Shown here piece after piece: positions 1 to 64,000 of a stretch of 64,000 nt of DNA. The notes under the pieces are model-generated. The model saw only the letters and a list, made by a program, of their open reading frames with translations. It had not been told where the DNA came from and searched no databases. Numbering within the stretch: position 1 is the first letter of the stretch; every line of letters starts with the position of its first letter. The translations under genes and the position numbers were made by a program. The DNA comes from Rahnella woolbedingensis (lineage in GTDB: Bacteria > Pseudomonadota > Gammaproteobacteria > Enterobacterales > Enterobacteriaceae): positions 124,001 to 188,000 of the forward strand of contig NZ_RAHH01000003.1 in assembly GCF_003602095.1 (NCBI RefSeq). Reading direction: 5' to 3'.

Positions 1-334
1 CGTGTTTCTCAACTGCATTCAGTATAGCAATAAATCGAAATTTTGCAGGACAGCTGTTCCTATCGCTTTGATAGTATCTGTCTAATAGACAATTTCGCAA
101 TTGAGAGGCCACCTTATCACGCTGATTTTTAAGGTGGATAGGAATTTTCCTGAACATGGGGGATATTAAGGCGGAGATAATAAAATAATGCTGATAATAA
201 TTTTCATTCCGCTGTTAGAATATTATTAAATGTAAGCTAAAATGTTGGTGTGTATATTTTCGCCGTGGTTTGTATAAGAGAGTGGTTTATTCATCGTAAG
301 TAATTACTGTCATGAATTAGTATTTCAAAAAGAT
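1..334. other. Left-edge intergenic stretch, no gene recognised
   Basis: No convincing reading frame is seen here on either strand. The stretch is AT-rich. One short inverted repeat is present: CCACCTTA at 109-116 pairs with TAAGGTGG at 130-137. It has no T-tract, so it is not a clear terminator. It may be part of a leader or promoter of a gene lying left of the window. Confidence 0.5.
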
Positions 335-357
335 AACGGCAGGGGACACCTGCCGTT
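335..357 (-). terminator. Intrinsic terminator after the anti-sigma gene
   Basis: AACGGCAGG (335-343) pairs perfectly with CCTGCCGTT (349-357) around a 5-base loop. Reading on the minus strand, T-rich sequence follows the stem, as expected for the end of the sigma/anti-sigma transcript. A short T run also follows on the plus strand, so it may work both ways. Confidence 0.75.
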
Positions 358-395
358 TTATATTGTTATGTCGCCGATCATATTCCCGCAGGGGA

Positions 396-1073
396 TCAAA
401 GCGCCAGAGCACCGCTGTACAGTACCGCACCGGTCGGTTGTCCGGTCGGCGAGCCTCCGCGTGGTTCCAGACTTATCGCCAGCGTATAACCCGGATCAGG
501 CATTTTTTCTGCCAGCGCCAGCTGCGTCGGTTGTTGCGTATTCAGCAGGCCGAGCGAACGTGGTTTCCCGCCCGGCGGAATCGCCCACAGTTCAAGGCTG
601 CGGTTGTCGGCAATACCCTGCGCTTTCAGCGGTGTCAGCATCAGGCTGCGCGTGCTCATATCAACACTGACCACCCATTGCCCGTTCTGCGCACCGTCGC
701 TGCTGGCGAGAATAGCCACCGGCGTCGGAGCTTCGGGCTGAACCAGCAGGCGTGGGATAAGTAACAGCGCCGCAAGTCCGGCGGCCAGCGCCCAGCCGAT
801 ATACGCGCGCACCGGCCTTTTGGCGGGCACCGGTAACCTGGCGGGTTGCAGTGCAAGATTATGCTGAATGCGTTTCCACACCGAAGCGGGCGGGAAAACC
901 GGGACAATCTGATTATCCAGCTGTGTGAACGCTTCCTGCCAGCGGGCAACTTCTGCCGCCAGTTCCGGGTCATTTTGAATTTTTTGCTCGAACTGAATTC
1001 GGGCTGCGCCGCGCAAGGTGCCGAGCGCATATTCAGCCGCGAGGGCAGCATGATAATGGCTTCTGCTTTTCAT
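396..1073 (-). CDS. Anti-sigma factor, RskA/ChrR-like
   Basis: A 225-residue protein that should hold the neighbouring ECF sigma factor inactive at the inner membrane. Residues 1-75 form a cytosolic part like the zinc-free anti-sigma domain of the RskA family (HYHAALAAEYALGTL at the N-terminus, an acidic helix, then a VWKRIQ motif). One membrane segment covers about residues 90-110. Residues 115-225 form a periplasmic RskA-type domain with the typical LELWAIPPGG and YTLAISLEP stretches. Its ATG overlaps the sigma gene stop codon by four bases (ATGA), so the two are translationally coupled. The signal it senses cannot be read from sequence. Confidence 0.85.
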   Translation of the reverse strand: MKSRSHYHAALAAEYALGTLRGAARIQFEQKIQNDPELAAEVARWQEAFTQLDNQIVPVFPPASVWKRIQHNLALQPARLPVPAKRPVRAYIGWALAAGLAALLLIPRLLVQPEAPTPVAILASSDGAQNGQWVVSVDMSTRSLMLTPLKAQGIADNRSLELWAIPPGGKPRSLGLLNTQQPTQLALAEKMPDPGYTLAISLEPRGGSPTGQPTGAVLYSGALAL

Positions 1074-1651
1074 AGTCCTACGCAGCTCTTTAAGTGATCC
1101 AGGGCGCGACGGATCCAGCTTTTAATCGTCCCCAGAGGTTGTTGTAGATGTGATGAGACCTCACCGTGCGACAGGCCCTGATAATAGGCAAGGGTCAGGC
1201 TTTGTCTTTGTTCGGCAGGAAGGTGCGAGAGGCAGTCGGCCAGTATTTTGGCGTCGCTGTCCTGTTGCAGCCGTTGCAAGGGTTCATCGCTGTCGCTGGC
1301 ATCGTATTCGCCCTGATTGTCATCCAGTTCATCTAACTGGTTGTCGCTCCCGCGCATCCAGTCGATGGCGCGGTTGCGGACAATGTGGGTGAGCCAGGTC
1401 ATCGGGGAACTCAGCGCCGGATTATACGAACCGGCGCGGTTCCACGCGGTGATATAGCTGTCATGCAATACTTCTTCTGCCCAGGCGTGCCGGCGCAGCA
1501 TTCTCAGCGCGACGGCAAAAAGCCGGGGGGACGTCAGACGGTATAACTGCTCAAATGCCTGTCGATCGCCAACGGCCATGGCGCTCATCAGTTGACGCTG
1601 TACTTCCAGCGCTTTCTCTGGTGTTGGCTTTACTAAAAAATTGTCATGCAT
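1070..1651 (-). CDS. ECF-family RNA polymerase sigma factor, SigK-like
   Basis: A 193-residue extracytoplasmic-function sigma factor. Region 2 (about residues 28-98) contains LYRLTSPRLFAVALRML and the -10 recognition helix TWLTHIVRNRAIDWMRG. An acidic linker (DELDDNQGEYDASDSDE) follows. Region 4 (about 137-190) has LPAEQRQSLTLAYYQGLSHGE and the helix GTIKSWIRRALDHLK. The ATG at 1651 is preceded by AGGACGGGCGA as ribosome site. It lies 64 bp after the fasciclin gene in the same direction and overlaps the anti-sigma gene. The arrangement resembles mycobacterial sigK-rskA; the subgroup assignment is inference. Confidence 0.9.
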   Translation of the reverse strand: MHDNFLVKPTPEKALEVQRQLMSAMAVGDRQAFEQLYRLTSPRLFAVALRMLRRHAWAEEVLHDSYITAWNRAGSYNPALSSPMTWLTHIVRNRAIDWMRGSDNQLDELDDNQGEYDASDSDEPLQRLQQDSDAKILADCLSHLPAEQRQSLTLAYYQGLSHGEVSSHLQQPLGTIKSWIRRALDHLKSCVGL

Positions 1652-1715
1652 TCGCCCGTCCTGACTTGCTGAGGTGCAGTTTCATAAAGAAATCATGCAC
1701 TCAGTATAGCCGGTA

Positions 1716-2279
1716 TTATTTTGGCATCAGCACGGTATCAATGACGTCGATCACACCGTTCTTCTGCTGGACGTCATAAGTACTGATATTGGCGACATTC
1801 CCTTTGCCATCTTTCAGCTGAATATTGTGCGGTCCATTGTTCATGATCCACAGTGGCTGGCCGTTTACGGTTTTCAGTTCCGCCGTTCCGTTGCCTTTTT
1901 TCAGCAGTTTTTCGAGATCTTTCATTTCATACTTACCGGCCACTACGTGGTAGGTCAGGATGCTGGTCAGCGTGGCTTTGTTCTCAGGTTTCACCAGACT
2001 GTCGACGGTGCCTGCGGGTAATTTAGCGAAAGCGGCGTTGGTCGGCGCAAACACGGTGAACGGACCTTTACCCTGCAGGGTATCCACCAGACCGGCGGCT
2101 TTCACAGCGGCAACCAATGTGGTGTGGTCTTTCGAGTTCAGGGCGTTTTCTACGATATTTTTAGAAGGATACATTTCAGCGCCACCGACCATGGTGGTGC
2201 TTTGGGACATCATTGCAGCCATTGACGCAGTGCTCAGCAGCAGGGAAGCACAGATAGCGGTACGGATTAATGTTTTCAT
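1716..2279 (-). CDS. Exported fasciclin-domain protein
   Basis: A 187-residue secreted protein. Residues 1-21 are a signal peptide (Lys-Arg start, hydrophobic core, cleavage near SMA-AMM). The rest is one fasciclin (FAS1) domain, with the two signature stretches GPFTVFAPTNAAFAKLP and a later ILTYHVVAGKY, ending in GVIDVIDTVLMPK. I chose the ATG at 2279 because AAGGA lies eight bases upstream and the signal peptide begins there; an in-frame start 14 codons earlier has neither. FAS1 proteins are usually involved in adhesion or envelope interactions. Placed upstream of the ECF sigma pair, it is probably a target of that sigma factor, as MPT70/MPT83 are of SigK in mycobacteria. Confidence 0.9.
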   Translation of the reverse strand: MKTLIRTAICASLLLSTASMAAMMSQSTTMVGGAEMYPSKNIVENALNSKDHTTLVAAVKAAGLVDTLQGKGPFTVFAPTNAAFAKLPAGTVDSLVKPENKATLTSILTYHVVAGKYEMKDLEKLLKKGNGTAELKTVNGQPLWIMNNGPHNIQLKDGKGNVANISTYDVQQKNGVIDVIDTVLMPK

Positions 2280-2328
2280 GATGTAGTCCTTTGTCGTTGA
2301 GTAGGTAAGGTCTTGCCTCACATCTATA

Positions 2329-2357
2329 CATACGAATGACCCCCCGCTTTTGGATGC
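2329..2357 (-). promoter_or_regulatory. Candidate ECF promoter for the fasciclin gene
   Basis: On the minus strand GCATCC (2357-2352) is followed after 17 bases by CGTATG (2334-2329), about 50 bp upstream of the fasciclin ATG. Mycobacterial SigK promoters are described as CCATCC and CCGAAT with similar spacing, so the -35 element fits better than the -10. This is a single-site guess. Confidence 0.35.
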
Positions 2358-2445
2358 AGGAAAAACGATAAAAAATCGAAATTAATGAAAGTATTTCTCA
2401 ACCTGTTGATAGAAAAGAATAAACAGGGAATAAAAAAGAGAAAAG

Positions 2446-2477
2446 AAAAAGCCACGTCGTCTGAACGTGGCTTTTTT
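2446..2477 (-). terminator. Intrinsic terminator after rhtA
   Basis: AAAAAGCCACGT (2446-2457) pairs with ACGTGGCTTTTT (2465-2476) around a 7-base loop. A T-tract follows on the minus strand, just beyond the rhtA stop codon. Confidence 0.85.
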
Positions 2478-2509
2478 AACTGGCAGGGGCGGAATTTTTA
2501 CAGGAAAGA

Positions 2510-3523
2510 TTACTTGCCGGAAGGATTATTGCCGGGAATATCGACCGTTTCTATTTTCGTTTTCCGCTGAAGCGTTAGCGTCGAACCCGCCGATGCCGCG
2601 ATAATGGCCGCCAGTCCGAGCCACTGTGTGCCCGTCAGGAACTCGCCGAGGAAGATAATGCCGGAAAGCGCCGCCATCGCCGGTTCCATGCTCATCAGCG
2701 TACCGAAGGTTTTGGCCGGTAATTTGGTCAGCGCCATCATTTCCAGTGAATAAGGGATAGCCGAAGTGAGCAGGGCGATAAGCAGGCCCAGCGGCAGGAT
2801 TTCCCAGCTGAATATAGACGTCTTCGCCTGGATGACACCGATAGGGAAGAATATCAGTGCGGCAATCAGCGAGCCCATCGCGGCGGTGCCGGGGCCATAG
2901 CTGCTGCCTGCACGTTGTCCGGCAAGAATGTAAATCGCCCAGCACGCGCCCGCAATCAGGGCAAAACAGGCGCCTTTGAGATCAACACCGCCCGCGCTTT
3001 GCCCGATTGGCAGCAGGAAAAGTAATCCGGTGACAGCCAGCACCACCCAGACAAAATCAACAGGTCTGCGCGAAGAGAACATGGCGACGGCCAGCGGGCC
3101 GGTAAATTCCAGTGCAACGGCAATGCCGAGCGGCACGGTACGCAGCGCCAGATAAAAGGAGTAGTTCATGCAGCCCAGTGCCAGACCATACATCAGCAAG
3201 GATCGCAGATTGCCGCCGCGCATTTTCAGGCGCCACGGACGGAAATAGAGTAATAACAAAATCGAGCCGATACCCAGTCGCAACGCGGTGACGCCTTGCG
3301 GCCCGACTACCGGGAACAACGTTTTGGCCAGTGACGCGCCGCCCTGCAAGGAAAGCATGGCTACCAGCAGCAACAGGATCGCCACCAGGGGAGATGATTT
3401 TTTAGGTAAAGCCGGAACCGGAGGGCTGTTGTTATTTGTCGCAGGCGGCAGAGCGGTCTGCGTTTCCTGCGGCGAATTCTGTCCTGAATGAGTCATCCTT
3501 TGAGCCTTTTGAGGTGATTCCAT
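2510..3523 (-). CDS. rhtA: Threonine/homoserine exporter RhtA (EamA family)
   Basis: An inner-membrane exporter of threonine and homoserine of the drug/metabolite transporter superfamily, with about ten membrane segments in two EamA repeats. The sequence follows E. coli RhtA closely through LQGGASLAKTLFP, VPLGIAVALEFTGPLAVA, SSRRPVDFVWVVLAV, GACWAIYILAGQRAG and KTFGTLMSMEPAMAALSG. It has 337 residues against about 295 in E. coli. The extra length is a polar, Pro/Gln-rich N-terminal tail of about 40 residues. The start is uncertain: neither 3523 nor the in-frame ATG at 3496 has an ideally placed ribosome site. Adjacent divergent ompX matches the E. coli order. Confidence 0.93.
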   Translation of the reverse strand: MESPQKAQRMTHSGQNSPQETQTALPPATNNNSPPVPALPKKSSPLVAILLLLVAMLSLQGGASLAKTLFPVVGPQGVTALRLGIGSILLLLYFRPWRLKMRGGNLRSLLMYGLALGCMNYSFYLALRTVPLGIAVALEFTGPLAVAMFSSRRPVDFVWVVLAVTGLLFLLPIGQSAGGVDLKGACFALIAGACWAIYILAGQRAGSSYGPGTAAMGSLIAALIFFPIGVIQAKTSIFSWEILPLGLLIALLTSAIPYSLEMMALTKLPAKTFGTLMSMEPAMAALSGIIFLGEFLTGTQWLGLAAIIAASAGSTLTLQRKTKIETVDIPGNNPSGK

Positions 3524-3907
3524 TAATACAGAATCTTTTAGATTTATAGTTTTGAAAAGAAAGGTAAAGCACGGTCAGTGTAGAGGGAAAACGGGAGAGA
3601 AAAAATCCTGAAAAAAAGTTTTTTTCAGAACGTGTTTTTTTAAAAGAAGCGAAAAAACGCCTGAAAAGTGTCCGTTTTTTGTCCATCTAATTAGGAATTA
3701 TCTGCTAATTTCAAAAAGTTCAATAAGTTTAACTTATAGTTTATGTGACGAAAATCCCAATAAAATGAATGAAATAGGTAGTACTGGAAACTTCCTGTTA
3801 CACCATATGATGCTTTGGACATCTTAATTGAGGCAGAGTTTCACACTGTTTTTTGTTATATTTTCGAACGTGAAGGTTACTTTGGTTTCTCATTTGAGGT
3901 GGTTACG
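3524..3907. other. rhtA-ompX intergenic region
   Basis: An AT-rich divergent promoter region of about 380 bp, with no convincing gene. It contains a palindrome at 3609-3629: CTG plus seven A, a central G, then seven T plus CAG. Runs of T follow on the plus strand, so it could form a weak hairpin. The ompX promoter must lie in the right half, but I cannot assign its -35/-10 boxes with confidence. Confidence 0.5.
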
Positions 3908-4438
3908 ATGAAAAAAATCGCATGTCTTTCCGCATTAGCTTGCGTAGTAGCACTGGGCGCATCAAGCGCATTCGCTGACACCAGCACCGTTACCGCTGGT
4001 TATGCTCAGGGTGATATGCAAGGCGTTGCTAACAAAGCAAACGGCTTCAACTTAAAATACCGCTGGGAACAAGATAACAACCCGCTGGGCGTTATCGGTT
4101 CTTTCACTTACATCGAAGATGACAGCACTCCGGCATCGGGTGACTACCGTAAAGGTTCTTACTACGGCATCACTGCAGGTCCTGCTTACCGTCTGAATGA
4201 CTGGGCTTCCATCTACGGTGTTGTAGGTGTGGGTTACGGTAAATTCCAGTACACCGAAAACACGGCTTCAACCGCTGACCGTTCAAAGTCTGACAGCAGC
4301 GATTACGGCTTCTCTTACGGTGCTGGTATGCAGTTCAACCCAATCAAAAACGTTGCTCTTGACGTTTCCTACGAACAGTCCCGCATCCGCAGTGTTGATG
4401 TTGGTACCTGGATCGCAGGCGTGGGTTACAGCTTCTAA
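3908..4438 (+). CDS. ompX: Outer membrane protein OmpX
   Basis: A 176-residue precursor of the eight-stranded outer-membrane barrel OmpX. Residues 1-23 are a signal peptide cleaved near AFA-DTS. The mature part keeps the family signatures GFNLKYRWEQDNNPLGVIGSFTY, YYGITAGPAYRLNDWASIYG and the C-terminal strand VGTWIAGVGYSF, ending in Phe as outer-membrane proteins do. The loop around residues 125-140 (ENTASTADRSKSDSSDYG) is longer than in E. coli, as is common for exposed loops. The start at 3908 is supported by GAGGTGG upstream; the longer in-frame reading from 3815 has no ribosome site and would bury the signal peptide. Confidence 0.97.
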   Translation: MKKIACLSALACVVALGASSAFADTSTVTAGYAQGDMQGVANKANGFNLKYRWEQDNNPLGVIGSFTYIEDDSTPASGDYRKGSYYGITAGPAYRLNDWASIYGVVGVGYGKFQYTENTASTADRSKSDSSDYGFSYGAGMQFNPIKNVALDVSYEQSRIRSVDVGTWIAGVGYSF

Positions 4439-4483
4439 TTCTTCGCCCTGCGTAACGCTTTGCCGTTACACAACCGCGAAAAC

Positions 4484-4511
4484 AAAAACCGCTCAATTGA
4501 GCGGTTTTTTT
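4484..4511. terminator. Bidirectional terminator between ompX and the Mo enzyme gene
   Basis: A perfect palindrome at 4486-4507 (AAACCGCTCAA and its complement) has an A-run before it and a T-run after it. It can end both the rightward ompX transcript and the leftward oxidoreductase transcript. Confidence 0.85.
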
Positions 4512-4535
4512 ATGGCTGTCATATCAGGATGTTCA

Positions 4536-5300
4536 TCAAATCCCGCTATACCAGTTATAGCCCTGATCTTCCCAGTAGCCGCCGGGGTTCTCGTTGGTGA
4601 CGAAAATCGCGCCGATGTGCTTGGCATTTTTGAAGCCGAGCTTGGTGGGCATCCGCAGACGGAGCGGATAACCGAAATCCGGAGGCAAAGGCTTACCGCC
4701 GAAATCCAGCGCCAGAATGGTTTGCGGATGCAGCGCCGTCGCCATATCGATGCTGGAATAGTAGCGGTCGTCGCATTTAAACCCGACATATTTAGCGGTC
4801 AGATCCGCGCCGACGTGCTGTAAAAACGTTTTCAGCGGCACGCCTTTCCACTGCCCGATGGCGCTCCAGCCTTCAATACAAATCAGACGGGTGATCTGAC
4901 TTTCCTGCGGCAGTCGCTGCAACTGTTCCAGCGTCCACGGGGCTTTCTTTTGTACCAGACCGGAGACTTCCAGCCGGTAATTGGGGATGTCGATCTCCGG
5001 CACGTTATATTCCGGATAATAGGCATTGAACCTGAACGGCGTGGTGATTTGGTCGGCGCGGTAGGTTTGTGCCAGTTTCTGGCCGCTGAACAGCCAGCCC
5101 TGCACGCGATCATTCCAGCGTGACATCGCCCACAGCACTTTATCGACCTCGTCACCGTCTTGCAGATTACAGCCAGTCAGCATCGAAACCGCGCCTAACG
5201 TGAGACCTGAACGCAATAACATTCGGCGCTGAATATTGACCAGCTGTTTGCGCTGATCGGGCTCAAGAATAATTTTTGGCCGGCGTGATTTATCACTCAT
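4536..5300 (-). CDS. Periplasmic molybdopterin-dependent oxidoreductase (sulfite oxidase fold)
   Basis: A 254-residue enzyme of the sulfite-oxidase/YedY superfamily. An N-terminal twin-arginine-like signal (RRMLLRSG, Arg25-Arg26) leads to a lipobox LTGC with Cys44, suggesting Tat export and lipid anchoring. The core has the family stretch PNYRLEVSGLV. Cys141, in RLICIEGWSAIGQWKG, is the expected molybdenum thiolate ligand. It is shorter than E. coli MsrP (334 residues), so it is a relative and not an orthologue. It overlaps the cytochrome b gene by eight bases and would take electrons from it, or give electrons to it. The substrate is unknown; methionine sulfoxide or another oxidised compound is a guess from the two-component system next door. 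Confidence 0.85.
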   Translation of the reverse strand: MSDKSRRPKIILEPDQRKQLVNIQRRMLLRSGLTLGAVSMLTGCNLQDGDEVDKVLWAMSRWNDRVQGWLFSGQKLAQTYRADQITTPFRFNAYYPEYNVPEIDIPNYRLEVSGLVQKKAPWTLEQLQRLPQESQITRLICIEGWSAIGQWKGVPLKTFLQHVGADLTAKYVGFKCDDRYYSSIDMATALHPQTILALDFGGKPLPPDFGYPLRLRMPTKLGFKNAKHIGAIFVTNENPGGYWEDQGYNWYSGI

Positions 5301-5934
5301 CGGCGCTTTCCTCCGTACTTATCTTTTTGCCGCCGGTCAGCATCGCCACGAAGGTTTTAGGCACCAGCAGAACCATCAGTACGTGAATAATGACGAACAG
5401 CATCACGCCGCTCATCGCAAAAAAATGCACATAACGCGCGATATCAAAACCGCCGAACAGCCACACCAGCCCGCTGAACTGCACGGGTTTCCAGATGGAT
5501 AATCCGGAAAGCAAAAGCAATACGCCGAGCACCAGAACGCCGCTGTACATCAGTTTTTGTACGGCGTTGTACTGCCCGAGTTTGTGGGGAAGTTTGAATG
5601 TCAGCGCACGAACGGTATCGCGCCAGACGGAACCGGGTGAAAAGGGCAGGAAATCGCGTCTGAAATGGCCGCTGAAAAAGCTCCACAGAATATAGAAAAG
5701 GGCGTTAGCTGCCAGCAGCCACATCACCGCCAGATGCCAGGCGATGTTACCGCCCAGCCAGCCGCCGAGAGTTGTGTTTTGCGGGAAGGTGAACGCGAAA
5801 ATCGGGTCGGCGTTATAAATCCCCCAGCCGCTCATGACCATGCCGATCATGGCCAGCAGATTGATCCAGTGACAAATGCGCACCGGCCAGGAATGCACCC
5901 TGCGTTTTCGAAGGGGAGAGGGCTGAGGTTTCAC
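5293..5934 (-). CDS. Membrane cytochrome b partner of the Mo enzyme
   Basis: A 213-residue integral membrane protein of the NiFe-hydrogenase/thiosulfate-reductase cytochrome b family (four to five membrane helices). Candidate haem ligands are His22 (RICHWINLL), His67 (AWHLAVMW), His170 (ARYVHFFAM) and His184 (VIIHVLMV). It starts with GTG at 5934 with AGGAG eight bases upstream. It is transcribed after the small exported protein and overlaps the oxidoreductase gene, so it probably links quinones to that enzyme. It is not MsrQ-like in sequence, although the pairing recalls MsrPQ. Confidence 0.82.
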   Translation of the reverse strand: MKPQPSPLRKRRVHSWPVRICHWINLLAMIGMVMSGWGIYNADPIFAFTFPQNTTLGGWLGGNIAWHLAVMWLLAANALFYILWSFFSGHFRRDFLPFSPGSVWRDTVRALTFKLPHKLGQYNAVQKLMYSGVLVLGVLLLLSGLSIWKPVQFSGLVWLFGGFDIARYVHFFAMSGVMLFVIIHVLMVLLVPKTFVAMLTGGKKISTEESADE

Positions 5935-5973
5935 GGAAAAACTCCTGTTGTCCGGTAAGGCCGTCAGGCCGGA

Positions 5974-6597
5974 TTACATTGGTGGCGTGACGCCGTCTTT
6001 ACCCGCAGAAATGCCGCGTGCAACCAGGGAACCTTTGTCATCTTTCATCGCAAACAGTACGACTTTGGTGCCCGGTTTCAGCAGGCTGCGGTCGCCCGGC
6101 GCCAGCAGAACGACTGGGACATCGTCGGGAACGACAACCGTTTTCTCTGCATCATGGTATTTAACGGTCAGCGTGCGGCCATTGCTGTTAACCAGTTTGC
6201 CGACGGTGCCGTTGGTCATGGTGTTGATTTTGCCGTCCGGCGATTCAAACGGGTTGAAACCCTCGCCACTGCCGCGCAGGCTTGGCGCGAATACGTGAAC
6301 TTCCAGCGCTTTCAGCGTGCCGTTCGCTTGTGGCACGGCGGCTGTGCCGATGAAGCTGTCAGCTTTGATATCACTGATCTGGCCTTTGGTGACGGAGTTG
6401 ATGCGGGTTTTGTCGGTGAGCTTAACGTCGAGTTTTTCGCCCTGACGGGTGGTGATTTGTACGGATGAGTCATTAACGGAATCGATGGTTCCGCGCGTCG
6501 GTTTGATCACGTTATCGGCGGCGAAAGCCGTTGCCATTGTGCTGCTCATCAGCAGAGAACCCAGTAACAAACCCGCAAGACGTTTGGTGGTATTCAT
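5974..6597 (-). CDS. Small exported protein of the Mo/cytochrome b cassette, function unknown
   Basis: A 207-residue secreted protein with a signal peptide (residues 1-27, cleaved near AFA-ADN). The mature part is built of beta-rich segments (TRGTIDSVNDSSVQITTRQGEKLDVKLTD and a second similar stretch VGKLVNSNGRTLTVKYHDAEKTVVVPDD), which looks like two repeats of an OB/DUF5666-like fold. It is the first gene of the three-gene leftward unit, with GGAG before the ATG. It has no cofactor motif and no cysteine in the mature part. A role as a metal or redox sensor, or as a chaperone for the enzyme, is only a possibility. Confidence 0.7.
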   Translation of the reverse strand: MNTTKRLAGLLLGSLLMSSTMATAFAADNVIKPTRGTIDSVNDSSVQITTRQGEKLDVKLTDKTRINSVTKGQISDIKADSFIGTAAVPQANGTLKALEVHVFAPSLRGSGEGFNPFESPDGKINTMTNGTVGKLVNSNGRTLTVKYHDAEKTVVVPDDVPVVLLAPGDRSLLKPGTKVVLFAMKDDKGSLVARGISAGKDGVTPPM

Positions 6598-6705
6598 TTT
6601 TAAATCTCCAGTTTCCGGCGTTATTTCATTTGGTTAAAAGAATCACTGAACCTGACAGTGATGAATAACTTCATTAAGAGTGGACGATAAACCGGGATCG
6701 GCTGA

Positions 6706-6734
6706 TGACAAATTGATGACAAAATTGTCATCAA
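6706..6734. promoter_or_regulatory. CusR/HprR-type operator between the redox cassette and the two-component genes
   Basis: TTGATGACAA (6713-6722) and TTGTCATCAA (6725-6734) form a perfect inverted repeat with a 2-base spacer. The core TGACAA-N2-TTGTCA equals the published CusR/HprR box of E. coli. A third half-site TGACAA starts at 6706, exactly 11 bp before the one in the palindrome. It lies about 76 bp before the response-regulator ATG and about 115 bp before the exported-protein gene, so it can serve both directions. Confidence 0.75.
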
Positions 6735-6810
6735 AGGTGTCTGGCGAAACTGATAAACTTGCCTGTGAATCATTCTTTGGGAGAATGGTCTTGCGGCGCT
6801 GAGGGCCTGA

Positions 6811-7485
6811 ATGCGGATACTGGTGATTGAAGATGATGTCAGTACGGGCGATTACCTGAAAAAAGGGCTGACCGAAGCCGGTTACAGCGTCGATCTGGCG
6901 CGTAACGGAGCCGACGGCCTGTTTCTGGCGCTGGAAGAAGGCTATGACACGGTGATCCTCGACGTCATGCTGCCCGGCCTCGACGGCTGGCAGGTGATGG
7001 AAGTCCTGCGCAAGAAAAGCGACGTGCCGGTGCTGTTTCTGACGGCCCGCGATGAAGTGCAGGATCGCATTCACGGGCTGGAACTGGGCGCTGACGATTA
7101 TCTGATCAAACCGTTCTCCTTTACCGAGCTGGTATTGCGCATCCGCACGTTGCTGCGCCGTCCTGCCGCCCGCGAGCCGGATATTTACTCCGTTGCTGAC
7201 CTTAACCTTGATGTCCTGCGCCGCCGCGTGACCCGTCAGGATCAGACCATCGCGCTGACCAATAAAGAATTCATGTTGTTACAGCTGCTGATGCGCCGTG
7301 AGGGCGAAGTGCTGTCACGCACCATGATCGCCTCGCAGGTATGGGATATGAATTTCGACAGCGACACCAACGTGGTGGATGTCGCCATCAAACGTCTGCG
7401 TGCCAAAGTTGACCGCGCCTTTGAGCTGAAACTGATCCACACCGTACGCGGCATTGGCTACGTCTGTGAGGTGCGCAATGTCTGA
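6811..7485 (+). CDS. OmpR-family response regulator, CusR/HprR type
   Basis: A 224-residue DNA-binding response regulator. The receiver domain (residues 1-115) has the acidic pair Asp8-Asp9, phosphoacceptor Asp51 (VILDVMLPG), Thr78 and Lys100 (YLIKPF). The winged-helix output domain (about 125-220) ends in the family motif HTVRGIGYV. It belongs to the heavy-metal-type group (CusR, HprR, CopR). The kinase gene overlaps its end by eight bases. The CusR/HprR-type palindrome upstream fits autoregulation and control of the divergent redox cassette. Confidence 0.92.
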
Positions 7486-8914
7486 TATTAGCGCTGTTAA
7501 AACACCTGTCCGGGCCATGTCACTGACCCTGCGCGCCACGTTACTTTTTGCGCTGATCGCTTCGCTGGTGGTCAGTGCCGTAGGCTTTTATCTCTATTAC
7601 TCGATGGGGAAAGAGCTGGTGCGCCGTGCGGATTATCAGGTCAGCGGGCGCGTACAGTATTTTCACCATCTGCTGGCGGACGAATTTCCGCTGTCGCAGC
7701 TGACCCGTAATCCCGGCCTGTTCGAAAACATGCTCGGTAATGAACGCGACATTCTGACCTTCAGCCTCACCGGTCAGGCGCCGCTTATCAACGTCAATCC
7801 TTCCCGTCTGGTCATCCCGCCCGTTGCGCCGGTGCCGGACGGTCAGCCGCTAACGCTGCAAACGGTTCACGCGCTGAGCGCACCGGATGGTACGCCGGTG
7901 CGCTTTGCCCGTGCGGCGGTGAAAATTCAGGACGGGCGAACCGTCGAAATTACCGCCGCCCATTTTATGACTGAAGAATCGCGTCTCTTAGAAACCTTCC
8001 GCTGGGAAATTATTGGCGCAGTTTTGTTTGCGTATCTGCTGATAGCGGCGCTGGGTTATCTGGTTATCCGTCGCGGATTAAGACCACTGCGTAATATGGC
8101 GCGGGAGGCAACGCAGATCCATCCGGCCAGCTTATCGACACGGCTGAGCACCGACAAAGCGCCGCAGGAATTACAGCAGCTCATCCTTTCTTTCAACGAC
8201 ATGCTGGAAAGGCTGGCGGAAGGTTATCAGCGGCTGACGCAGTTTTCTGCTGACCTGGCCCATGAAATCCGCACACCGGTGGGGGCGCTGATGGGGCATT
8301 GTCAGGTGGCGCTGTATCAGCCACGCACGGTGGAAGAATATGAAACGCTGCTGGCAAATAACATGGAAGAACTGGAACGCATCTCGCGAATGGTTGAAAA
8401 CATTCTGTTCCTGGCGCGTGCTTCGGATGCGCGATCGGTTCTCACCATCACCAGTATTGATGTTTCATCGGAAATTACGCGCATTCAGGAATACTTTGAA
8501 GGGCTGGCGGAAGAGCGTGAAATGACACTTCACGGTGCCGGGCGTGGAATATTGCAGGCCGATGCGATTTTATTTCAGCGGGCGCTGAGCAATCTGGTGG
8601 CTAATGCGGTGCGTTATGGGCGGGAAGGAAGCGAAATTGTGTTGCGCGCCGAACCTCACAACAAAGGCATGAACATCCACGTGATCAGTCAGGGTGACCC
8701 GATCCCTGCGGACAAGCTCGGAAAACTGTTCGACCGTTTTTATCGCGCTGACGCATCGCGCAGTGAAGGCGGCAGTTCCAGCGGGCTCGGTTTATCGATA
8801 GTTCAGGCCATTATGGCGCTGCATCAGGGCAGTGTGAGTGTAGAAAGTTCAGCGCAGGGAGAAACGCGTTTCACGCTGTCCTTTCCATCAGCCGATCACA
8901 AACTTTCTCAATAA
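7478..8914 (+). CDS. Heavy-metal-type sensor histidine kinase
   Basis: A 478-residue membrane sensor kinase. Membrane segments at about residues 20-42 and 177-197 enclose a periplasmic sensor of about 130 residues. A HAMP region follows, then the H-box with His262 ([18 protein letters not shown]), and an ATPase domain with [18 protein letters not shown] and [13 protein letters not shown] chose the ATG at 7478, which overlaps the regulator gene end, over an in-frame start eight codons earlier. The periplasmic domain has no Met- or His-rich copper motif, which argues against a plain copper sensor. The stimulus may be oxidative, as for E. coli HprS. Confidence 0.9.
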
Positions 8915-9145
8915 TCGCTCAACAAGTTCCAAAATGAGTCAGAAAAGTATGAAACCGACATTGCTATTACATTGAAACATAAGAAATTCGTTAATTTTGT
9001 AACATTATCACATTGGAAGTTATGAATCAGTTTGAACGATTATACGCGTCCCGGGGTCTGATTTATCCTAAGGAGCAGGTTCCATCCTCCGGTACGAGCG
9101 GTCTTTATGACGTAAACAGACTCACAAAAGAGCCATTTATTTCTA

Positions 9146-10822
9146 ATGCAAAAATTACGATCACTTTCGCAACAGAGCATTTCTTTGTTCATTGCACTTT
9201 ATCTTGGGATTTTACTGAACCTTCCGATTTTCTTCCGTCGTTTCGAGCAACTGCATTATGACAATGCCTTGTCCATTGCTGTTGAAGCGATCGCCTGTTT
9301 CGCGCTGGTCTACTTCCTTTGTATGTTGTTGTCCTATACCGGAAAAACCGTTTTCCGTGTGCTGATGACGGCCATTGTTATTTCCTCTGCTGCTGCCAGC
9401 TATTACATGATCCTGTTCAACGTCGATATCGGTTACGGTGTTTTGGCGGCGGCGCTGGCCTCGGACTCGATTGATTTATCGAAAGAATCTGTCGGTACGC
9501 ACTTTATCGTCTGGACGGTGCTGGTCAGCCTGATCCCCGTTCTGCTGCTGTGGCTGAGCAGAATGCCGGGTGCATCGCTCAAACAAACCACCTTTAAAAA
9601 GCTGGCAGTGAGAACCATGCTGCTCGCGGTTTCCGGGCTGATTTGTTATATGCCGCTGCGCCTGATGGGCAAAGTGCAGGATCGCCACGATATCGTTAAT
9701 AACCGCATGATGGCGAGTTATGGCGGCGTGGTCGCAGGGACGTATTCGCCGTCGAACTGGCTTTCGGCACTGGGTTTATACACCTACAGCAGTTACAGCC
9801 AGGCGGAAGACACCAAAAACCTGTTCGATCCGGCCAAACACTTCACCTACACCGCCCCTGCTGATGCCAAAGATATGTATGTGGTCTTTGTGATTGGCGA
9901 AAGTGCGCGTCGCGACCATATGGGCTTGTACGGCTACGACCGCGACAACACACCGAATCTCGACAAAGAGAAAAATCTGGTCGCGTTGCAGGGATATTCC
10001 TGCGATACCGCGACCAAACTTTCCCTGCGCTGTATGTTTGTGCGTGAAGGCGGCGCTTCCGAAGAACCGCAACGAACCCTGAAAGAAGCCAACGTGTTTT
10101 CTGTGCTGAAAAGCAACGGCTGGAGCTCTGAGCTGTATTCCATGCAAAGCGAAGCGTGGTTCTACAATAAAACCCGCGCTGATGATTACTCACTGCGTGA
10201 AAACATTGCCTCTGAAAAGCGTAACGCCGGTAAGCCGGTGGATGACATGCTGCTCATCAATGAAATGAAAGATTCGATGAACAATCATCCGCAGGGTAAA
10301 CATCTGATTATTCTGCATACCAAAGGCTCGCATTATCTTTATTCCGACCGTTATCCGCGTTCTTTCGCCAAATATAAGCCGGAATGTATGGGCATTGATG
10401 ATTCCTGTTCTACACAAGAGATGATCAACGCATACGACAACTCGCTGCTGTATACCGACTATTTCCTGTCGCAGGTCTTTGACCAGCTGCGCGATAAAAA
10501 TGCGATTGTGTTTTATGCCTCCGATCACGGTGAGTCGATTTCCAAAAGTATGCACTTCCACGGCACACCGCGCGATCATGCGCCGATTGAACAGCGTACT
10601 GTGCCGATCATGGTCTGGGCGTCTGACAAATTCCTGTCTAACGATCAGAACAAAGCCAGCTTTGAACAGTTGCAAAAAATGGCTGCTGAGAAGAAACCGG
10701 CTTTCCATGAAAAACTGTACGACACCATTCTCGGCTGTATCGGCTACACCTCGCCAAATGGCGGGATAGTCGAGCAACATAACTGGTGCCATGTGCCTGA
10801 TCAGGCTGCTGCCGCAAAATAA
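9146..10822 (+). CDS. eptB: Kdo2-lipid A phosphoethanolamine 7''-transferase EptB
   Basis: A 558-residue inner-membrane enzyme that adds phosphoethanolamine to the outer Kdo sugar of lipopolysaccharide. Five membrane helices fill about residues 10-170. The periplasmic sulfatase-like domain follows with the metal site Glu252 (FVIGESARRDHMG), the catalytic Thr290 in SCDTATKLSLRCMF, ASDHGES and HFHGTPRDHAP. Long identical stretches with E. coli EptB (for example LHTKGSHYLYSDRYPRSFAKYKPEC compared with its counterpart) support orthology. The ribosome site before 9146 is weak. It lies about 230 bp downstream of the sensor kinase in the same direction, so read-through is possible. Confidence 0.93.
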   Translation: MQKLRSLSQQSISLFIALYLGILLNLPIFFRRFEQLHYDNALSIAVEAIACFALVYFLCMLLSYTGKTVFRVLMTAIVISSAAASYYMILFNVDIGYGVLAAALASDSIDLSKESVGTHFIVWTVLVSLIPVLLLWLSRMPGASLKQTTFKKLAVRTMLLAVSGLICYMPLRLMGKVQDRHDIVNNRMMASYGGVVAGTYSPSNWLSALGLYTYSSYSQAEDTKNLFDPAKHFTYTAPADAKDMYVVFVIGESARRDHMGLYGYDRDNTPNLDKEKNLVALQGYSCDTATKLSLRCMFVREGGASEEPQRTLKEANVFSVLKSNGWSSELYSMQSEAWFYNKTRADDYSLRENIASEKRNAGKPVDDMLLINEMKDSMNNHPQGKHLIILHTKGSHYLYSDRYPRSFAKYKPECMGIDDSCSTQEMINAYDNSLLYTDYFLSQVFDQLRDKNAIVFYASDHGESISKSMHFHGTPRDHAPIEQRTVPIMVWASDKFLSNDQNKASFEQLQKMAAEKKPAFHEKLYDTILGCIGYTSPNGGIVEQHNWCHVPDQAAAAK

Positions 10823-10963
10823 TTCCCGCTAAAAATGCCGCCTTTTTCCGATCAACGGGAAGGGCGGCGACTTCCTTCTGGTCGATGCCCCTTTTTTGAG
10901 TCACAATTGCTTAACACGCCTTTAAGGTATTCTTTTTGCTTTTTTTATCAGGGCCGATAACCG

Positions 10964-12073
10964 ATGCAAGCATTACGAATCACTCTCTGTGTCCTGACAA
11001 TCATTATGACGTTGCTCACGCTGTTGCCTTTTTCGCGCAATCAGCGCTGGTGGGTACGTGTCTGGGATTTTCCGCGATTACAGATGGCGGCGTTATGCCT
11101 GCTGTTTTTGGTGACTGAGCTACTTATCCTGCCTTATGGTGACCTCACGGAAGGCATTATTATTGTTCTGACCGTGGGCTGTATGGCCTATCAGAGCTGG
11201 TGGATTTTGCCTTACACCCCTTTTTACCGGGTGCAGGTGAAGAAAACCGCCTCCGGCAGTCATTCGCGTATCAAAATCATGAACAGCAATGTGCTGACCA
11301 CTAACCGCAAAGCCGGTCTGCTGATTGAGCAAATTCGCCAGCATCAGCCGGATATACTGGTATTGCTGGAAACCGATCAGTGGTGGGAAGATCAGATGGC
11401 GGTGCTGGATGCGGATTACCCGCACAGCCTGCGTTGTCCGCTGGATAATCTCTACGGCATGCACGTCTATTCCCGCCTGCCGATGCATTCGGCAAAAATT
11501 CAATTTCTGGTGGCAAACGATATTCCGTCGATGCATTTTCGTGCCGAATTGCCTTCCGGCGAGCAGGTGGTGATGCACTGCCTGCACCCGATGCCGCCAA
11601 GCCCGACGGAAGCTGACGAATCCACTGACCGCGATGGTGAACTGGTGGCCGTTGGTCATACGGCAGCCAAAGCGACCTATCCGACGATTGTGACCGGAGA
11701 CCTGAATGACGTCGCATGGTCGCGCACCACGCGCCTGTTTATGAAAATCAGCGGCCTGCTGGATCCGCGCCGTGGCCGGGGGATGTTCAACACTTTCCAC
11801 GCCAGCTATCCGTTCCTGCGCTGGCCGCTGGACCACGTTTTTCATAGCAAAGATTTCACTCTGGTCAGTCTTCAGCGTCTCGGATTTATGGGTTCAGACC
11901 ATTTCCCGATCCTGGTGGAACTGGCGTTGACACCCTGCGAAGGGCAAGATCAGGAATCGCTGGAAATCGACGAGGAAGACCTCGAAGAAGCGGAAGAAAA
12001 GCTGACCAGTGCCGGAGTGAAAAGCACTGACGTACACCGGGCAGAAAAACTCAACATGCCTGTCTGCGGGTAA
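10964..12073 (+). CDS. Membrane-anchored endonuclease/exonuclease/phosphatase-fold protein
   Basis: A 369-residue protein. Three membrane segments occupy about residues 4-82. A metal-dependent EEP-fold hydrolase domain follows with Glu136 (ILVLLETDQWW), the motif GDLND (Asp246, Asn248), PLDHVF (Asp290-His291) and GSDHFPI (Asp312-His313). The order and spacing fit an active Mg-dependent phosphohydrolase. The C-terminal 45 residues are strongly acidic (EIDEEDLEEAEEK). Similar proteins (YafD type) are known in enterobacteria, but their substrates are not settled. The LysR gene starts five bases after its stop, suggesting one transcript. Confidence 0.8.
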   Translation: MQALRITLCVLTIIMTLLTLLPFSRNQRWWVRVWDFPRLQMAALCLLFLVTELLILPYGDLTEGIIIVLTVGCMAYQSWWILPYTPFYRVQVKKTASGSHSRIKIMNSNVLTTNRKAGLLIEQIRQHQPDILVLLETDQWWEDQMAVLDADYPHSLRCPLDNLYGMHVYSRLPMHSAKIQFLVANDIPSMHFRAELPSGEQVVMHCLHPMPPSPTEADESTDRDGELVAVGHTAAKATYPTIVTGDLNDVAWSRTTRLFMKISGLLDPRRGRGMFNTFHASYPFLRWPLDHVFHSKDFTLVSLQRLGFMGSDHFPILVELALTPCEGQDQESLEIDEEDLEEAEEKLTSAGVKSTDVHRAEKLNMPVCG

Positions 12074-12078
12074 TCAAC

Positions 12079-12993
12079 ATGACAAGTGAGCGCGACCGCC
12101 TGCCGCTGGCGGAAGATTTACGGGTGTTTCTGGCGGTGGTGAATAAACAAAGTTTTGCCGCTGCGGCAACAGAACTCGGTCAGTCCCCGGCGTATGTCAG
12201 TAAGCGGATTCAGATCCTCGAAGAGTCACTGAATGCCCGTTTGCTGCACCGTTCAACACGCGGTGTACGCCTGACGGACGAGGGCGAAAGGGCCCGTCGC
12301 TGGGCGCTGCAAATTCTGGATAACTTCGATCAGTTTATCGGTGATTTGTCGGACTCACGCACCGAACCGCGTGGCAATGTGCATATTTGCAGTTCGTTCG
12401 GCTTCGGACGTTGTCACGTTGCGCCAGCCGTGGCTGAACTGGCGGAGCGGTATCCGCTGCTCAATCTGCGGCTGGATTTGTTCGACCGCGTGGTGGATCT
12501 GGTCGCTGACGGAATCGATTTGGAAATTCTGGTGGGTGACGATATTCCCGAGCAGCACATCGGCAAAAAGCTGGCGCAGCATCAGCGTATTTTGTGTGCC
12601 TCTCCGGCGTATCTGGCCGCGCATGGCATTCCGCAAACACCGGATGATCTGGCGCAGCATCAGTGTCTGGTGCTCAAAGAGCGCGACAATCTGTTTGGCA
12701 TCTGGCCGCTCACCGCTGGCGGCCACGAGCACCGCGTGCGGGTAAAAGGCGCGCTTTCATCGAACAGCGGCGAAGTGGTTTTGCAGTGGGCGCTGAAAAA
12801 TCACGGCATTATTTTACGCTCACAATGGGACGTGCAGCCGTATCTCACCAGCGGCGAACTGATTCAGATATTGCCAGGCGTCAGCCAGCCCGCCAGCGTG
12901 TGGGCGGTGTATCCGACGCGTCTTGCGGATTCCGCCAAACTGCGGGTTTGCGTCGAATTCCTTCAGCAGCGGTTCAGCCAGTTACTAACATAG
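12079..12993 (+). CDS. LysR-family regulator beside leuCD
   Basis: A 304-residue LysR-type regulator. The N-terminal winged helix (about residues 12-70) has FLAVVNKQSFAAAATELGQSPAYVSKRIQILEESL. The effector-binding domain covers about 95-300. The sequence resembles the DmlR/TtdR group, regulators of malate and tartrate metabolism in E. coli; that is inference from similarity. It follows the EEP-fold gene by five bases and converges on the leuD-like gene. Its target could be the leuCD pair, but the promoter of that pair is about 2 kb away behind leuC, so the link is weak. Confidence 0.88.
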   Translation: MTSERDRLPLAEDLRVFLAVVNKQSFAAAATELGQSPAYVSKRIQILEESLNARLLHRSTRGVRLTDEGERARRWALQILDNFDQFIGDLSDSRTEPRGNVHICSSFGFGRCHVAPAVAELAERYPLLNLRLDLFDRVVDLVADGIDLEILVGDDIPEQHIGKKLAQHQRILCASPAYLAAHGIPQTPDDLAQHQCLVLKERDNLFGIWPLTAGGHEHRVRVKGALSSNSGEVVLQWALKNHGIILRSQWDVQPYLTSGELIQILPGVSQPASVWAVYPTRLADSAKLRVCVEFLQQRFSQLLT

Positions 12994-13013
12994 CGCCGTT
13001 TTTACACGGCGCT
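12992..13013. terminator. Shared hairpin between the LysR gene and leuD
   Basis: AGCGCCGT (12992-12999) pairs with ACGGCGCT (13006-13013), with the loop TTTTAC. It sits exactly between two convergent genes. There is no strong T-tract after the stem, so termination may be modest. Confidence 0.55.
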
Positions 13014-13027
13014 TATGACACGGCAGT

Positions 13028-13636
13028 TCAGGCCAGCCACGGATTGTTTGCCAGATGTGATCGCTGAAACTGACGGATATCGTCGCTGTAACGCAGCGTA
13101 TTACCGACCGCATCCAGCCCGTTAAGTAATGACAGTTTGCTCAGCTCATCAATCGTAAAATCAATCACTTTGTCGTGATGCAAAATAATCTTTTGCTGCG
13201 GCAAATCGACGGTGATTTCGTTGTTGTCCGCGCGCGTCACTGCCTGCGCGACCTGTGCCCATTGTTCAGGACTCAGCTGTACCGTCAGCACGCCGTTACG
13301 CTGGCAGTTGTCGAAGAAAATCCCCGCAAATGTCGTGCCGATCAGCGCACGGATCCCCAGCTGTTTTAATCCCCATACCGCATGTTCGCGGCTGGAACCG
13401 CAGCCGAAGTTCGGCCCGACCAGCAGGAATTTGGCGTTCTGCCATTCAGGCTCATTGAGGATAAAAGCCGGATCCGGTGAACCATCCGCCAGAAAGCGCA
13501 AATCGAAAAACACTCCACCCTCTAACCCGCTGCGGTCGATGCCTTTTAAAAACTGCTTCGGCATGATCACATCGGTATCGACATTGGCGGCGGGCAACGG
13601 CGCAGCTACGCCGGTTAATACGTTAAAAGCCTGCAT
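13028..13636 (-). CDS. leuD: 3-isopropylmalate dehydratase small subunit-like protein
   Basis: A 202-residue small subunit of the LeuCD/aconitase-like family. It carries the swivel-domain signatures NVDTDVIMPKQFLK and GPNFGCGSSREHAVWGLKQLGIRALIGTTFAGIFFDN. It starts at 13636 with AAGGAG in good position, ten bases after the large-subunit gene. With LeuC it would catalyse reversible hydration/dehydration of a 2-alkylmalate. There is no leuA or leuB here, so this may be a second copy used for another substrate such as citraconate or maleate. That alternative cannot be decided from sequence alone. Confidence 0.85.
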   Translation of the reverse strand: MQAFNVLTGVAAPLPAANVDTDVIMPKQFLKGIDRSGLEGGVFFDLRFLADGSPDPAFILNEPEWQNAKFLLVGPNFGCGSSREHAVWGLKQLGIRALIGTTFAGIFFDNCQRNGVLTVQLSPEQWAQVAQAVTRADNNEITVDLPQQKIILHHDKVIDFTIDELSKLSLLNGLDAVGNTLRYSDDIRQFQRSHLANNPWLA

Positions 13637-13646
13637 TTTATTCTCC

Positions 13647-15053
13647 TTACAGTTCCCGGATATCGGTCAGATGACCGGAAATCGCAGCGGCAGCGACCAT
13701 CGCCGGGCTCATCAGATGGGTACGCGCGCCCGCACCCTGCCGGCCTTCGAAATTACGATTCGTGCTGGATGCGCAGCGGTCGCCCGGCGAAAGCACGTCA
13801 TCGTTCATCGCCAGACACATCGAGCAGCCGGACTGACGCCATTCAAAACCGGCGCGGGTAAATATCTCCGCCAGACCTTCCTGCTCGGCCTGCGCTCTTA
13901 CCTGGCTGGAACCGGGCACAATCATCGCGCGGACGGTCGGTGCGACGGTTTTTCCGCGAACCACTTCGGCGGCAGCGCGTAAGTCTTCGATACGTGCGTT
14001 AGTGCAGGATCCGATAAATGCATGACTTATGCGGATGCTGTTCAGCGCCTGACCGGCGTGAAGGCCCATGTATTGCAATGCGCGCTGTAAATCCTTGCGG
14101 CGCGAGGCATCGGATTCTGCCTGCGGATCCGGCACCTGACCGCTTATTGCCAGCGCCTGATCCGGGCTGGTTCCCCAGCTCACCATCGGCGCGATTTCTG
14201 CGGCGCTCAGCTCAACTTCGCGGTCAAAAACGGCGTCCGTATCGCTGTGTAATTCACGCCAGACATTCACGGCATCTGCCCATTGCTGACCTTTCGGCGC
14301 ACGCGGCTTGTCTTTCAGGTAATCAAATACTTTGTCGTCCGGTGCCATAAACGCGCCACGGGCTCCGGCTTCCACTGCCATATTACAAATCGTCATACGG
14401 CCTTCCACGCTCAGCGTGTCGATACCTTCGCCGCAGAATTCAATGGCATAACCGGTGGCACCCGCTGCACCGATTTTTGCCACCAGCGCCATCACCACAT
14501 CTTTGGCGGTCATGCCTCTGGCGAGCGTGCCGTTAACGGTCACCCGCATCGTTTTCAGGCGTTTATAGACCAGCGTCTGGGTCGCCAGCAGATGTTCAAT
14601 TTCCGAGGTGCCGATACCAAACCCGAACGCGCCTAACGCGCCGTAAGTGGTGGTGTGGCTGTCGCCAGCAGCAATCACCATTCCCGGCAAAATAAAGCCC
14701 TGTTCCGGCGCGACAACGTGTTCAATCCCCTGACGGCTGTCGAGAATATCGAACAGCTCGATGCCAAATTCTTCGCAGTTTTCCGCCAGATAAGAAACCT
14801 GACGTGCCCCCCCGGCGTCCGGCATCTGACGGGTACGCAATGGCGCCGTCGGATTCACGTGATCGACCACCGCCAGCGAGGTTTCCGGTCGCCATACCCG
14901 GCGGCCTGCATCGCGTAATCCGCTGAAGGCCTGCGGGCTGGTATATTCGTTGATCACCTGCCGGTCGATATACAGCAGCACGTGGCCTTTATCGTCGAGC
15001 GTGCGCACCGTGTGGCTGTCGATATGTTTTTCGTAAAGCGTTCTTGGCTTCAT
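13647..15053 (-). CDS. leuC: 3-isopropylmalate dehydratase large subunit-like protein
   Basis: A 468-residue large subunit of the isopropylmalate isomerase family, which binds a 4Fe-4S cluster. Cluster cysteines are in FIGSCTNARIEDLRAA and in SGCSMCLAMNDD. Other conserved parts are GDSHTTTYGALGAFGFGIGTSE and SSTNRNFEGRQGAGARTHL. Compared with E. coli LeuC (recalled from memory) the N-terminal 100 residues differ most, for example VVDHVNPTAP in place of TMDHNVSTQ. Such divergence suits a paralogue. The unit leuCD stands alone, about 45 kb from any other amino acid gene in the window. Confidence 0.87.
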   Translation of the reverse strand: MKPRTLYEKHIDSHTVRTLDDKGHVLLYIDRQVINEYTSPQAFSGLRDAGRRVWRPETSLAVVDHVNPTAPLRTRQMPDAGGARQVSYLAENCEEFGIELFDILDSRQGIEHVVAPEQGFILPGMVIAAGDSHTTTYGALGAFGFGIGTSEIEHLLATQTLVYKRLKTMRVTVNGTLARGMTAKDVVMALVAKIGAAGATGYAIEFCGEGIDTLSVEGRMTICNMAVEAGARGAFMAPDDKVFDYLKDKPRAPKGQQWADAVNVWRELHSDTDAVFDREVELSAAEIAPMVSWGTSPDQALAISGQVPDPQAESDASRRKDLQRALQYMGLHAGQALNSIRISHAFIGSCTNARIEDLRAAAEVVRGKTVAPTVRAMIVPGSSQVRAQAEQEGLAEIFTRAGFEWRQSGCSMCLAMNDDVLSPGDRCASSTNRNFEGRQGAGARTHLMSPAMVAAAAISGHLTDIREL

Positions 15054-15222
15054 TGCATTGCCCTGATAAACGAAGTGGATAACGTCAGCGTCGCAAACTC
15101 AGGCGTATCGGGCAACGGGTGGAGTGTGGAGCGTTAAAACACGATCCGTGAAGCAGCAATCTCCATTTGTAGCCTTGTTGCCGGTTTCTCAGCGACTAAG
15201 ATGGTTAAAAAAGGAGAAACCC

Positions 15223-16098
15223 ATGTTTGAACATTTTACCCAGGGCCGGATGGCCGTTAATGGCACCGAGATTGCCTATCGCATTGCCGGGCAGGGCGAA
15301 CCGCTGTTATTGCTGCACGGACACCCGCAAACCCAGGCTATCTGGCATAAAGTGGCACCACACCTGCTTTCTCAGTTCACTGTGGTGCTGGCCGATTTAC
15401 GCGGCTACGGCGACAGCGGCAAACCGGAGCCGGACGCCGGGCATCTGCGCTATAGCAAGCGCGAAATGGCGCAGGATCAGTTTGAGCTGATGGCGGCACT
15501 GGGTTTCAGCCAGTTCAGCGTGATCGCTCACGACCGCGGTGCCCGTGTGGCGCACCGGCTGGCGCTGGACCATCCGCAGGCCGTCAAAAAAATGGTGCTG
15601 ATGGACATCGCCCCGACGCTTTCCATGTACCGCCAGACCACTGAAACCTTTGCCCGCGCTTACTGGCACTGGTTTTTCCTGATCCGCCCGGCACCGCTGC
15701 CGGAAGCGTTAATTATGGCCGATGCCGATCTCTATCTGCGCAGTGTGATGGGCAGCCGCAGCGCCGGTATGCAGCCCTTCACCGCAGAAGCTTACGCAGA
15801 TTATTTGCGTTGTCTGCAACTGGATGGAACGGCACGCGGGATTTGCGAGGACTACCGCGCGTCGGCAGGGATTGACCTGCAACACGACGAAGTGGATCTG
15901 AATGCAGGTCGCAAAGTGAAGTGCCCGCTTTTAGTTCTATGGGGAGAGCAGGGCACGGTTGGCAAGTGTTTTGCGCCGCTGGCGGAGTGGGAAAAGGTGG
16001 CGGAAGACGTGCAGGGCGAGGCGTTGCCTTGCGGACATTACATCGCCGAAGAACAGCCGGAACTTTTGCTGGAAAAAGTGCTGCCGTTTTTACGCTAA
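15223..16098 (+). CDS. Alpha/beta hydrolase, probable haloacetate (fluoroacetate) dehalogenase
   Basis: A 291-residue cytosolic hydrolase. The start at 15223 follows AAGGAG; an in-frame reading from further upstream lacks a ribosome site. The residues match the fluoroacetate dehalogenase family at every catalytic place I can number: nucleophile Asp104 with Arg105 and Arg108 (AHDRGARVAH), Asp128 (LMDIAP), His149-Trp150 (YWHWFF) and Tyr211 (CEDYRAS) for the halide pocket, and His272 (PCGHYIAEEQPE). The oxyanion motif HGHPQT is at 33-38. The likely reaction is hydrolysis of haloacetates to glycolate. It stands alone between leuC and betT. An epoxide hydrolase is less likely because that family lacks this halide pocket. 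Confidence 0.82.
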   Translation: MFEHFTQGRMAVNGTEIAYRIAGQGEPLLLLHGHPQTQAIWHKVAPHLLSQFTVVLADLRGYGDSGKPEPDAGHLRYSKREMAQDQFELMAALGFSQFSVIAHDRGARVAHRLALDHPQAVKKMVLMDIAPTLSMYRQTTETFARAYWHWFFLIRPAPLPEALIMADADLYLRSVMGSRSAGMQPFTAEAYADYLRCLQLDGTARGICEDYRASAGIDLQHDEVDLNAGRKVKCPLLVLWGEQGTVGKCFAPLAEWEKVAEDVQGEALPCGHYIAEEQPELLLEKVLPFLR

Positions 16099-16116
16099 TC
16101 AACTGTTTTAAAGTAT

Positions 16117-16142
16117 AAAAACCCGCATTACGCGGGTTTTTT
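16117..16142. terminator. Bidirectional terminator between the dehalogenase gene and betT
   Basis: ACCCGC and GCGGGT pair around the loop ATTAC. An A-run precedes and a T-run follows, so the hairpin can end both convergent transcripts. Confidence 0.8.
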
Positions 16143-16153
16143 GTCAGCGAAGG

Positions 16154-18208
16154 TCAGACCGTCTGTTCCGGAAAGGTCAGGGTATTCCCCGGGGCTTCGC
16201 GGTTAATGTGCAGGAAGTTCAGATGTCGCTCGTACTGATCGAGAATGTCATTGATCACCTGATGTTTCGTGAAGTCCATCAGGTCATTACCCTGTGTACC
16301 TTCCAGCAGAAAAGTTTCCAGACGGTAATAGTGCGATTTACCGGCACGCGCACGATAGGTAAAGGCAGGGACGGCATAACGCACCGGCCAGATCTGATAC
16401 ACAAAGTTCTGCTCTTCCCCCAGCGCCACCTGCAATTCCAGCGGCCCGATTTTCTCGTCTTCCTGTGGCTCATGCTCATTAAACGTCACTCTCGCCCCGC
16501 GCAGTTCCAGTTCCTGCGCCACTTCCTGCATCGCCGGACGGCAGACGGTATCCATCATTTTCTGGGTATGACGCGTGCCCGGGTAATTCATCACCCGAGA
16601 AAGACGTTGTTTCCAGTTCAGCGCTGCGTCGCTGGTCGTAGGCAGCGGAGCCAGGCTTTGCAGGGTGCTGGCGCGGCGGTAATCTTCCATCCGCAGTGAT
16701 TTATACAATCCGGCCATGATGAAGAAAATCACAAAGCTGAACGGCAGACCCATAATCACCGTGGTGTTTTGCAGCGCGGAAATCCCGTCGGTCATCAGCA
16801 TGCCCAGCGTCAGCACGCCGATAGTGACGGACCAGAAAATCCGCAGCCAGTTCGGCGCATCGTTATTAATATCCGCAAGTTTTGAGGTGAAGTTCCCCAG
16901 TACCAGCGAGCCGGAATCCGCCGAGGTAACATAAAACAACAGGCCGGTGATGGTGGCGACGGAAGCACTCAGCGTAAAGCCGGGATACTGCGCCAGCAGG
17001 CTGTAAACGCCGCGTTCAGGGTGCGCAATCACTTCGTTGGCGAAATCCAGATTGCCGTGCAGGATCTGATACAGCGCACTGTTACCGAAAATCGACAGCC
17101 ACAGCAGGGTGAAGACAAACGGAATAATCAGCGTGCCAAGCACGAACTGACGGATGGTGCGCCCGCGCGAAATACGCGCCAGGAACAGGCCGACAAACGG
17201 CGACCATGCCACCCACCAGGCCCAGAAGAACAGGGTCCAGCTGTTCATCCATTCGGTCGGACGATCAAAGGCAAAGGTATTGAGCGTCATGCCCATAAAA
17301 CGGTTGATGTAATCGCCGATGTTGAGCACCAGCGCATTGAGCAGGAATTCGGTGTTACCGAAGAACAGCAGGAACAGAATTAGCCCCAGCGCCAGCAGCA
17401 CATTGAGTTCCGACAGAATACGGATGCCTTTGTTCACGCCCGAGGTGACGGACACCGTGGCCATCACTACAGAAAGCAGGATTAATGCCGCCTGAACGGT
17501 CAGGTTTTCCGGAATGTGGAACAACACTTTCAGTCCGTAATTAAGCTGAACCACGCCGATGCCGAGCGTTGTGGCGATACCAAATATGGTGCCGACCACG
17601 GCGGCAATATCCACGCTGTGGCCAATCGGGCCGTTAATGCGCTTGCCGAAAATCGGGTACAGCGCCGAGCGGATAGTCAGCGGCAGGTTATAGCGGTAGC
17701 TGAAATACCCCAGCGCGATCCCCATCAGCGCATACATCGCCCAGCCGGTCAGACCGTAGTGGAACAGCGTCCAGGTCATCGCCTGTCGCGCAGCTTCCAG
17801 CGTCTGGCCGTTGCCTTCCGGCGGCAGCATATATTGCGTCACCGGTTCGGCGACTGAGAAGAACATCAGATCGATGCCGATCCCGGCCGCAAATAACATC
17901 GCCGCCCAGCTCATCATGCTGAATTCGGGTTTGGATTGTTCAGGACCCAGTTTGATCGAACCGAAGCGCGAGCAGGCTATGAACACTACAAACACGATGT
18001 ACAGCGTCGCCGCCAGCATGTAATACCAGCCGAATGTGGCGGACACCCAGTTGAGGGTCAGACTGATCCATTTTCCCGATAAATCGGTGAAGAAAATGGT
18101 CATTAAAGTGAAGGCTAAAATCAAACCTGCGGAGGTGAAGAACACGACCTTATTCAGCTGGTCGCGAGGTTTTTCGCTCTGTTTCTCTGTCGTATCGGCA
18201 ATCGCCAT
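16154..18208 (-). CDS. betT: High-affinity choline transporter BetT
   Basis: A 684-residue BCCT-family secondary transporter with 12 membrane segments. The choline-site region WTLFFWAWWVAWSPFVGLFLARISRGRTIRQFV and GIDLMFFSVAEP are typical. A long cytosolic C-terminal tail (after about residue 520) is the osmosensory part found in BetT. It imports choline, which BetA and BetB turn into glycine betaine. It is divergent from betIBA with about 236 bp between, as in E. coli. Confidence 0.95.
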   Translation of the reverse strand: MAIADTTEKQSEKPRDQLNKVVFFTSAGLILAFTLMTIFFTDLSGKWISLTLNWVSATFGWYYMLAATLYIVFVVFIACSRFGSIKLGPEQSKPEFSMMSWAAMLFAAGIGIDLMFFSVAEPVTQYMLPPEGNGQTLEAARQAMTWTLFHYGLTGWAMYALMGIALGYFSYRYNLPLTIRSALYPIFGKRINGPIGHSVDIAAVVGTIFGIATTLGIGVVQLNYGLKVLFHIPENLTVQAALILLSVVMATVSVTSGVNKGIRILSELNVLLALGLILFLLFFGNTEFLLNALVLNIGDYINRFMGMTLNTFAFDRPTEWMNSWTLFFWAWWVAWSPFVGLFLARISRGRTIRQFVLGTLIIPFVFTLLWLSIFGNSALYQILHGNLDFANEVIAHPERGVYSLLAQYPGFTLSASVATITGLLFYVTSADSGSLVLGNFTSKLADINNDAPNWLRIFWSVTIGVLTLGMLMTDGISALQNTTVIMGLPFSFVIFFIMAGLYKSLRMEDYRRASTLQSLAPLPTTSDAALNWKQRLSRVMNYPGTRHTQKMMDTVCRPAMQEVAQELELRGARVTFNEHEPQEDEKIGPLELQVALGEEQNFVYQIWPVRYAVPAFTYRARAGKSHYYRLETFLLEGTQGNDLMDFTKHQVINDILDQYERHLNFLHINREAPGNTLTFPEQTV

Positions 18209-18320
18209 CGTTTCCCCTGTCTTTCTAATTAATTACTATTTTTCAATAAATTGGCTTCTTACCAACTCCAAAATTCATACAAATTACTAACGTATTGGTA
18301 ATAAAATATATGCATTTTTA

Positions 18321-18334
18321 ATTGAACGTTCAAT
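18321..18334. promoter_or_regulatory. BetI operator candidate
   Basis: The perfect palindrome ATTGAACGTTCAAT lies between betT and betI. It resembles the TetR-type operator described for BetI and would let choline relieve repression in both directions. Confidence 0.7.
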
Positions 18335-18444
18335 CAAAAAAAAGTTAAATAGGTGGCGTAAGAGCGTTAACAAGGTTGTACGAAAGCGTAAAAAAACGGT
18401 TTTTTAAGCGCGTTTCAACCCGCTCATTTTCAGGAGCCGGCACC

Positions 18445-19026
18445 ATGCCCAAAGTAGGAATGCAGCCGATCAGACGGCAGCAATTAATTGAGGCAACCCT
18501 GGCGGCGGTCAACGAAGTCGGCATGCACGATGCATCGATTTCGCAGATTGCACGCCGTGCAGGCGTTTCCAACGGCATCATCAGTCACTACTTTCGTGAC
18601 AAGAATGGCCTGCTGGAAGCGACCATGCGTTATCTGCTCAGTCATCTGGGGGAAGGGGTGCAGTTGCGGTTAGCGCAGCTGACGGATACCGCACCAACGG
18701 CGCGACTGCATGCGATTGCAGAAGCCAATTTTGACGACAGTCAGACCAACAGCGCGGCGATGAAAACCTGGCTGGCCTTCTGGGCGAGCAGCATGCATCA
18801 CCCGCAGTTGTACCGTCTGCAACAGGTCAACAGCCGCCGGCTCTATTCAAATTTATGTTCTGAATTCAGGCGTTTTCTGCCCAAAAGTGAGGCGCGTCTG
18901 GCGGCGCAAAGCACCGCCGCACTGATTGACGGCCTGTGGCTGCGCGGCGCACTCAGCGGTAAAGAGTTTAACCGCACCGAGGCGATGCAAATCACCCGCC
19001 GCCACATTGAATCGCAGCTCACCTGA
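18445..19026 (+). CDS. betI: Choline-responsive repressor BetI
   Basis: A 193-residue TetR-family repressor. The helix-turn-helix is at about residues 25-50 ([22 protein letters not shown]) and the ligand domain follows. The N-terminus [19 protein letters not shown] is the usual BetI start and has AGGAG upstream at 18432-18436; a longer reading from 18376 lacks support. First gene of betIBA. Confidence 0.95.
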
Positions 19027-19070
19027 GCACAGCAGAAAATCTTCAGACCGCACAGACCGAGGAGAGATTT

Positions 19071-20540
19071 ATGTCCCGCTACGGCACGCAAAAACTTTAT
19101 ATCAACGGACGTTTTCAGGACAGCACCGGTGATGAAACCTTCGATGCCGTCAATCCGGCCAACGGCGAAGTGATTGCCACAGTGCAATCCGCCACGCCCG
19201 CGGATGTGGATCTGGCGGTTAAGTCCGCGCAGAAAGGCCAGAAGGTCTGGGCAGCGATGACCGCCATGAGTCGCTCCCGCATCTTGCGCCGCGCCGTGGA
19301 TATTCTGCGCGAGCGCAACGACGAACTGGCGGCTATCGAAACCGCAGACACCGGTAAACCGCTGTCAGAAACGCTGGCGGTAGATATCGTGACCGGCGCG
19401 GATGTGCTGGAATACTACGCCGGGCTGATCCCGGCCCTTGAAGGCCAGCAAATTCCGCTGCGCGATTCTTCATTCGTTTATACCCGCCGTGAGCCGCTGG
19501 GCGTGGTCGCTGGTATTGGCGCTTGGAACTACCCGATTCAGATTGCTCTGTGGAAATCCGCGCCTGCACTGGCTGCCGGTAATGCGATGGTGTTCAAACC
19601 GAGCGAAAATACCTCGCTGACCGCGCTGAAACTGGCGGAAATTTATACCGAAGCGGGCGTGCCGGATGGTGTGTTCAGCGTGGTAACGGGCGCGGCAAGC
19701 GTCGGGCAGGCGCTAACCGATCATCCGGATATTGCCAAAGTCTCTTTCACCGGCGGCATCAAAACCGGCAAGAAAGTGATGGCCAGCGCGTCGGCGTCCA
19801 CGCTGAAAGAAGTGACGATGGAACTGGGCGGCAAATCACCGCTGATCATCTTTGAAGATGCAGATCTCGATAAAGCGGCTGACATCGCGATGATGGCGAA
19901 TTTCTACAGTTCCGGCCAGGTATGTACTAACGGCACCCGCGTATTTATCCCTAAAACACTGCGTAAAGCGTTTGAAGCCAAAGTGCTGGAGCGCGTGCAG
20001 CGTATCCGTTTGGGGGACCCGACTGACGAAAATGTCAATTTCGGCCCGCTGGTCAGTTTTGCACATATGGAATCCGTGCTGCGCTGTATCGACAGCGGCA
20101 AACGTGAAGGCGCGACGTTACTGACCGGCGGCGAACGCGTCACCACGGGGGAATTCGCTAAAGGCGCATACGTGGCTCCGACGGTCTATACCGACTGCCG
20201 CGATGACATGCTGATCGTGCGTGAAGAAATTTTCGGACCGGTGATGAGTATTCTGACCTATGAAAGTGAAGAAGAAGTCATCCGCCGCGCCAACGATACC
20301 GAATACGGTCTGGCGGCCGGACTGGTCACGCAGGATCTCAACCGTGCACACCGCGTTATTCACAAACTCGAAGCCGGGATTTGCTGGATCAACACCTGGG
20401 GCGAATCGGCGGCAGAAATGCCGGTCGGCGGCTATAAGCATTCCGGCGTTGGCCGCGAAAATGGCGTCACCACGCTCGAGCATTACACCCAAATCAAATC
20501 CGTGCAGGTCGAACTGGGCGAATTCAGCTCAGTCTTTTAA
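19071..20540 (+). CDS. betB: Betaine aldehyde dehydrogenase BetB
   Basis: A 489-residue NAD(P)-dependent aldehyde dehydrogenase that oxidises betaine aldehyde to glycine betaine. The catalytic Glu is in [12 protein letters not shown] and the catalytic Cys in [15 protein letters not shown]. The NAD-binding stretch is [12 protein letters not shown] strong GAGGAGAG ribosome site precedes the ATG. It lies 44 bp after betI and 24 bp before betA. Confidence 0.97.
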
Positions 20541-20564
20541 TCCGCCGCAACAGAGGAGATTTTA

Positions 20565-22250
20565 ATGGATTACGATTACATCATTATCGGGGCCGGTTCT
20601 GCCGGCAACGTTCTCGCCACCCGTCTGACCGAAGACAGCAACGTCAGCGTGCTGCTGCTGGAAGCGGGCGGCCCGGATTATCGTCTGGATTTCCGCACAC
20701 AAATGCCTGCGGCGCTGGCGTTCCCGTTACAGGGCCGTCGTTATAACTGGGCGTATGAAACGGATCCGGAACCGCACATGAATAACCGCCGTATGGAATG
20801 CGGGCGCGGTAAAGGTCTGGGCGGTTCGTCGCTAATTAACGGCATGTGTTACATCCGCGGTAACGCGATGGATTTCGATAACTGGGCGAAAGCACCGGGT
20901 CTGGAAAACTGGAGCTATCTGGACTGCCTGCCGTATTTTCGCAAAGCCGAAACCCGCGATATCGGGCCGGATGATTTTCACGGCGGCGACGGGCCGGTCA
21001 GCGTGGCGACGCCGAAAAAGGGCAACAATCCGCTGTTCCACGCCATGATTGAAGCCGGTGTGCAGGCGGGGTATCCGCGCACCGACGATCTGAACGGTTA
21101 TCAGCAGGAAGGTTTTGGCCCGATGGACCGAACCGTGACGCCGAAAGGTCGTCGTGCCAGCACCGCGCGCGGGTATCTGGATCAGGCCAAATCACGTGCC
21201 AATCTGACCATCGTGACGCATGCGCTGACCGACCGGATCCTGTTTGAAGGCAAGCGCGCCGCAGGTGTTATTTATTTCCACGGCGATGAATACAATGCCA
21301 AAACCGCGAAAGCAAAACGTGAAGTGCTGTTATGCAGTGGCGCGATTGCTTCGCCGCAAATTCTGCAACGTTCCGGCGTTGGCGCGGCAGAACTGCTGAA
21401 CCGTCTGGAGATCCCGCTGGTGCACGATTTGCCGGGCGTTGGCGAGAATTTGCAGGATCATCTGGAAATGTATCTGCAATACAGCTGCACTCAGCCGGTC
21501 TCTTTATACCCGGCCTTACAGATGCACAATCAGCCCGCCATTGGCGCGGAGTGGCTGTTTAAAGGCACCGGCGTAGGCGCGAGCAATCAGTTTGAAGCGG
21601 GCGGTTTTATCCGCAGCCGTGAAGAATTTGCCTGGCCGAATATTCAGTATCATTTCCTGCCGGTGGCGATTAATTACAACGGCAGCAATGCGGTGAAAGA
21701 GCATGGTTTTCAGGCGCACGTGGGTTCAATGCGTTCACCAAGCCGAGGCCGTGTGCAGGTGAAATCGAAAGATCCACGCCAGCATCCGAGCATTCTGTTT
21801 AATTATATGGCAACGGCTCAGGACTGGCAGGAGTTCCGCGATGCTATCCGCATCACGCGTGAAATCATGGATCAGCCTGCGCTGGACGCCTACCGTGGCC
21901 GGGAAATCAGTCCGGGTGCAAACGTGCAAACCGACGAAGAGCTGGATGCTTTTATCCGCGAGCACGCCGAAACTGCGTTCCACCCGTCTTGTACCTGCAA
22001 AATGGGCACCGATGAGATGGCTGTAGTCGATGGCGAAGGGCGCGTTCACGGGATGGAAAGTCTGCGTGTGGTCGATGCCTCCATCATGCCGCAGATCATT
22101 ACCGGCAATCTGAATGCGACGACGATCATGATTGCCGAAAAGATTGCCGATAAAATCCGTGGCCGCCAGCCGTTACCGCGCAGCAGCGCAGAATATTACA
22201 CTGCAGGCGATGCAGCGGTACGCACGCCACCGTTCAAAAAATCTGCCTGA
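20565..22250 (+). CDS. betA: Choline dehydrogenase BetA
   Basis: A 561-residue GMC-family flavoprotein that oxidises choline to betaine aldehyde at the membrane. The FAD-binding motif is at the N-terminus ([17 protein letters not shown]). GMC signatures [20 protein letters not shown] and [15 protein letters not shown] are present, and the C-terminal part carries [10 protein letters not shown] with the active His, and [21 protein letters not shown] precedes the ATG. Confidence 0.97.
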
Positions 22251-22276
22251 TTAACTGGCTGTAAAACTTGTGTTAA

Positions 22277-22309
22277 AAAGAGATATTCTCAGGGATATCT
22301 CTTTTTTTT
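22277..22309 (+). terminator. Intrinsic terminator after betIBA
   Basis: AAAGAGATAT (22277-22286) pairs with ATATCTCTTT (22295-22304), and eight T follow in all. It lies 26 bp past the betA stop. Confidence 0.88.
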
Positions 22310-22338
22310 GGCTTTCAGAAAAGGCAGGGCACTTATTC

Positions 22339-22797
22339 ATGACTGATTCATCATCGCTTCACTGGCAGGATTATCATCACAGCGAACTGAACACGGCACA
22401 GCTTTACGCCATTCTGGCATTGCGCAGCGAAGTGTTTGTGGTCGAACAGACCTGCGTTTATCAGGATATCGACGGTCTGGATCTGGCCGGTGAAAACCGA
22501 CATATCGTCGCCTGGCTTGACGGTCATGTTGCCGCTTACGCCCGTATCCTGCGCCTTGAAGATAAAGTGGCTATCGGGCGGGTGATCGTTGCCCCTTCTG
22601 CACGCGGGCTGAAACTAGGTTATCAGCTGATGGAACAGGCGCTGACTGCCTGCCAGAAACACTGGCCGGACGCACGCGTCGCGATTTCTGCACAGGCACA
22701 TTTGCAGAGCTTTTACGGAAAGCTGGGGTTTGTGGCGTACACCGAAGTTTATGATGAAGATGGGATACCGCATGTGGGGATGGAGTTGAGGCGTTAA
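22339..22797 (+). CDS. elaA: GNAT-family acetyltransferase ElaA
   Basis: A 152-residue acetyl-CoA-dependent N-acetyltransferase of the ElaA family; its natural substrate is not known to me. Conserved parts are LYAILALRSEVFVVEQTCVYQDIDGLD, the acetyl-CoA loop IGRVIVAPSARGLKLGYQLM, and SFYGKLGFVAYTEVYDEDGIPHVGM. I start it at 22339, where the family N-terminus begins; an in-frame reading from 22270 overlaps the betA terminator. It stands alone. Confidence 0.92.
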   Translation: MTDSSSLHWQDYHHSELNTAQLYAILALRSEVFVVEQTCVYQDIDGLDLAGENRHIVAWLDGHVAAYARILRLEDKVAIGRVIVAPSARGLKLGYQLMEQALTACQKHWPDARVAISAQAHLQSFYGKLGFVAYTEVYDEDGIPHVGMELRR

Positions 22798-22887
22798 GGC
22801 TTCAGAACGAAGTGCTTTATATGAAATCAAAGATATGGCGTGTACTTCACCCGTGGGGTTTTAATAGCGCCCAGGCACCTGAGAAGG

Positions 22888-23820
22888 TTACCTTTCCCAG
22901 TATGCCGGGCTTCCGAATTTCTCTACCAGAAAATCAATCACCGCACGGACTTTGATCGACGGGCGTCGGCTGTTCGGATACAGCGCGGATATGGTCTGCG
23001 GCTCCGGCGACGTCGATACCTGATAATCTTCCAGTACGCTGACCAGACGACCATCGCGCAGGGCATCGCCTATCAGCCAGGTGGGGAATACCACCAGCCC
23101 CATGGCATCGATAGCCGCTTGCGCCAGGGTTTCGGCGTTATTGCTGGTTAACGCGCCACGCAAATTCCACGAGCGCCAGTCACGATCCTTCTCGCGAAAA
23201 TACCAGCGCTGCGAACCGGCGAATCCTTTAAATACCAGACAGCTGTGGTTAAGCAAATCGTCTGGCGTGACGGGCGTACCGAAACGGGCCAGATAGTCCG
23301 GGCTGGCGGCGAGACGAAAGTTCTGCTGGCCCAGCGTGCGGGCTTGTAAGGTGGAATCCGTCATCACACCGATGCGGATCAGTAAATCTACGCTGTCCTG
23401 CAGCGGGTCGATGAAATCATCGGTTTGCATCAGTTCGATATTCAGTCGAGGATACCGCGCATTCAGTTCATGCAGCCACGGCGCAAGGTGGCGCTGACCA
23501 AAAACTACCGGGGCATTGATGCGGATCAGTCCGCCGGGTTCGCTGTCCTGTTCCTGTAAATCCAGCGCCGCGAGATCAAGCTGAGCCAGTACCTGACGCG
23601 CATGTTCTGCCAGCAGTTTGCCCGATTCTGTCGGGCTGACGGCGCGCGTATTGCGGTACAGCAACTGCGTTTGTAACGCCTGTTCCAGTTGCGAAATCAC
23701 ACGGGACACAGTGGAAGGCGACATCGCTTCCCGGCGCGCGACCTCAGAGAAATTCCCCTGATCCAGTACGGCGACATACAGACGCAAAGCCTGGATATTG
23801 ATCTGATTAAAACCTTTCAT
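22888..23820 (-). CDS. LysR-family regulator facing a YdcZ transporter pair
   Basis: A 310-residue LysR-type regulator. The DNA-binding helices lie at about residues 8-65 (LRLYVAVLDQGNFSEVARREAMSPSTVSRVISQLEQAL), then a substrate-binding domain typical of the CrgA/DmlR-like group. I use the ATG at 23820 because the family N-terminus begins just there; the longer frame from 23901 adds 27 residues without a domain. About 100 bp separate it from the divergent transporter genes, which are its likely targets. The inducer is unknown. Confidence 0.88.
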   Translation of the reverse strand: MKGFNQINIQALRLYVAVLDQGNFSEVARREAMSPSTVSRVISQLEQALQTQLLYRNTRAVSPTESGKLLAEHARQVLAQLDLAALDLQEQDSEPGGLIRINAPVVFGQRHLAPWLHELNARYPRLNIELMQTDDFIDPLQDSVDLLIRIGVMTDSTLQARTLGQQNFRLAASPDYLARFGTPVTPDDLLNHSCLVFKGFAGSQRWYFREKDRDWRSWNLRGALTSNNAETLAQAAIDAMGLVVFPTWLIGDALRDGRLVSVLEDYQVSTSPEPQTISALYPNSRRPSIKVRAVIDFLVEKFGSPAYWER

Positions 23821-23918
23821 CTGTGCGGTTCCTGCAAAGGTATTTTCCTGATTGTGCTGTTTTTCGCATAGTGCTGTCACGCTATAGTCGCCGCCTCTCA
23901 AAAAACAAAAGCAGGGTA

Positions 23919-24356
23919 ATGATGAATCTGATGTTAATTCCGCTGGTCATTCTGGCGGGGATGGGGCTTTCACTGGAAGCAGGACTGATTGGTCCGCTGG
24001 GAACGGAAGTCGGGCATTTGTGGGCAACGCTGAGTATTTTCGGTGTCGGTGCCGTGCTGACTGGTTTGCTGGTGCTGTTTTTCAGCCCGCGTAATGCGGC
24101 TTCTTTTACTGAACAACCCGGCTGGAAACTGCTGGGTGGCGTGCTGGGTCCCGTTTATGTCGTGGTGCTGACACTCGCGACCCCGGTGATTGGTATCGGC
24201 ATGACCATGATTGCAATTTTATCAGGGCAGGTGGCAAAGAGTGTGCTGATCGACCATTACGGCTGGTTTGGCACGCCGCACAAAAAAGTGGGGCGCGATC
24301 GTTTGCTGGCGCTGCTATTTATCGTTGCTGCACTCATTTTGATTGCCTGGGGTTAA
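23919..24356 (+). CDS. YdcZ-type DMT transporter subunit, first of pair
   Basis: A 145-residue inner-membrane protein of the small DMT (YdcZ, DUF606) family, with four to five membrane helices. Typical parts are LVILAGMGLSLEAGLIGPLG, GVLGPVYVVVLTLATPVIGIGM and LSGQVAKSVLIDHYGWFG. Two ATGs at 23919 and 23922 could both serve; GCAGGG is upstream. Three bases separate it from the second, related gene. Such pairs probably work as heterodimers. The substrate is unknown. Confidence 0.82.
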   Translation: MMNLMLIPLVILAGMGLSLEAGLIGPLGTEVGHLWATLSIFGVGAVLTGLLVLFFSPRNAASFTEQPGWKLLGGVLGPVYVVVLTLATPVIGIGMTMIAILSGQVAKSVLIDHYGWFGTPHKKVGRDRLLALLFIVAALILIAWG

Positions 24357-24359
24357 AGC

Positions 24360-24812
24360 ATGACTGAACTGATTATGATTATTCTCGCGATTGTCGCGGG
24401 TGCTGCGCTGAGTATGCAGGCGGCGGTGAACGGGCAATTGGGGGAAAAGGTCGGTGTGCTGAAAAGCGCCTTTCTGACCTTCAGCGTCGGCGCAGCGATT
24501 ACTGCCGTGCTGGTGCTATTCCTGCAAACGCCGCAACCGGAAACCTTACTGACAGTGCAGAAATGGCAACTCGCTGGCGCGTTATTCGGCGTGCCTTATA
24601 TCATCATTATGGTCACCGCCGTACCGCGTGTCGGTACGGCAGCGGCAACCGTCGCGGTGATCCTCGGACAGCTGAGCATGGGGATGTTGATCGATAATTT
24701 TGGCTGGCTCGACAATCCGCAAATCGCGCTGTCATGGCACCGGCTGGCGGCCATTCCGTGCCTGATCATTGCGCTGGCGCTGATATATCGCAGCAACCGC
24801 AAAGCGGAATAA
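24360..24812 (+). CDS. YdcZ-type DMT transporter subunit, second of pair
   Basis: A 150-residue paralogue of the preceding gene with the same plan: IVAGAALSMQAAVNGQLGEKVG, LFGVPYIIIMVTAVPRVGTAAATVAVILGQL and LIDNFGWLDNP. It has four to five membrane helices, and a Gln-rich first helix where the partner has Glu. It shares the operon and the divergent LysR regulator. Confidence 0.82.
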   Translation: MTELIMIILAIVAGAALSMQAAVNGQLGEKVGVLKSAFLTFSVGAAITAVLVLFLQTPQPETLLTVQKWQLAGALFGVPYIIIMVTAVPRVGTAAATVAVILGQLSMGMLIDNFGWLDNPQIALSWHRLAAIPCLIIALALIYRSNRKAE

Positions 24813-24847
24813 ATTCTGAAAAGAACGACCCGTTTCTGTAATAGCGG

Positions 24848-25306
24848 CTATTGCAGGCGCGGGTCGAATATCATCGGTTCGCGTTTTACTGTACTCAGTA
24901 AATCGACAAATGCCGGGTGTTGCGGATTCAGTAATACGTTGTATTCCGATGGCACAATGACCGACGGCACCTTCAGCCCGACATAATCCCCTTCCGCGAG
25001 CCAGGCATCACCCTGACGTTGTGTACTGTCCGGCGGTGATGCACTTCGCCAGTCAGAGGCCAGTTCTGACACTTCCAGTGTATCCAGCAATTCCTCCGGC
25101 ACTTCAATACTCAGTAACGTATACGAACGCATCAGCATACTGTTTTGCAGATGCACCAGAATTTCCAGGATCGCCAGAGAAATACTGGTGGTGACATAGA
25201 CTACCGGCCTGCCCGGCGGATTCCAGCGTCCGCCATAGAGTTGCGCACCGGCACCCGACCAGGCAGTTGCCAGATGGCGTGTTTGCACGATACGAAATAG
25301 CTTCAA
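24848..25306 (-). CDS. RES-domain toxin
   Basis: A 152-residue toxin of the RES family; characterised members degrade NAD+. The motif YGGRWNPPGRPVVYVTTSISLAILEILVH near residues 24-52 is the hallmark RES stretch, and VPSVIVPSEYNVLLNPQHP follows near the C-terminus. It starts with TTG at 25306, overlapping the antitoxin stop codon by four bases. This weak start together with coupling to the antitoxin gene fits a tight toxin-antitoxin dosage. Length and order match the RES-Xre systems known from Pseudomonas, Photorhabdus and Yersinia relatives. Confidence 0.9.
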   Translation of the reverse strand: MKLFRIVQTRHLATAWSGAGAQLYGGRWNPPGRPVVYVTTSISLAILEILVHLQNSMLMRSYTLLSIEVPEELLDTLEVSELASDWRSASPPDSTQRQGDAWLAEGDYVGLKVPSVIVPSEYNVLLNPQHPAFVDLLSTVKREPMIFDPRLQ

Positions 25307-25764
25307 CTGAAAACACCGTGCTCAAGACGGCCAATCAGGCGGCTAACTTCCACCGCGCCCGCTTCAGATGACAGCAGTTCCAGCGGACGTGAACCCTCCA
25401 GTGCCGGAGCAGGGCGGGTGAACCATTCAAGCGCAGAGACACGATCTCCTTCAAACAAATCGGTGGCGGCATCAACGATGCGCACGAGTCGCGCTACACG
25501 CTCGCTCTCTTCACTTTTCAGCAATCCGTTCCCGGCTTTACGACGCGCATAGTTGCGTTCGTTAATCCCCATGATTTCCAGCAACACCATTTTCGGCCAT
25601 CCCAGCTCAGAATTTAGACGGCTGATACTATCAACCGGAAATCCCTTTTGTATGGCATTAATCAAACTAATTCCGCTGCTCGCGGGGAGCCCCGCAGATT
25701 GCCAAAGCGGTGTTGCAGGTTCTTGCAAAAGGCCGGAAGACAGCCCGGAAATTTTAGAATTCAT
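25303..25764 (-). CDS. Xre/MbcA/ParS-type antitoxin
   Basis: A 153-residue antitoxin of the Xre-MbcA-ParS (DUF2384) family. An N-terminal helical DNA-binding part (LINAIQKGFPVDSISRLNSELGWPKMVLLEIMGINERNYARRK) is followed by the toxin-binding half with VRIVDAATDLFEGDRVSALEWFTRPAPALEGSRPLELLSSEAGAVEV. I chose the ATG at 25764 because GGAGG lies nine bases upstream. The longer frame from 25794 would start inside the operator palindrome and its -10 box. It probably represses its own operon. Confidence 0.9.
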   Translation of the reverse strand: MNSKISGLSSGLLQEPATPLWQSAGLPASSGISLINAIQKGFPVDSISRLNSELGWPKMVLLEIMGINERNYARRKAGNGLLKSEESERVARLVRIVDAATDLFEGDRVSALEWFTRPAPALEGSRPLELLSSEAGAVEVSRLIGRLEHGVFS

Positions 25765-25782
25765 ACTGTGTGCCTCCGCACC

Positions 25783-25815
25783 GTTATTTGTCATTACTAT
25801 AGCATGACAAATAAC
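25783..25815 (-). promoter_or_regulatory. Operator-promoter of the RES-Xre pair
   Basis: GTTATTTGTCAT (25783-25794) and ATGACAAATAAC (25804-25815) form a perfect 12-bp inverted repeat with a 9-base spacer. On the minus strand the spacer holds TATAGT (25801-25796), a good -10 box. An antitoxin dimer bound here would block the promoter. Confidence 0.75.
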
Positions 25816-25886
25816 GAATGTTCATTTTGTGAACGATGTTTTTTCTGGCATCTGATCACATGAATGAAATCTCCCTGAAACATATG

Positions 25887-25902
25887 TGTGATCAATCTCA
25901 CA
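25887..25902 (+). promoter_or_regulatory. CRP site upstream of tsx
   Basis: TGTGA-N6-TCACA is a perfect core match to the CRP site. It lies about 210 bp upstream of the tsx start and about 30 bp before a good -35 (TTGACA at 25931-25936). tsx is CRP-activated in E. coli. Confidence 0.8.
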
Positions 25903-26023
25903 TTCAGGATGTATCAGAATGAAACAGAAATTGACAAACCTTGACCAAATCTATTTATTAGCTAAGAAAAGTCGACTCTTGTAGGAAGTAACTGGAAATT
26001 GCAGGTTTTATGCACTAAGTGCG

Positions 26024-26035
26024 GCAACCGGTTGC
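26024..26035 (+). promoter_or_regulatory. Possible CytR site upstream of tsx
   Basis: The perfect palindrome GCAACCGGTTGC (extended on each side by G or C) lies about 80 bp before the tsx start. CytR half-sites contain GTTGC-like octamers, so a CytR role is plausible but not proven. Confidence 0.45.
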
Positions 26036-26113
26036 GGATCACAGTTTTAGGGTTTGTTTTATGCAACGTCTGAAAGTGGCAAGGCGTTGTCCCACCCCGC
26101 TTCTGGTATAAAT

Positions 26114-27001
26114 ATGAAAAATAAAATTATTGCAGCAGGCGCTTTGATGGCTTTGTCCTACAGCGCGACCGTGCTCGCTGATGATAGCAAAGGCGAATTT
26201 GTTTCTGACTGGTGGCACCAGAGTGTTAACGTTGTAGGAAGCGCCGACACCCGTTTCGGACCGACGCTGCGTAACGATGTTTACCTTGAATATGAAGCGT
26301 TTGCGCACAAAGACTGGTTTGATTTCTACGGCTATATCGATATTCCTAAAACCTTCGGCGCCGGTAACGGCAACGACACCGGTATCTGGGATAAAAACGG
26401 TTCTCCGATGTTTATGGAAATCGAACCGCGTTTCTCTATCGATAAGCTGACCGGTACTGATCTGAGCTTTGGTCCGTTCAAAGAATGGTATTTCGCTAAC
26501 AACTATATCTACGATATGGGTCCGGACAGCGATAACCGTCAGAACACCTGGTATATGGGTCTGGGCACCGATATCGACACCGGCCTGCCGATGAGCCTGT
26601 CTCTGAACGTGTATGCAAAATACCAGTGGGAAAACTACAGCGCAGCCAACGAAAACAGCTGGGACGGTTACCGTTTCAAAGTGAAATACTTTGTTCCGCT
26701 GACACAGTTGTGGGGCGGCAGCCTGAGCTACATCGGGTTCACCAACTTCGACTGGGGCTCCTCACTGGGTGATGACGATTTCCGTGACCTGAACGGCAAG
26801 AAAGCGCGTTCTAACAACTCCATCGCATCCAGCCATATCCTTGCGCTGAACTATACGCACTGGCATTACTCGTTCGTGGCGCGTTACTTCCACAACGGCG
26901 GCCAATGGGCTGACGGCGCAGAGCTGAACTTCGGCAACGGTAACTTCGACGTGAAGTCCACCGGCTGGGGTTACTACGGCGTGATCGGTTACAGCTTCTG
27001 A
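26114..27001 (+). CDS. tsx: Nucleoside-specific outer membrane channel Tsx
   Basis: A 295-residue precursor of the 12-stranded nucleoside channel. Residues 1-22 are the signal peptide (cleaved near VLA-DDS). The mature protein keeps [77 protein letters not shown] and [18 protein letters not shown] of E. coli Tsx, and ends in GYSF. The ATG at 26114 is preferred over an earlier in-frame start at 26054 because the signal peptide begins there, although its ribosome site is weak. It feeds nucleosides toward salvage enzymes such as XapA. Confidence 0.95.
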
Positions 27002-27020
27002 TATCCGAAGCTGACCCGCA

Positions 27021-27049
27021 AAACCCGGCCTGTGCCGGGTTTTTTGTTT
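27021..27049 (+). terminator. Intrinsic terminator after tsx
   Basis: AAACCCGGC (27021-27029) pairs with GCCGGGTTT (27034-27042), and a T-rich tract follows. Confidence 0.88.
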
Positions 27050-27188
27050 TTATTTCCCGGTGCTGAATGAGCCTGTCAGGGACTTTTTTATCTATTGCGC
27101 GAAAAATGTACACAACGGGAGGCGATCCCATCGCGCCGTTGTGGCATAATGCGCGCCAAATCACATTTCCCAATTAAGAGCGAGCGTT

Positions 27189-28784
27189 GTGCTAAGTACT
27201 TACAACATCACCATGCAATTCGGCAGCAAGCCGTTATTTGAAAACATTAACGTGAAATTTGGCGGCGGTAACCGTTATGGCCTGATTGGCGCGAACGGTT
27301 GTGGCAAGTCCACTTTCATGAAGATCCTCGGTGGCGATTTAGTGCCTTCTGGCGGTAACGTCGTGCTTGATCCGAACGAACGTCTGGGTAAATTGCGCCA
27401 GGATCAGTTCGCCTTCGAACAGTTCAGCGTGCTGGACACCGTGATCATGGGCCACACCGAATTGTGGGAAGTGAAGGAAGAGCGCGACCGCATTTACGCG
27501 ATGGCGGAAATGAGCGAAGAAGACGGCTACAAAGTGGCTGATCTGGAAGTCGCTTACGGTGAAATGGACGGCTATAGCGCAGAATCCCGCGCCGGTGAAC
27601 TGCTGCTGGGCGTAGGTATTCCTGTTGAGCAACATTATGGTCCGATGAGCGAAATCGCACCGGGCTTTAAACTGCGTGTGCTTCTGGCGCAGGCGCTGTT
27701 CTCCGATCCGGAAATCCTGCTGCTCGACGAACCGACGAACAACCTGGACATCGATACCATTCGCTGGCTGGAGCAGGTGCTGAACGAACGTAACAGCACC
27801 ATGATCATCATCTCGCATGACCGTCACTTCCTGAACATGGTGTGTACGCACATGGCGGATCTGGACTACGGCGAACTGCGTGTTTATCCGGGCAACTATG
27901 ACGAATACATGACCGCGGCCACGCAGGCTCGTGAACTTCTCAGCGCCAATAACGCCAAGAAGAAAGCGCAGATTGCAGAACTGCAATCTTTCGTCAGCCG
28001 CTTCAGTGCTAACGCCTCCAAATCTAAACAGGCGACTTCCCGTGCCCGTCAGATTGATAAGATTCAGCTCGATGAAATCAAAGCATCCAGCCGCCAGAAC
28101 CCTTACATGCGTTTTGAGCAGGACAAAAAATTGTTCCGTAACGCACTGGAAGTGGAAAAGATCACCAAAGGTTTCGACAACGGTCCGCTGTTTAAAAACC
28201 TGGGTCTGATGCTTGAAGTCGGCGAGAAAGTCGCGATCCTGGGTGCCAACGGTATCGGTAAGTCGACTCTGCTGAAAACGCTGGTCGGCGAGCACGAGCC
28301 GGAAAGCGGTTCAGTGAAGTGGTCTGAAAACTCAAAAATCGGTTACTACGCGCAGGATCACGAATATGAATTCGACGATACCCTGAACGTGTTCGACTGG
28401 ATGAGCCAGTGGAAATCCGAGAAAGACGACGAGCAGGCCGTGCGCGGTGTTCTGGGTCGTCTGCTGTTCGGTCAGGACGATATCAAGAAGAAAGTGAAAG
28501 TGCTTTCCGGTGGTGAGAAAGGTCGCATGTTATTCGGGAAACTGATGATGCAACGTCCAAACATCCTGATTATGGATGAACCAACTAACCACCTTGATAT
28601 GGAATCCATCGAGTCGCTGAACATGGCGCTGGAAATGTATGAAGGTACGCTGATCTTCGTTTCCCACGACCGTGAGTTCGTCAGCTCCCTCGCAACCCGT
28701 ATTCTGGAAATGACCCCAACGCGCGTCATTGATTTCTCCGGCAATTACGAAGATTACTTACGTAGTCAGGGTATCAATAGTTAA
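27189..28784 (+). CDS. ybiT: ABC-F ATPase YbiT
   Basis: A 531-residue cytosolic ABC-F protein with two ATPase domains and no membrane part. Walker A motifs are GANGCGKST (about residue 36) and GANGIGKST (about 355); Walker B parts are [13 protein letters not shown] and [13 protein letters not shown]. The linker between the domains is charged ([38 protein letters not shown]). Near-identity with E. coli YbiT supports orthology. ABC-F proteins act on ribosomes. It starts with GTG, preceded by AAGAGCGAG. The signature loop of the first domain is degenerate ([11 protein letters not shown]), as in E. coli YbiT. Confidence 0.96.
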
Positions 28785-28800
28785 TTATTGCTTTTAGTAT

Positions 28801-28836
28801 AAAGGCCGTAACGGTTAACGTTGCGGCCTTTTTTTA
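28801..28836 (+). terminator. Intrinsic terminator after ybiT
   Basis: AAAGGCCG and CGGCCTTT form the base of a long stem (28801-28831) with an internal AACG/CGTT pairing, followed by seven T. Confidence 0.85.
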
Positions 28837-29034
28837 TGTATTAATAATGATTTTTATATGTGGATATATATTTTTCATTTTATATTGATGAGGTGAATGG
28901 CTTAAATAATATAGCCGGAGAATAAAATAATAGAGCTTGTATTCCAATAAGTGCAGGAACAAACTTATGCCGTAAAGTATTCCATCTGTATTTTTATATC
29001 AATTATCGGTTCGTATAATTTATAAGGGACTAAT

Positions 29035-29514
29035 ATGGCAAACTTAACCTATCTCACCTTAAATGGACAAACACAGGGGCTGATCTCTGGCGGATGTTCT
29101 TCAATGGATTCAATTGGTAATAAAGCGCAAATAGGGCATATCGACCAGATCATGGTCTACAGTATGAAACACACCTTATCCCGTGCACAGAACGTTAATC
29201 ATCACGTCGTAACCCTCCTCAAGCCGATAGATAAATCCACACCCTTGCTGGGAAAAGCCATTTCCGAAAATGAAATCATGACCTGTGATTTAGAACTACA
29301 CCGTATTAACAAAACCGGAATGGGCGAGTGTTATTTCAAGGTGAAGTTAACCGGTGCTCGTGTGACGAATATCGACTTTATTGTGCCGCACAGCATTCTC
29401 GAGAGCGGAGCAGAAGCGCAGGAAAGAGTGAGCTTCAGTTATGAAACGATCACCTGGGAACACTGTATAGCGGGCACCAGCGCTTACAGTTTATGGAATG
29501 AACGCGTTTACTGA
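29035..29514 (+). CDS. hcp: Hcp-family type VI secretion tube protein
   Basis: A 159-residue Hcp protein. It has the Hcp start LTYLTLNGQTQGLISGGCSSMDSIGNKAQ and the mid part HVVTLLKPIDKSTPLLGKAI, with the C-terminal ERVSFSYETITWEH. Hcp hexamers form the inner tube of the type VI secretion system and can carry small effectors in their lumen. AAGGGAC lies before the ATG. No other structural type VI gene is in this window, so this is an orphan or auxiliary hcp. The effector candidate starts 14 bp later in the same direction. The local base composition is more AT-rich than ybiT upstream. Confidence 0.92.
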   Translation: MANLTYLTLNGQTQGLISGGCSSMDSIGNKAQIGHIDQIMVYSMKHTLSRAQNVNHHVVTLLKPIDKSTPLLGKAISENEIMTCDLELHRINKTGMGECYFKVKLTGARVTNIDFIVPHSILESGAEAQERVSFSYETITWEHCIAGTSAYSLWNERVY

Positions 29515-29528
29515 TCAGGGATGATAAA

Positions 29529-30404
29529 ATGACAGAACTCAGAGGTGCGGATTACTGGCGGCGGATGAATGAAGGCCAACGTATTTTGCAGGGAGAAGAA
29601 ACATTCAGTTCTTTCCCGAGCATGAACCCAGTGCAACGGGATATGGCTTTCGCGAATGGCACCTTCATAACCGAAAATCGTTACATCATGTTGCTTACGC
29701 TGGAGGAAGCACGGCAAGTTACCGATGAATTGCTCGGGGATGTAGATGAGTTTTTTTCCTATAATCTAGCTCCCGGTAACATCAAAGATATTCTGGAAGG
29801 CACCAGCAGTATCGGCAAAATGATGACTTTCGAGAATTCCGCGGGAGATATCGCGTTTCGTTTTAAGTCGCTGGGTATCAGAGCAATTGAATACACCTTT
29901 AAGGGTAAGACGTACATCAAAATAACCGGCTATCCAGGGATGCGCCGCATTCTTGAAGGCACCCGATACGCAGTTGACAACCCGCAAATGCTGGAAATGG
30001 GCATCGGGATCCGCGGACTGGGGGGTGCGCTGATTAAAGGCACAAAATTCTGTATTTTTGCTTCGCTCGCCTGGCGAGTCATAGAACTGATTTTTAAATC
30101 CGACTACGACCTGGTCGATTTTCTTGGCGTCATTACGATGGATGCAGCCAAGGCGGTGGTGGCGAGTGTGGTGATCGGGGTCATTGCTGGAGCGTTGACT
30201 TTAGGTAGTGCTCCAGTTGTTCTGATTGCAGGCATTGTCATCATCGCAGGCGTATACCTAAATATCAAATTAAACAAATTAGATGATAAGCAGGGGCTGT
30301 CAGAAAGCTTAAAGGAAAAGCTGCGGTTTGCATTAACAGAGTATAAAAGAATTAATGAGTGGAACTTTATACACTCAGATCCAATGTTTAACTATGCATT
30401 ATAA
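29529..30404 (+). CDS. Putative membrane-acting type VI effector, full-length copy
   Basis: A 291-residue protein I cannot assign to a named family. Residues 1-140 are mixed polar (MTELRGADYWRRMNEGQRIL at the start). Residues about 161-190 and 207-247 are hydrophobic and Gly/Ala-rich (AKAVVASVVIGVIAGALTLG, then VVLIAGIVIIAG), consistent with a membrane hairpin as in pore-forming toxins. The last 45 residues are charged. It directly follows hcp and precedes a hydrophobic DUF1240-like gene, the usual order of effector and immunity. The function is inferred from context and hydropathy only. A second, shorter copy lies downstream. Confidence 0.62.
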   Translation: MTELRGADYWRRMNEGQRILQGEETFSSFPSMNPVQRDMAFANGTFITENRYIMLLTLEEARQVTDELLGDVDEFFSYNLAPGNIKDILEGTSSIGKMMTFENSAGDIAFRFKSLGIRAIEYTFKGKTYIKITGYPGMRRILEGTRYAVDNPQMLEMGIGIRGLGGALIKGTKFCIFASLAWRVIELIFKSDYDLVDFLGVITMDAAKAVVASVVIGVIAGALTLGSAPVVLIAGIVIIAGVYLNIKLNKLDDKQGLSESLKEKLRFALTEYKRINEWNFIHSDPMFNYAL

Positions 30405-30417
30405 ATGGCATATTAAA

Positions 30418-30873
30418 ATGAGAAAAAAATATATTCAGCAATGGCTTATTTTCAAAGGTGCGGCCATTATTATAATGGCCGCTTCGTTATGTTATATTTA
30501 TGGAGTTAATGATTTAGTGGAGACGTTTAATACCAAGTCATTGATTGTTTTGGGTGATACTATTGAATATAGTGGTAAGGTCATAATATGTATTGGTGGA
30601 ATTCCTATGTTCATATGGGTATTCTTTTTTTCATTAAAAATGTTGTTTAAGAAAGGTATCGAACCCTTTAAGAAATATACTACCATAGGTTATATTTGGA
30701 TGGTGATTAGTGTAGAGTGTTTTATTTTGGGTTTTGTTGCATCTTTCATTATTCCCTTTATCTTAATGGTGTCGCCCTATACCTCATGCAATATGGGAAA
30801 GTACAGCAGTTACTACGTGATTAACCCGGATCTGTGCAAAACCATTGTTGCTGATCATTGGATGAAAAAATGA
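30418..30873 (+). CDS. DUF1240-like membrane protein, immunity candidate 1
   Basis: A 151-residue inner-membrane protein with about four membrane helices and the motif SPYTSCNMGKYSSYYVINPDLCKTI near the C-terminus, containing two Cys. I regard it as DUF1240-like from memory of enterobacterial relatives. It starts at 30418, 13 bp after the effector stop, and its own stop overlaps the next gene start (ATGA). A membrane immunity protein is expected next to a membrane-acting effector. Its ribosome site is weak. It is closely related to the second immunity candidate. Confidence 0.68.
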   Translation: MRKKYIQQWLIFKGAAIIIMAASLCYIYGVNDLVETFNTKSLIVLGDTIEYSGKVIICIGGIPMFIWVFFFSLKMLFKKGIEPFKKYTTIGYIWMVISVECFILGFVASFIIPFILMVSPYTSCNMGKYSSYYVINPDLCKTIVADHWMKK

Positions 30874-31373
30874 GAGAACTCAGAGGTGCGGACTACTGGC
30901 GCCGCATTCTTGAAGGCACCCGATACGCAGTTGACAACCCGCAAATGCTGGAAATGGGCATCGGGATCCGCGGACTGGGAAGTGCGCTGATTAAAGGCAC
31001 AAAATTCTGTATTTTTGCTTCGCTCGCCTGGCGAGTCATAGAACTGATTTTTAAATCTGACTATGACCTGGTCGATTTTCTTGGCGACATTACGATGGAT
31101 GCAGCCAAGGCGGTGGTGGCGAGTGTGGTTATCGGGGTTATTGCAGGAGCATTGACTTTAGGTGGTGCTCCAGTGGTTCTGATTGCAGGTTTTGTGATTA
31201 TAGCAGGAATTGTTTTAAATATAGGTCTAAACATATTAGACGATCACCTCGGGTTTTCAGTGGGTCTAAAACAAAAACTATGCAATGCTTTGGCAGACTA
31301 CCAAAGAATAACAGAATGGGACATAAGACATCCAAACCCGTTGTTTAATTATTCATTGGGTAACGAATATTAA
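30870..31373 (+). CDS. Internally deleted second copy of the effector
   Basis: A 167-residue protein. Residues 1-12 match residues 1-12 of the first copy except for one substitution (MRELRGADYWRR). Residue 13 onward then matches from residue 141 of the first copy (ILEGTRYAVDNPQMLEMGIG), so exactly 128 codons are missing, in frame. The shared part is nearly identical for about 95 residues, while the C-terminal 50 residues differ clearly (DHLGFSVGLKQKLCNALADYQRI against DKQGLSESLKEKLRFALTEYKRI). The start overlaps the preceding immunity stop by four bases. It may be an active short toxin or an orphan toxin tip. It keeps an open frame, so I do not call it a pseudogene. Confidence 0.62.
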   Translation: MRELRGADYWRRILEGTRYAVDNPQMLEMGIGIRGLGSALIKGTKFCIFASLAWRVIELIFKSDYDLVDFLGDITMDAAKAVVASVVIGVIAGALTLGGAPVVLIAGFVIIAGIVLNIGLNILDDHLGFSVGLKQKLCNALADYQRITEWDIRHPNPLFNYSLGNEY

Positions 31374-31374
31374 A

Positions 31375-31827
31375 ATGAAAAAAGAAATTCAGCAATGGTT
31401 GATTTTCAAAGCTGCCGCTATTTTTATAATGGCGATATCTGTAGGTTTTATTTATGCGGTTTACTTTTATATGGAAATGGTTAATGTGAAGTCATTAATC
31501 ATTCAGGGTGATATTATAGAGTTTAGTGGTAAAGTCATCATTTGTATGGGTGGAATTCCCATGTTCATTTGGATGTTCTTTTTTGCTTTTAGAATACTGA
31601 TTAAAAAAGGGCCAGGAACGATAAAAACAAAAACTTTTATTGGCTCTGTTTGGGGAGGGATTAGTATTGTGGCATTTTTTGCAGGTTTTATTGCCGCTTT
31701 CGTCATCCCCTTTATCTTAATGGTGTCACCCTATACCTCATGTAATATAGGGAAATATAGCAGTTATTACGTGATTAACCCGGAGCTGTGCAAAACCATC
31801 GTTCCTGACCAATGGGTGATGAAATGA
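31375..31827 (+). CDS. DUF1240-like membrane protein, immunity candidate 2
   Basis: A 150-residue hydrophobic protein with the same plan as candidate 1: KEIQQWLIFKAAAIFIMA at the start, GGIPMFIWMFFF in the middle, and MVSPYTSCNIGKYSSYYVINPELCKTI at the end. It starts two bases after the effector copy stop. The middle region differs most from candidate 1, where the C-terminus of the neighbouring effector also differs. This pattern suits a cognate pair. Confidence 0.68.
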   Translation: MKKEIQQWLIFKAAAIFIMAISVGFIYAVYFYMEMVNVKSLIIQGDIIEFSGKVIICMGGIPMFIWMFFFAFRILIKKGPGTIKTKTFIGSVWGGISIVAFFAGFIAAFVIPFILMVSPYTSCNIGKYSSYYVINPELCKTIVPDQWVMK

Positions 31828-32288
31828 AAGAATACACATTGTTAAAATGGGTTGTTTATAAATTACTCACGGTGTTTTTGGTGTTTGTTTTCTTAGGTTT
31901 ACTCTATTTTGTCATTAACTTTGGAGAGCTCTATCAGGTGCTTTCTTTGTTAAGGCACAAAGATATAATTGTATTTGACCGTGGCAGTATTGCCGCTGTC
32001 GGTGGGATACCGATGCTCATTTACATCTTATTTTTTTCATTGCGTACGCTGTTCTCAAAAGGCTTGGTCGCACCCAAAAAACAGACTGTGCCTGGGAAGG
32101 TTTTAATGGTTTTCAGCATACTTATTTTTGCCTTATCCTATATTGCTATGTTGATAATCCCCTTTGTACTGATGACCTCACCTTACACGCGATGCCATGA
32201 AGAAAAACTCAGCGCTTACTATGTTCTCGACCCGCAACTTTGCACAACTATTACGCCTGAATACTGGCAATCGTATGATGATAAGTAA
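31824..32288 (+). CDS. DUF1240-like membrane protein, orphan immunity candidate 3
   Basis: A 154-residue hydrophobic protein, more divergent than the first two, with YTLLKWVVYKLLTVFLVFVF, AVGGIPMLIYILFFSLRTLFSKG and TSPYTRCHEEKLSAYYVLDPQLCTTI. Its ATG overlaps the stop of candidate 2 (ATGA). There is no effector copy before it. It may protect against an effector made by other strains, or be the remnant of a third effector-immunity unit. Confidence 0.65.
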   Translation: MKEYTLLKWVVYKLLTVFLVFVFLGLLYFVINFGELYQVLSLLRHKDIIVFDRGSIAAVGGIPMLIYILFFSLRTLFSKGLVAPKKQTVPGKVLMVFSILIFALSYIAMLIIPFVLMTSPYTRCHEEKLSAYYVLDPQLCTTITPEYWQSYDDK

Positions 32289-32299
32289 TGTCAGTATTT

Positions 32300-32328
32300 A
32301 ACGGGCGGAGATAAATCGCCCGTTTTTA
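32300..32328 (+). terminator. Intrinsic terminator at the end of the hcp islet
   Basis: AACGGGCG (32300-32307) pairs with CGCCCGTT (32317-32324), followed by a T-tract. It lies 11 bp after the last immunity gene and marks the right end of the islet. Confidence 0.85.
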
Positions 32329-32356
32329 TCCGGGCTTTATAGCGCCTGACGGCCTA

Positions 32357-33118
32357 TCAGCCTTCTCCACACACTTCACAATGCGGGTCTTTCATCAGTT
32401 TCATCTCCCTGAACTGCAGCGTCATGGCGTCGAACATCAGCAGTTTTCCGCGCGGAGTGTCTCCGAATTTTGTCAGCAGCTTGATGGTTTCCATCGCCTG
32501 CAAACTGCCGATGGTGCCGACTAAGGGCGCCATAACTCCGGCTTCAACGCAGGTCAGCGCATTTTCACCAAATAACCGGCTCAGGCAGCGGTAGCAGGGT
32601 TCCTGCGGCTGGTAGGTAAACACGCTGAGCTGGCCTTCCATACGGATGGCCGCGCCGGAAACCAGTGGTTTTTTTTGTGCGAAACATTCACTGTTCAGCT
32701 GATTACGCGTCGTGACATTGTCGGTGCAATCCACCACCACGTCGCAGTCGGCGATAAGCTCGCGCAACAAATCGTCATCCGCTTGTGCATTCACCTGATT
32801 CAGGCGGATATGCGGATTGATTGCCGCCAGCGCTAACGCGGCGGACTCGACTTTCGGTATCCCGATCCGCGCGTCAGTATGCAGCGTCTGGCGTTGCAGG
32901 TTGGAGAGCGATACCGTGTCGAAATCCAGCAGCGTTAACGTGCCGGTGCCTGCCGCCGCCAGATATTGCGCAGCGGCGCAGCCTAAACCCCCCAGCCCGA
33001 CAATCAGCGCATGGCTGGCTTTCAGCTGTTCCTGCGCATCAAAATCAAACCCTTTCAGCACAATCTGGCGGTTATAGCGCAGGGTTTCAGCGTCCGTCAG
33101 TTCCGGCAGCGTCGCCAT
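32357..33118 (-). CDS. moeB: Molybdopterin-synthase adenylyltransferase MoeB
   Basis: A 253-residue ATP-dependent enzyme that adenylates the MoaD C-terminus for molybdopterin synthesis. The nucleotide site is HALIVGLGGLGCAAAQYLAAAGTGTLTLLDFDTVSLSNLQRQTL. Zinc Cys pairs are CYRCLSR and the C-terminal CEVCGE. The downstream gene of moeAB; only two bases separate it from moeA. Relevant here because the periplasmic oxidoreductase needs this cofactor. Confidence 0.96.
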   Translation of the reverse strand: MATLPELTDAETLRYNRQIVLKGFDFDAQEQLKASHALIVGLGGLGCAAAQYLAAAGTGTLTLLDFDTVSLSNLQRQTLHTDARIGIPKVESAALALAAINPHIRLNQVNAQADDDLLRELIADCDVVVDCTDNVTTRNQLNSECFAQKKPLVSGAAIRMEGQLSVFTYQPQEPCYRCLSRLFGENALTCVEAGVMAPLVGTIGSLQAMETIKLLTKFGDTPRGKLLMFDAMTLQFREMKLMKDPHCEVCGEG

Positions 33119-33120
33119 GT

Positions 33121-34362
33121 TCAGCTCCGCAGCAGGGCGTTAAAAGTTTCGACTTCGACGATTTCACCCGCCGATACGCTGTCGCGTTCACGCTCAAGCA
33201 CGATAAAGCAGTTGGCCTGGCTGAATGAGCTGAAGACGTGCGAGCCCTGATGGCCGGTCGTGCGCACTTCCAGCTGACCTTCTGCATTGGTGCTGAAAAT
33301 ACCGCGCTGGAAATCGAGGCGACCGGGCGCTTTTTTCAATGGCGTCACGGCTTTCGCCTTCAGGCGTGGCGGGAACTGCCAGGCACTGTGACCGGAAAGC
33401 TGGGCGATGAATGGCTGAACCAGCTGATAAAACGTCAGCGCAGCGGAAACGGGATTCCCCGGCAAGCCGCAGAACCAGCTGTCTTTGAGTTTTCCGAAGG
33501 CAAACGGTTTGCCCGGTTTCATGGCCAGTTTCCAGAAACCAATTTCGCCCAGTTCATCCAGCATCTGCTTGGTGTAATCCGCCTCACCGACGGAAACACC
33601 ACCGCTGGAAATCACCAGATCAGCAAATTCGTTGGCTTCTTCAAATGCTTTACGCAATGCCTGCGGATCGTCGCGGATAATCCCTAAATCCAGCACTGTA
33701 CAGCCGAGTTGTTCGAGCATCAGGCGCACGGCAAAACGGTTGGTGTCATAGATCTGGCCTTCCTGAAGAGGTGTACCGACAGGCTGAAGCTCATCACCGG
33801 TAGAAAACACGGCGACTTTCAGCGATTTCCAGACCTCCACTTCAGTCACGCCGAGGGATGCCAGCAGCGGTAATTCTGCTGCACCCAGGCGCACGCCCGC
33901 AGGCAAAACGCTGTCACCTTGTTTGATGTCATCGCCGGTCAGGCGGATATTCTGGCCTTGTTCCGCTGTCGCTGTGAAACGGACTCCGGCTTCTGAAACT
34001 TCCGCCTGTTCCTGCATGATGACCACATCGGCACCTGCGGGTACCGGTGCGCCGGTCATGATGCGGATACAGGTTCCGGCAGGCCATTCACCGTGGAAAG
34101 GCGCCCCGGCAAAGGCTTTTCCCGCCACCGGGAAAACAGCACCGTCGCGCTGCTCGTTACTGCGCAGGGCATAACCGTCCATCGCGGAATTATCAAAAGG
34201 CGGGACGAAAATCGGGGAAAGCACCGGTGCGGCGGTAATGCGGCCAGCAGCGGCTGCCAGTGGCAGATATTCGGTATCCTGCGCTGTTTTTTTCGGAACG
34301 TAAGCGCGCATTTTATCCAGCGCTTCCTGAAGTGAGATCAAACCTGCAGTGTTGAATTCCAT
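33121..34362 (-). CDS. moeA: Molybdopterin molybdenumtransferase MoeA
   Basis: A 413-residue enzyme that inserts molybdate into adenylated molybdopterin. Typical parts are [47 protein letters not shown] and [18 protein letters not shown], with [11 protein letters not shown] and [11 protein letters not shown] further on. I use the ATG at 34362; one codon earlier a TTG is also in frame but less likely. First gene of moeAB. Confidence 0.96.
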
Positions 34363-34564
34363 CAAAATTCCTTAGTGATTCAGTCCGGCTGCGCGGGCGG
34401 ACTCACCGGCGACGGACGGGAAATTGGAGCATAGGCATAGTATGACAGAGAAACGGGACGAACCAAAAACCGCTGAAGGCGTAAAAACTTCGTGGGGATT
34501 TCTGAAAAATTGAGATCGATCCCAAAATTACGAATGTAACGCGGTTATGATAGTTGCCGTTATT

Positions 34565-34580
34565 TGTGATTTGTGTCACA
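34565..34580 (+). promoter_or_regulatory. CRP-type site before the short DeoR-like gene
   Basis: TGTGA-N6-TCACA is a perfect core match. It ends 27 bp before the GTG start of the short DeoR-like gene, and a TATATA at 34590-34595 could be the -10 box. At that position CRP would cover the -35 region and more likely repress. It may instead act on divergent moeA, about 200 bp away. Confidence 0.6.
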
Positions 34581-34607
34581 TATCTGTCATATATACAGGA
34601 ATAACCG

Positions 34608-34841
34608 GTGCTTAAAAAAAATCGCCATCAGGCCATCCTTCAGTTGGTAGAACAACATGAAGTGTTACAGGTTAGCGAACTGGCACAATCGCTGGATGTG
34701 AGTCTCGAAACGATCCGTCGTGATCTGAGTGAAATGCAGGACAAGGGTCTGATCCTGCGCCGGCACGGACGTGCGCGTCGTCTGGCCGCTCAGCCTGAAA
34801 CATCCTGGCTAAACAGTTTGCAGCGCTGCCCGCAGCTTTAA
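34608..34841 (+). CDS. Stand-alone DeoR-type DNA-binding protein, short
   Basis: A 77-residue protein that has the DeoR winged helix (RHQAILQLVEQHEVLQVSELAQSLDVSLETIRRDLSEMQDKGLILRRHGRARR) and almost nothing else. Full DeoR proteins have about 250 residues with a sugar-phosphate-sensing domain. Here the frame ends 20 residues after the wing, and a terminator follows within 25 bp, so it looks complete in its present form. It starts with GTG with ACAGGA upstream. It may be a domain-only regulator or an old truncation; no downstream C-terminal remnant is visible. Confidence 0.7.
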   Translation: MLKKNRHQAILQLVEQHEVLQVSELAQSLDVSLETIRRDLSEMQDKGLILRRHGRARRLAAQPETSWLNSLQRCPQL

Positions 34842-34858
34842 AGGCGCAGCCATATAAG

Positions 34859-34892
34859 AAAAGGGAAGGCTCCTCCGAGTCTTCCCTTTTTT
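34859..34892. terminator. Bidirectional terminator between the short DeoR-like gene and a transporter gene
   Basis: AAAAGGGAAG (34859-34868) pairs with CTTCCCTTTT (34881-34890), extended by GCTC/GAGT. T-runs occur on both strands. The genes on each side converge here. Confidence 0.87.
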
Positions 34893-34910
34893 ATGGTTAC
34901 AGGTCGGTTA

Positions 34911-36107
34911 TCAATGTGCCGGTTGTTGCTCCAGCGCTTCGGCTTTGCTGTTAACGGAGGCAATAATCAGCGCCACCAGCAGGAACACATAGGCGATGGT
35001 GGCGGTATTCAGCGCCCAGAACAGCCCGTACTGACTATAAACCAGCGACGACAGCGTGGAGAAAATCAGCGTCCCTATTGTGCCGATGGTCAGCAGGGCA
35101 GAGGTCAGCGTTGGCGGAGAATTTCTGACCTGCAAACTGCCGTAACTCATGATCCCCGAGAACAGCCCGGAGTTGCAGAACCCGAACAGACCGGCGCAAA
35201 TCAGGATAAGCGTAGGGTGCGCACTGTTGGCAGCAACCGCCAGACAAATCAGTCCGATGACCGAGGAAAGCAGCAGGTAGGTGCGCAGTTTCACGAAACG
35301 TACCGTGAACTGATTCACGAACAGGCCGATGGATTTCACCGTCCAGTAGGTCGTGATGTAAAACGCGGCCCGGTCTGCGGCCATACCAAAATGCTCCTTC
35401 AGCCAGCTTGGCAGCCACATCGTGAATATCGGCTCTGCCAGCAAAAATGCAAACAACGCGAAGCACAATATCCACACCGACATTCCCCAGTGCGGATGCT
35501 GAGCATCAGTTTCGGCTGTATTTTGCGTAGCCTGCGGTATGGAAGGGAATTTCTGCCCGACGCACAGCACAATCATCGCCAGGCTTAATACCGCCATCAC
35601 GCCATACATCGCCAGCCAGCTTGCGCCGTGCTGGAACAGATAGCCGAGCAGCAGGGATAACACCACGCCCGCCAGTGCAAAGAAGAAATCGGTCAGGATC
35701 AGATTCGCCGAACGCTTTTTCGGATCCTCATTAATACGCACGACCAGATAACTGCCGATGGACATCATGATCCCCGATGCCGCGCCAATCAGGAACACGC
35801 CGATGCCAAACATAGTGATCGTCGGCACCAGAAACAGTGCGATGCAGGTCAGCACCGAAACCGCAGAGCCGGTGATCAGTTGCCTGCCGAGATTGAATTT
35901 ACGCATCAGCACGCCGCTAATCATAATCGGCAGGAACAGACCGATATTCATCAGCGTAAACATCTGCCCGATAAAACCGGGGTCTTTGCCAAAGGCCTGC
36001 GAAACCGGGCCGATGACAATGCCCAGCGTCGAAACCAGCGCACCGGTGAAGAAGTAACTCAGCCAGGAAATCATATTGATCCGCCGGCGGTTGAATGTCT
36101 GTTCCAT
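34911..36107 (-). CDS. TsgA-like MFS transporter 1, in operon with xapA
   Basis: A 398-residue major-facilitator transporter with 12 membrane segments. Parts such as WLSYFFTGALVSTLGIVIGPV, GVFLIGAASGIMMSIGSYLVVRINEDPKKRSANLILTDFFFALAGV and GYGSLQVRNSPPTLTSALLTIG-like stretches resemble the TsgA group. It starts at 36107 with AAGGAAC, nine bases after xapA, so it is co-transcribed with it. E. coli uses the unrelated XapB here. A role in xanthosine or nucleoside uptake is inferred from position. A close paralogue lies at 38072-39268. Confidence 0.85.
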   Translation of the reverse strand: MEQTFNRRRINMISWLSYFFTGALVSTLGIVIGPVSQAFGKDPGFIGQMFTLMNIGLFLPIMISGVLMRKFNLGRQLITGSAVSVLTCIALFLVPTITMFGIGVFLIGAASGIMMSIGSYLVVRINEDPKKRSANLILTDFFFALAGVVLSLLLGYLFQHGASWLAMYGVMAVLSLAMIVLCVGQKFPSIPQATQNTAETDAQHPHWGMSVWILCFALFAFLLAEPIFTMWLPSWLKEHFGMAADRAAFYITTYWTVKSIGLFVNQFTVRFVKLRTYLLLSSVIGLICLAVAANSAHPTLILICAGLFGFCNSGLFSGIMSYGSLQVRNSPPTLTSALLTIGTIGTLIFSTLSSLVYSQYGLFWALNTATIAYVFLLVALIIASVNSKAEALEQQPAH

Positions 36108-36116
36108 AGCCGTTCC

Positions 36117-36965
36117 TTATTTTGCGGACGAAGTCAGGCTGGCGAAAAAGGCGCGAATAAGGCGGGTGAAATCACCGACGGCCAGTTTGGCGCAGCTCAG
36201 GGTCTGCTCATGAGAAAGAGGGGTGTCGGAAAGTCCTTCAGCAAAGTTGGTCATGGCCGATACCGCCAGCACTTTGAGCCCGCAGTGACGCGCAGAAATC
36301 ACTTCCGGCACGATGGACATGCCGACCACATCGCAGCCTAAAATTTGCATCATGCGGATTTCAGCTGGCGTCTCGAAGTTCGGGCCGGTATATGCGGCGA
36401 AAACCCCTTCGGCGACGTCGATGCCAAGCTTTGCGGCCACGGTGTGCAGCTGATCGCGCAGGTCTTTGTCATAGGCATTGGCCAGGCTGAAAAAACGCGG
36501 GCCGAAGCGGTCGTCATTCGGGCCCGCCAGCGGGGATTCGGGCATAAAGCTGACGTGATCGGTCAGCGCCACCAGTCTGCCGGGCGCGACTTCCTTACGC
36601 ATCGAACCGGCGGCATTGGTCGCCAGCAAAAATTCACATCCCAGCAGTTTGAACGTGCGCACGGCGCTGGTCATCACTGACATGCCGTGGCCTTCATACA
36701 TGTGGCCGCGGCCTTTCATGCACATCACCGGCACACCTTCGAGCGTGCCAAGCACCAGTTCACCGGCATGACCGACGACACTGCTTTGCGGGAATCCCGG
36801 CAGTTCGCTGTAGGGAATAGCCACGGCGTCAGTCATGTCATCGCAAAGGGTGCCAAGGCCGGAACCGAGGATCAGCGCGGCTTTGGGAATAAAGCCGGGG
36901 GCGCGCTGGCGGATAAGGGCGGCACAGTCAAAAGCATTGTTATTGAGCATGATCACTTCTCTCAT
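36117..36965 (-). CDS. xapA: Xanthosine phosphorylase (purine nucleoside phosphorylase II) XapA
   Basis: A 282-residue trimeric-type purine nucleoside phosphorylase that splits xanthosine, inosine and guanosine with phosphate. Signatures are AALILGSGLGTLCDDM, VVGHAGELVLG, MKGRGHMYEGHGMS, TNAAGSMRKEVAPG and YTGPNFETPAEIRMMQILGCDVVGMSIVPEVISARH, close to E. coli XapA. The start is open: 36965 gives the same N-terminal length as E. coli XapA, while the in-frame ATG at 36950 has a slightly better upstream purine stretch. It is divergent from xapR. Confidence 0.93.
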   Translation of the reverse strand: MREVIMLNNNAFDCAALIRQRAPGFIPKAALILGSGLGTLCDDMTDAVAIPYSELPGFPQSSVVGHAGELVLGTLEGVPVMCMKGRGHMYEGHGMSVMTSAVRTFKLLGCEFLLATNAAGSMRKEVAPGRLVALTDHVSFMPESPLAGPNDDRFGPRFFSLANAYDKDLRDQLHTVAAKLGIDVAEGVFAAYTGPNFETPAEIRMMQILGCDVVGMSIVPEVISARHCGLKVLAVSAMTNFAEGLSDTPLSHEQTLSCAKLAVGDFTRLIRAFFASLTSSAK

Positions 36966-37039
36966 TTTTCACAGTAGGGTGGGAGTGAAGGCAATGCTAG
37001 TGTGGGCGGCTGTCGCGGTCTAATACCGATATCCGCAGG

Positions 37040-37064
37040 GATTTATAGTCAAAACCTATAAATC
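37040..37064. promoter_or_regulatory. Candidate XapR operator
   Basis: GATTTATAG (37040-37048) and CTATAAATC (37056-37064) form a perfect inverted repeat with a 7-base spacer. It contains the LysR-type pattern TA-N9-TA (T-N11-A) and lies between divergent xapA and xapR. Confidence 0.6.
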
Positions 37065-37107
37065 TAACACTCAGAAATTAAAGGAAAAATATGTCACGGA
37101 AACCTGT

Positions 37108-38028
37108 ATGACCCGGCCCTTTACCGATTCCGTTTTCGATCTTGGCCAGATTAATCTGCGACTGCTGCATTACTTTCGCGTGGTGGCGGAGGAGCTGAGT
37201 TTTAGCAAGGCGGCGGTGCGCCTGAATATGTCACAACCGCCGCTCAGCCTGCACATCAAGGAGCTGGAAAATCTGCTCGGTACGCCACTTTTTCTGCGTA
37301 CCACGCGGTCAGTATCGCTGACACCTGCCGGTGCGGCGCTGATGCGCGAAGCCGGACTGATGCTCGACAGCATTAACCGTTCACTGCATCAGGTGCGCAA
37401 AATCGGGCGCGGGGAAGTCGGGCATATTCAGTTTGGCACCGTGGGTACCGCCGCCTGGGGGCCACTAATGCCCGCGCTGAACAGCTTTGCCCGTATCGCG
37501 CCGGAAATCAGCTGGACTGTGACGGAGCTGACGCCGGTGCAGCAAATTGATGCGTTGCAGTTGCAGCGTATCGATATCGGTATCTGGCGCGAGGCAAAAC
37601 TGGCGCTGCCGCACGGGCTGGCGAGCCGCCTTATGGGACGTGAAAACGTAGCGCTGGCGATTTCTGAACATCATCCGCTGGCGATGAAAAACAGCGTTGT
37701 GCTTGGCGAACTGGCACATGAAAATTTTATTCTGATGCCGATGAACACCTCGAGTCTGGGCAGTTATCTGTATTCGATGTGCCGTCAGCACGGATTTTTG
37801 CCAAAAATCGTTCAGCAGGTGAATGAGCCGCAAACGGCGCTCGCGCTGGTGGCGAACGGTTATGGCATCACGCTGTTGCCGGAAAGCTACGCGCGTATTC
37901 ACTGGCCGGGCGTGCGTTTTTGCGCCCTGAGCGAACGGCTGCCGGTCGATTTGTATGCGATTTATCAGGCGGATTCGGTGACACCGGCGGCGGCACGATT
38001 TCTGGATTCACTGGAAGGAGGAGCATGA
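37108..38028 (+). CDS. xapR: LysR-family regulator XapR
   Basis: A 306-residue LysR-type activator. The DNA-binding part is LLHYFRVVAEELSFSKAAVRLNMSQPPLSLHIKELENLLGTPLFLRTTRSVSLT. The effector domain keeps E. coli XapR stretches such as EVNEPQTVLAMV in the form QVNEPQTALALVANGYGITLLPESYARIHWPGVRF. It should activate xapA in the presence of xanthosine. The start ATG is at 37108. Confidence 0.9.
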   Translation: MTRPFTDSVFDLGQINLRLLHYFRVVAEELSFSKAAVRLNMSQPPLSLHIKELENLLGTPLFLRTTRSVSLTPAGAALMREAGLMLDSINRSLHQVRKIGRGEVGHIQFGTVGTAAWGPLMPALNSFARIAPEISWTVTELTPVQQIDALQLQRIDIGIWREAKLALPHGLASRLMGRENVALAISEHHPLAMKNSVVLGELAHENFILMPMNTSSLGSYLYSMCRQHGFLPKIVQQVNEPQTALALVANGYGITLLPESYARIHWPGVRFCALSERLPVDLYAIYQADSVTPAAARFLDSLEGGA

Positions 38029-38071
38029 AACAGCAGGGCCGGAGCCCCGCTGTTAAGGAAGTAACGGAGTG

Positions 38072-39268
38072 TTATGCCGCCATTTCGCGGTGGATTTTTT
38101 CCGCTTTACTGCGCACACCGGCAATGATCACCGCCAGTACCAGCAGAACGTAAGACACCGTCGCGATATTCAGCGCCCAGAACAGGCCATATTCGCGGTA
38201 AATGAATGACGAGAATGAGGCGAAAATCAGCGTACCGACGGAAGCGGTTGTCAGCAGCGCAGAGGTCAGCGTTGGCGGTGAGTTTTTCACCTGCAGACTG
38301 CCATAGCTCATCAGGCCGGAGAACATACCGGAGTTACAGAAGCCGAACAGGCCAACCGCAATCATCACCAGCGTGGTGTTTTCGTTGTGTGTCACCACAA
38401 TCAGGCTGATTAATCCGACAATGGCTGATGCGAACAGGAAGGTACGCAGTTTCACAAAACGCACGGTGAACTGATTCAGGAACAGGCCAATCGCTTTCAC
38501 CATCCAATAAGTGGTGATGTAAATCGCTGCGCGGTCAGTGTCCAGACCGAAATGCTCATGCAACCAGCTTGGCATCCACAGGGTGAAAACCAGTTCGCTG
38601 AAGACGAAGGCGAACAGGGCAAAACACAGCACGTAAGCCGCGAAGCCCCACGGCTCTTTTACTTCACGCTCGTTTTTAGCCACTTTTTCCGGCTGGGCAA
38701 CGGTCGGGAATTTCTGACCCACACACAGCAGGATCATCAGCACGCTCAGCGTACCCATAATGCCGTACATCGCCAGCCAGCTCGCGCCGTGCTTGAACAG
38801 GAAACCGAGCACCAGAGACAGCGTCATGCCGGAAAGCGCAAAGAAGAAGTCAGTGAAGATTAAGTTTGCAGAACGCTTTTTCGGATCTTCGTTAATACGA
38901 ACAACGAGATAGCTGCCGATCGACATCATCAGACCAGCGGTCGCCCCAATCAGGAAAACGCCGATGCCGAACAGGGTAATCGACGGCATGACGAACAGGG
39001 CGATACAGGTCAGGATGGTGATAACCGAACCGGTGATCAGCTGTTTGCCCAGATCGAATTTGCGCATCAGGATGCCACTGATCATAATCGGCAGGAATAA
39101 ACCGATGTTCATCAGTGAGAACATCAGGCCAATAAAGGCCGGGTCTTTATTAAACGCTGTGGCAACAGGCCCGATAACAATACCCAGGGTGGAGACGAGT
39201 CCCCCTGTAAAAAAGTAACTTAGCCATGAAATCACATTAAGACGCGGGCGGTTATAAACAGTTTCCAT
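38072..39268 (-). CDS. TsgA-like MFS transporter 2
   Basis: A 398-residue paralogue of the transporter at 34911-36107, of the same length and with long identical runs (VVRINEDPKKRSANLI, QFTVRFVKLRT, GYLQVKNSPPTLTSALL-type region). I begin it at 39268 (METVYNRPRLNVISW), which aligns with the start of the paralogue; the open frame extends 62 codons further but that part has no domain. It converges on xapR. The pair probably arose by duplication around the xapA/xapR locus. The substrate may be a nucleoside or base. Confidence 0.85.
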   Translation of the reverse strand: METVYNRPRLNVISWLSYFFTGGLVSTLGIVIGPVATAFNKDPAFIGLMFSLMNIGLFLPIMISGILMRKFDLGKQLITGSVITILTCIALFVMPSITLFGIGVFLIGATAGLMMSIGSYLVVRINEDPKKRSANLIFTDFFFALSGMTLSLVLGFLFKHGASWLAMYGIMGTLSVLMILLCVGQKFPTVAQPEKVAKNEREVKEPWGFAAYVLCFALFAFVFSELVFTLWMPSWLHEHFGLDTDRAAIYITTYWMVKAIGLFLNQFTVRFVKLRTFLFASAIVGLISLIVVTHNENTTLVMIAVGLFGFCNSGMFSGLMSYGSLQVKNSPPTLTSALLTTASVGTLIFASFSSFIYREYGLFWALNIATVSYVLLVLAVIIAGVRSKAEKIHREMAA

Positions 39269-39546
39269 AAACTGATTTCCTAAAAAGAGAAAATAAAAAA
39301 AAGTCGCAGTAAGCTTATCCAGAGGTGCTTTTTCCGCGATTAGGACGTTTATTATTGCTGTTCTCTGGTGATTTGTCCCGCATGTATATTCAATTGCAGC
39401 ATTTGTTTTTCTTAAACAATCTAAGCAATTAGCGCCATTTTGATGGCGATGCATTTCTGCTTTACATACTGTAGCGGGCTAAATATAGTCAAAAAACAGG
39501 TCAACATCATCCATACATAAATACAACATCGAAAGGTGCAGTGCTA

Positions 39547-40554
39547 ATGAGTTCTTCTACTGATAATTCAGCGGCTTCCGTTTCGAACAAGAAGCGTCCG
39601 GTCATTGCTATTCATGGTGGTGCCGGGGCAATAACCCGTGCGGCAATGAGCATCGAAAAAGAACAACTTTACTTAGCCGAACTGGAAAGGATTGTCAGTG
39701 CCGGGCAGGCGATTCTGGCCGCAGGCGGCAGCGCGCTGGATGTCGTGACCGAAGCCGTGCGCCTGCTCGAAGAGTGCACGCTATTTAATGCGGGCAAAGG
39801 TGCGGTATTCACCCATCAGGGCACGCATGAATTAGACGCCTGCATTATGGATGGCCGCACGCTGGATGCCGGTGCAATCTGCGGCGTCAATCACATACGC
39901 AATCCCATTCTGACCGCCCGCAAGGTGCTGGAAAACAGTCCTCACGTTATGTTTACCGGTGCAGGTGCGGAAGATTTTGCCCGTGCCAATGGTCAGGAAA
40001 TGGTGGAACCGGAATATTTCTTCACGCAGGAACGCTATGACCAGTTACAGCGCGCCATCGCCGCGGATACCGGTGTAATGCTCGATCACGACGGAGCGTC
40101 GCTGAATGCTTGCGCTGACCCGATTGATCCGGAGCATAAATTTGGCACCGTGGGCGCGGTGGCGATGGATGCACTTGGCAATCTGGCCGCGGCCACATCG
40201 ACCGGCGGAATGACCAACAAGCAGGCCGGGCGCGTGGGTGACTCGCCGATTATCGGCGCCGGTTGTTATGCCAGCAACAATACGGTGGCGATTTCCAGCA
40301 CCGGCACCGGTGAAGTGTTTATGCGTACCGTTGCCGCTTACGACGTCGCGGCGCTGATGGAATACGCCGGATTAACGCTGGCAGAAGCGACACATAAAGT
40401 GGTGCAGGAAAAACTGCTGCCACTGGGCGGAAGCGGCGGAATGATTGCCGTGGATAAATTTGGCAACGTGGAGCTGCCTTTTAACAGCGAAGGCATGTAC
40501 CGCGGATTTGCCCGGGTGGGCGACGCGCCCGTCGTCAGTATTTACCGCTCATGA
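39547..40554 (+). CDS. iaaA: Isoaspartyl peptidase/L-asparaginase IaaA
   Basis: A 335-residue Ntn-hydrolase precursor that cleaves itself before the catalytic Thr201 ([12 protein letters not shown]). Conserved parts are [30 protein letters not shown] and [25 protein letters not shown], with [10 protein letters not shown] later. I use ATG at 39547, with AAAGG upstream, over an in-frame GTG at 39541. It releases amino acids from isoaspartyl dipeptides and joins glutathione use with gsiABCD, whose first gene overlaps its stop by four bases. Confidence 0.94.
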
Positions 40555-42407
40555 ACAGTTCCCTGACTCTGCCTCCCGACCACGTTGTCGCGGTCAGCCA
40601 GCTCAGCGTGCAGTTCGCGCATGAAGGGCAAATCATCCCGGCGGTAAATCAGCTCAGTTTTCAGGTAAAACGCGGCGAAACGCTGGCCATTGTGGGCGAA
40701 TCCGGTTCTGGAAAATCCGTGACGTCGCTGGCGCTGATGCGTCTGGTGGAGCAGGGCGGCGGGCAGATCACGCAGGGTGAAATGCAATTTCGCCGCCGTA
40801 ACGGCGAAGTGGTGGATCTGATGGCCGCGACGCAGCCCGCCATGCGCAGCCTGCGCGGTGCGGATATGGCGATGATATTTCAGGAGCCGATGACCTCGCT
40901 TAATCCGGTGTTTCCGGTCGGCGAGCAAATCGCTGAGTCTATCCGTTTGCATCAGAATAAAGACCATCGCGCCGCCCGTGCCGAAGCCTTGCGGATGCTG
41001 GATCTGGTGCGTATTCCTGAAGCCCGAAATATTCTCGACAGCTATCCGCATCAGCTTTCCGGCGGTATGCGCCAGCGGGTGATGATCGCGATGGCGCTGT
41101 CGTGCAAGCCCGCTTTACTGATTGCCGATGAACCGACTACAGCGCTGGATGTGACTATTCAGGCGCAGATTTTACAACTGATCCGTGTGCTGCAAAAAGA
41201 GATGCACATGGGCGTCATTTTCATCACGCACGACATGGGCGTGGTGGCGGAAATCGCCGATCGCGTCCTGGTCATGCATCAGGGCAACAGCGTGGAAACC
41301 GCTGGCGTGGACGCGATATTTCGCACGCCGCAACAGCTTTATACGCAGACGTTGCTGGCGGCGGTACCAAAACTCGGATCTATGGCCGGTAAACCCCTGC
41401 CTGCAAAGTTCCCGTTACCGGAACAAAATGAGGGTGACCCGGCGCTGGTGCAAAATACCCTGATACCCGGCGCGCCGGCGATATTGCAGGTGCGTGATCT
41501 GGTGACCCGTTTTGACCTGCGCAGCGGTATTTTCAACCGTGTTACGCGGCGTGTGCATGCGGTTGAAAAAGTCAGTTTTGATTTGCATCCCGGTGAAACG
41601 CTGGCGCTGGTGGGTGAATCCGGTTGTGGAAAATCCACCACTGGCCGTTCGTTGCTCAAACTGGTGAAAAGTCAGGGCGGAACCATCACCTTTGACGGCA
41701 AAACGCTGACGGATATCAGCGGCAGCGCGCTGCAACATCTGCGCCGTGATATCCAGTTTATTTTTCAGGATCCTTATGCGTCGCTCGACCCGCGTCTGAC
41801 GGTCGGTTATTCGATCATGGAGCCGTTGCTGGTGCATAACCTGGCGAAAGGCGCAGAGGCAGAAGCACGCGTTGCGTGGTTGCTGGAAAAAGTCGGGCTG
41901 CTGCCGGAACACGCGCAGCGCTATCCTCACGAGTTTTCCGGCGGTCAGCGGCAGCGTGTTTGCATCGCGCGCGCACTGGCGCTCAATCCCAAAGTGGTGA
42001 TTGCCGATGAATCAGTGTCGGCGCTGGATGTCTCTATCCGCGCGCAAATCGTCAATCTGCTGATGGATTTGCAGAAAGAGTTCGGGCTGGCCTTTTTGTT
42101 TATTTCGCACGATATGGCCGTGGTGGAGCGCATCAGTCACCGCGTTGCCGTGATGTATTTCGGCCAGATTGTGGAAATCGGCTCACGGCGGGCGGTGTTT
42201 GAAAATCCGCAGCATCCGTATACCCGCAAACTGATGGCGGCGGTGCCGGTGGCCGATCCGTCGCATAAGCGTAAAGATCAGGCGCTGCTGGTGGATGAAA
42301 TTCCGAGCCCGATCCGCGCGCTTAACGACGAGCCGGTTGTAGCGCCGCTGGTTCAGGTGGCGGAAGGGCATTTTGTTGCCCGCCATGCCATTGCAGGCGT
42401 TTACTAA
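40551..42407 (+). CDS. gsiA: Glutathione ABC importer ATPase GsiA
   Basis: A 618-residue double ATPase of the peptide/opine ABC family. Walker A motifs are GESGSGKS and GESGCGKS, signature motifs LSGGMRQR and FSGGQRQR, and Walker B ends in ADEPTTALD and ADESVSALD. Both halves look intact. It energises import of glutathione through GsiC and GsiD with GsiB as the binding protein. Translationally coupled to iaaA. Confidence 0.95.
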
Positions 42408-42466
42408 TTTTTATGGTTGCTCATCTTGAGCCACTTTTTAACGGGTAAGACAGGAAAGGAACTGAT

Positions 42467-44023
42467 ATGAATCAGCATAAACATAAAGGTAAGAACGTTG
42501 TCCGTCAGGCCGTGCTCGCTGCCGCTGTTTTCGGTTCGCTGGCTTCGGCGTCTGCGTGGGCGGCGAAAGACGTGGTGGTCGCGGTAGGTTCTAACTTCAC
42601 CTCGCTTGATCCTTACGACGCTAACGACACCCTGTCCCAGGCCGTGGCCAAGTCTTTCTATCAGGGGCTGTTTGGCTTTGATAAAGATATGAAGCTGGAA
42701 AACGTGCTGGCAGACAGCTACACGGTCAGCAAAGATGGCCTGGTGTACACCATCAAATTGCATCCTGGCATCAAGTTCCAGGACGGCACGGATTTCAACG
42801 CCGCAGCGGTAAAAGTTAACTTTGACCGCGCCAGCAATCCGGACAGCCATCTCAAACGCTATAACCTGTTCAAAAACATCGCCAGCACTGAAGCGGTGGA
42901 TGACAACACGGTGAAAATCACGCTGAAAGAACCGTTCTCCGCGTTCATCAACATTCTGGCGCACCCGTCTGCGGTGATTATTTCCCCGGCGGCGCTGACC
43001 AAATACGGCAAAGATATCGGCTTCCATCCGGTCGGTACCGGCCCGTACACGCTGGAACAATGGAACCAGACTGACTTTGTGAAAGTGAAGAAATTCGACG
43101 GTTACTGGAAAAAAGGTGAGCCGAAACTCGACACCATTACCTGGCGTCCGGTGGTGGATAACAATACCCGCGCCGCGATGCTGCAAACCGGTGAAGCGGA
43201 TCTGGCGTTCCCGGTGCCTTACGAGCAGGCCGCGTTACTGGAGAAAAACACCAAGCTGGATCTGGTGGCCGCGCCGTCGATTCTGCATCGTTACATCAGC
43301 TTTAACGTGACGCAAAAACCGTTCGATAACGTCAAAGTGCGTGAGGCAATCAACTATGCCATCAACAAACAGGCGCTGATCAAAGTGGCGTTTGCCGGTT
43401 ACGCGGTGCCATCTGAAGGGCCGTTGCCTCAGGGCATCGAATACGCGGCGAAATACAAACCCTGGCCATATGACCCGGCTAAAGCGAAAGAATTGCTGAA
43501 AGAAGCCGGTTATCCGGACGGTTTCACCACCACGCTGTGGTCTTCGCACAACAACAGCACCGCGCAGAAAGTATTGCAGTTTACCCAGCAGCAGCTGGCG
43601 CAGGTCGGTATCAAAGTGACGGTCACCGCCATGGATGCCGCGCAGCGTGCCGCACAGGTTGAGAACGTCGGGCAGAAAGAGGCGGGGATCCGCATGTTCT
43701 ATACCGGCTGGTCGGCGTCTACCGGTGAAGCAGACTGGGCGCTGTCGCCGCTGTTCTCCACGCAGGCCGCGCCGCCGAAGCAGTTCAATACCGCGTTTTA
43801 CAGCAATGCGCAGGTGGATAAAGATTTGTCTGACGCGCTGAAAACGACCGATAAAGCCGAGAAAGCCAAACTGTATGCCGATGCCCAGAAACAAATCTGG
43901 ACTGACGCACCGTGGGCATTCCTGGTGACTGAACGTCTGGTGTCGGCGAAAAATAAACGCCTGACCGGATTCTATGTCATGCCGGATACTGCCTTCAGCT
44001 TTGATGATGCAGATGTGAAATAA
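42467..44023 (+). CDS. gsiB: Glutathione-binding periplasmic protein GsiB
   Basis: A 518-residue substrate-binding protein of the oligopeptide family (SBP class 5). The signal peptide covers about residues 1-33 (cleaved near AWA-AKD). The family stretch [27 protein letters not shown] and VNFDRASNP are present. It lies 59 bp after gsiA. Confidence 0.94.
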
Positions 44024-44132
44024 TATGCGGTGAAGTTTTCAGGGCGCGGGAACCAATGAGCCCGTGCCCTGAACTCGTGTGTTCCGCCGACGGAACATGG
44101 ATGTCGTACCGTGAAATCACAGACAGCGAATC

Positions 44133-45053
44133 ATGCTTAATTATTTTTTAAAACGATTACTCGGACTGATCCCGACACTGCTGATTGTGGCCGTGCTGGT
44201 CTTTTTGTTTGTGCATCTTTTGCCGGGCGATCCGGCGCGGCTGATGGCCGGACAGGACGCCGACGCCAGCGTTGTGGCGCTGGTGCGTCAGGATCTCGGG
44301 CTGGATAAGCCGCTTTATCAGCAATTCCTCACCTTTTTCGGCAATGCGCTGACCGGTGATTTCGGTCACTCGATGGTGTCAAAACGCCCGGTCATGGATG
44401 AAATCAGTTCCCGCTTTATGCCGACATTCTGGCTGACGCTGACCAGCATGTTGTGGTCGGTGATTTTCGGGCTGGTGATTGGCGTGGTTTCCGCCGTATG
44501 GCGTAACCGCTGGCCGGACCGTCTCGGTATGGCGCTGGCTGTCTCCGGTATTTCCTTCCCGGCCTTTGCGCTGGGCATGCTGCTGATGCAGGTTTTCTCT
44601 GTGGAACTGGGCTGGCTGCCGACCGTCGGCGCTGACAGCTGGAAGCATTACATTCTGCCTTCCCTCACCCTTGGTGCAGCTGTAGCGGCGATCATGGCGC
44701 GCTTTACCCGTGCTTCATTCGTCGAAGTGATGCAGGAAGATTATATGCGCACCGCGCGCGCTAAAGGCGTGCATGAAGCCGTGGTGGTGATCAAACATGG
44801 GCTGCGCAACGCGATGATCCCGGTGGTTACCATGATGGGGCTGCAATTCGGCTTCCTGCTGGGTGGCTCGATTGTGGTGGAAAAAGTCTTCAACTGGCCG
44901 GGGTTAGGGCGGTTGCTGATCGATTCCGTTGAGATGCGCGATTATCCGGTGATACAGGCTGAAGTGCTGCTGTTCTCGCTGGAATTCATCCTCATCAATC
45001 TGCTGGTGGATATGCTGTACGCCGTCATCAACCCTTCCATCCGATACAAGTGA
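44133..45053 (+). CDS. gsiC: Glutathione ABC permease GsiC
   Basis: A 306-residue inner-membrane permease with six helices. N-terminal [32 protein letters not shown] is typical of DppB-type permeases, and the EAA loop is [31 protein letters not shown] gap of 109 bp from gsiB holds no clear terminator. Confidence 0.94.
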
Positions 45054-45061
45054 GTTAACGC

Positions 45062-45982
45062 ATGAAAAACTGGCGGCGAAATGCCGTACTCGCGGGTCTG
45101 CCGATGGTGACTCCTGGCACCGTACAATCACAGGCGGTCCGGACACCGTGGAAAGCGTTCTGGCGCCGTTTCCGGCGGCAGCATGTCGCGATGGTTGCGG
45201 GTGTTTTTATCCTGCTGCTGATTGCCGCTGCGATTTTTGCACCGTGGCTGGTACCGTTTGACCCGGAAAACTATTTCGATTACGACCGTCTGAACGAAGG
45301 TCCGTCGCTGATCCACTGGCTCGGCGTCGATTCTCTCGGGCGGGATATTTTCAGCCGCATACTGATGGGCACACGGATATCCCTGAGCGCTGGCGTACTT
45401 TCTGTGGTGCTCGGCGCGGTGATCGGCACGGTGTTCGGATTGCTGGCCGGATACTACGAAGGCTGGTGGGACCGCATTACCATGCGCGTTTGCGACGTGC
45501 TGTTTGCCTTCCCCGGAATTCTGCTGGCGATTGCCGTCGTCGCCGTGATGGGCAATGGTATGTCGAATGTGATTATCGCGGTCGCTATCTTTAGTATTCC
45601 GGCGTTCGCGCGTCTGGTACGCGGCAATACGCTGGTGCTTAAGCAACAAACCTATATTGAATCGGCGCGCAGTATCGGGGCGTCCGACGCCACGATTTTG
45701 TTCCGCCACATTCTGCCGGGCACGTTGTCATCGATAGTGGTGTATTTCACCATGCGCATCGGCACATCGATTATTACCGCAGCCAGCCTGTCGTTCCTCG
45801 GTATGGGCGCACAACCGCCAACACCGGAGTGGGGCGCGATGCTCAACGAAGCCCGCGCTGACATGGTCATGGCACCGCACGTGGCAATCTTCCCAAGTCT
45901 GGCGATCTTCCTGACCGTACTGGCGTTTAATTTGCTGGGTGATGGATTAAGGGATGCGCTGGATCCGAAATTGAAGAATTGA
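45062..45982 (+). CDS. gsiD: Glutathione ABC permease GsiD
   Basis: A 306-residue DppC-type permease. Parts are [26 protein letters not shown], the EAA-loop [37 protein letters not shown], and [21 protein letters not shown]. It starts eight bases after gsiC and ends the iaaA-gsi operon. Confidence 0.94.
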
Positions 45983-46005
45983 GATTTCTGAAGATATAAA
46001 ATGCA

Positions 46006-46033
46006 GAAGCCCGATCATAACTAATCGGGCTTC
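46006..46033 (+). terminator. Hairpin after gsiD
   Basis: GAAGCCCGAT (46006-46015) and ATCGGGCTTC (46024-46033) form a perfect 10-bp stem with an 8-base loop. No T-tract follows, so it may serve more as a transcript-end stabiliser or a Rho-linked end. Confidence 0.6.
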
Positions 46034-46132
46034 GCGAACCCTCATGGGGACGGTGGATATCAACTGAAAGGCCTCTGTGGGCAACGAGGCAATAATATCA
46101 AAGAGTAAAGTTAAGTCAAATTTAAATCGTTA

Positions 46133-46584
46133 TTAAAGCGAGTTTTCCGATATTTTTATAGAATTAAAAATAGCTTGCTGGATTAATGTAATGATATTTT
46201 CAGGAACATACTGAGATAACCACCCACGTTCAGCAAGCATAGGTTTATTCAGTCGTTTATTACTGACGGTTTGGACCAGTCGCACTTTACCCAACAGGTC
46301 TTAGGTGCGAAGTATCTGAGACTCCGAATCATTCCTGCCTCAAGCTGAACGTGTAACCTCCGCTTAAGTTTAGTCTCATCTTTCGTTGTGGATAACGGCA
46401 CCACAATTGACGAATTACCGTTAAGCTTTCCATTTAACACAATCACCAAACGTCGTTTCACCATTTCCGGCGACATATGTGCATCGAAAATATCATCCAC
46501 AATGAAACCATTTTCATCTCTGAGATATACACCCTAATTACAGTCAAGAATTTGCCCAACCTTGGGCGTGAAATTAATAGACAT
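46133..46584 (-). pseudogene. Broken PemK/MazF-like toxin gene
   Basis: The minus strand begins well: AAGGA, then ATG at 46584 and SINFTPKVGQILDCN. Codon 17 is then TAG where the family has an aromatic residue (CN-x-GVY). After it the frame runs on through GVYLRDENGFIVDDIFDAHMSPEMVKRRLVIVLNGKL and PLSTTKDETKLKRRLHVQL. Near 46260 the frame shifts by one base: in the shifted frame one reads VSNKRLNKPMLAERGWLSQYVPENIITLIQQAI, the expected family end, closing at TAA 46133-46135. Two independent lesions make a functional toxin unlikely. A fragment from a GTG at 46500 could be made but lacks the N-terminal strand. No antitoxin gene is adjacent. Confidence 0.82.
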
Positions 46585-46751
46585 GACAAATCCTTTATTT
46601 AATTTATAAACTCAGAACTTATCGTGAACATAAATCTTTGCCAATGACTGAATCCCTTAATTACGAGATGTCTTCCAGGAAATAATTGGCGATGGCATTT
46701 CCGTTGCAAACTGACGAGTTAATTCATTATCGCGCCGAATAACTCCCTGCC

Positions 46752-46777
46752 CTCCTCCCCCTTCGCAGGGGGAGGAG
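46752..46777. repeat. GC-rich extragenic palindrome
   Basis: CTCCTCCCCCT (46752-46762) and AGGGGGAGGAG (46767-46777) form a perfect 11-bp stem with the loop TCGC. A related stretch (CAGGGAGAGGAGC) recurs at 46802-46815. It may belong to a dispersed repeat family; only one full copy is in this window. Confidence 0.6.
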
Positions 46778-46831
46778 CAAGGCAAAACCCTGCGTTATTA
46801 GCAGGGAGAGGAGCATATTGCGTCTATATTT

Positions 46832-47689
46832 TTATGCCTTTGAGTGCAAAAACTCCGCATGGAATCGCAGGTGATCTTCCACAAACGAGGCAATCGTGAA
46901 GTAGCTGTGATCGTACCCCGGCTGAGCGCGCAGCTGTAACGGCCAGCCGCGCTGACGGGCGATTTCTGCCAGTTTCGACGGCTGCAACTGATCGGCCAGG
47001 AACTGATCGCCATCGCCCTGATCGACTAAAATCGGGAACGTTTTTTGATCTGCAGGCAAGGCACTCAGCAGGTGACAGCTGTCATATTGCAACCACTGGC
47101 TTTCGTCGTCACCCAGATACGCGCTGAAGGCTTTGCGCCCCCACGGCACCTGTGCCGGATTCACAATCGGGGCAAACGCGGACACTGAACAGAAACGCTG
47201 CGGATTACGCAACGCCAGCATCAGCGCACCGTGGCCGCCCATTGAATGACCGAAGATGGACTGACGATCGCTGACTTTGAAATGCCCGCTGATAAGCGCA
47301 GGCAATTCATCGAGCAGATAATCGTACATCCGGTAATGCGCTGCCCACGGCGACTGCGTGGCATTCAGGTAAAAACCTGCGCCCTGACCGAGGTCGTAGC
47401 CTTCGTCATTGGCGACACCTTCACCGCGCGGGCTGGTATCCGGCATCACCAGAATCAACCCAAGCTCAGCCGCGACGCGCTGCGCCCCGGCTTTGACGGT
47501 GAAGTTTTCATCGTTACAGGTCAGACCCGACAGCCAGTACAGCACCGGCGGCGGCGCATCGTCTTTGGCCGGTGGCAGATAGATGCTGAACGTCATGCTG
47601 CAATTCAAACTTGCGGAGGTGTGGCGGTAGCGCTGTTGCCAGCCGCCAAACATCCGGTGTTCTTCGAGTAGTTCAATCGAGCTGCTCAT
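46832..47689 (-). CDS. fghA: S-formylglutathione hydrolase
   Basis: A 285-residue serine hydrolase that turns S-formylglutathione into formate and glutathione. It follows E. coli Yei[46 protein letters not shown], and the nucleophile motif [12 protein letters not shown], with DHSYF near the end holding the catalytic His. GGAATG precedes the ATG. It lies 11 bp after frmA, so the two work in one pathway of formaldehyde removal. Confidence 0.95.
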
Positions 47690-47700
47690 CGAAACATTCC

Positions 47701-48852
<1,152 letters not shown>

Positions 48853-48868
48853 CTAAATCAGATTCAGG

Positions 48869-49798
48869 TTAATAAGTCGGATGCAATGCCGGGTCATGTT
48901 CGCCGGCGAGCGGGTGTTTAAGTAACGGGATCACCCCGTCATTTTGTTCAATAATCAGTTCTTTCAGCGCCCGGACATTCGGGCTGAAGGCGTCCCTGCG
49001 CCAGATAAGCCAGGTGGCGGTATCGGCGAATTCATCCGGGATTTCGTGAATTTCTACCCGTTCGTGGCCGGGCAATTGTTCCAGCACCGAACGCGGGATC
49101 ATCGCGATACCCGCACCGCTGGCGACGCAGGCCATCATCGAATGATAGGACTGAATCTCCATCGTATTGGCGACCGGCACACTCATATGCTTAATCCAGC
49201 CCTGCAAACGCTGGCGGTAGGAACAGCTTGGGCGGAACGCAAAAACGGTATGACCGCTGCGACCGGCGGGCACGTCGAGCGGTGATTCGCCCGGCGGACT
49301 AATGACCACCATGCGTTCGCGAAAAGAGATACAACCGTTGATATCGTCGAAATCTATCGGGCCATCGACCAGCGCTGCGGCGAGACGTCCGGCACGTACG
49401 CTGTCGATGGTTTCGCCGGAAGTGGCAGTCACCAGTGACAATGCCACCTGCGGAAATTTCTGATGATAGGCTGCCAGCAATGAAGGCAGGCGCGTGGCTG
49501 CCGTGCTTTCCATCGAGCCCAGTGCGAAATTCCCGGCAGGTTCTCCGGCATGCGTGATGCTCATGGCTTCGTCGCTCAGCGCCAGAATACGCTGGGCGTA
49601 ATTAAGGAAGTTGTGACCCATCGCAGAAAGGCGGATGCGCTGTTTTTCACGGATGAATAAATCGGTGCCCAGTTCGAGTTCGAGCTGGCGCAGGCGGGTG
49701 GTCAGGTTTGATGGCACGCGGTGTAACTGCTCTGCCGCACGCGCCAGCGAACCGGTTTCCGCTACGCAGCAAAACATTCGTAACTGAGTCAGATCCAT
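48869..49798 (-). CDS. LysR-family regulator upstream of frmA
   Basis: A 309-residue LysR-type regulator with DNA-binding part LRMFCCVAETGSLARAAEQLHRVPSNLTTRLRQLELELGTDLFIREKQRIRLS, resembling the PtrR group. It is 43 bp upstream of frmA in the same direction, and divergent from an MFS gene. Either set may be its target. The inducer is unknown; formaldehyde or S-hydroxymethylglutathione is a guess based on position. Confidence 0.87.
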   Translation of the reverse strand: MDLTQLRMFCCVAETGSLARAAEQLHRVPSNLTTRLRQLELELGTDLFIREKQRIRLSAMGHNFLNYAQRILALSDEAMSITHAGEPAGNFALGSMESTAATRLPSLLAAYHQKFPQVALSLVTATSGETIDSVRAGRLAAALVDGPIDFDDINGCISFRERMVVISPPGESPLDVPAGRSGHTVFAFRPSCSYRQRLQGWIKHMSVPVANTMEIQSYHSMMACVASGAGIAMIPRSVLEQLPGHERVEIHEIPDEFADTATWLIWRRDAFSPNVRALKELIIEQNDGVIPLLKHPLAGEHDPALHPTY

Positions 49799-49997
49799 GA
49801 AAGGTCCCTATGTTCTCTTATCGTAAACAAGTTGGTTTGTATTATTCAGTTTTCGTGATTGTACCCATAAGGCATCATAGCGACAACTTTCAATTAACCT
49901 TCTTTTAAGAAATCTGCTGTTTTCATCCCCGGGCTTTGAGTATGTTTATTCATTGTTTCTAAGATGTTGCATCTCGGTTTCTTCAGACGGAGCAGTT

Positions 49998-51125
49998 ATG
50001 GCTTTTCGTATTGCGCTAAGTGGTTTTCTGGCTTTTGTGGTCGCGATGGGGATTGGGCGCTTCGCTTTCACGCCTCAGGTTCCTTTAATGATAGCTGAAC
50101 ATCAGTTCAGCCTGACCGGCGCGGGACTGGTCGCCGCATTCAACTACCTCGGCTATCTGTGTGGCGCCTTCGACGGAATGCGTGCCGGCAAACATCTCGA
50201 ACGCCGTCTGTGGCTGGGCGTGTGGGGCGGGGTGATCCTGACATTATTATCTGCGGTGATTTCCGGCGAAGTGCTGCACAGCATTGTGCGCTTTATGATC
50301 GGCTGGACCAGTGGCTGGGCGATGGTGATGGTGTCGGCGTGGTGTAACGAACGGCTGGCGCATTATGGCCGTCCGGCGCTGAGTGCTGCGGTATTCGCCG
50401 GGCCGGGCGCGGGGATTTTCCTCAGCGGCATGTTAGCGGTGGGCATCCACAGCTTACAGCTGACCTCGGCGCAGGCCTGGTGTGTATACGGCGTACTGGC
50501 GCTGATATTCGTGGCGATCATTACGCCGAACCTGCCGCGAAAAGGCGATTTGCACCGTTCCCATGTAGCGACGGGACCGCTGGTGATGACGCCGGCGCTC
50601 AAACGTCTGGTCTGGAGTTACAGTCTGGCGGGTTTTGGTTACATCCTTCCGGCGACGTTTTTGTCGCAGATGGCGAGTGCGCGTTTCCCTGACAGTCTGT
50701 TCGCGCAGTTCGTCTGGCCGGTGTTTGGCGGCGCAGCAGTCATCGGCATCGTTATCGGCATTCTGACCCGTCATTGTCTGACCACTCATAAACGTCTGGC
50801 GCTGACGTTATGGGCGCAGGGACTGGGAATTTTATGTGCGGAAGTGGTGCCGGGCGTGACCGGTCTGGTGCTCGGGGCATTGCTGACCGGCGGCGGTTTC
50901 TTAAGCGTGGTGCAGCTGGCCCTGCAGTGCAGTCGCGAACTGGCGCCAAATCACAGCCGTTACATGGCCGGATTGCTGACCACCGGTTATGCCGTCGGTC
51001 AGTTGTTCGGACCGGTTTTATCGGCGATTTCTACCGCGCTGACGCATCAGCTCGAACCTGCATTGTATGTCGCGCTGGCCGGTTTTATCATTGCGGGTGG
51101 ATTAGTCTTCAGGCGTGATGCATAA
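49998..51125 (+). CDS. YbfB/YjiJ-family MFS transporter
   Basis: A 375-residue major-facilitator protein with about 12 membrane segments. The start FRIALSGFLAFVVAMGIGRFAFTPQVPLM and the part FNYLGYLCGAFDG are hallmarks of the YbfB/YjiJ family. I use the ATG at 49998; the in-frame reading from 49953 lacks a ribosome site. It is divergent from the LysR gene. The substrate is unknown. Confidence 0.88.
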   Translation: MAFRIALSGFLAFVVAMGIGRFAFTPQVPLMIAEHQFSLTGAGLVAAFNYLGYLCGAFDGMRAGKHLERRLWLGVWGGVILTLLSAVISGEVLHSIVRFMIGWTSGWAMVMVSAWCNERLAHYGRPALSAAVFAGPGAGIFLSGMLAVGIHSLQLTSAQAWCVYGVLALIFVAIITPNLPRKGDLHRSHVATGPLVMTPALKRLVWSYSLAGFGYILPATFLSQMASARFPDSLFAQFVWPVFGGAAVIGIVIGILTRHCLTTHKRLALTLWAQGLGILCAEVVPGVTGLVLGALLTGGGFLSVVQLALQCSRELAPNHSRYMAGLLTTGYAVGQLFGPVLSAISTALTHQLEPALYVALAGFIIAGGLVFRRDA

Positions 51126-51251
51126 CTTGCAGCTATTTCATCCATCATGAAACACTATCACTGGATTATGAATCCGCACTCCACTACAGTAAGCCACCTC
51201 ACTTTAGCGTGATCTGCGTCAAAGTGATTACATCTGCCGGAGAAAGAAAGA

Positions 51252-51917
51252 ATGCCAACCCTGAGTAAAGAAGCCATTTTGGTTCACGAGGCCCTGTTAG
51301 CCCGTGGCCTGGAAACCCCTCTGCGTGAAGCTTTGCCGATCGACAATGAAACGCGCAAGCAGCGGATCCAGGAGCATATGACCGGTATTATGCAGCTTCT
51401 TAATCTGGATCTCTCCGATGACAGTCTGGCGGAAACGCCGCACCGTATTGCCAAGATGTATGTGGATGAAATCTTCTCCGGACTCGATTACGCCAACTTC
51501 CCGAAAATCACCGTCATCGAAAACAAGATGAAAGTGGATGAAATGGTCACTGTGCGCGATATCACTCTGACCAGCACCTGCGAACACCATTTCGTGACCA
51601 TCGATGGCAAAGCGACCGTGGCGTATATTCCGAAAGACACTGTGATAGGCCTGTCGAAAATTAACCGTATCGTGCAGTTCTTCTCCCAGCGCCCGCAGGT
51701 TCAGGAACGTCTGACCCAGCAGATTCTGGTGGCATTGCAGACGCTGCTCGGCACCACCAACGTGGCCGTTTCTATTGATGCGGTGCACTACTGCGTGAAA
51801 GCGCGCGGTGTGCGTGATGCGACCAGCGCAACGACGACGACTTCTCTGGGCGGCCTGTTCAAGTCGAGCCAGAATACACGACAAGAATTCCTGCGCACGG
51901 TTCGCCATCCGTCGTAA
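51252..51917 (+). CDS. folE: GTP cyclohydrolase I FolE
   Basis: A 221-residue enzyme that starts folate synthesis by converting GTP to dihydroneopterin triphosphate. The zinc ligands are in [11 protein letters not shown] and in [17 protein letters not shown]. Other conserved parts are [25 protein letters not shown] and [32 protein letters not shown] precedes the ATG. The order folE-yeiB-galS matches E. coli. Confidence 0.97.
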
Positions 51918-51946
51918 CTAAAGCCGTGGCGGCGTTCGCTGCCCTC

Positions 51947-51989
51947 GGAGACCCGAATCACTGACATCAGTCAGCTCATCGGGCTCTCC
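51947..51989. repeat. Extragenic inverted repeat between folE and yeiB
   Basis: An inner stem CTGAC-ATCA-GTCAG (51961-51974) is enclosed by an imperfect outer stem GGAGACCCGAATCA (51947-51960) and TCATCGGGCTCTCC (51976-51989). Flanking GC-rich stretches extend to about 52012. It reminds me of abundant intergenic repeats of Yersiniaceae, but I see no second copy here. Confidence 0.5.
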
Positions 51990-52092
51990 TTGCTGGCTGC
52001 TTTGCCGCAACTTCATTTACGCGGAGGGTGGTCACTCTGATTTTCTTCCCTTATTCTTAAATATCTCAATAATCTTTAAAAGGAATGTCAGG

Positions 52093-53247
52093 GTGCGCTC
52101 ACGTATTGCCACGCTCGACTTTGCCCGTGGTCTTGCCATTTTTGGCATTCTTCTGCTCAATATCAGCGCCTTCGGTTTACCAAAAGCGGCCTACCTGAAT
52201 CCGGCATTTGCCGGTACACCGTCGACTTCTGATACCTGGACCTGGGCGGTGCTTGACTCGCTGGCACAGGGCAAATTTCTGATGATGTTCGCCATGCTGT
52301 TTGGCGGCGGGCTGTATTTACTGCTGCCGCGTGGCAAACACTGGATCCAGGCGCGTCTTTCGATTCTGCTGTTGTGCGGATTTCTGCACGCGACTTTGCT
52401 GTGGGACGGCGATATTTTGCTGTCCTACGGGCTGATCGGTCTGGTGTGCTGGCGGATGGTGCGGGAAGGGCGCAGCAGTCAGTCGCTGATTTCCACCGGC
52501 ATTATTTTGTATCTGATTGGCGTGGCGGTATTGGCGATGCTGGGCTTTATTACCTCGCCAAAACCCGGCAGCTACTGGCTTCCGGGACCGGCTGAAATTC
52601 AGTATGAGCAATACTGGCGGCTGAAAGGCGGCTGGGAAGCGATTCAGAACCGGCTCGATTTGCTGTCATCGAGTTTGCTGGCAATCGGCGCGCAATATGG
52701 CTGGGAACTGGCGGGTGCGATGCTTATCGGCTCCGGCCTGATGCGCAGCGGCTGGCTGAAAGGGGAGTTTCGCCCCTCGCATTACCGCAAAATTGCAGCG
52801 GTACTGTTACCGCTTTCATTGCTGATACAAATTCCGGCGATTTACCTGCAATACCGCACCGGCTGGGACTATCGCTGGAGCGGTTTTTTGTTGCAGGTGC
52901 CGCGTGAAATGGGCTCGCTGATGCAGGCCGTCAGCTATCTGGCCCTGTGCTATGGCTTCTGGCCGCAGATCTCCCGCTGGCGCCTGACACGCTGGGTATC
53001 ACAGATTGGGCGCATGGCGCTGACCAACTATCTGTTACAGACTCTTATCTGCACCGCATTTTTCAACGTATTCGGCTTCTATCAGCATTTCGACCGCCTG
53101 CAACTGCTCGCGCTGGTGCCGCTGGTCTGGGCATGTAATTTGCTGGTGACGTTGCTCTGGCTGCGCTATTTCCGCCAGGGACCGGTGGAGTGGTTATGGC
53201 GTCTTCTTACGGCTAGAGCAGCCGGTGAAGAACTGAAAACTGCCTGA
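52093..53247 (+). CDS. yeiB: DUF418 membrane protein YeiB
   Basis: A 384-residue inner-membrane protein with about ten helices. It follows E. coli YeiB through GLAIFGILLLNISAFGLPKAAYLNPAF, FAMLFGGGLYLLLPRGKHWIQARLS, LWDGDILLSYGLIGLVCWRMVR and the end RMALTNYLLQTLICTAFF and WLRYFRQGPVEWLWR. It starts with GTG, with AAGGA upstream. No established function. Confidence 0.92.
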   Translation: MRSRIATLDFARGLAIFGILLLNISAFGLPKAAYLNPAFAGTPSTSDTWTWAVLDSLAQGKFLMMFAMLFGGGLYLLLPRGKHWIQARLSILLLCGFLHATLLWDGDILLSYGLIGLVCWRMVREGRSSQSLISTGIILYLIGVAVLAMLGFITSPKPGSYWLPGPAEIQYEQYWRLKGGWEAIQNRLDLLSSSLLAIGAQYGWELAGAMLIGSGLMRSGWLKGEFRPSHYRKIAAVLLPLSLLIQIPAIYLQYRTGWDYRWSGFLLQVPREMGSLMQAVSYLALCYGFWPQISRWRLTRWVSQIGRMALTNYLLQTLICTAFFNVFGFYQHFDRLQLLALVPLVWACNLLVTLLWLRYFRQGPVEWLWRLLTARAAGEELKTA

Positions 53248-53305
53248 GCCTGACGTCAATACATCATCCTAAATGATAGATTTGGGATGAAGGTTGCAGA
53301 ATTGT

Positions 53306-53321
53306 ATGTAAACGTTTTCTT
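53306..53321 (+). promoter_or_regulatory. Gal-type operator upstream of galS
   Basis: The stretch ATGTAAACGTTTTCTT has the GalR/GalS operator form around the central CG (TGTAAACG and CGTTTTCT). It lies just before a CRP-type site and suits autoregulation by GalS. Confidence 0.7.
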
Positions 53322-53324
53322 TCC

Positions 53325-53340
53325 TGTGACGAGATTCACG
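53325..53340 (+). promoter_or_regulatory. CRP site upstream of galS
   Basis: TGTGA-N6-TCACG, one mismatch to the CRP core, four bases after the Gal-type operator. Confidence 0.7.
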
Positions 53341-53414
53341 CAGGTGTTTTCACAAAATGATTAGGATAGCGGTCGTGCAACTCCGACGACCACTACACTA
53401 ATAAAGGAAACGCC

Positions 53415-53534
53415 ATGAGCACTTCACCTCGCTTCTCTTTGTCTGCATTTTTTACTTCCTGGGTCAAAAATTTCCGAATTCCTCCTTACCATTCTCTGGC
53501 AGATCATGGAGCGACGCATGGTCACCATTCGTGA
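53415..53534 (+). CDS. Possible 39-residue leader peptide overlapping the galS start
   Basis: An ATG at 53415 is preceded by AAAGGA at good distance, a better ribosome site than many genes here. The frame has 39 codons, beginning [16 protein letters not shown] and ending in a His-rich tail, with TGA at 53532-53534. The end overlaps the galS start (53518) by 17 bases in another frame, a layout that allows translational coupling. I recognise no family. It may be chance; conservation in related genomes would decide. Confidence 0.4.
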
Positions 53535-54561
53535 TGTCGCCCGGCTGGCGGGCGTTTCTGTCGCCACCGTTTCACGTGTTCTGAACAATCCGGCCATTGC
53601 CAGCAAAGAAGCGCGCGAACAGGTTTTACAGGCAGTCGCCACGCTGGGCTACCGGCCCAATGCCAACGCACAGGCGCTGGCCACACAAAGCAGCGACACC
53701 ATCGGCGTGGTGGTGATGGACGTGTCCGATCCCTTTTTTGGCGCACTGGTTAAAGCGGTGGATACCGTCGCGCAGCAGCACCAGAAATACGTTTTGATAG
53801 GGAATAGCTATCATATTGCCGAAAAAGAAAGGCATGCCATTGAGGTTTTGATTCGTCAGCGGTGTAACGCACTGATTGTGCATTCCAAAGCACTGGGCGA
53901 TGACGAACTTTCCCGCTTTATGGATCAGGTTTCCGGCATGGTGCTGATTAACCGGGTAATTCCGGGCTACGAACACCGCTGTGTCTGGCTTGATAACGTC
54001 AGCGGCGCGGAAATGGCGACCCGTTTGCTGCTTTCGCAGGGGCATCAGCGCATTGGTTATATCGGTTCCAGCCACGGGATCGAAGACGATTTGCAGCGCT
54101 ATCAGGGTTACTCACAAGCAATGACGCAGGCAATGACGCAGTCACATCAGAGTGGTGATGCGCCACCTGCCGCATGGCGGGCACAAAGTTCGCCCGATTT
54201 GCAGGGCGGGGAAGCGGCAATGGTAGAACTGCTCGGCCGCAATTTACATCTGAGTGCGGTCTTTGCCTATAACGATTCGATGGCTGCGGGCGCGATGGCG
54301 GTGTTGAAAGAAAACGGAATTAACATTCCTGACGATTTTTCTTTGATTGGTTTTGATGATATTCCGATTGCCCGTTATACCAGTCCGAAGATGACGACGG
54401 TGCGATATCCGATCGTCTCTATGGCGACGCTGGCGACAGAACTGGCACTAAAAGGTGCGGCAGAACAGTTATCTACGGGCGTTTCGCATTGCTTTATGCC
54501 GACGCTGGTCAGACGCCATTCTGTATCACCGTGGCAAAATGTGGCACCCGTCACTTATTGA
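53518..54561 (+). CDS. galS: Galactose repressor/isorepressor GalS
   Basis: A 347-residue LacI-family repressor. The helix-turn-helix is at the start ([22 protein letters not shown]), then the hinge region [12 protein letters not shown] and the sugar-binding domain. Stretches such as [36 protein letters not shown] match E. coli GalS almost exactly. A short insertion [13 protein letters not shown] sits near residues 200-212. I start at 53518 with GGAG upstream. It should repress mglBAC and itself. Confidence 0.94.
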
Positions 54562-54573
54562 TCAAATAACGCG

Positions 54574-54589
54574 ATGTAACCGTTTTCAA
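54574..54589 (+). promoter_or_regulatory. Gal-type operator upstream of mglB
   Basis: ATGTAACCGTTTTCAA fits the GalR/GalS pattern GTGKAANCGNTTNCAC at most positions. It is next to a perfect CRP core and about 220 bp before mglB. Confidence 0.8.
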
Positions 54590-54591
54590 TC

Positions 54592-54607
54592 TGTGAGAAC
54601 TTTCACA
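54592..54607 (+). promoter_or_regulatory. CRP site upstream of mglB
   Basis: TGTGA-N6-TCACA, a perfect CRP core, two bases after the Gal-type operator. Joint control by CRP and GalS is known for mgl in E. coli. Confidence 0.85.
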
Positions 54608-54810
54608 GTTTATTAACATCGCGCACATTATGATTCATTCGTTTTTAACATGATTCAATTTGGGTCCGCCTGGCGGACTTGTTTCACAGCGAGTCAGGAC
54701 GTTATCAGTCAAGGATGGCAGGCACCCGCAAACATAGCGTGGAACTGTACTGCTCCCGCATGGATTTCCGGTGCCACATTCTGTAACACCCTACATAACC
54801 GGAGATACAA

Positions 54811-55809
54811 ATGAATAAGAAGGTCTTCACCCTGGCGACTCTGGCTGCAAGCATGATGTTTGGTTTTGCCGCGCATGCTGCTGATACTAAAATCGGCGTC
54901 ACTATCTATAAATATGATGACAACTTCATGTCAGAAGTTCGCAAAGCCATTGAGAAAGACGCAAAAGCTTCTCCAGATGTGCAACTGCTGATGAATGACT
55001 CGCAAAACAGCCAGTCCACCCAGAACGACCAGGTAGACGTTATGCTGGCGAAGGGTGTTAAAGCGTTGGCCATTAACCTGGTTGATCCGGCTGCGGCTCC
55101 GGTAATTATCGAGAAAGCCCGCGGTGCTGGCATTCCTGTTGTTTTCTATAACAAAGAACCTTCCCGTAAAGATTTAGACAGCTACGACAAAGCCTATTAT
55201 GTCGGTACTGACTCTAAAGAATCCGGGGTTATCCAGGGTGAGCTGATTGCTAAACACTGGAAAGCTAACCCGGCCTGGGATCTGAACAAAGACGGCACCA
55301 TCCAGTATGTGCTGATCAAAGGCGAACCAGGTCACCCGGATGCTGAAGCGCGTACCAAATACGTGATCAGCACTCTGAATGGCAAAGAAGGCCTGAAAAC
55401 GGATCAGCTGCAACTCGACACCGCCATGTGGGATACCGCTCAGGCGAAAGATAAAATGGACGCATGGCTGTCCGGCCCTAACGCTAACAAAATCGAAGTG
55501 GTTATCGCCAACAACGATGCAATGGCAATGGGCGCTGTAGAAGCTCTGAAATCTCACAATAAATCCAGCATTCCGGTGTTCGGTGTGGATGCGTTGCCAG
55601 AAGCGCTGGCACTGGTTAAATCTGGCGCAATGGCCGGTACCGTGCTCAACGATGCAAACAACCAGGCTAAAGCAACATTTGAGCTGGCTAAAAATCTGGC
55701 TGAAGGTAAATCCGCAGCTGATGGCACCAACTGGAAAGTTGAAAATAAAGTCGTTCGTATTCCTTACGTCGCAGTAGATAAAGATAATCTGTCTACTTTC
55801 ACGAAATAA
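54811..55809 (+). CDS. mglB: Galactose/glucose-binding periplasmic protein MglB
   Basis: A 332-residue precursor. The signal peptide is about residues 1-23 (cleaved near AHA-ADT). Mature parts [63 protein letters not shown] and the calcium-site region [26 protein letters not shown] are typical. It delivers sugar to MglAC and to the Trg chemoreceptor. GGAG precedes the ATG. Confidence 0.97.
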
Positions 55810-55965
55810 GACTGACGCTTTAGTGTCTAAAGTAAGACCCGAAAGACTGACAGACAGCAATACAAAAACAAAGCTAAGCAGTGGCAATTAATATTGCGGT
55901 TAAGCCGTAAAAAACAAAGTAAGTGTTATAAGACGTTAATGCTTGTCTGACAGGATGTCATGCCA

Positions 55966-56001
55966 TAATGCAGCCGGTAAGTTCGCTTGCCGGCTGCATT
56001 A
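55966..56001 (+). promoter_or_regulatory. Strong stem-loop between mglB and mglA
   Basis: Two 16-base arms (55966-55981 and 55986-56001, with a single G-U pair) enclose a TTCG tetraloop. No T-tract follows. In E. coli a repeat at the same place protects the mglB message end, so more MglB than MglA/C is made. The same role is likely here. Confidence 0.75.
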
Positions 56002-56055
56002 CTGATATCAGGTATTAATACATCCGTTTATTTTTATCTTTAGCCAGGTACAACT

Positions 56056-57591
56056 ATGGCCGATATTTCGTTATCTGACACAAAAACAGAAAAGCCAGGT
56101 GAATTCCTGCTGGAAATGAGCGGCATTAATAAATCATTCCCAGGCGTTAAGGCATTAGATAATGTGAATTTAAAAGTGCGTCCGCATTCCATCCATGCCC
56201 TAATGGGTGAAAATGGCGCAGGTAAATCCACATTATTAAAATGTCTGTTCGGAATTTACAGCAAAGACTCCGGTACGATTCTTTTTCAGGGACAGGAAGT
56301 TAATTTTAAAAGCTCCAAAGAGGCGCTTGAAAAAGGTGTGTCGATGGTGCATCAGGAATTAAACCTGGTGTTACAGCGTACCGTCATGGACAACATGTGG
56401 CTGGGACGTTATCCGACCAAAGGCATTTTTGTCGATCAGGACAAAATGTACAAAGACACCAAAGCGATTTTTGATGAGCTGGATATTGATATCGACCCGC
56501 GTGATAAGGTCGGTAAATTATCTGTATCTCAGATGCAGATGATCGAAATCGCCAAAGCGTTTTCCTACAATGCCAAAATCGTCATTATGGACGAACCGAC
56601 ATCTTCCCTGACGGAAAAAGAAGTGAACCATCTGTTCACGATTATCCGTAAGCTGAAAGATCGCGGCTGTGGCATTGTGTATATCTCTCATAAGATGGAA
56701 GAAATTTTCCAGCTGTGCGATGAGATCACTATTTTGCGTGACGGACAGTGGATTATCACCCAACCGCTGGAAGGCCTCGACATGGATAAAATTATTTCCA
56801 TGATGGTCGGCCGTTCACTGAGTCAGCGCTTCCCGGATCGTCAGAACGTGCCGGGTGAAGTGATCCTTGAAGTGCGTAATCTGACTTCACTACGTCAGCC
56901 TTCAATTCGTGATATTTCCTTTGATTTACACAAAGGGGAAATTCTCGGGATTGCCGGTCTGGTCGGCGCGAAGCGTACAGATATCGTCGAAACATTATTT
57001 GGCATCCGTGAGAAAGTTTCCGGCACCATTAAACTGCACGGCAAAAAAATTAATAATCACAGCGCCAATGAAGCCATTAACCATGGTTTTGCATTGGTGA
57101 CTGAAGAGCGTCGTTCCACCGGTATTTATGCGTATCTGGATATCGGTTTTAACTCGCTGATTTCGAACATCCGTCAATATAAAAATAAAGCCGGATTGCT
57201 CGACACCACCCGTATGAAAAGTGATACCCAATGGGTTATCGATTCCATGCGCGTGAAAACACCGGGGCATAAAACCAGTATTGGCTCTTTGTCTGGCGGG
57301 AACCAGCAAAAGGTCATTATCGGGCGCTGGTTATTAACCAATCCTGAAATATTAATGCTGGATGAACCGACGCGCGGGATTGACGTTGGCGCTAAATTTG
57401 AAATTTACCAGTTAATCACCGAGTTGGCTAAAAAAGAGAAGGGGATCATTATTATCTCCTCTGAAATGCCTGAGTTGCTGGGTATTACTGACAGAATATT
57501 GGTTATGAGTAATGGACAGGTTGCGGGTATTGTTGAAACAAAAACGACTTCGCAGAATGAAATATTACGCCTGGCTTCCTTGCATCTCTAA
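56056..57591 (+). CDS. mglA: Galactose/methyl-galactoside ABC ATPase MglA
   Basis: A 511-residue double ATPase. The first domain has [22 protein letters not shown] and [12 protein letters not shown]; the second has the degenerate Walker [10 protein letters not shown] typical of MglA/RbsA, then [15 protein letters not shown] and [13 protein letters not shown]. It lies 246 bp after mglB, the gap holding the stem-loop. 18 bp to mglC. Confidence 0.96.
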
Positions 57592-57609
57592 TTTTTAAGG
57601 GTTCTTATT

Positions 57610-58620
57610 ATGAAAGCATTAAATAAGAAAAGTGTGCTCACTTATTTAAAAGAGGGCGGAATTTATGTGGTACTGCTGGTCTTACTGGCCATTATTATCA
57701 TTCAGGATCCCAGCTTCCTCAGCCTGGTTAACTTAGGTAACATCCTTACTCAGTCTTCCGTACGCGTTATCATTGCGCTCGGTGTGGCAGGTCTGATTGT
57801 CACACAAGGTACTGACCTGTCAGCCGGTCGTCAGGTCGGTCTGGCAGCAGTCGTCGCGGCAACCATGCTGCAGGCGATGGATAACGTCAACAAGGTCTTC
57901 CCGCATCTGGACGTGGTACCGATCCCGCTGGTTATCCTGACCGTGTGTATCGTCGGTGCGCTGATCGGTCTGCTCAACGGGGTGATTATCGCTTACCTGA
58001 ACGTGACGCCGTTTATCACCACGTTGGGTACCATGATTATCGTCTACGGGCTTAACTCCCTGTATTACGACTATGTGGGCTCCTCGCCGATTGCCGGTTT
58101 TGACCCGGGCTTCTCCAAGTTCGCACAGGGCTTCATCCACCTGGGTGGCCTGAAGCTTTCCTACATCACCTTCTATGCGGTGATTGCTATCGCCTTCGTC
58201 TGGGTGCTGTGGAACAAAACCCGCTTCGGTAAAAACATCTTCGCTATCGGCGGTAACCCGGAAGCGGCGAAAGTGTCAGGCGTTAACGTACCGTTAAACC
58301 TGATCATGATTTATGCGCTGTCAGGGGTGTTTTATGCCTTCGGTGGTTTGTTGGAAGCAGGGCGTATCGGCAGTGCGACCAACAACCTGGGCTTTATGTA
58401 CGAACTTGATGCCATCGCAGCCTGTGTGGTCGGCGGCGTGTCATTCGCCGGTGGTGTGGGTTCTGTGGCAGGGGTGGTGACCGGTGTTCTGATCTTCACC
58501 GTAATCAACTACGGCCTGACCTACATCGGCGTTAACCCTTACTGGCAGTACATCATCAAAGGCAGCATCATCATTTTCGCGGTGGCGCTGGACTCTTTGA
58601 AGTACGCCAAGAAGAAATAA
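57610..58620 (+). CDS. mglC: Galactose/methyl-galactoside ABC permease MglC
   Basis: A 336-residue inner-membrane permease with eight to ten helices. Parts GVAGLIVTQGTDLSAGRQVGLAAVVAATMLQ, NGVIIAYLNVTPFITTLGTMIIVYG and GNPEAAKVSGVNV match E. coli MglC closely. Last gene of mglBAC. Confidence 0.96.
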   Translation: MKALNKKSVLTYLKEGGIYVVLLVLLAIIIIQDPSFLSLVNLGNILTQSSVRVIIALGVAGLIVTQGTDLSAGRQVGLAAVVAATMLQAMDNVNKVFPHLDVVPIPLVILTVCIVGALIGLLNGVIIAYLNVTPFITTLGTMIIVYGLNSLYYDYVGSSPIAGFDPGFSKFAQGFIHLGGLKLSYITFYAVIAIAFVWVLWNKTRFGKNIFAIGGNPEAAKVSGVNVPLNLIMIYALSGVFYAFGGLLEAGRIGSATNNLGFMYELDAIAACVVGGVSFAGGVGSVAGVVTGVLIFTVINYGLTYIGVNPYWQYIIKGSIIIFAVALDSLKYAKKK

Positions 58621-58639
58621 ACTGCTCCGCAGTAAAACA

Positions 58640-58665
58640 AAAGGGCGCTTCGGCGCCCTTTTTGC
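58640..58665 (+). terminator. Intrinsic terminator after mglBAC
   Basis: AAAGGGCGC (58640-58648) pairs with GCGCCCTTT (58653-58661) around a TTCG tetraloop, then T-run. Confidence 0.92.
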
Positions 58666-58757
58666 GTAACTATGGCTTTCACAACTTCAATCTATAATTT
58701 ATCAGGCGCGAATAAGATGAAAATAATGTCTTTTGAAAATGAAGGAGCATTCTGTAA

Positions 58758-59645
58758 ATGAGTATAGAGATGGATATGAAAGTTCTGCGGGCGATACATT
58801 TACTCAGTACTTCCGGCAGCGTGACAAAAACTGCGGAAATCTTGCAAGTGACTCCGGGTGCGGTGAGTTATTTGATTAATAAAGCAAGAAAATCAACAGG
58901 ATCTGCATTGTTTTTCCGCACACGCGACGGCATGAAACCCAATACTCTGGCTCTCGAACTCAGTCAGCGCTATCTGGGAGTGGCGGAACAATTCTCTGAA
59001 GGGAATATGCAAAAGTCCTTAAACGAAAGGACGATTGCCCTGAGTACTTACTCATTGTTCGAGTTGTTACTGTCGATCACTTTGCTGAATACGACCAAAT
59101 TGAACTTCAGCAGGTCGTCTCATGATGATGCAGAACGCCTGATGAAGCTGCGCAATAAAGAGGTCGATATCGATATTGGTTCCCGGCTTGCCGTCGACAG
59201 TTCAATTGTTCAGCTAAAACTCTTTTCATCGGATTTAGGCGTGCTGGTCAGTAAAAATCATCCCACTATAAAAGAGACGTTCACCATGGATGACTGGCAC
59301 CAGAACCGGCACATTATCTGGTCCCGTGGTATGCAATTTATCAGCGACAATATGGAACTGACGCACAGTTTTCGAGCGTTGTTCGACCAGCAGGAAATTG
59401 CTTTCGTAGCGAGCAGTTCGCTGAATGTGACTGCGCTGTGCGCGTACAGTGATCTGGTCATTCTTATACCTTTGCTTATCGGGAAAAAAGTTGAACCGCT
59501 TTTCCCGGTTAAAGCATTGCCGTTGCCTGCTGAGATGCGGATGAGTTTTGAATGTTATGTACACTATCATCACTCTTTTGCCAAAAATGAAAACTTCCAT
59601 CAGCTGTTATCTGAGATCCAGAAAGTGACACAGAATCAAAATTAG
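58758..59645 (+). CDS. LysR-type regulator, first of three tandem paralogs
   Basis: A 295-residue LysR-type regulator. DNA-binding part LRAIHLLSTSGSVTKTAEILQVTPGAVSYLINKARKSTGSALFFRTRDGMKPNTLALELSQRY. The effector domain includes the motif VDIDIGSRLAVD shared by all three neighbours, and WHQNRHIIWSR. GAAGGAG precedes the ATG. No structural gene is near it, so its target is unknown. The VDIDIG motif suggests the NodD/NahR-like branch; that placement is inference. Confidence 0.87.
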   Translation: MSIEMDMKVLRAIHLLSTSGSVTKTAEILQVTPGAVSYLINKARKSTGSALFFRTRDGMKPNTLALELSQRYLGVAEQFSEGNMQKSLNERTIALSTYSLFELLLSITLLNTTKLNFSRSSHDDAERLMKLRNKEVDIDIGSRLAVDSSIVQLKLFSSDLGVLVSKNHPTIKETFTMDDWHQNRHIIWSRGMQFISDNMELTHSFRALFDQQEIAFVASSSLNVTALCAYSDLVILIPLLIGKKVEPLFPVKALPLPAEMRMSFECYVHYHHSFAKNENFHQLLSEIQKVTQNQN

Positions 59646-60429
59646 TCCCGGGGATTAATCGACGTGGTAAAGGTCATTAGTTTGCGATGTGAGCTGTCGT
59701 GGCGGGCGTTAATTCTACGTAATCATTAATATTTTTCCATACGATATGGCATTGAGGAGCTAGCTGGTGGCACCAGGATGCCTCCCTGATGCTCCCGGGC
59801 GGCACAGTTCCTGCATTTTTATCTTGCGCCCGTTAATTTTCCGGGTTGAATAAATCAAGGCAGACGAAATACATGGCTGAAAGCTATGAAATCCTCTAAC
59901 TTTTAAGTGAAAGAAAAAATGGCCCCGGCCAGGGGGCATGGTTTGCATTTAAATTTAAATGTATTTTTGAAATTAAATGAATAACCATCTCATTACTTTC
60001 AAATATTCCGATGGAGATACTGTTTCTGCGGTACGTCCCGGAGTTCATCTGCCACTCTGTTATTATCTCATTCATAAATTCTGTCTGAAATCGCTTTTTA
60101 GAATGAAAGTGATTCAACACTACGTGCGTTGCAGGTTTTTTATCTTTTTGATTGAAATTATGTGTATTCAATTATTTTAAATTAGCATTTGAGTTTTTCT
60201 GAAAGTACGCATAACCACATAAAATGAAAGGAGTTTAATATTTTAAATCACTATAAATGGTCTCTGGTTCCTGTGCAGGTATTTATATGCATTGTGAAAA
60301 TCAATGGGTGGTATTATATTCATAGTATAAGTTTTTTTAAGCATTATGTTATGAGCTTACTTGATAATATTTTGTATGTGCAATCTCCAGGCTAAGCGAA
60401 GTTTATACCAATCCTTTCTGGGGTAATGC
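59646..60429. other. Long AT-rich intergenic region between two LysR genes
   Basis: 784 bp with no convincing gene. The short open frames here (for example near 59977-60180) have no ribosome site or family likeness. It contains a palindrome ATTTAAATTTAAAT at 59948-59961 and a GC-rich stretch around 59920-59936. The length and AT content suit a long regulatory region, perhaps bound by H-NS-type silencers, or decayed genes. Confidence 0.5.
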
Positions 60430-61347
60430 ATGAGAAACAAAATCGAATTTAGGTTTTTAAAGATAATTAATATCCTCGTGATGACGGGAAGTGTCACGAA
60501 GACAGCACAGTTACTTAATCTTACACCTGGCGCGATAAGCTATTCACTGAAGATATTAAGAGGCATGACAGGTGAGCATCTTTTTATCAGAACGCGTCAT
60601 GGAATGAAACCTGACACTACGGCTCTTGAATTAAGCCAGAGGTATGAGATATTCGCTGCAGGTAATGTGAAAAATGATAGTAAGTGGAATATGGAAACAA
60701 AAAGTGAGCTCAGGTTCATGACATTTTCATTAGTGGAAATGTTATTAGCTGATTCTGTATTTTGCTTAAAGAACATCGAGCCTCTGTATCGTTTCATTTT
60801 TTTGACTTACGCACCCGGTATCCATGATCGTATGAATCATCTTATAAACGGAACGGTTGATATCGATATCGGTGGTAGTTTGCCTCCGGACAGGCAGATC
60901 AGCCGGATAAAACTTTTCACCTCAAAGGTTTCATTGTTGGTGGGAGTGAATAACACATCATTACCTGATTTACTGACCGTTGATGATTTGCAAAAAACAC
61001 GACATGCTATCTGGTCTGTTATGATGGATTATTATTCAGATAATATCTTGAGTTCAGTGAAAAATAATGAATATTTGCAAGGCCGGGATGTGGCTATTAT
61101 TTCAGGTAGCATAGTTAATATGGTTGCATTTTGTGCGAGCACTCAATGTGTAATGCTGATCCCTGATATATTTGTCCCGATGCTGATAAAAAAATTCCCG
61201 GTTAAAAGGCTTTCACTGCCTGATGAACTTGATATTAATTACGACTGTTATATGCATTTCAATACAAGGCTTATCGATGATAATAAAGCAGCTCTCTATC
61301 TGAATGACATCGTGGAAGGATTGAAAGTATATAGCCATTCCTTCTAG
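60430..61347 (+). CDS. LysR-type regulator, second of three tandem paralogs
   Basis: A 305-residue regulator with the same plan: LKIINILVMTGSVTKTAQLLNLTPGAISYSLKILRGMTGEHLFIRTRHGMKPDTTALELSQRY, and later VDIDIGGSLPPDRQISRIKLF and TRHAIWSV. The coding sequence is strongly AT-rich compared with mglC. The start ATG at 60430 is in a short purine-poor context. Function unknown. Confidence 0.85.
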   Translation: MRNKIEFRFLKIINILVMTGSVTKTAQLLNLTPGAISYSLKILRGMTGEHLFIRTRHGMKPDTTALELSQRYEIFAAGNVKNDSKWNMETKSELRFMTFSLVEMLLADSVFCLKNIEPLYRFIFLTYAPGIHDRMNHLINGTVDIDIGGSLPPDRQISRIKLFTSKVSLLVGVNNTSLPDLLTVDDLQKTRHAIWSVMMDYYSDNILSSVKNNEYLQGRDVAIISGSIVNMVAFCASTQCVMLIPDIFVPMLIKKFPVKRLSLPDELDINYDCYMHFNTRLIDDNKAALYLNDIVEGLKVYSHSF

Positions 61348-61396
61348 TTGTTGTTGTGCCATAAGGTAGATTCGTAAGTTCTTTTTTGGTGATAAA

Positions 61397-62269
61397 ATGA
61401 ATGACATTAGTATAAAAAAACTTCAAGTGGTTAATGCATTGATTGAAAATGGCAGTGCAACGAATGCCGCAAAGATGTTAAATATATCCCCATCATCAAT
61501 AAGCTACACATTAAAAAAGTTACAGGATCAGTTGGGCGTCCCTCTTTTTCGACGAGAGAAAGAAGGATTGAAACCGAATGTCGAGGCTTATTCACTTCAG
61601 GAGCAATACAATGAAGTGATGGGGCTGAATACCACCCGTAAAACCTTTATTATTACAACCTATGCTTTAGTTGAATTTCTGCTGGCTGATTACATTCATG
61701 ACTTTATCCGCGAGAAAACGCTTCACTTCGTGCCAATGGATGTTTGTGAAAATGAGCGGTTGCGTAAACTGAAACACCGGGAAGTCGATATTGATATTGG
61801 CGGCAGGTTACCTGAAGATGTTTCCATCATATCAGAGCGGTACCTTTATTCTGATATGTGCATTCTTGTCAGGGAAAACCATCCTTCGATTAAAAATAAG
61901 TTTACGCTGGAAGACTGGCATCAAAATCAGCATCTTCGCTGGCAGCGTGACCGGGGCAGCATCAGCAATATGGTTGATGGCGTTGACGCTTCGGAGCGGT
62001 ATTTTAATGAGCGTGACATTGCCTGGGAAAGCCCCAATTTACTGACATTGGCTTATTTATGTTCGGGGAGCGATCATATTATGATGGTTCCTGAGGTTTT
62101 TACCAAATCACTTATTTCTATGCTTCCACTTAAATCATTTGTACCACCGCCATCCTTCGAAATGAAATTCAAGTGTTATCTCCATTATCATCGTGCGCTT
62201 GAAAAGAAAATCAGTTCTCTGGGCCTTTATAATATTTTTAATACTCACTTAGATGACGTTTTAACTTAA
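61397..62269 (+). CDS. LysR-type regulator, third of three tandem paralogs
   Basis: A 290-residue regulator: KKLQVVNALIENGSATNAAKMLNISPSSISYTLKKLQDQLGVPLFRREKEGLKPNVEAY, then VDIDIGGRLPEDVSIISERYLYSDMCILVRENHPSI and WHQNQHLRWQR. It lies 49 bp after the second paralogue and 61 bp before the LuxR-type gene, so these three genes are probably co-transcribed. Function unknown. Confidence 0.85.
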   Translation: MNDISIKKLQVVNALIENGSATNAAKMLNISPSSISYTLKKLQDQLGVPLFRREKEGLKPNVEAYSLQEQYNEVMGLNTTRKTFIITTYALVEFLLADYIHDFIREKTLHFVPMDVCENERLRKLKHREVDIDIGGRLPEDVSIISERYLYSDMCILVRENHPSIKNKFTLEDWHQNQHLRWQRDRGSISNMVDGVDASERYFNERDIAWESPNLLTLAYLCSGSDHIMMVPEVFTKSLISMLPLKSFVPPPSFEMKFKCYLHYHRALEKKISSLGLYNIFNTHLDDVLT

Positions 62270-62330
62270 TTTCTTTGGTTATATATGCCCGGACAATGTT
62301 TCATTGGGCATTTTAACAGGAGCAGTGACC

Positions 62331-62927
62331 ATGGCAAACATACTTATTTTTAGTCGAAACTTATTTCTCGCAAATGCACTAAACGCGCTTTGCTGCCAGA
62401 TAAAAAACTCAGAGAGTTCGAATGTCATTATCTGTCACTCCTATAGAAAGATGATCTCTGAAATTAAAGATGTCGATTATCTGATCTACGATGATGAGGA
62501 CGGTCTGTGGCTGACTATTAGAAAGTTTTTATTTATACGCGGCGTTAATCCTAACGTACGCTTGCTGTCAATGAAAAATGGTCTTGAATGTGACTTTCAT
62601 CATTTATACCGAAGCGCAAAGTCGGATGGCAAAAATTTTAAAAAGATGGAAGTTGACGTTATTAAAGAACGACTGATAAGTGTGTTGTGGAGAAATAAGT
62701 CGGGTTGTCAGAAAGATGATTTCGTTTCAGATAATGAAATAGAATGGCTAACGGCAAGTGAAAATCGCGTCCTGAAATATATCCTAAAAGGATATAAGAA
62801 TAATGAAATATCCAATCATTTATCAATAAATGAAAAGTCCGTCAGTTTACACAGGCGTAATATTTATAAAAAAACAAATGTGCGCAATGTTACCAGTCTG
62901 TGGAAAGTATTTATTCAAGCTGAATAA
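62331..62927 (+). CDS. LuxR-type regulator with degenerate receiver
   Basis: A 198-residue protein. Residues 1-120 look like a receiver fold without the canonical acidic pair and lysine (NILIFSRNLFLANALNAL, DYLIYDDEDG). Residues about 139-196 form a LuxR-type helix-turn-helix (LTASENRVLKYILKGYKNNEISNHLSINEKSVSLHRRNIYKKTNV). The start ATG at 62331 has ACAGGAG upstream; a longer frame from 62304 is not needed. The plan resembles RcsB/FimZ-like or RcsA-like regulators that work without phosphorylation. Targets unknown. Confidence 0.85.
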   Translation: MANILIFSRNLFLANALNALCCQIKNSESSNVIICHSYRKMISEIKDVDYLIYDDEDGLWLTIRKFLFIRGVNPNVRLLSMKNGLECDFHHLYRSAKSDGKNFKKMEVDVIKERLISVLWRNKSGCQKDDFVSDNEIEWLTASENRVLKYILKGYKNNEISNHLSINEKSVSLHRRNIYKKTNVRNVTSLWKVFIQAE

Positions 62928-62987
62928 TAATTATAAAGCACCAGTCCAGGGAATGTTGAGATTAATGTCATATGGCTATAACTTTTG

Positions 62988-63016
62988 CGGCAGTGAATAT
63001 TCCCACTGCCGTTTTT
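62988..63016 (+). terminator. Intrinsic terminator after the LuxR-type gene
   Basis: CGGCAGTG (62988-62995) pairs with CACTGCCG (63004-63011), followed by TTTTT. It closes the regulator island transcript. Confidence 0.88.
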
Positions 63017-63202
63017 AATATATTTATGTTGTCTGGATAAGAGGGGGCGTTGATTTTAATGATGTAACCTTTTCGACAGTTCACATGCTTTTACTTCTTT
63101 TTACACTTCTCTGACAGGGGATGATCACTTTCAGTTTATTTCAATTAGCATTTCAAAATTATGCAGATGTTTTCTGAGAAATATTCAGTGATAATGCTTC
63201 TG

Positions 63203-63288
63203 TAATATTGATAAATACAGCCATCCATTGGCGCGTAGGCTCCATTATCCGATTTGGCATCACATTCTCCTGTGTGATGCCTTTTTTT
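63203..63288 (+). ncRNA. Candidate small RNA ending in an orphan terminator
   Basis: GGCATCACA (63256-63264) pairs with TGTGATGCC (63273-63281), and seven T follow: a strong rightward terminator. The previous transcript already ends at 63016, and no reading frame lies between. sanA ends toward it from the other strand. A rightward small transcript of up to about 90 nucleotides, perhaps starting after a TAATAT box at 63203, would explain it. The promoter is weak by eye. I do not recognise the sequence. Confidence 0.35.
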
Positions 63289-63321
63289 ATGGTGTTTTTA
63301 TGGTGTTTTTATGGTGTTTTT
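63289..63321. repeat. Three tandem copies of an 11-bp unit
   Basis: ATGGTGTTTTT is repeated three times in a row (63289, 63300, 63311) directly after the orphan terminator. It is AT-rich slippage-type sequence; no function is evident. Confidence 0.8.
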
Positions 63322-63489
63322 ATGACTTTTTAGTATCCCATGTCATTTGAGAATTATTTTTTTGCTAAAAGGCTAATTTATTAAAGTGGATCTCAACGGA
63401 TGAGTGGGCGCTTTGCAAAGCAGAGACCCTGCCGCATTGGATGTAGAAGAGCGGGGCGACGGTCGATAGAGGTATTTTGTTGCAGGGCG

Positions 63490-64000
<511 letters not shown>

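Follow-up and report, generated by a model that had tools for sequence, protein, structure and literature searches.

The described systems closest to the locus analysed here are OrhKR-C3566/C3567/C3568 of UPEC, HprRS-hiuH-MsrPQ of E. coli, BcrXQP of Brucella and the YedYZ1-MrpX system of Azospira, the last reportedly described by Melnyk in 2015. The window, a stretch of 64,000 nucleotides from Rahnella woolbedingensis (contig NZ_RAHH01000003.1), contains a cassette that shares with the UPEC locus the two-component genes and a cytochrome–enzyme pair of the same families. Identity to the copies of E. coli 536, which likewise lie next to two-component genes, is 53.5% for the window enzyme and 49.7% for the cytochrome; from its layout we infer that the 536 locus corresponds to the OrhKR locus of CFT073, all comparisons being made with 536 itself rather than with CFT073. 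In UPEC, deletion of c3566 or c3567 lowers resistance to tert-butyl hydroperoxide, as stated in the report on OrhK/OrhR-C3566/C3567 (PMC8550376). Regulator and partner differ: the OrhR-type regulator belongs to another OmpR-type lineage (37% identical, E. coli 536 copy), and the UPEC partner is a methionine-rich peptide encoded after the enzyme, whereas the window cassette encodes no such peptide and has a folded DUF5666-like protein (hereafter the DUF protein) placed first.

The Azospira and Brucella systems likewise join a Mo reductase and a membrane cytochrome to an exported partner and are linked to oxidants, but they are under ECF sigma/anti-sigma control and use a methionine-rich peptide, a comparison of published descriptions (PMC8315932) rather than of sequences. 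With HprRS-hiuH-MsrPQ, the cassette shares the regulator family, the divergent layout, the MsrP-type active-site residues and, according to PMC9302797, the ACAAAATTGT core of the HprRS palindrome. Its enzyme, in contrast, aligns with MsrP at only 31% identity over 191 residues and lies outside the MsrP clade, and where E. coli has the ferric-reductase-type MsrQ and HiuH, the window has a PF01292 cytochrome and the DUF protein. The cassette thus varies a known type of oxidant defence, with a folded protein where the methionine-rich sponge peptide usually stands; its novelty is the exported partner and the regulator of that partner.

Layout and distribution of the cassette

Two-component genes and a three-gene operon diverge about a single palindrome. 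The minus strand carries the genes for the exported DUF5666-like protein, predicted to be a tandem small barrel (5974–6597, 207 aa; PF18914, E 1.8e-4, below the cut-off), the b561-type membrane cytochrome (5293–5934, 213 aa, GTG start; PF01292, E 4e-26) and the Mo-pterin oxidoreductase of sulfite-oxidase fold (4536–5300, 254 aa; PF00174, E 3.8e-34), the last two overlapping by 8 bp. On the plus strand lie the genes for an OmpR-family response regulator of CusR/PcoR/HprR type (6811–7485; TIGR01387, 340 bits, cut-off 279) and a membrane sensor histidine kinase that is also of this type (7478–8914; TIGR01386, 479 bits, cut-off 293), whose ATG was placed at 7478 by sequence reading. Open reading frames and profile matches agree with the sequence-only reading on the positions of all five genes and, both TIGR scores exceeding their cut-offs, on the CusR/HprR-type regulator family.

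The strict five-gene layout recurs in 59 of the 80 nearest loci (the best 80 of at least 582 relatives, from at least 594 stretches), in line with the conserved gene order foreseen from the sequence; because only the best 80 were listed, they are the nearest loci and no random sample. The layout is commoner than chance allows, and numerous plant- and soil-associated bacteria carry the five genes. The sequence-only reading had counted it against itself if the cassette were common without its two-component genes, and such cassettes were found in part: CusR-type genes are missing from 21 of the 80 nearest loci (best 80 of at least 582), three of these being cut by a contig end, and are present in only 3 of the 40 loci of a wider draw that we chose from the search matches (20 strong and 20 weaker). 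Flanking genes offered no functional clue, no Pfam family having more than four members among 65 proteins (of 131 listed). One flanking protein matches the MbnB/TglH/ChrH family. A comparison of the three cassette proteins with PADLOC for anti-phage defence gave no match.

The Mo enzyme and its cytochrome

The enzyme carries a twin arginine at residues 25–26 and the lipobox LTGC with Cys44; all 30 aligned relatives have both the arginine pair and Cys44, as befits the Tat/lipobox signal proposed earlier, and in the wider alignment Cys44 is found in 133 of 135 rows, the remaining two being gapped. Alignment to MsrP marks Cys141 as the putative Mo ligand and Glu143 as the active-site Glu, and Cys141, Glu143 and Trp145 are present in all 135 rows (window enzyme and relatives). 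The best structural match of the enzyme model, whose mean pLDDT is only 64.5, is YedY/MsrP (1xdy, E 2.5e-12).

An identity with MsrP was rejected on the NCBIfam score, the tree and the type of cytochrome partner. The enzyme reaches 96.3 bits against an MsrP equivalog cut-off of 207, and it falls outside the clade (100/99) of the five MsrP rows, in a tree that warns of long basal branches; the phylogeny thus upheld the earlier placement outside MsrP. In the quick tree the enzyme groups with its relatives at 100 SH-aLRT, and the fork joining it with its close relatives (53–58% identity) received 92/89 in the careful tree and 98 SH-aLRT in the quick one. A sulfite dehydrogenase was also considered and rejected, the SoxC, SorA and SorT NCBIfam scores all being sub-threshold. 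With its 254-aa enzyme and PF01292 cytochrome, the window pair is assigned to the 'YedY-like, group 1B' class already published in PMC7759655, by the class description in that source rather than by comparison with Kappler's own sequences. The earlier view of the pair as an undescribed module had to be given up, group 1B being published and an OrhKR relative having been tested against peroxide (PMC7759655 and PMC8550376).

As far as tested, cytochrome and MsrQ are unrelated, in agreement with the sequence-only reading: the window protein falls in PF01292, an annotated MsrQ in PF01794, and blastp between the two found no match. His170 and His184 are present in all 135 rows, His67 in 134 and His22 in 127, and the protein is expected to carry electrons from quinol to the enzyme.

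The exported partner, the two-component system and the palindrome

In 134 loci, comprising the 80 nearest, the 40 of the wider draw and 14 picked by hand, a partner or regulator was counted if its score passed a threshold and its gene lay within a set distance (up to 2.2 kb for a partner, anywhere in the fetched stretch for a regulator); as little as 35 bits sufficed for the ECF label. The exported partner is the DUF protein in 91 loci, a methionine-rich peptide in 19 and neither in 24 (among them a Methylobacterium locus, L141, whose MXKDX gene lies beyond 2.2 kb); no locus has both. Within the 80 nearest loci (best 80 of at least 582), a single one (L089) has the peptide. The CusR-type regulator is linked to the exported DUF protein: it occurs in 67 of the 134 loci, every one with the DUF protein, while 24 of the 91 DUF loci lack it in the fetched stretch. 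In L006 and L198, the DUF protein and CusR-type genes accompany enzymes of the methionine-rich-peptide clade; since these loci form one clade with L196, which lacks the regulator, they represent a single event. An independent-pairs test of DUF protein against CusR-type regulator yielded four pairs, none against the association and too few for significance, tree-based association tests being underpowered. In the careful tree, a weak fork (81/91) has the majority of the DUF rows on one of its sides, and in the quick tree the peptide clade is nested among DUF rows; because the two trees differ, we regard the DUF and peptide enzyme groups as close relatives rather than strict sisters. These combinations suggest that Mo-dependent methionine repair may be modular, with a conserved cytochrome–enzyme core to which different exported partners and regulators can be fitted.

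PF18914 scores 22.1 bits on the window DUF protein (cut-off 27) and matches 32 of 35 DUF rows at E up to 1 (best 1.8e-8). The tandem halves can be aligned to one another (HHalign probability 95), and the DUF profile found nothing below E 0.7 among the sequences of solved structures. The protein has two near-invariant methionines: a Met127-Thr-Asn (MTN) loop is present in 35 of 35 rows and a C-terminal Pro-Pro-Met (PPM) in 33 of 35. In the model (mean pLDDT 82.9), residues 127–130 fall below 50, so that the MTN loop is of low confidence; the relative L138 carries the stretch MTNGTV three times. The median methionine content of DUF proteins after residue 30 is 2.2%, and a role as a methionine sponge like MrpX was therefore rejected.

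The response regulator is alone in its genome in matching TIGR01387 at E up to 1e-60, and neither OrhR-type nor ECF sigma control was found for the window cassette. Its scores stay short of both the HprR equivalog (287.5 bits, cut-off 353) and the CusR equivalog (292.1 bits, cut-off 420). Since identity is highest to PcoR (59%), ahead of SilR (57%), Pantoea HprR (57%) and E. coli-plasmid HprR (52%), narrowing 'CusR/HprR' to HprR proved unwarranted. In the kinase, we examined residues 72 and 153, which we take to be the periplasmic sensor methionines of HprS; El Hajj 2022 is said to be the source of these positions. The Met codon at 7730–7732 of the window aligns with Met72, and the residue at position 153 is Leu. 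Cassette kinases have Met at position 72 in 23 of 23 cases and at 153 in 17 of 23; among the controls, both HprS kinases keep both methionines, PcoS only the first, and SilS, Acinetobacter CopS and a CzcS-like kinase neither. Both positions thus vary naturally within the kinase family.

Within the 213-bp intergenic stretch, two 9-bp arms separated by 4 nt form an inverted repeat at 6713–6734 (TTGATGACA-AAAT-TGTCATCAA). Its first, stricter core, TGACA-N4-TGTCA, occurs in 30 of 59 homologous intergenic regions; relaxed to TGAC-N6-GTCA after inspection of the regions without it, the core is found in 51 of the 59 regions of strict-layout loci, with a density of 2.19 per kb of intergenic DNA versus 0.037 per kb elsewhere in the same loci. 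Across 200 mononucleotide shuffles, the relaxed core appeared in 0.3 regions on average and three at most. This conservation supports the earlier reading of the palindrome as a putative operator. A wider regulon was rejected, the stricter core occurring at five genome sites against five for a reversed control pattern; among its five sites, TGACAAAATTGTCA is found here only. A promoter scan was uninformative (3 sites versus 2.5 expected).

Proposed function and its alternatives

The cassette is probably an inducible periplasmic methionine-sulfoxide reductase system. An envelope oxidant, most likely reactive chlorine and perhaps peroxide, would be sensed by the kinase via periplasmic methionines, and the response regulator would bind the palindrome and activate the divergent operon. 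The b561-type cytochrome would then pass quinol electrons to the membrane-tethered Mo enzyme, which would reduce methionine sulfoxide. The DUF protein would serve this system alone, most likely as a substrate or as a presenter with a methionine on a flexible loop, occupying the slot that the methionine-rich peptide takes in related systems. It offers a concrete role, open to testing, for a DUF5666-type protein and may reveal how reductases of this kind recognise a folded client. Because the related OrhKR system was tested against peroxide, methionine sulfoxide is strongly expected as the substrate by analogy. The earlier statement that the substrate is undescribed stands insofar as the open-licence literature searched yielded no assay for any DUF-type member, and yields insofar as related systems point to methionine sulfoxide.

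In favour of methionine repair, we counted the OrhKR-like relatives, the MXKDX and msrB/msrA neighbours, the invariant Cys/Glu and the mutual exclusion of partners, as well as the invariant MTN in its low-confidence loop, the triplication in L138 and the counterparts of the HprS sensor methionines. Weighing against it are the Leu at HprS position 153 in the window, the methionine-poor DUF protein, the 24 of 91 DUF loci without a CusR-type regulator, the 24 of 134 loci without either partner, the nearness of the response regulator to the copper regulator PcoR and the lack of a substrate measurement for a DUF-type member in the literature found. An unlikely elaboration of methionine repair is that the DUF protein acts as a folded methionine switch that can be used repeatedly: the MTN loop (and perhaps the PPM tail) would be oxidised first, the Mo enzyme would reset the protein, and the methionine-bearing kinase would read its state. 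If so, the dedicated substrate of the enzyme would also be the gauge of the system, and a signalling substrate would replace a sacrificial methionine-rich peptide.

Much less probable than methionine repair as such is a copper function, in which the kinase would sense periplasmic copper, the enzyme would keep copper-binding methionines reduced, and the DUF protein would act as, or protect, a CusF-like carrier; in E. coli, according to PMC9302797, msrPQ is induced through CusSR when copper is present, and CusF is repaired by MsrP. The modelled small-barrel fold of the DUF protein resembles CusF, its best structural match (Z 10.5 to 10.1): CusF and the CusF-like domain of SilB take the top five rows, with Z 9.0 to 10.5 against 8.0 for the row that follows, and the CusF superposition at Z 10.5 gives 2.0 Å over 71 residues spread across model residues 25–204. 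The PcoR-like response regulator points the same way, as do the relatives L142 and L143, located close to copper genes, and a His-x-Met in the cassette kinases (codons 7961–7969 in the window; His in 23 of 23, Met in 20 of 23) that is absent from six control kinases. However, the DUF protein, which also differs from CusF in its internal duplication, lacks the CusF Met-x-Met, which occurs in 0 of 35 DUF rows; no histidine is invariant in these rows; HHalign to CusF is weak (probability about 18 for either half, 7 for the whole protein); and none of the 25 families listed for the 65 flanking proteins is a copper-resistance family. Foldseek with the DUF model returned nothing at E up to 0.001. 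A CusF-type copper chaperone was rejected on the missing Met-x-Met, although the fold matches. His101 (23 of 35), Met107 (18 of 35) and His114 (25 of 35) are frequent in DUF relatives, so other metal sites are possible, the window protein keeping His101 only. This pattern made the copper function slightly more probable.

It is improbable, although compatible with methionine repair, that the DUF protein is a co-sensor, the kinase responding to its redox or metal state and the reductase resetting it. Its constant presence beside the CusR-type regulator, also with the peptide-clade enzymes of L006 and L198, would fit such a role, but 24 of 91 DUF loci have no such regulator in the stretch, and the L006/L196/L198 clade is one event that includes a regulator-free member. 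Very improbable is an enzyme acting on a small S- or N-oxide or other inorganic substrate, as the broad substrate possibilities of the sulfite-oxidase fold and the effect of a C. jejuni group 1A relative on nitrosative stress (PMC7759655) would allow, but which the MsrP-type Cys-x-Glu active site, the methionine-rich peptides of related loci and the msrA/msrB genes adjoining one relative speak against.

Three PF00174 systems coexist in the window's genome, and each of the 13 other genomes of the genus that were searched has three or four PF00174 matches, so the genus could serve as a model for the need for multiple systems. The genome's second enzyme copy is 57% identical to the window enzyme and is followed by an MXKDX methionine-rich peptide. 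A Methylobacterium relative (58% identical) is located behind msrB and msrA, in a locus that also has an MXKDX gene and, upstream, genes for an ECF sigma factor and NrsF.

Architecture and distribution of the cassette

The cassette comprises three minus-strand genes, transcribed in the order exported DUF protein (207 aa, 6597–5974), PF01292 cytochrome (213 aa, 5934–5293) and PF00174 enzyme (254 aa, 5300–4536), and, divergent from them on the plus strand, a TIGR01387 response regulator (6811–7485) and a TIGR01386 kinase that runs from an ATG at 7478 to 8914. The palindrome TTGATGACA-AAAT-TGTCATCAA (6713–6734) lies between the two gene sets. Re-checking the window confirmed the genes, strands and coordinates proposed in the sequence-only reading. 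The best account of this unit, and a likely one, is a predicted methionine-sulfoxide reductase, induced by oxidants, fed by quinol and tethered to the membrane, with a folded protein as its dedicated partner.

Using the enzyme to search an 84,980-species collection, we examined the best 80 of at least 582 confirmed relatives. The window is most probably Rahnella DNA: among the matches listed, Rahnella ecdela and R. bonaserana had the closest named loci, their enzymes standing at 99%, with Ewingella and Hafnia enzymes reaching 96–97%; carriers also include Serratia, Pseudomonas, Achromobacter, Paraburkholderia, Variovorax and Rhizobium. The three-gene order singled out earlier was conserved as part of the complete five-gene divergent layout in 59 of these 80 loci. 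A regulator pair of the cassette type was not seen in the other 21, a contig end explaining three cases (L018, L071, L084); in five of the 21 (L043, L076, L084, L088, L089), a recognised DUF gene was not found either.

Flanking genes were mostly not shared, with no Pfam family in more than four of the 65 flanking proteins scanned. These included three Dyp-type peroxidase and two imelysin-type genes, which might tie the cassette to oxidants or iron in some of its hosts. In the window, a possible envelope-stress sigma unit (396–2321, minus strand) encodes an RskA-type anti-sigma factor (396–1073), an ECF sigma factor (1070–1651) and a fasciclin-domain protein (1716–2321), two other genes (2510–3523, 3815–4438) separating it from the cassette. 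The kinase gene is followed by a phosphoethanolamine-transferase-like gene (9146–10822), whose counterpart in the homologous locus L012 matches Sulfatase and EptA_B_N.

The enzyme and its OrhKR-type relatives

The cassette core of enzyme and cytochrome is of a known kind, given an OrhKR-type locus with a peroxide phenotype and an enzyme class published as "YedY-like, group 1B" (PMC7759655). The nearest solved structure to the enzyme model was YedY/MsrP (1xdy, E = 2.5e-12); because mean pLDDT was 64.5, only the core of the model is safe. The window enzyme carries the Cys-x-Glu-x-Trp-Ser signature of MsrP. Phylogeny upheld the earlier placement of the enzyme outside MsrP: membership was ruled out by a separate clade of MsrP rows (100/99) and by the enzyme falling far short of the MsrP model.

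The window's genome holds two more PF00174 genes, one in an MsrPQ pair and one a second copy of the cassette-enzyme type; each of 13 further genomes of the genus that were searched gave three or four matches. At 57% identity to the window enzyme, the second copy has a divergent two-component pair upstream and a methionine-rich MXKDX peptide downstream. This second cassette (L010, 3059–7217), with an OrhR-like regulator 67% identical to that of E. coli 536 and a 100-aa MXKDX peptide, represents a relative of UPEC OrhKR in an environmental bacterium. Its layout matches orhK/orhR-c3566-c3567-c3568 of UPEC CFT073, a likeness of layout, the sequences compared being those of E. coli 536. CFT073 mutants lacking c3566 or c3567 are less resistant to an organic peroxide (PMC8550376).

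The same layout occurs on plasmids of R. aquatilis and E. coli; in the latter, 76 plasmid places were spread over 73 of the 5,426 genomes, among which no chromosomal copy of that high identity was found; E. coli chromosomes carry more diverged copies at 288 places, strain 536 included. One OrhKR-type cassette (L139, 1698–6992) lies on an E. coli IncF plasmid with an IS26 copy nearby, and the kinase of the chromosomal locus of strain 536 (L231, 2229–3700) is annotated as frameshifted.

Sensor kinase and operator

Met72 and Met153 of HprS, which we take to be its reactive-chlorine sensors (a role reportedly assigned to both methionines by El Hajj in 2022), were located in an alignment that numbers kinase residues starting with codon 7481, so that each number is one lower than when the ATG is counted. 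Methionine occupied the first position in 23/23 cassette kinases and the second in 17/23, with leucine in the window. Both were present in two HprS proteins, only the first in PcoS, and neither in SilS, Acinetobacter CopS or a CzcS-like kinase. A His-x-Met pair (His in 23/23, Met in 20/23), not seen in six control kinases, leaves room for metal sensing.

The strict operator core was found in 30 of 59 intergenic regions and a relaxed core, TGAC-N6-GTCA, picked after inspecting the data, in 51 (2.19 per kb intergenic vs 0.037 per kb elsewhere). No protein in the window's genome other than the response regulator matched the regulator's family model at E up to 1e-60; the five TGACA-N4-TGTCA sites there were no more than in the control, and only the one at the cassette had the TGACAAAATTGTCA form. 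Together, these results suggest that the regulator acts locally.

The exported partner

What sets the cassette apart from known relatives is its exported partner, and its interest centres on the role of this DUF protein in a reductase system otherwise of known kind. The two halves of the protein are mutually related (HHalign probability 95) and resemble DUF5666. The five best structural matches to its model (mean pLDDT 82.9) were CusF and a CusF-like domain (Z 10.5 to 9.0); Foldseek alone gave no significant match to the model, and the DUF and CusF sequence profiles agreed weakly. The main rival account, in which copper is the signal and the DUF protein a CusF-like client or carrier, appears rather improbable. 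The Met-x-Met of CusF was absent from all 35 DUF rows. Possible metal ligands are common in relatives (His101 in 23/35, Met107 in 18/35, His114 in 25/35; His101 only in the window), which counts against a purely redox reading of the protein and slightly strengthened the copper account. Met127-Thr-Asn was kept in 35/35 rows and a C-terminal Pro-Pro-Met in 33/35. Met127 falls within the least confident stretch of the model (127–130), which is probably mobile; in a distant relative (L138) this stretch occurs in three copies, reminiscent of the repeat pattern in methionine-rich peptides.

When 134 loci were scanned for a gene of the DUF type or a methionine-rich repeat gene near the enzyme, the former turned up in 91, the latter in 19, both in none and neither in 24, one of which (L141) has an MXKDX gene farther off. 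For the 40 loci chosen out of a phylum-wide draw, the corresponding counts were 8, 14, 0 and 18, and the "neither" loci (in this draw L164, L165, L167, L168, L171, L173, L176–L182, L188, L189 and L200–L202) may have a third kind of partner. A CusR-type regulator was present in 67 of the 134 loci, every one with a DUF gene, and in 0/19 methionine-rich loci, which had an OrhR-like regulator (7), an ECF sigma gene as called with a loose threshold (6) or neither (6). One genome has both kinds, pairing ECF sigma with MXKDX (L197) and a CusR-type regulator with DUF (L198). On the tree, the DUF label changed at least eight times, four changes being forced by well-supported branches; two trees disagreed on whether DUF rows form one group. 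An independent-pairs test of DUF against CusR-type regulator gave four pairs, none against, and was not significant. In seven Methylobacterium-type loci (L007, L069, L073, L077, L090, L186, L187), where no CusR-type regulator was found within the stretch, two DUF genes precede the cytochrome.
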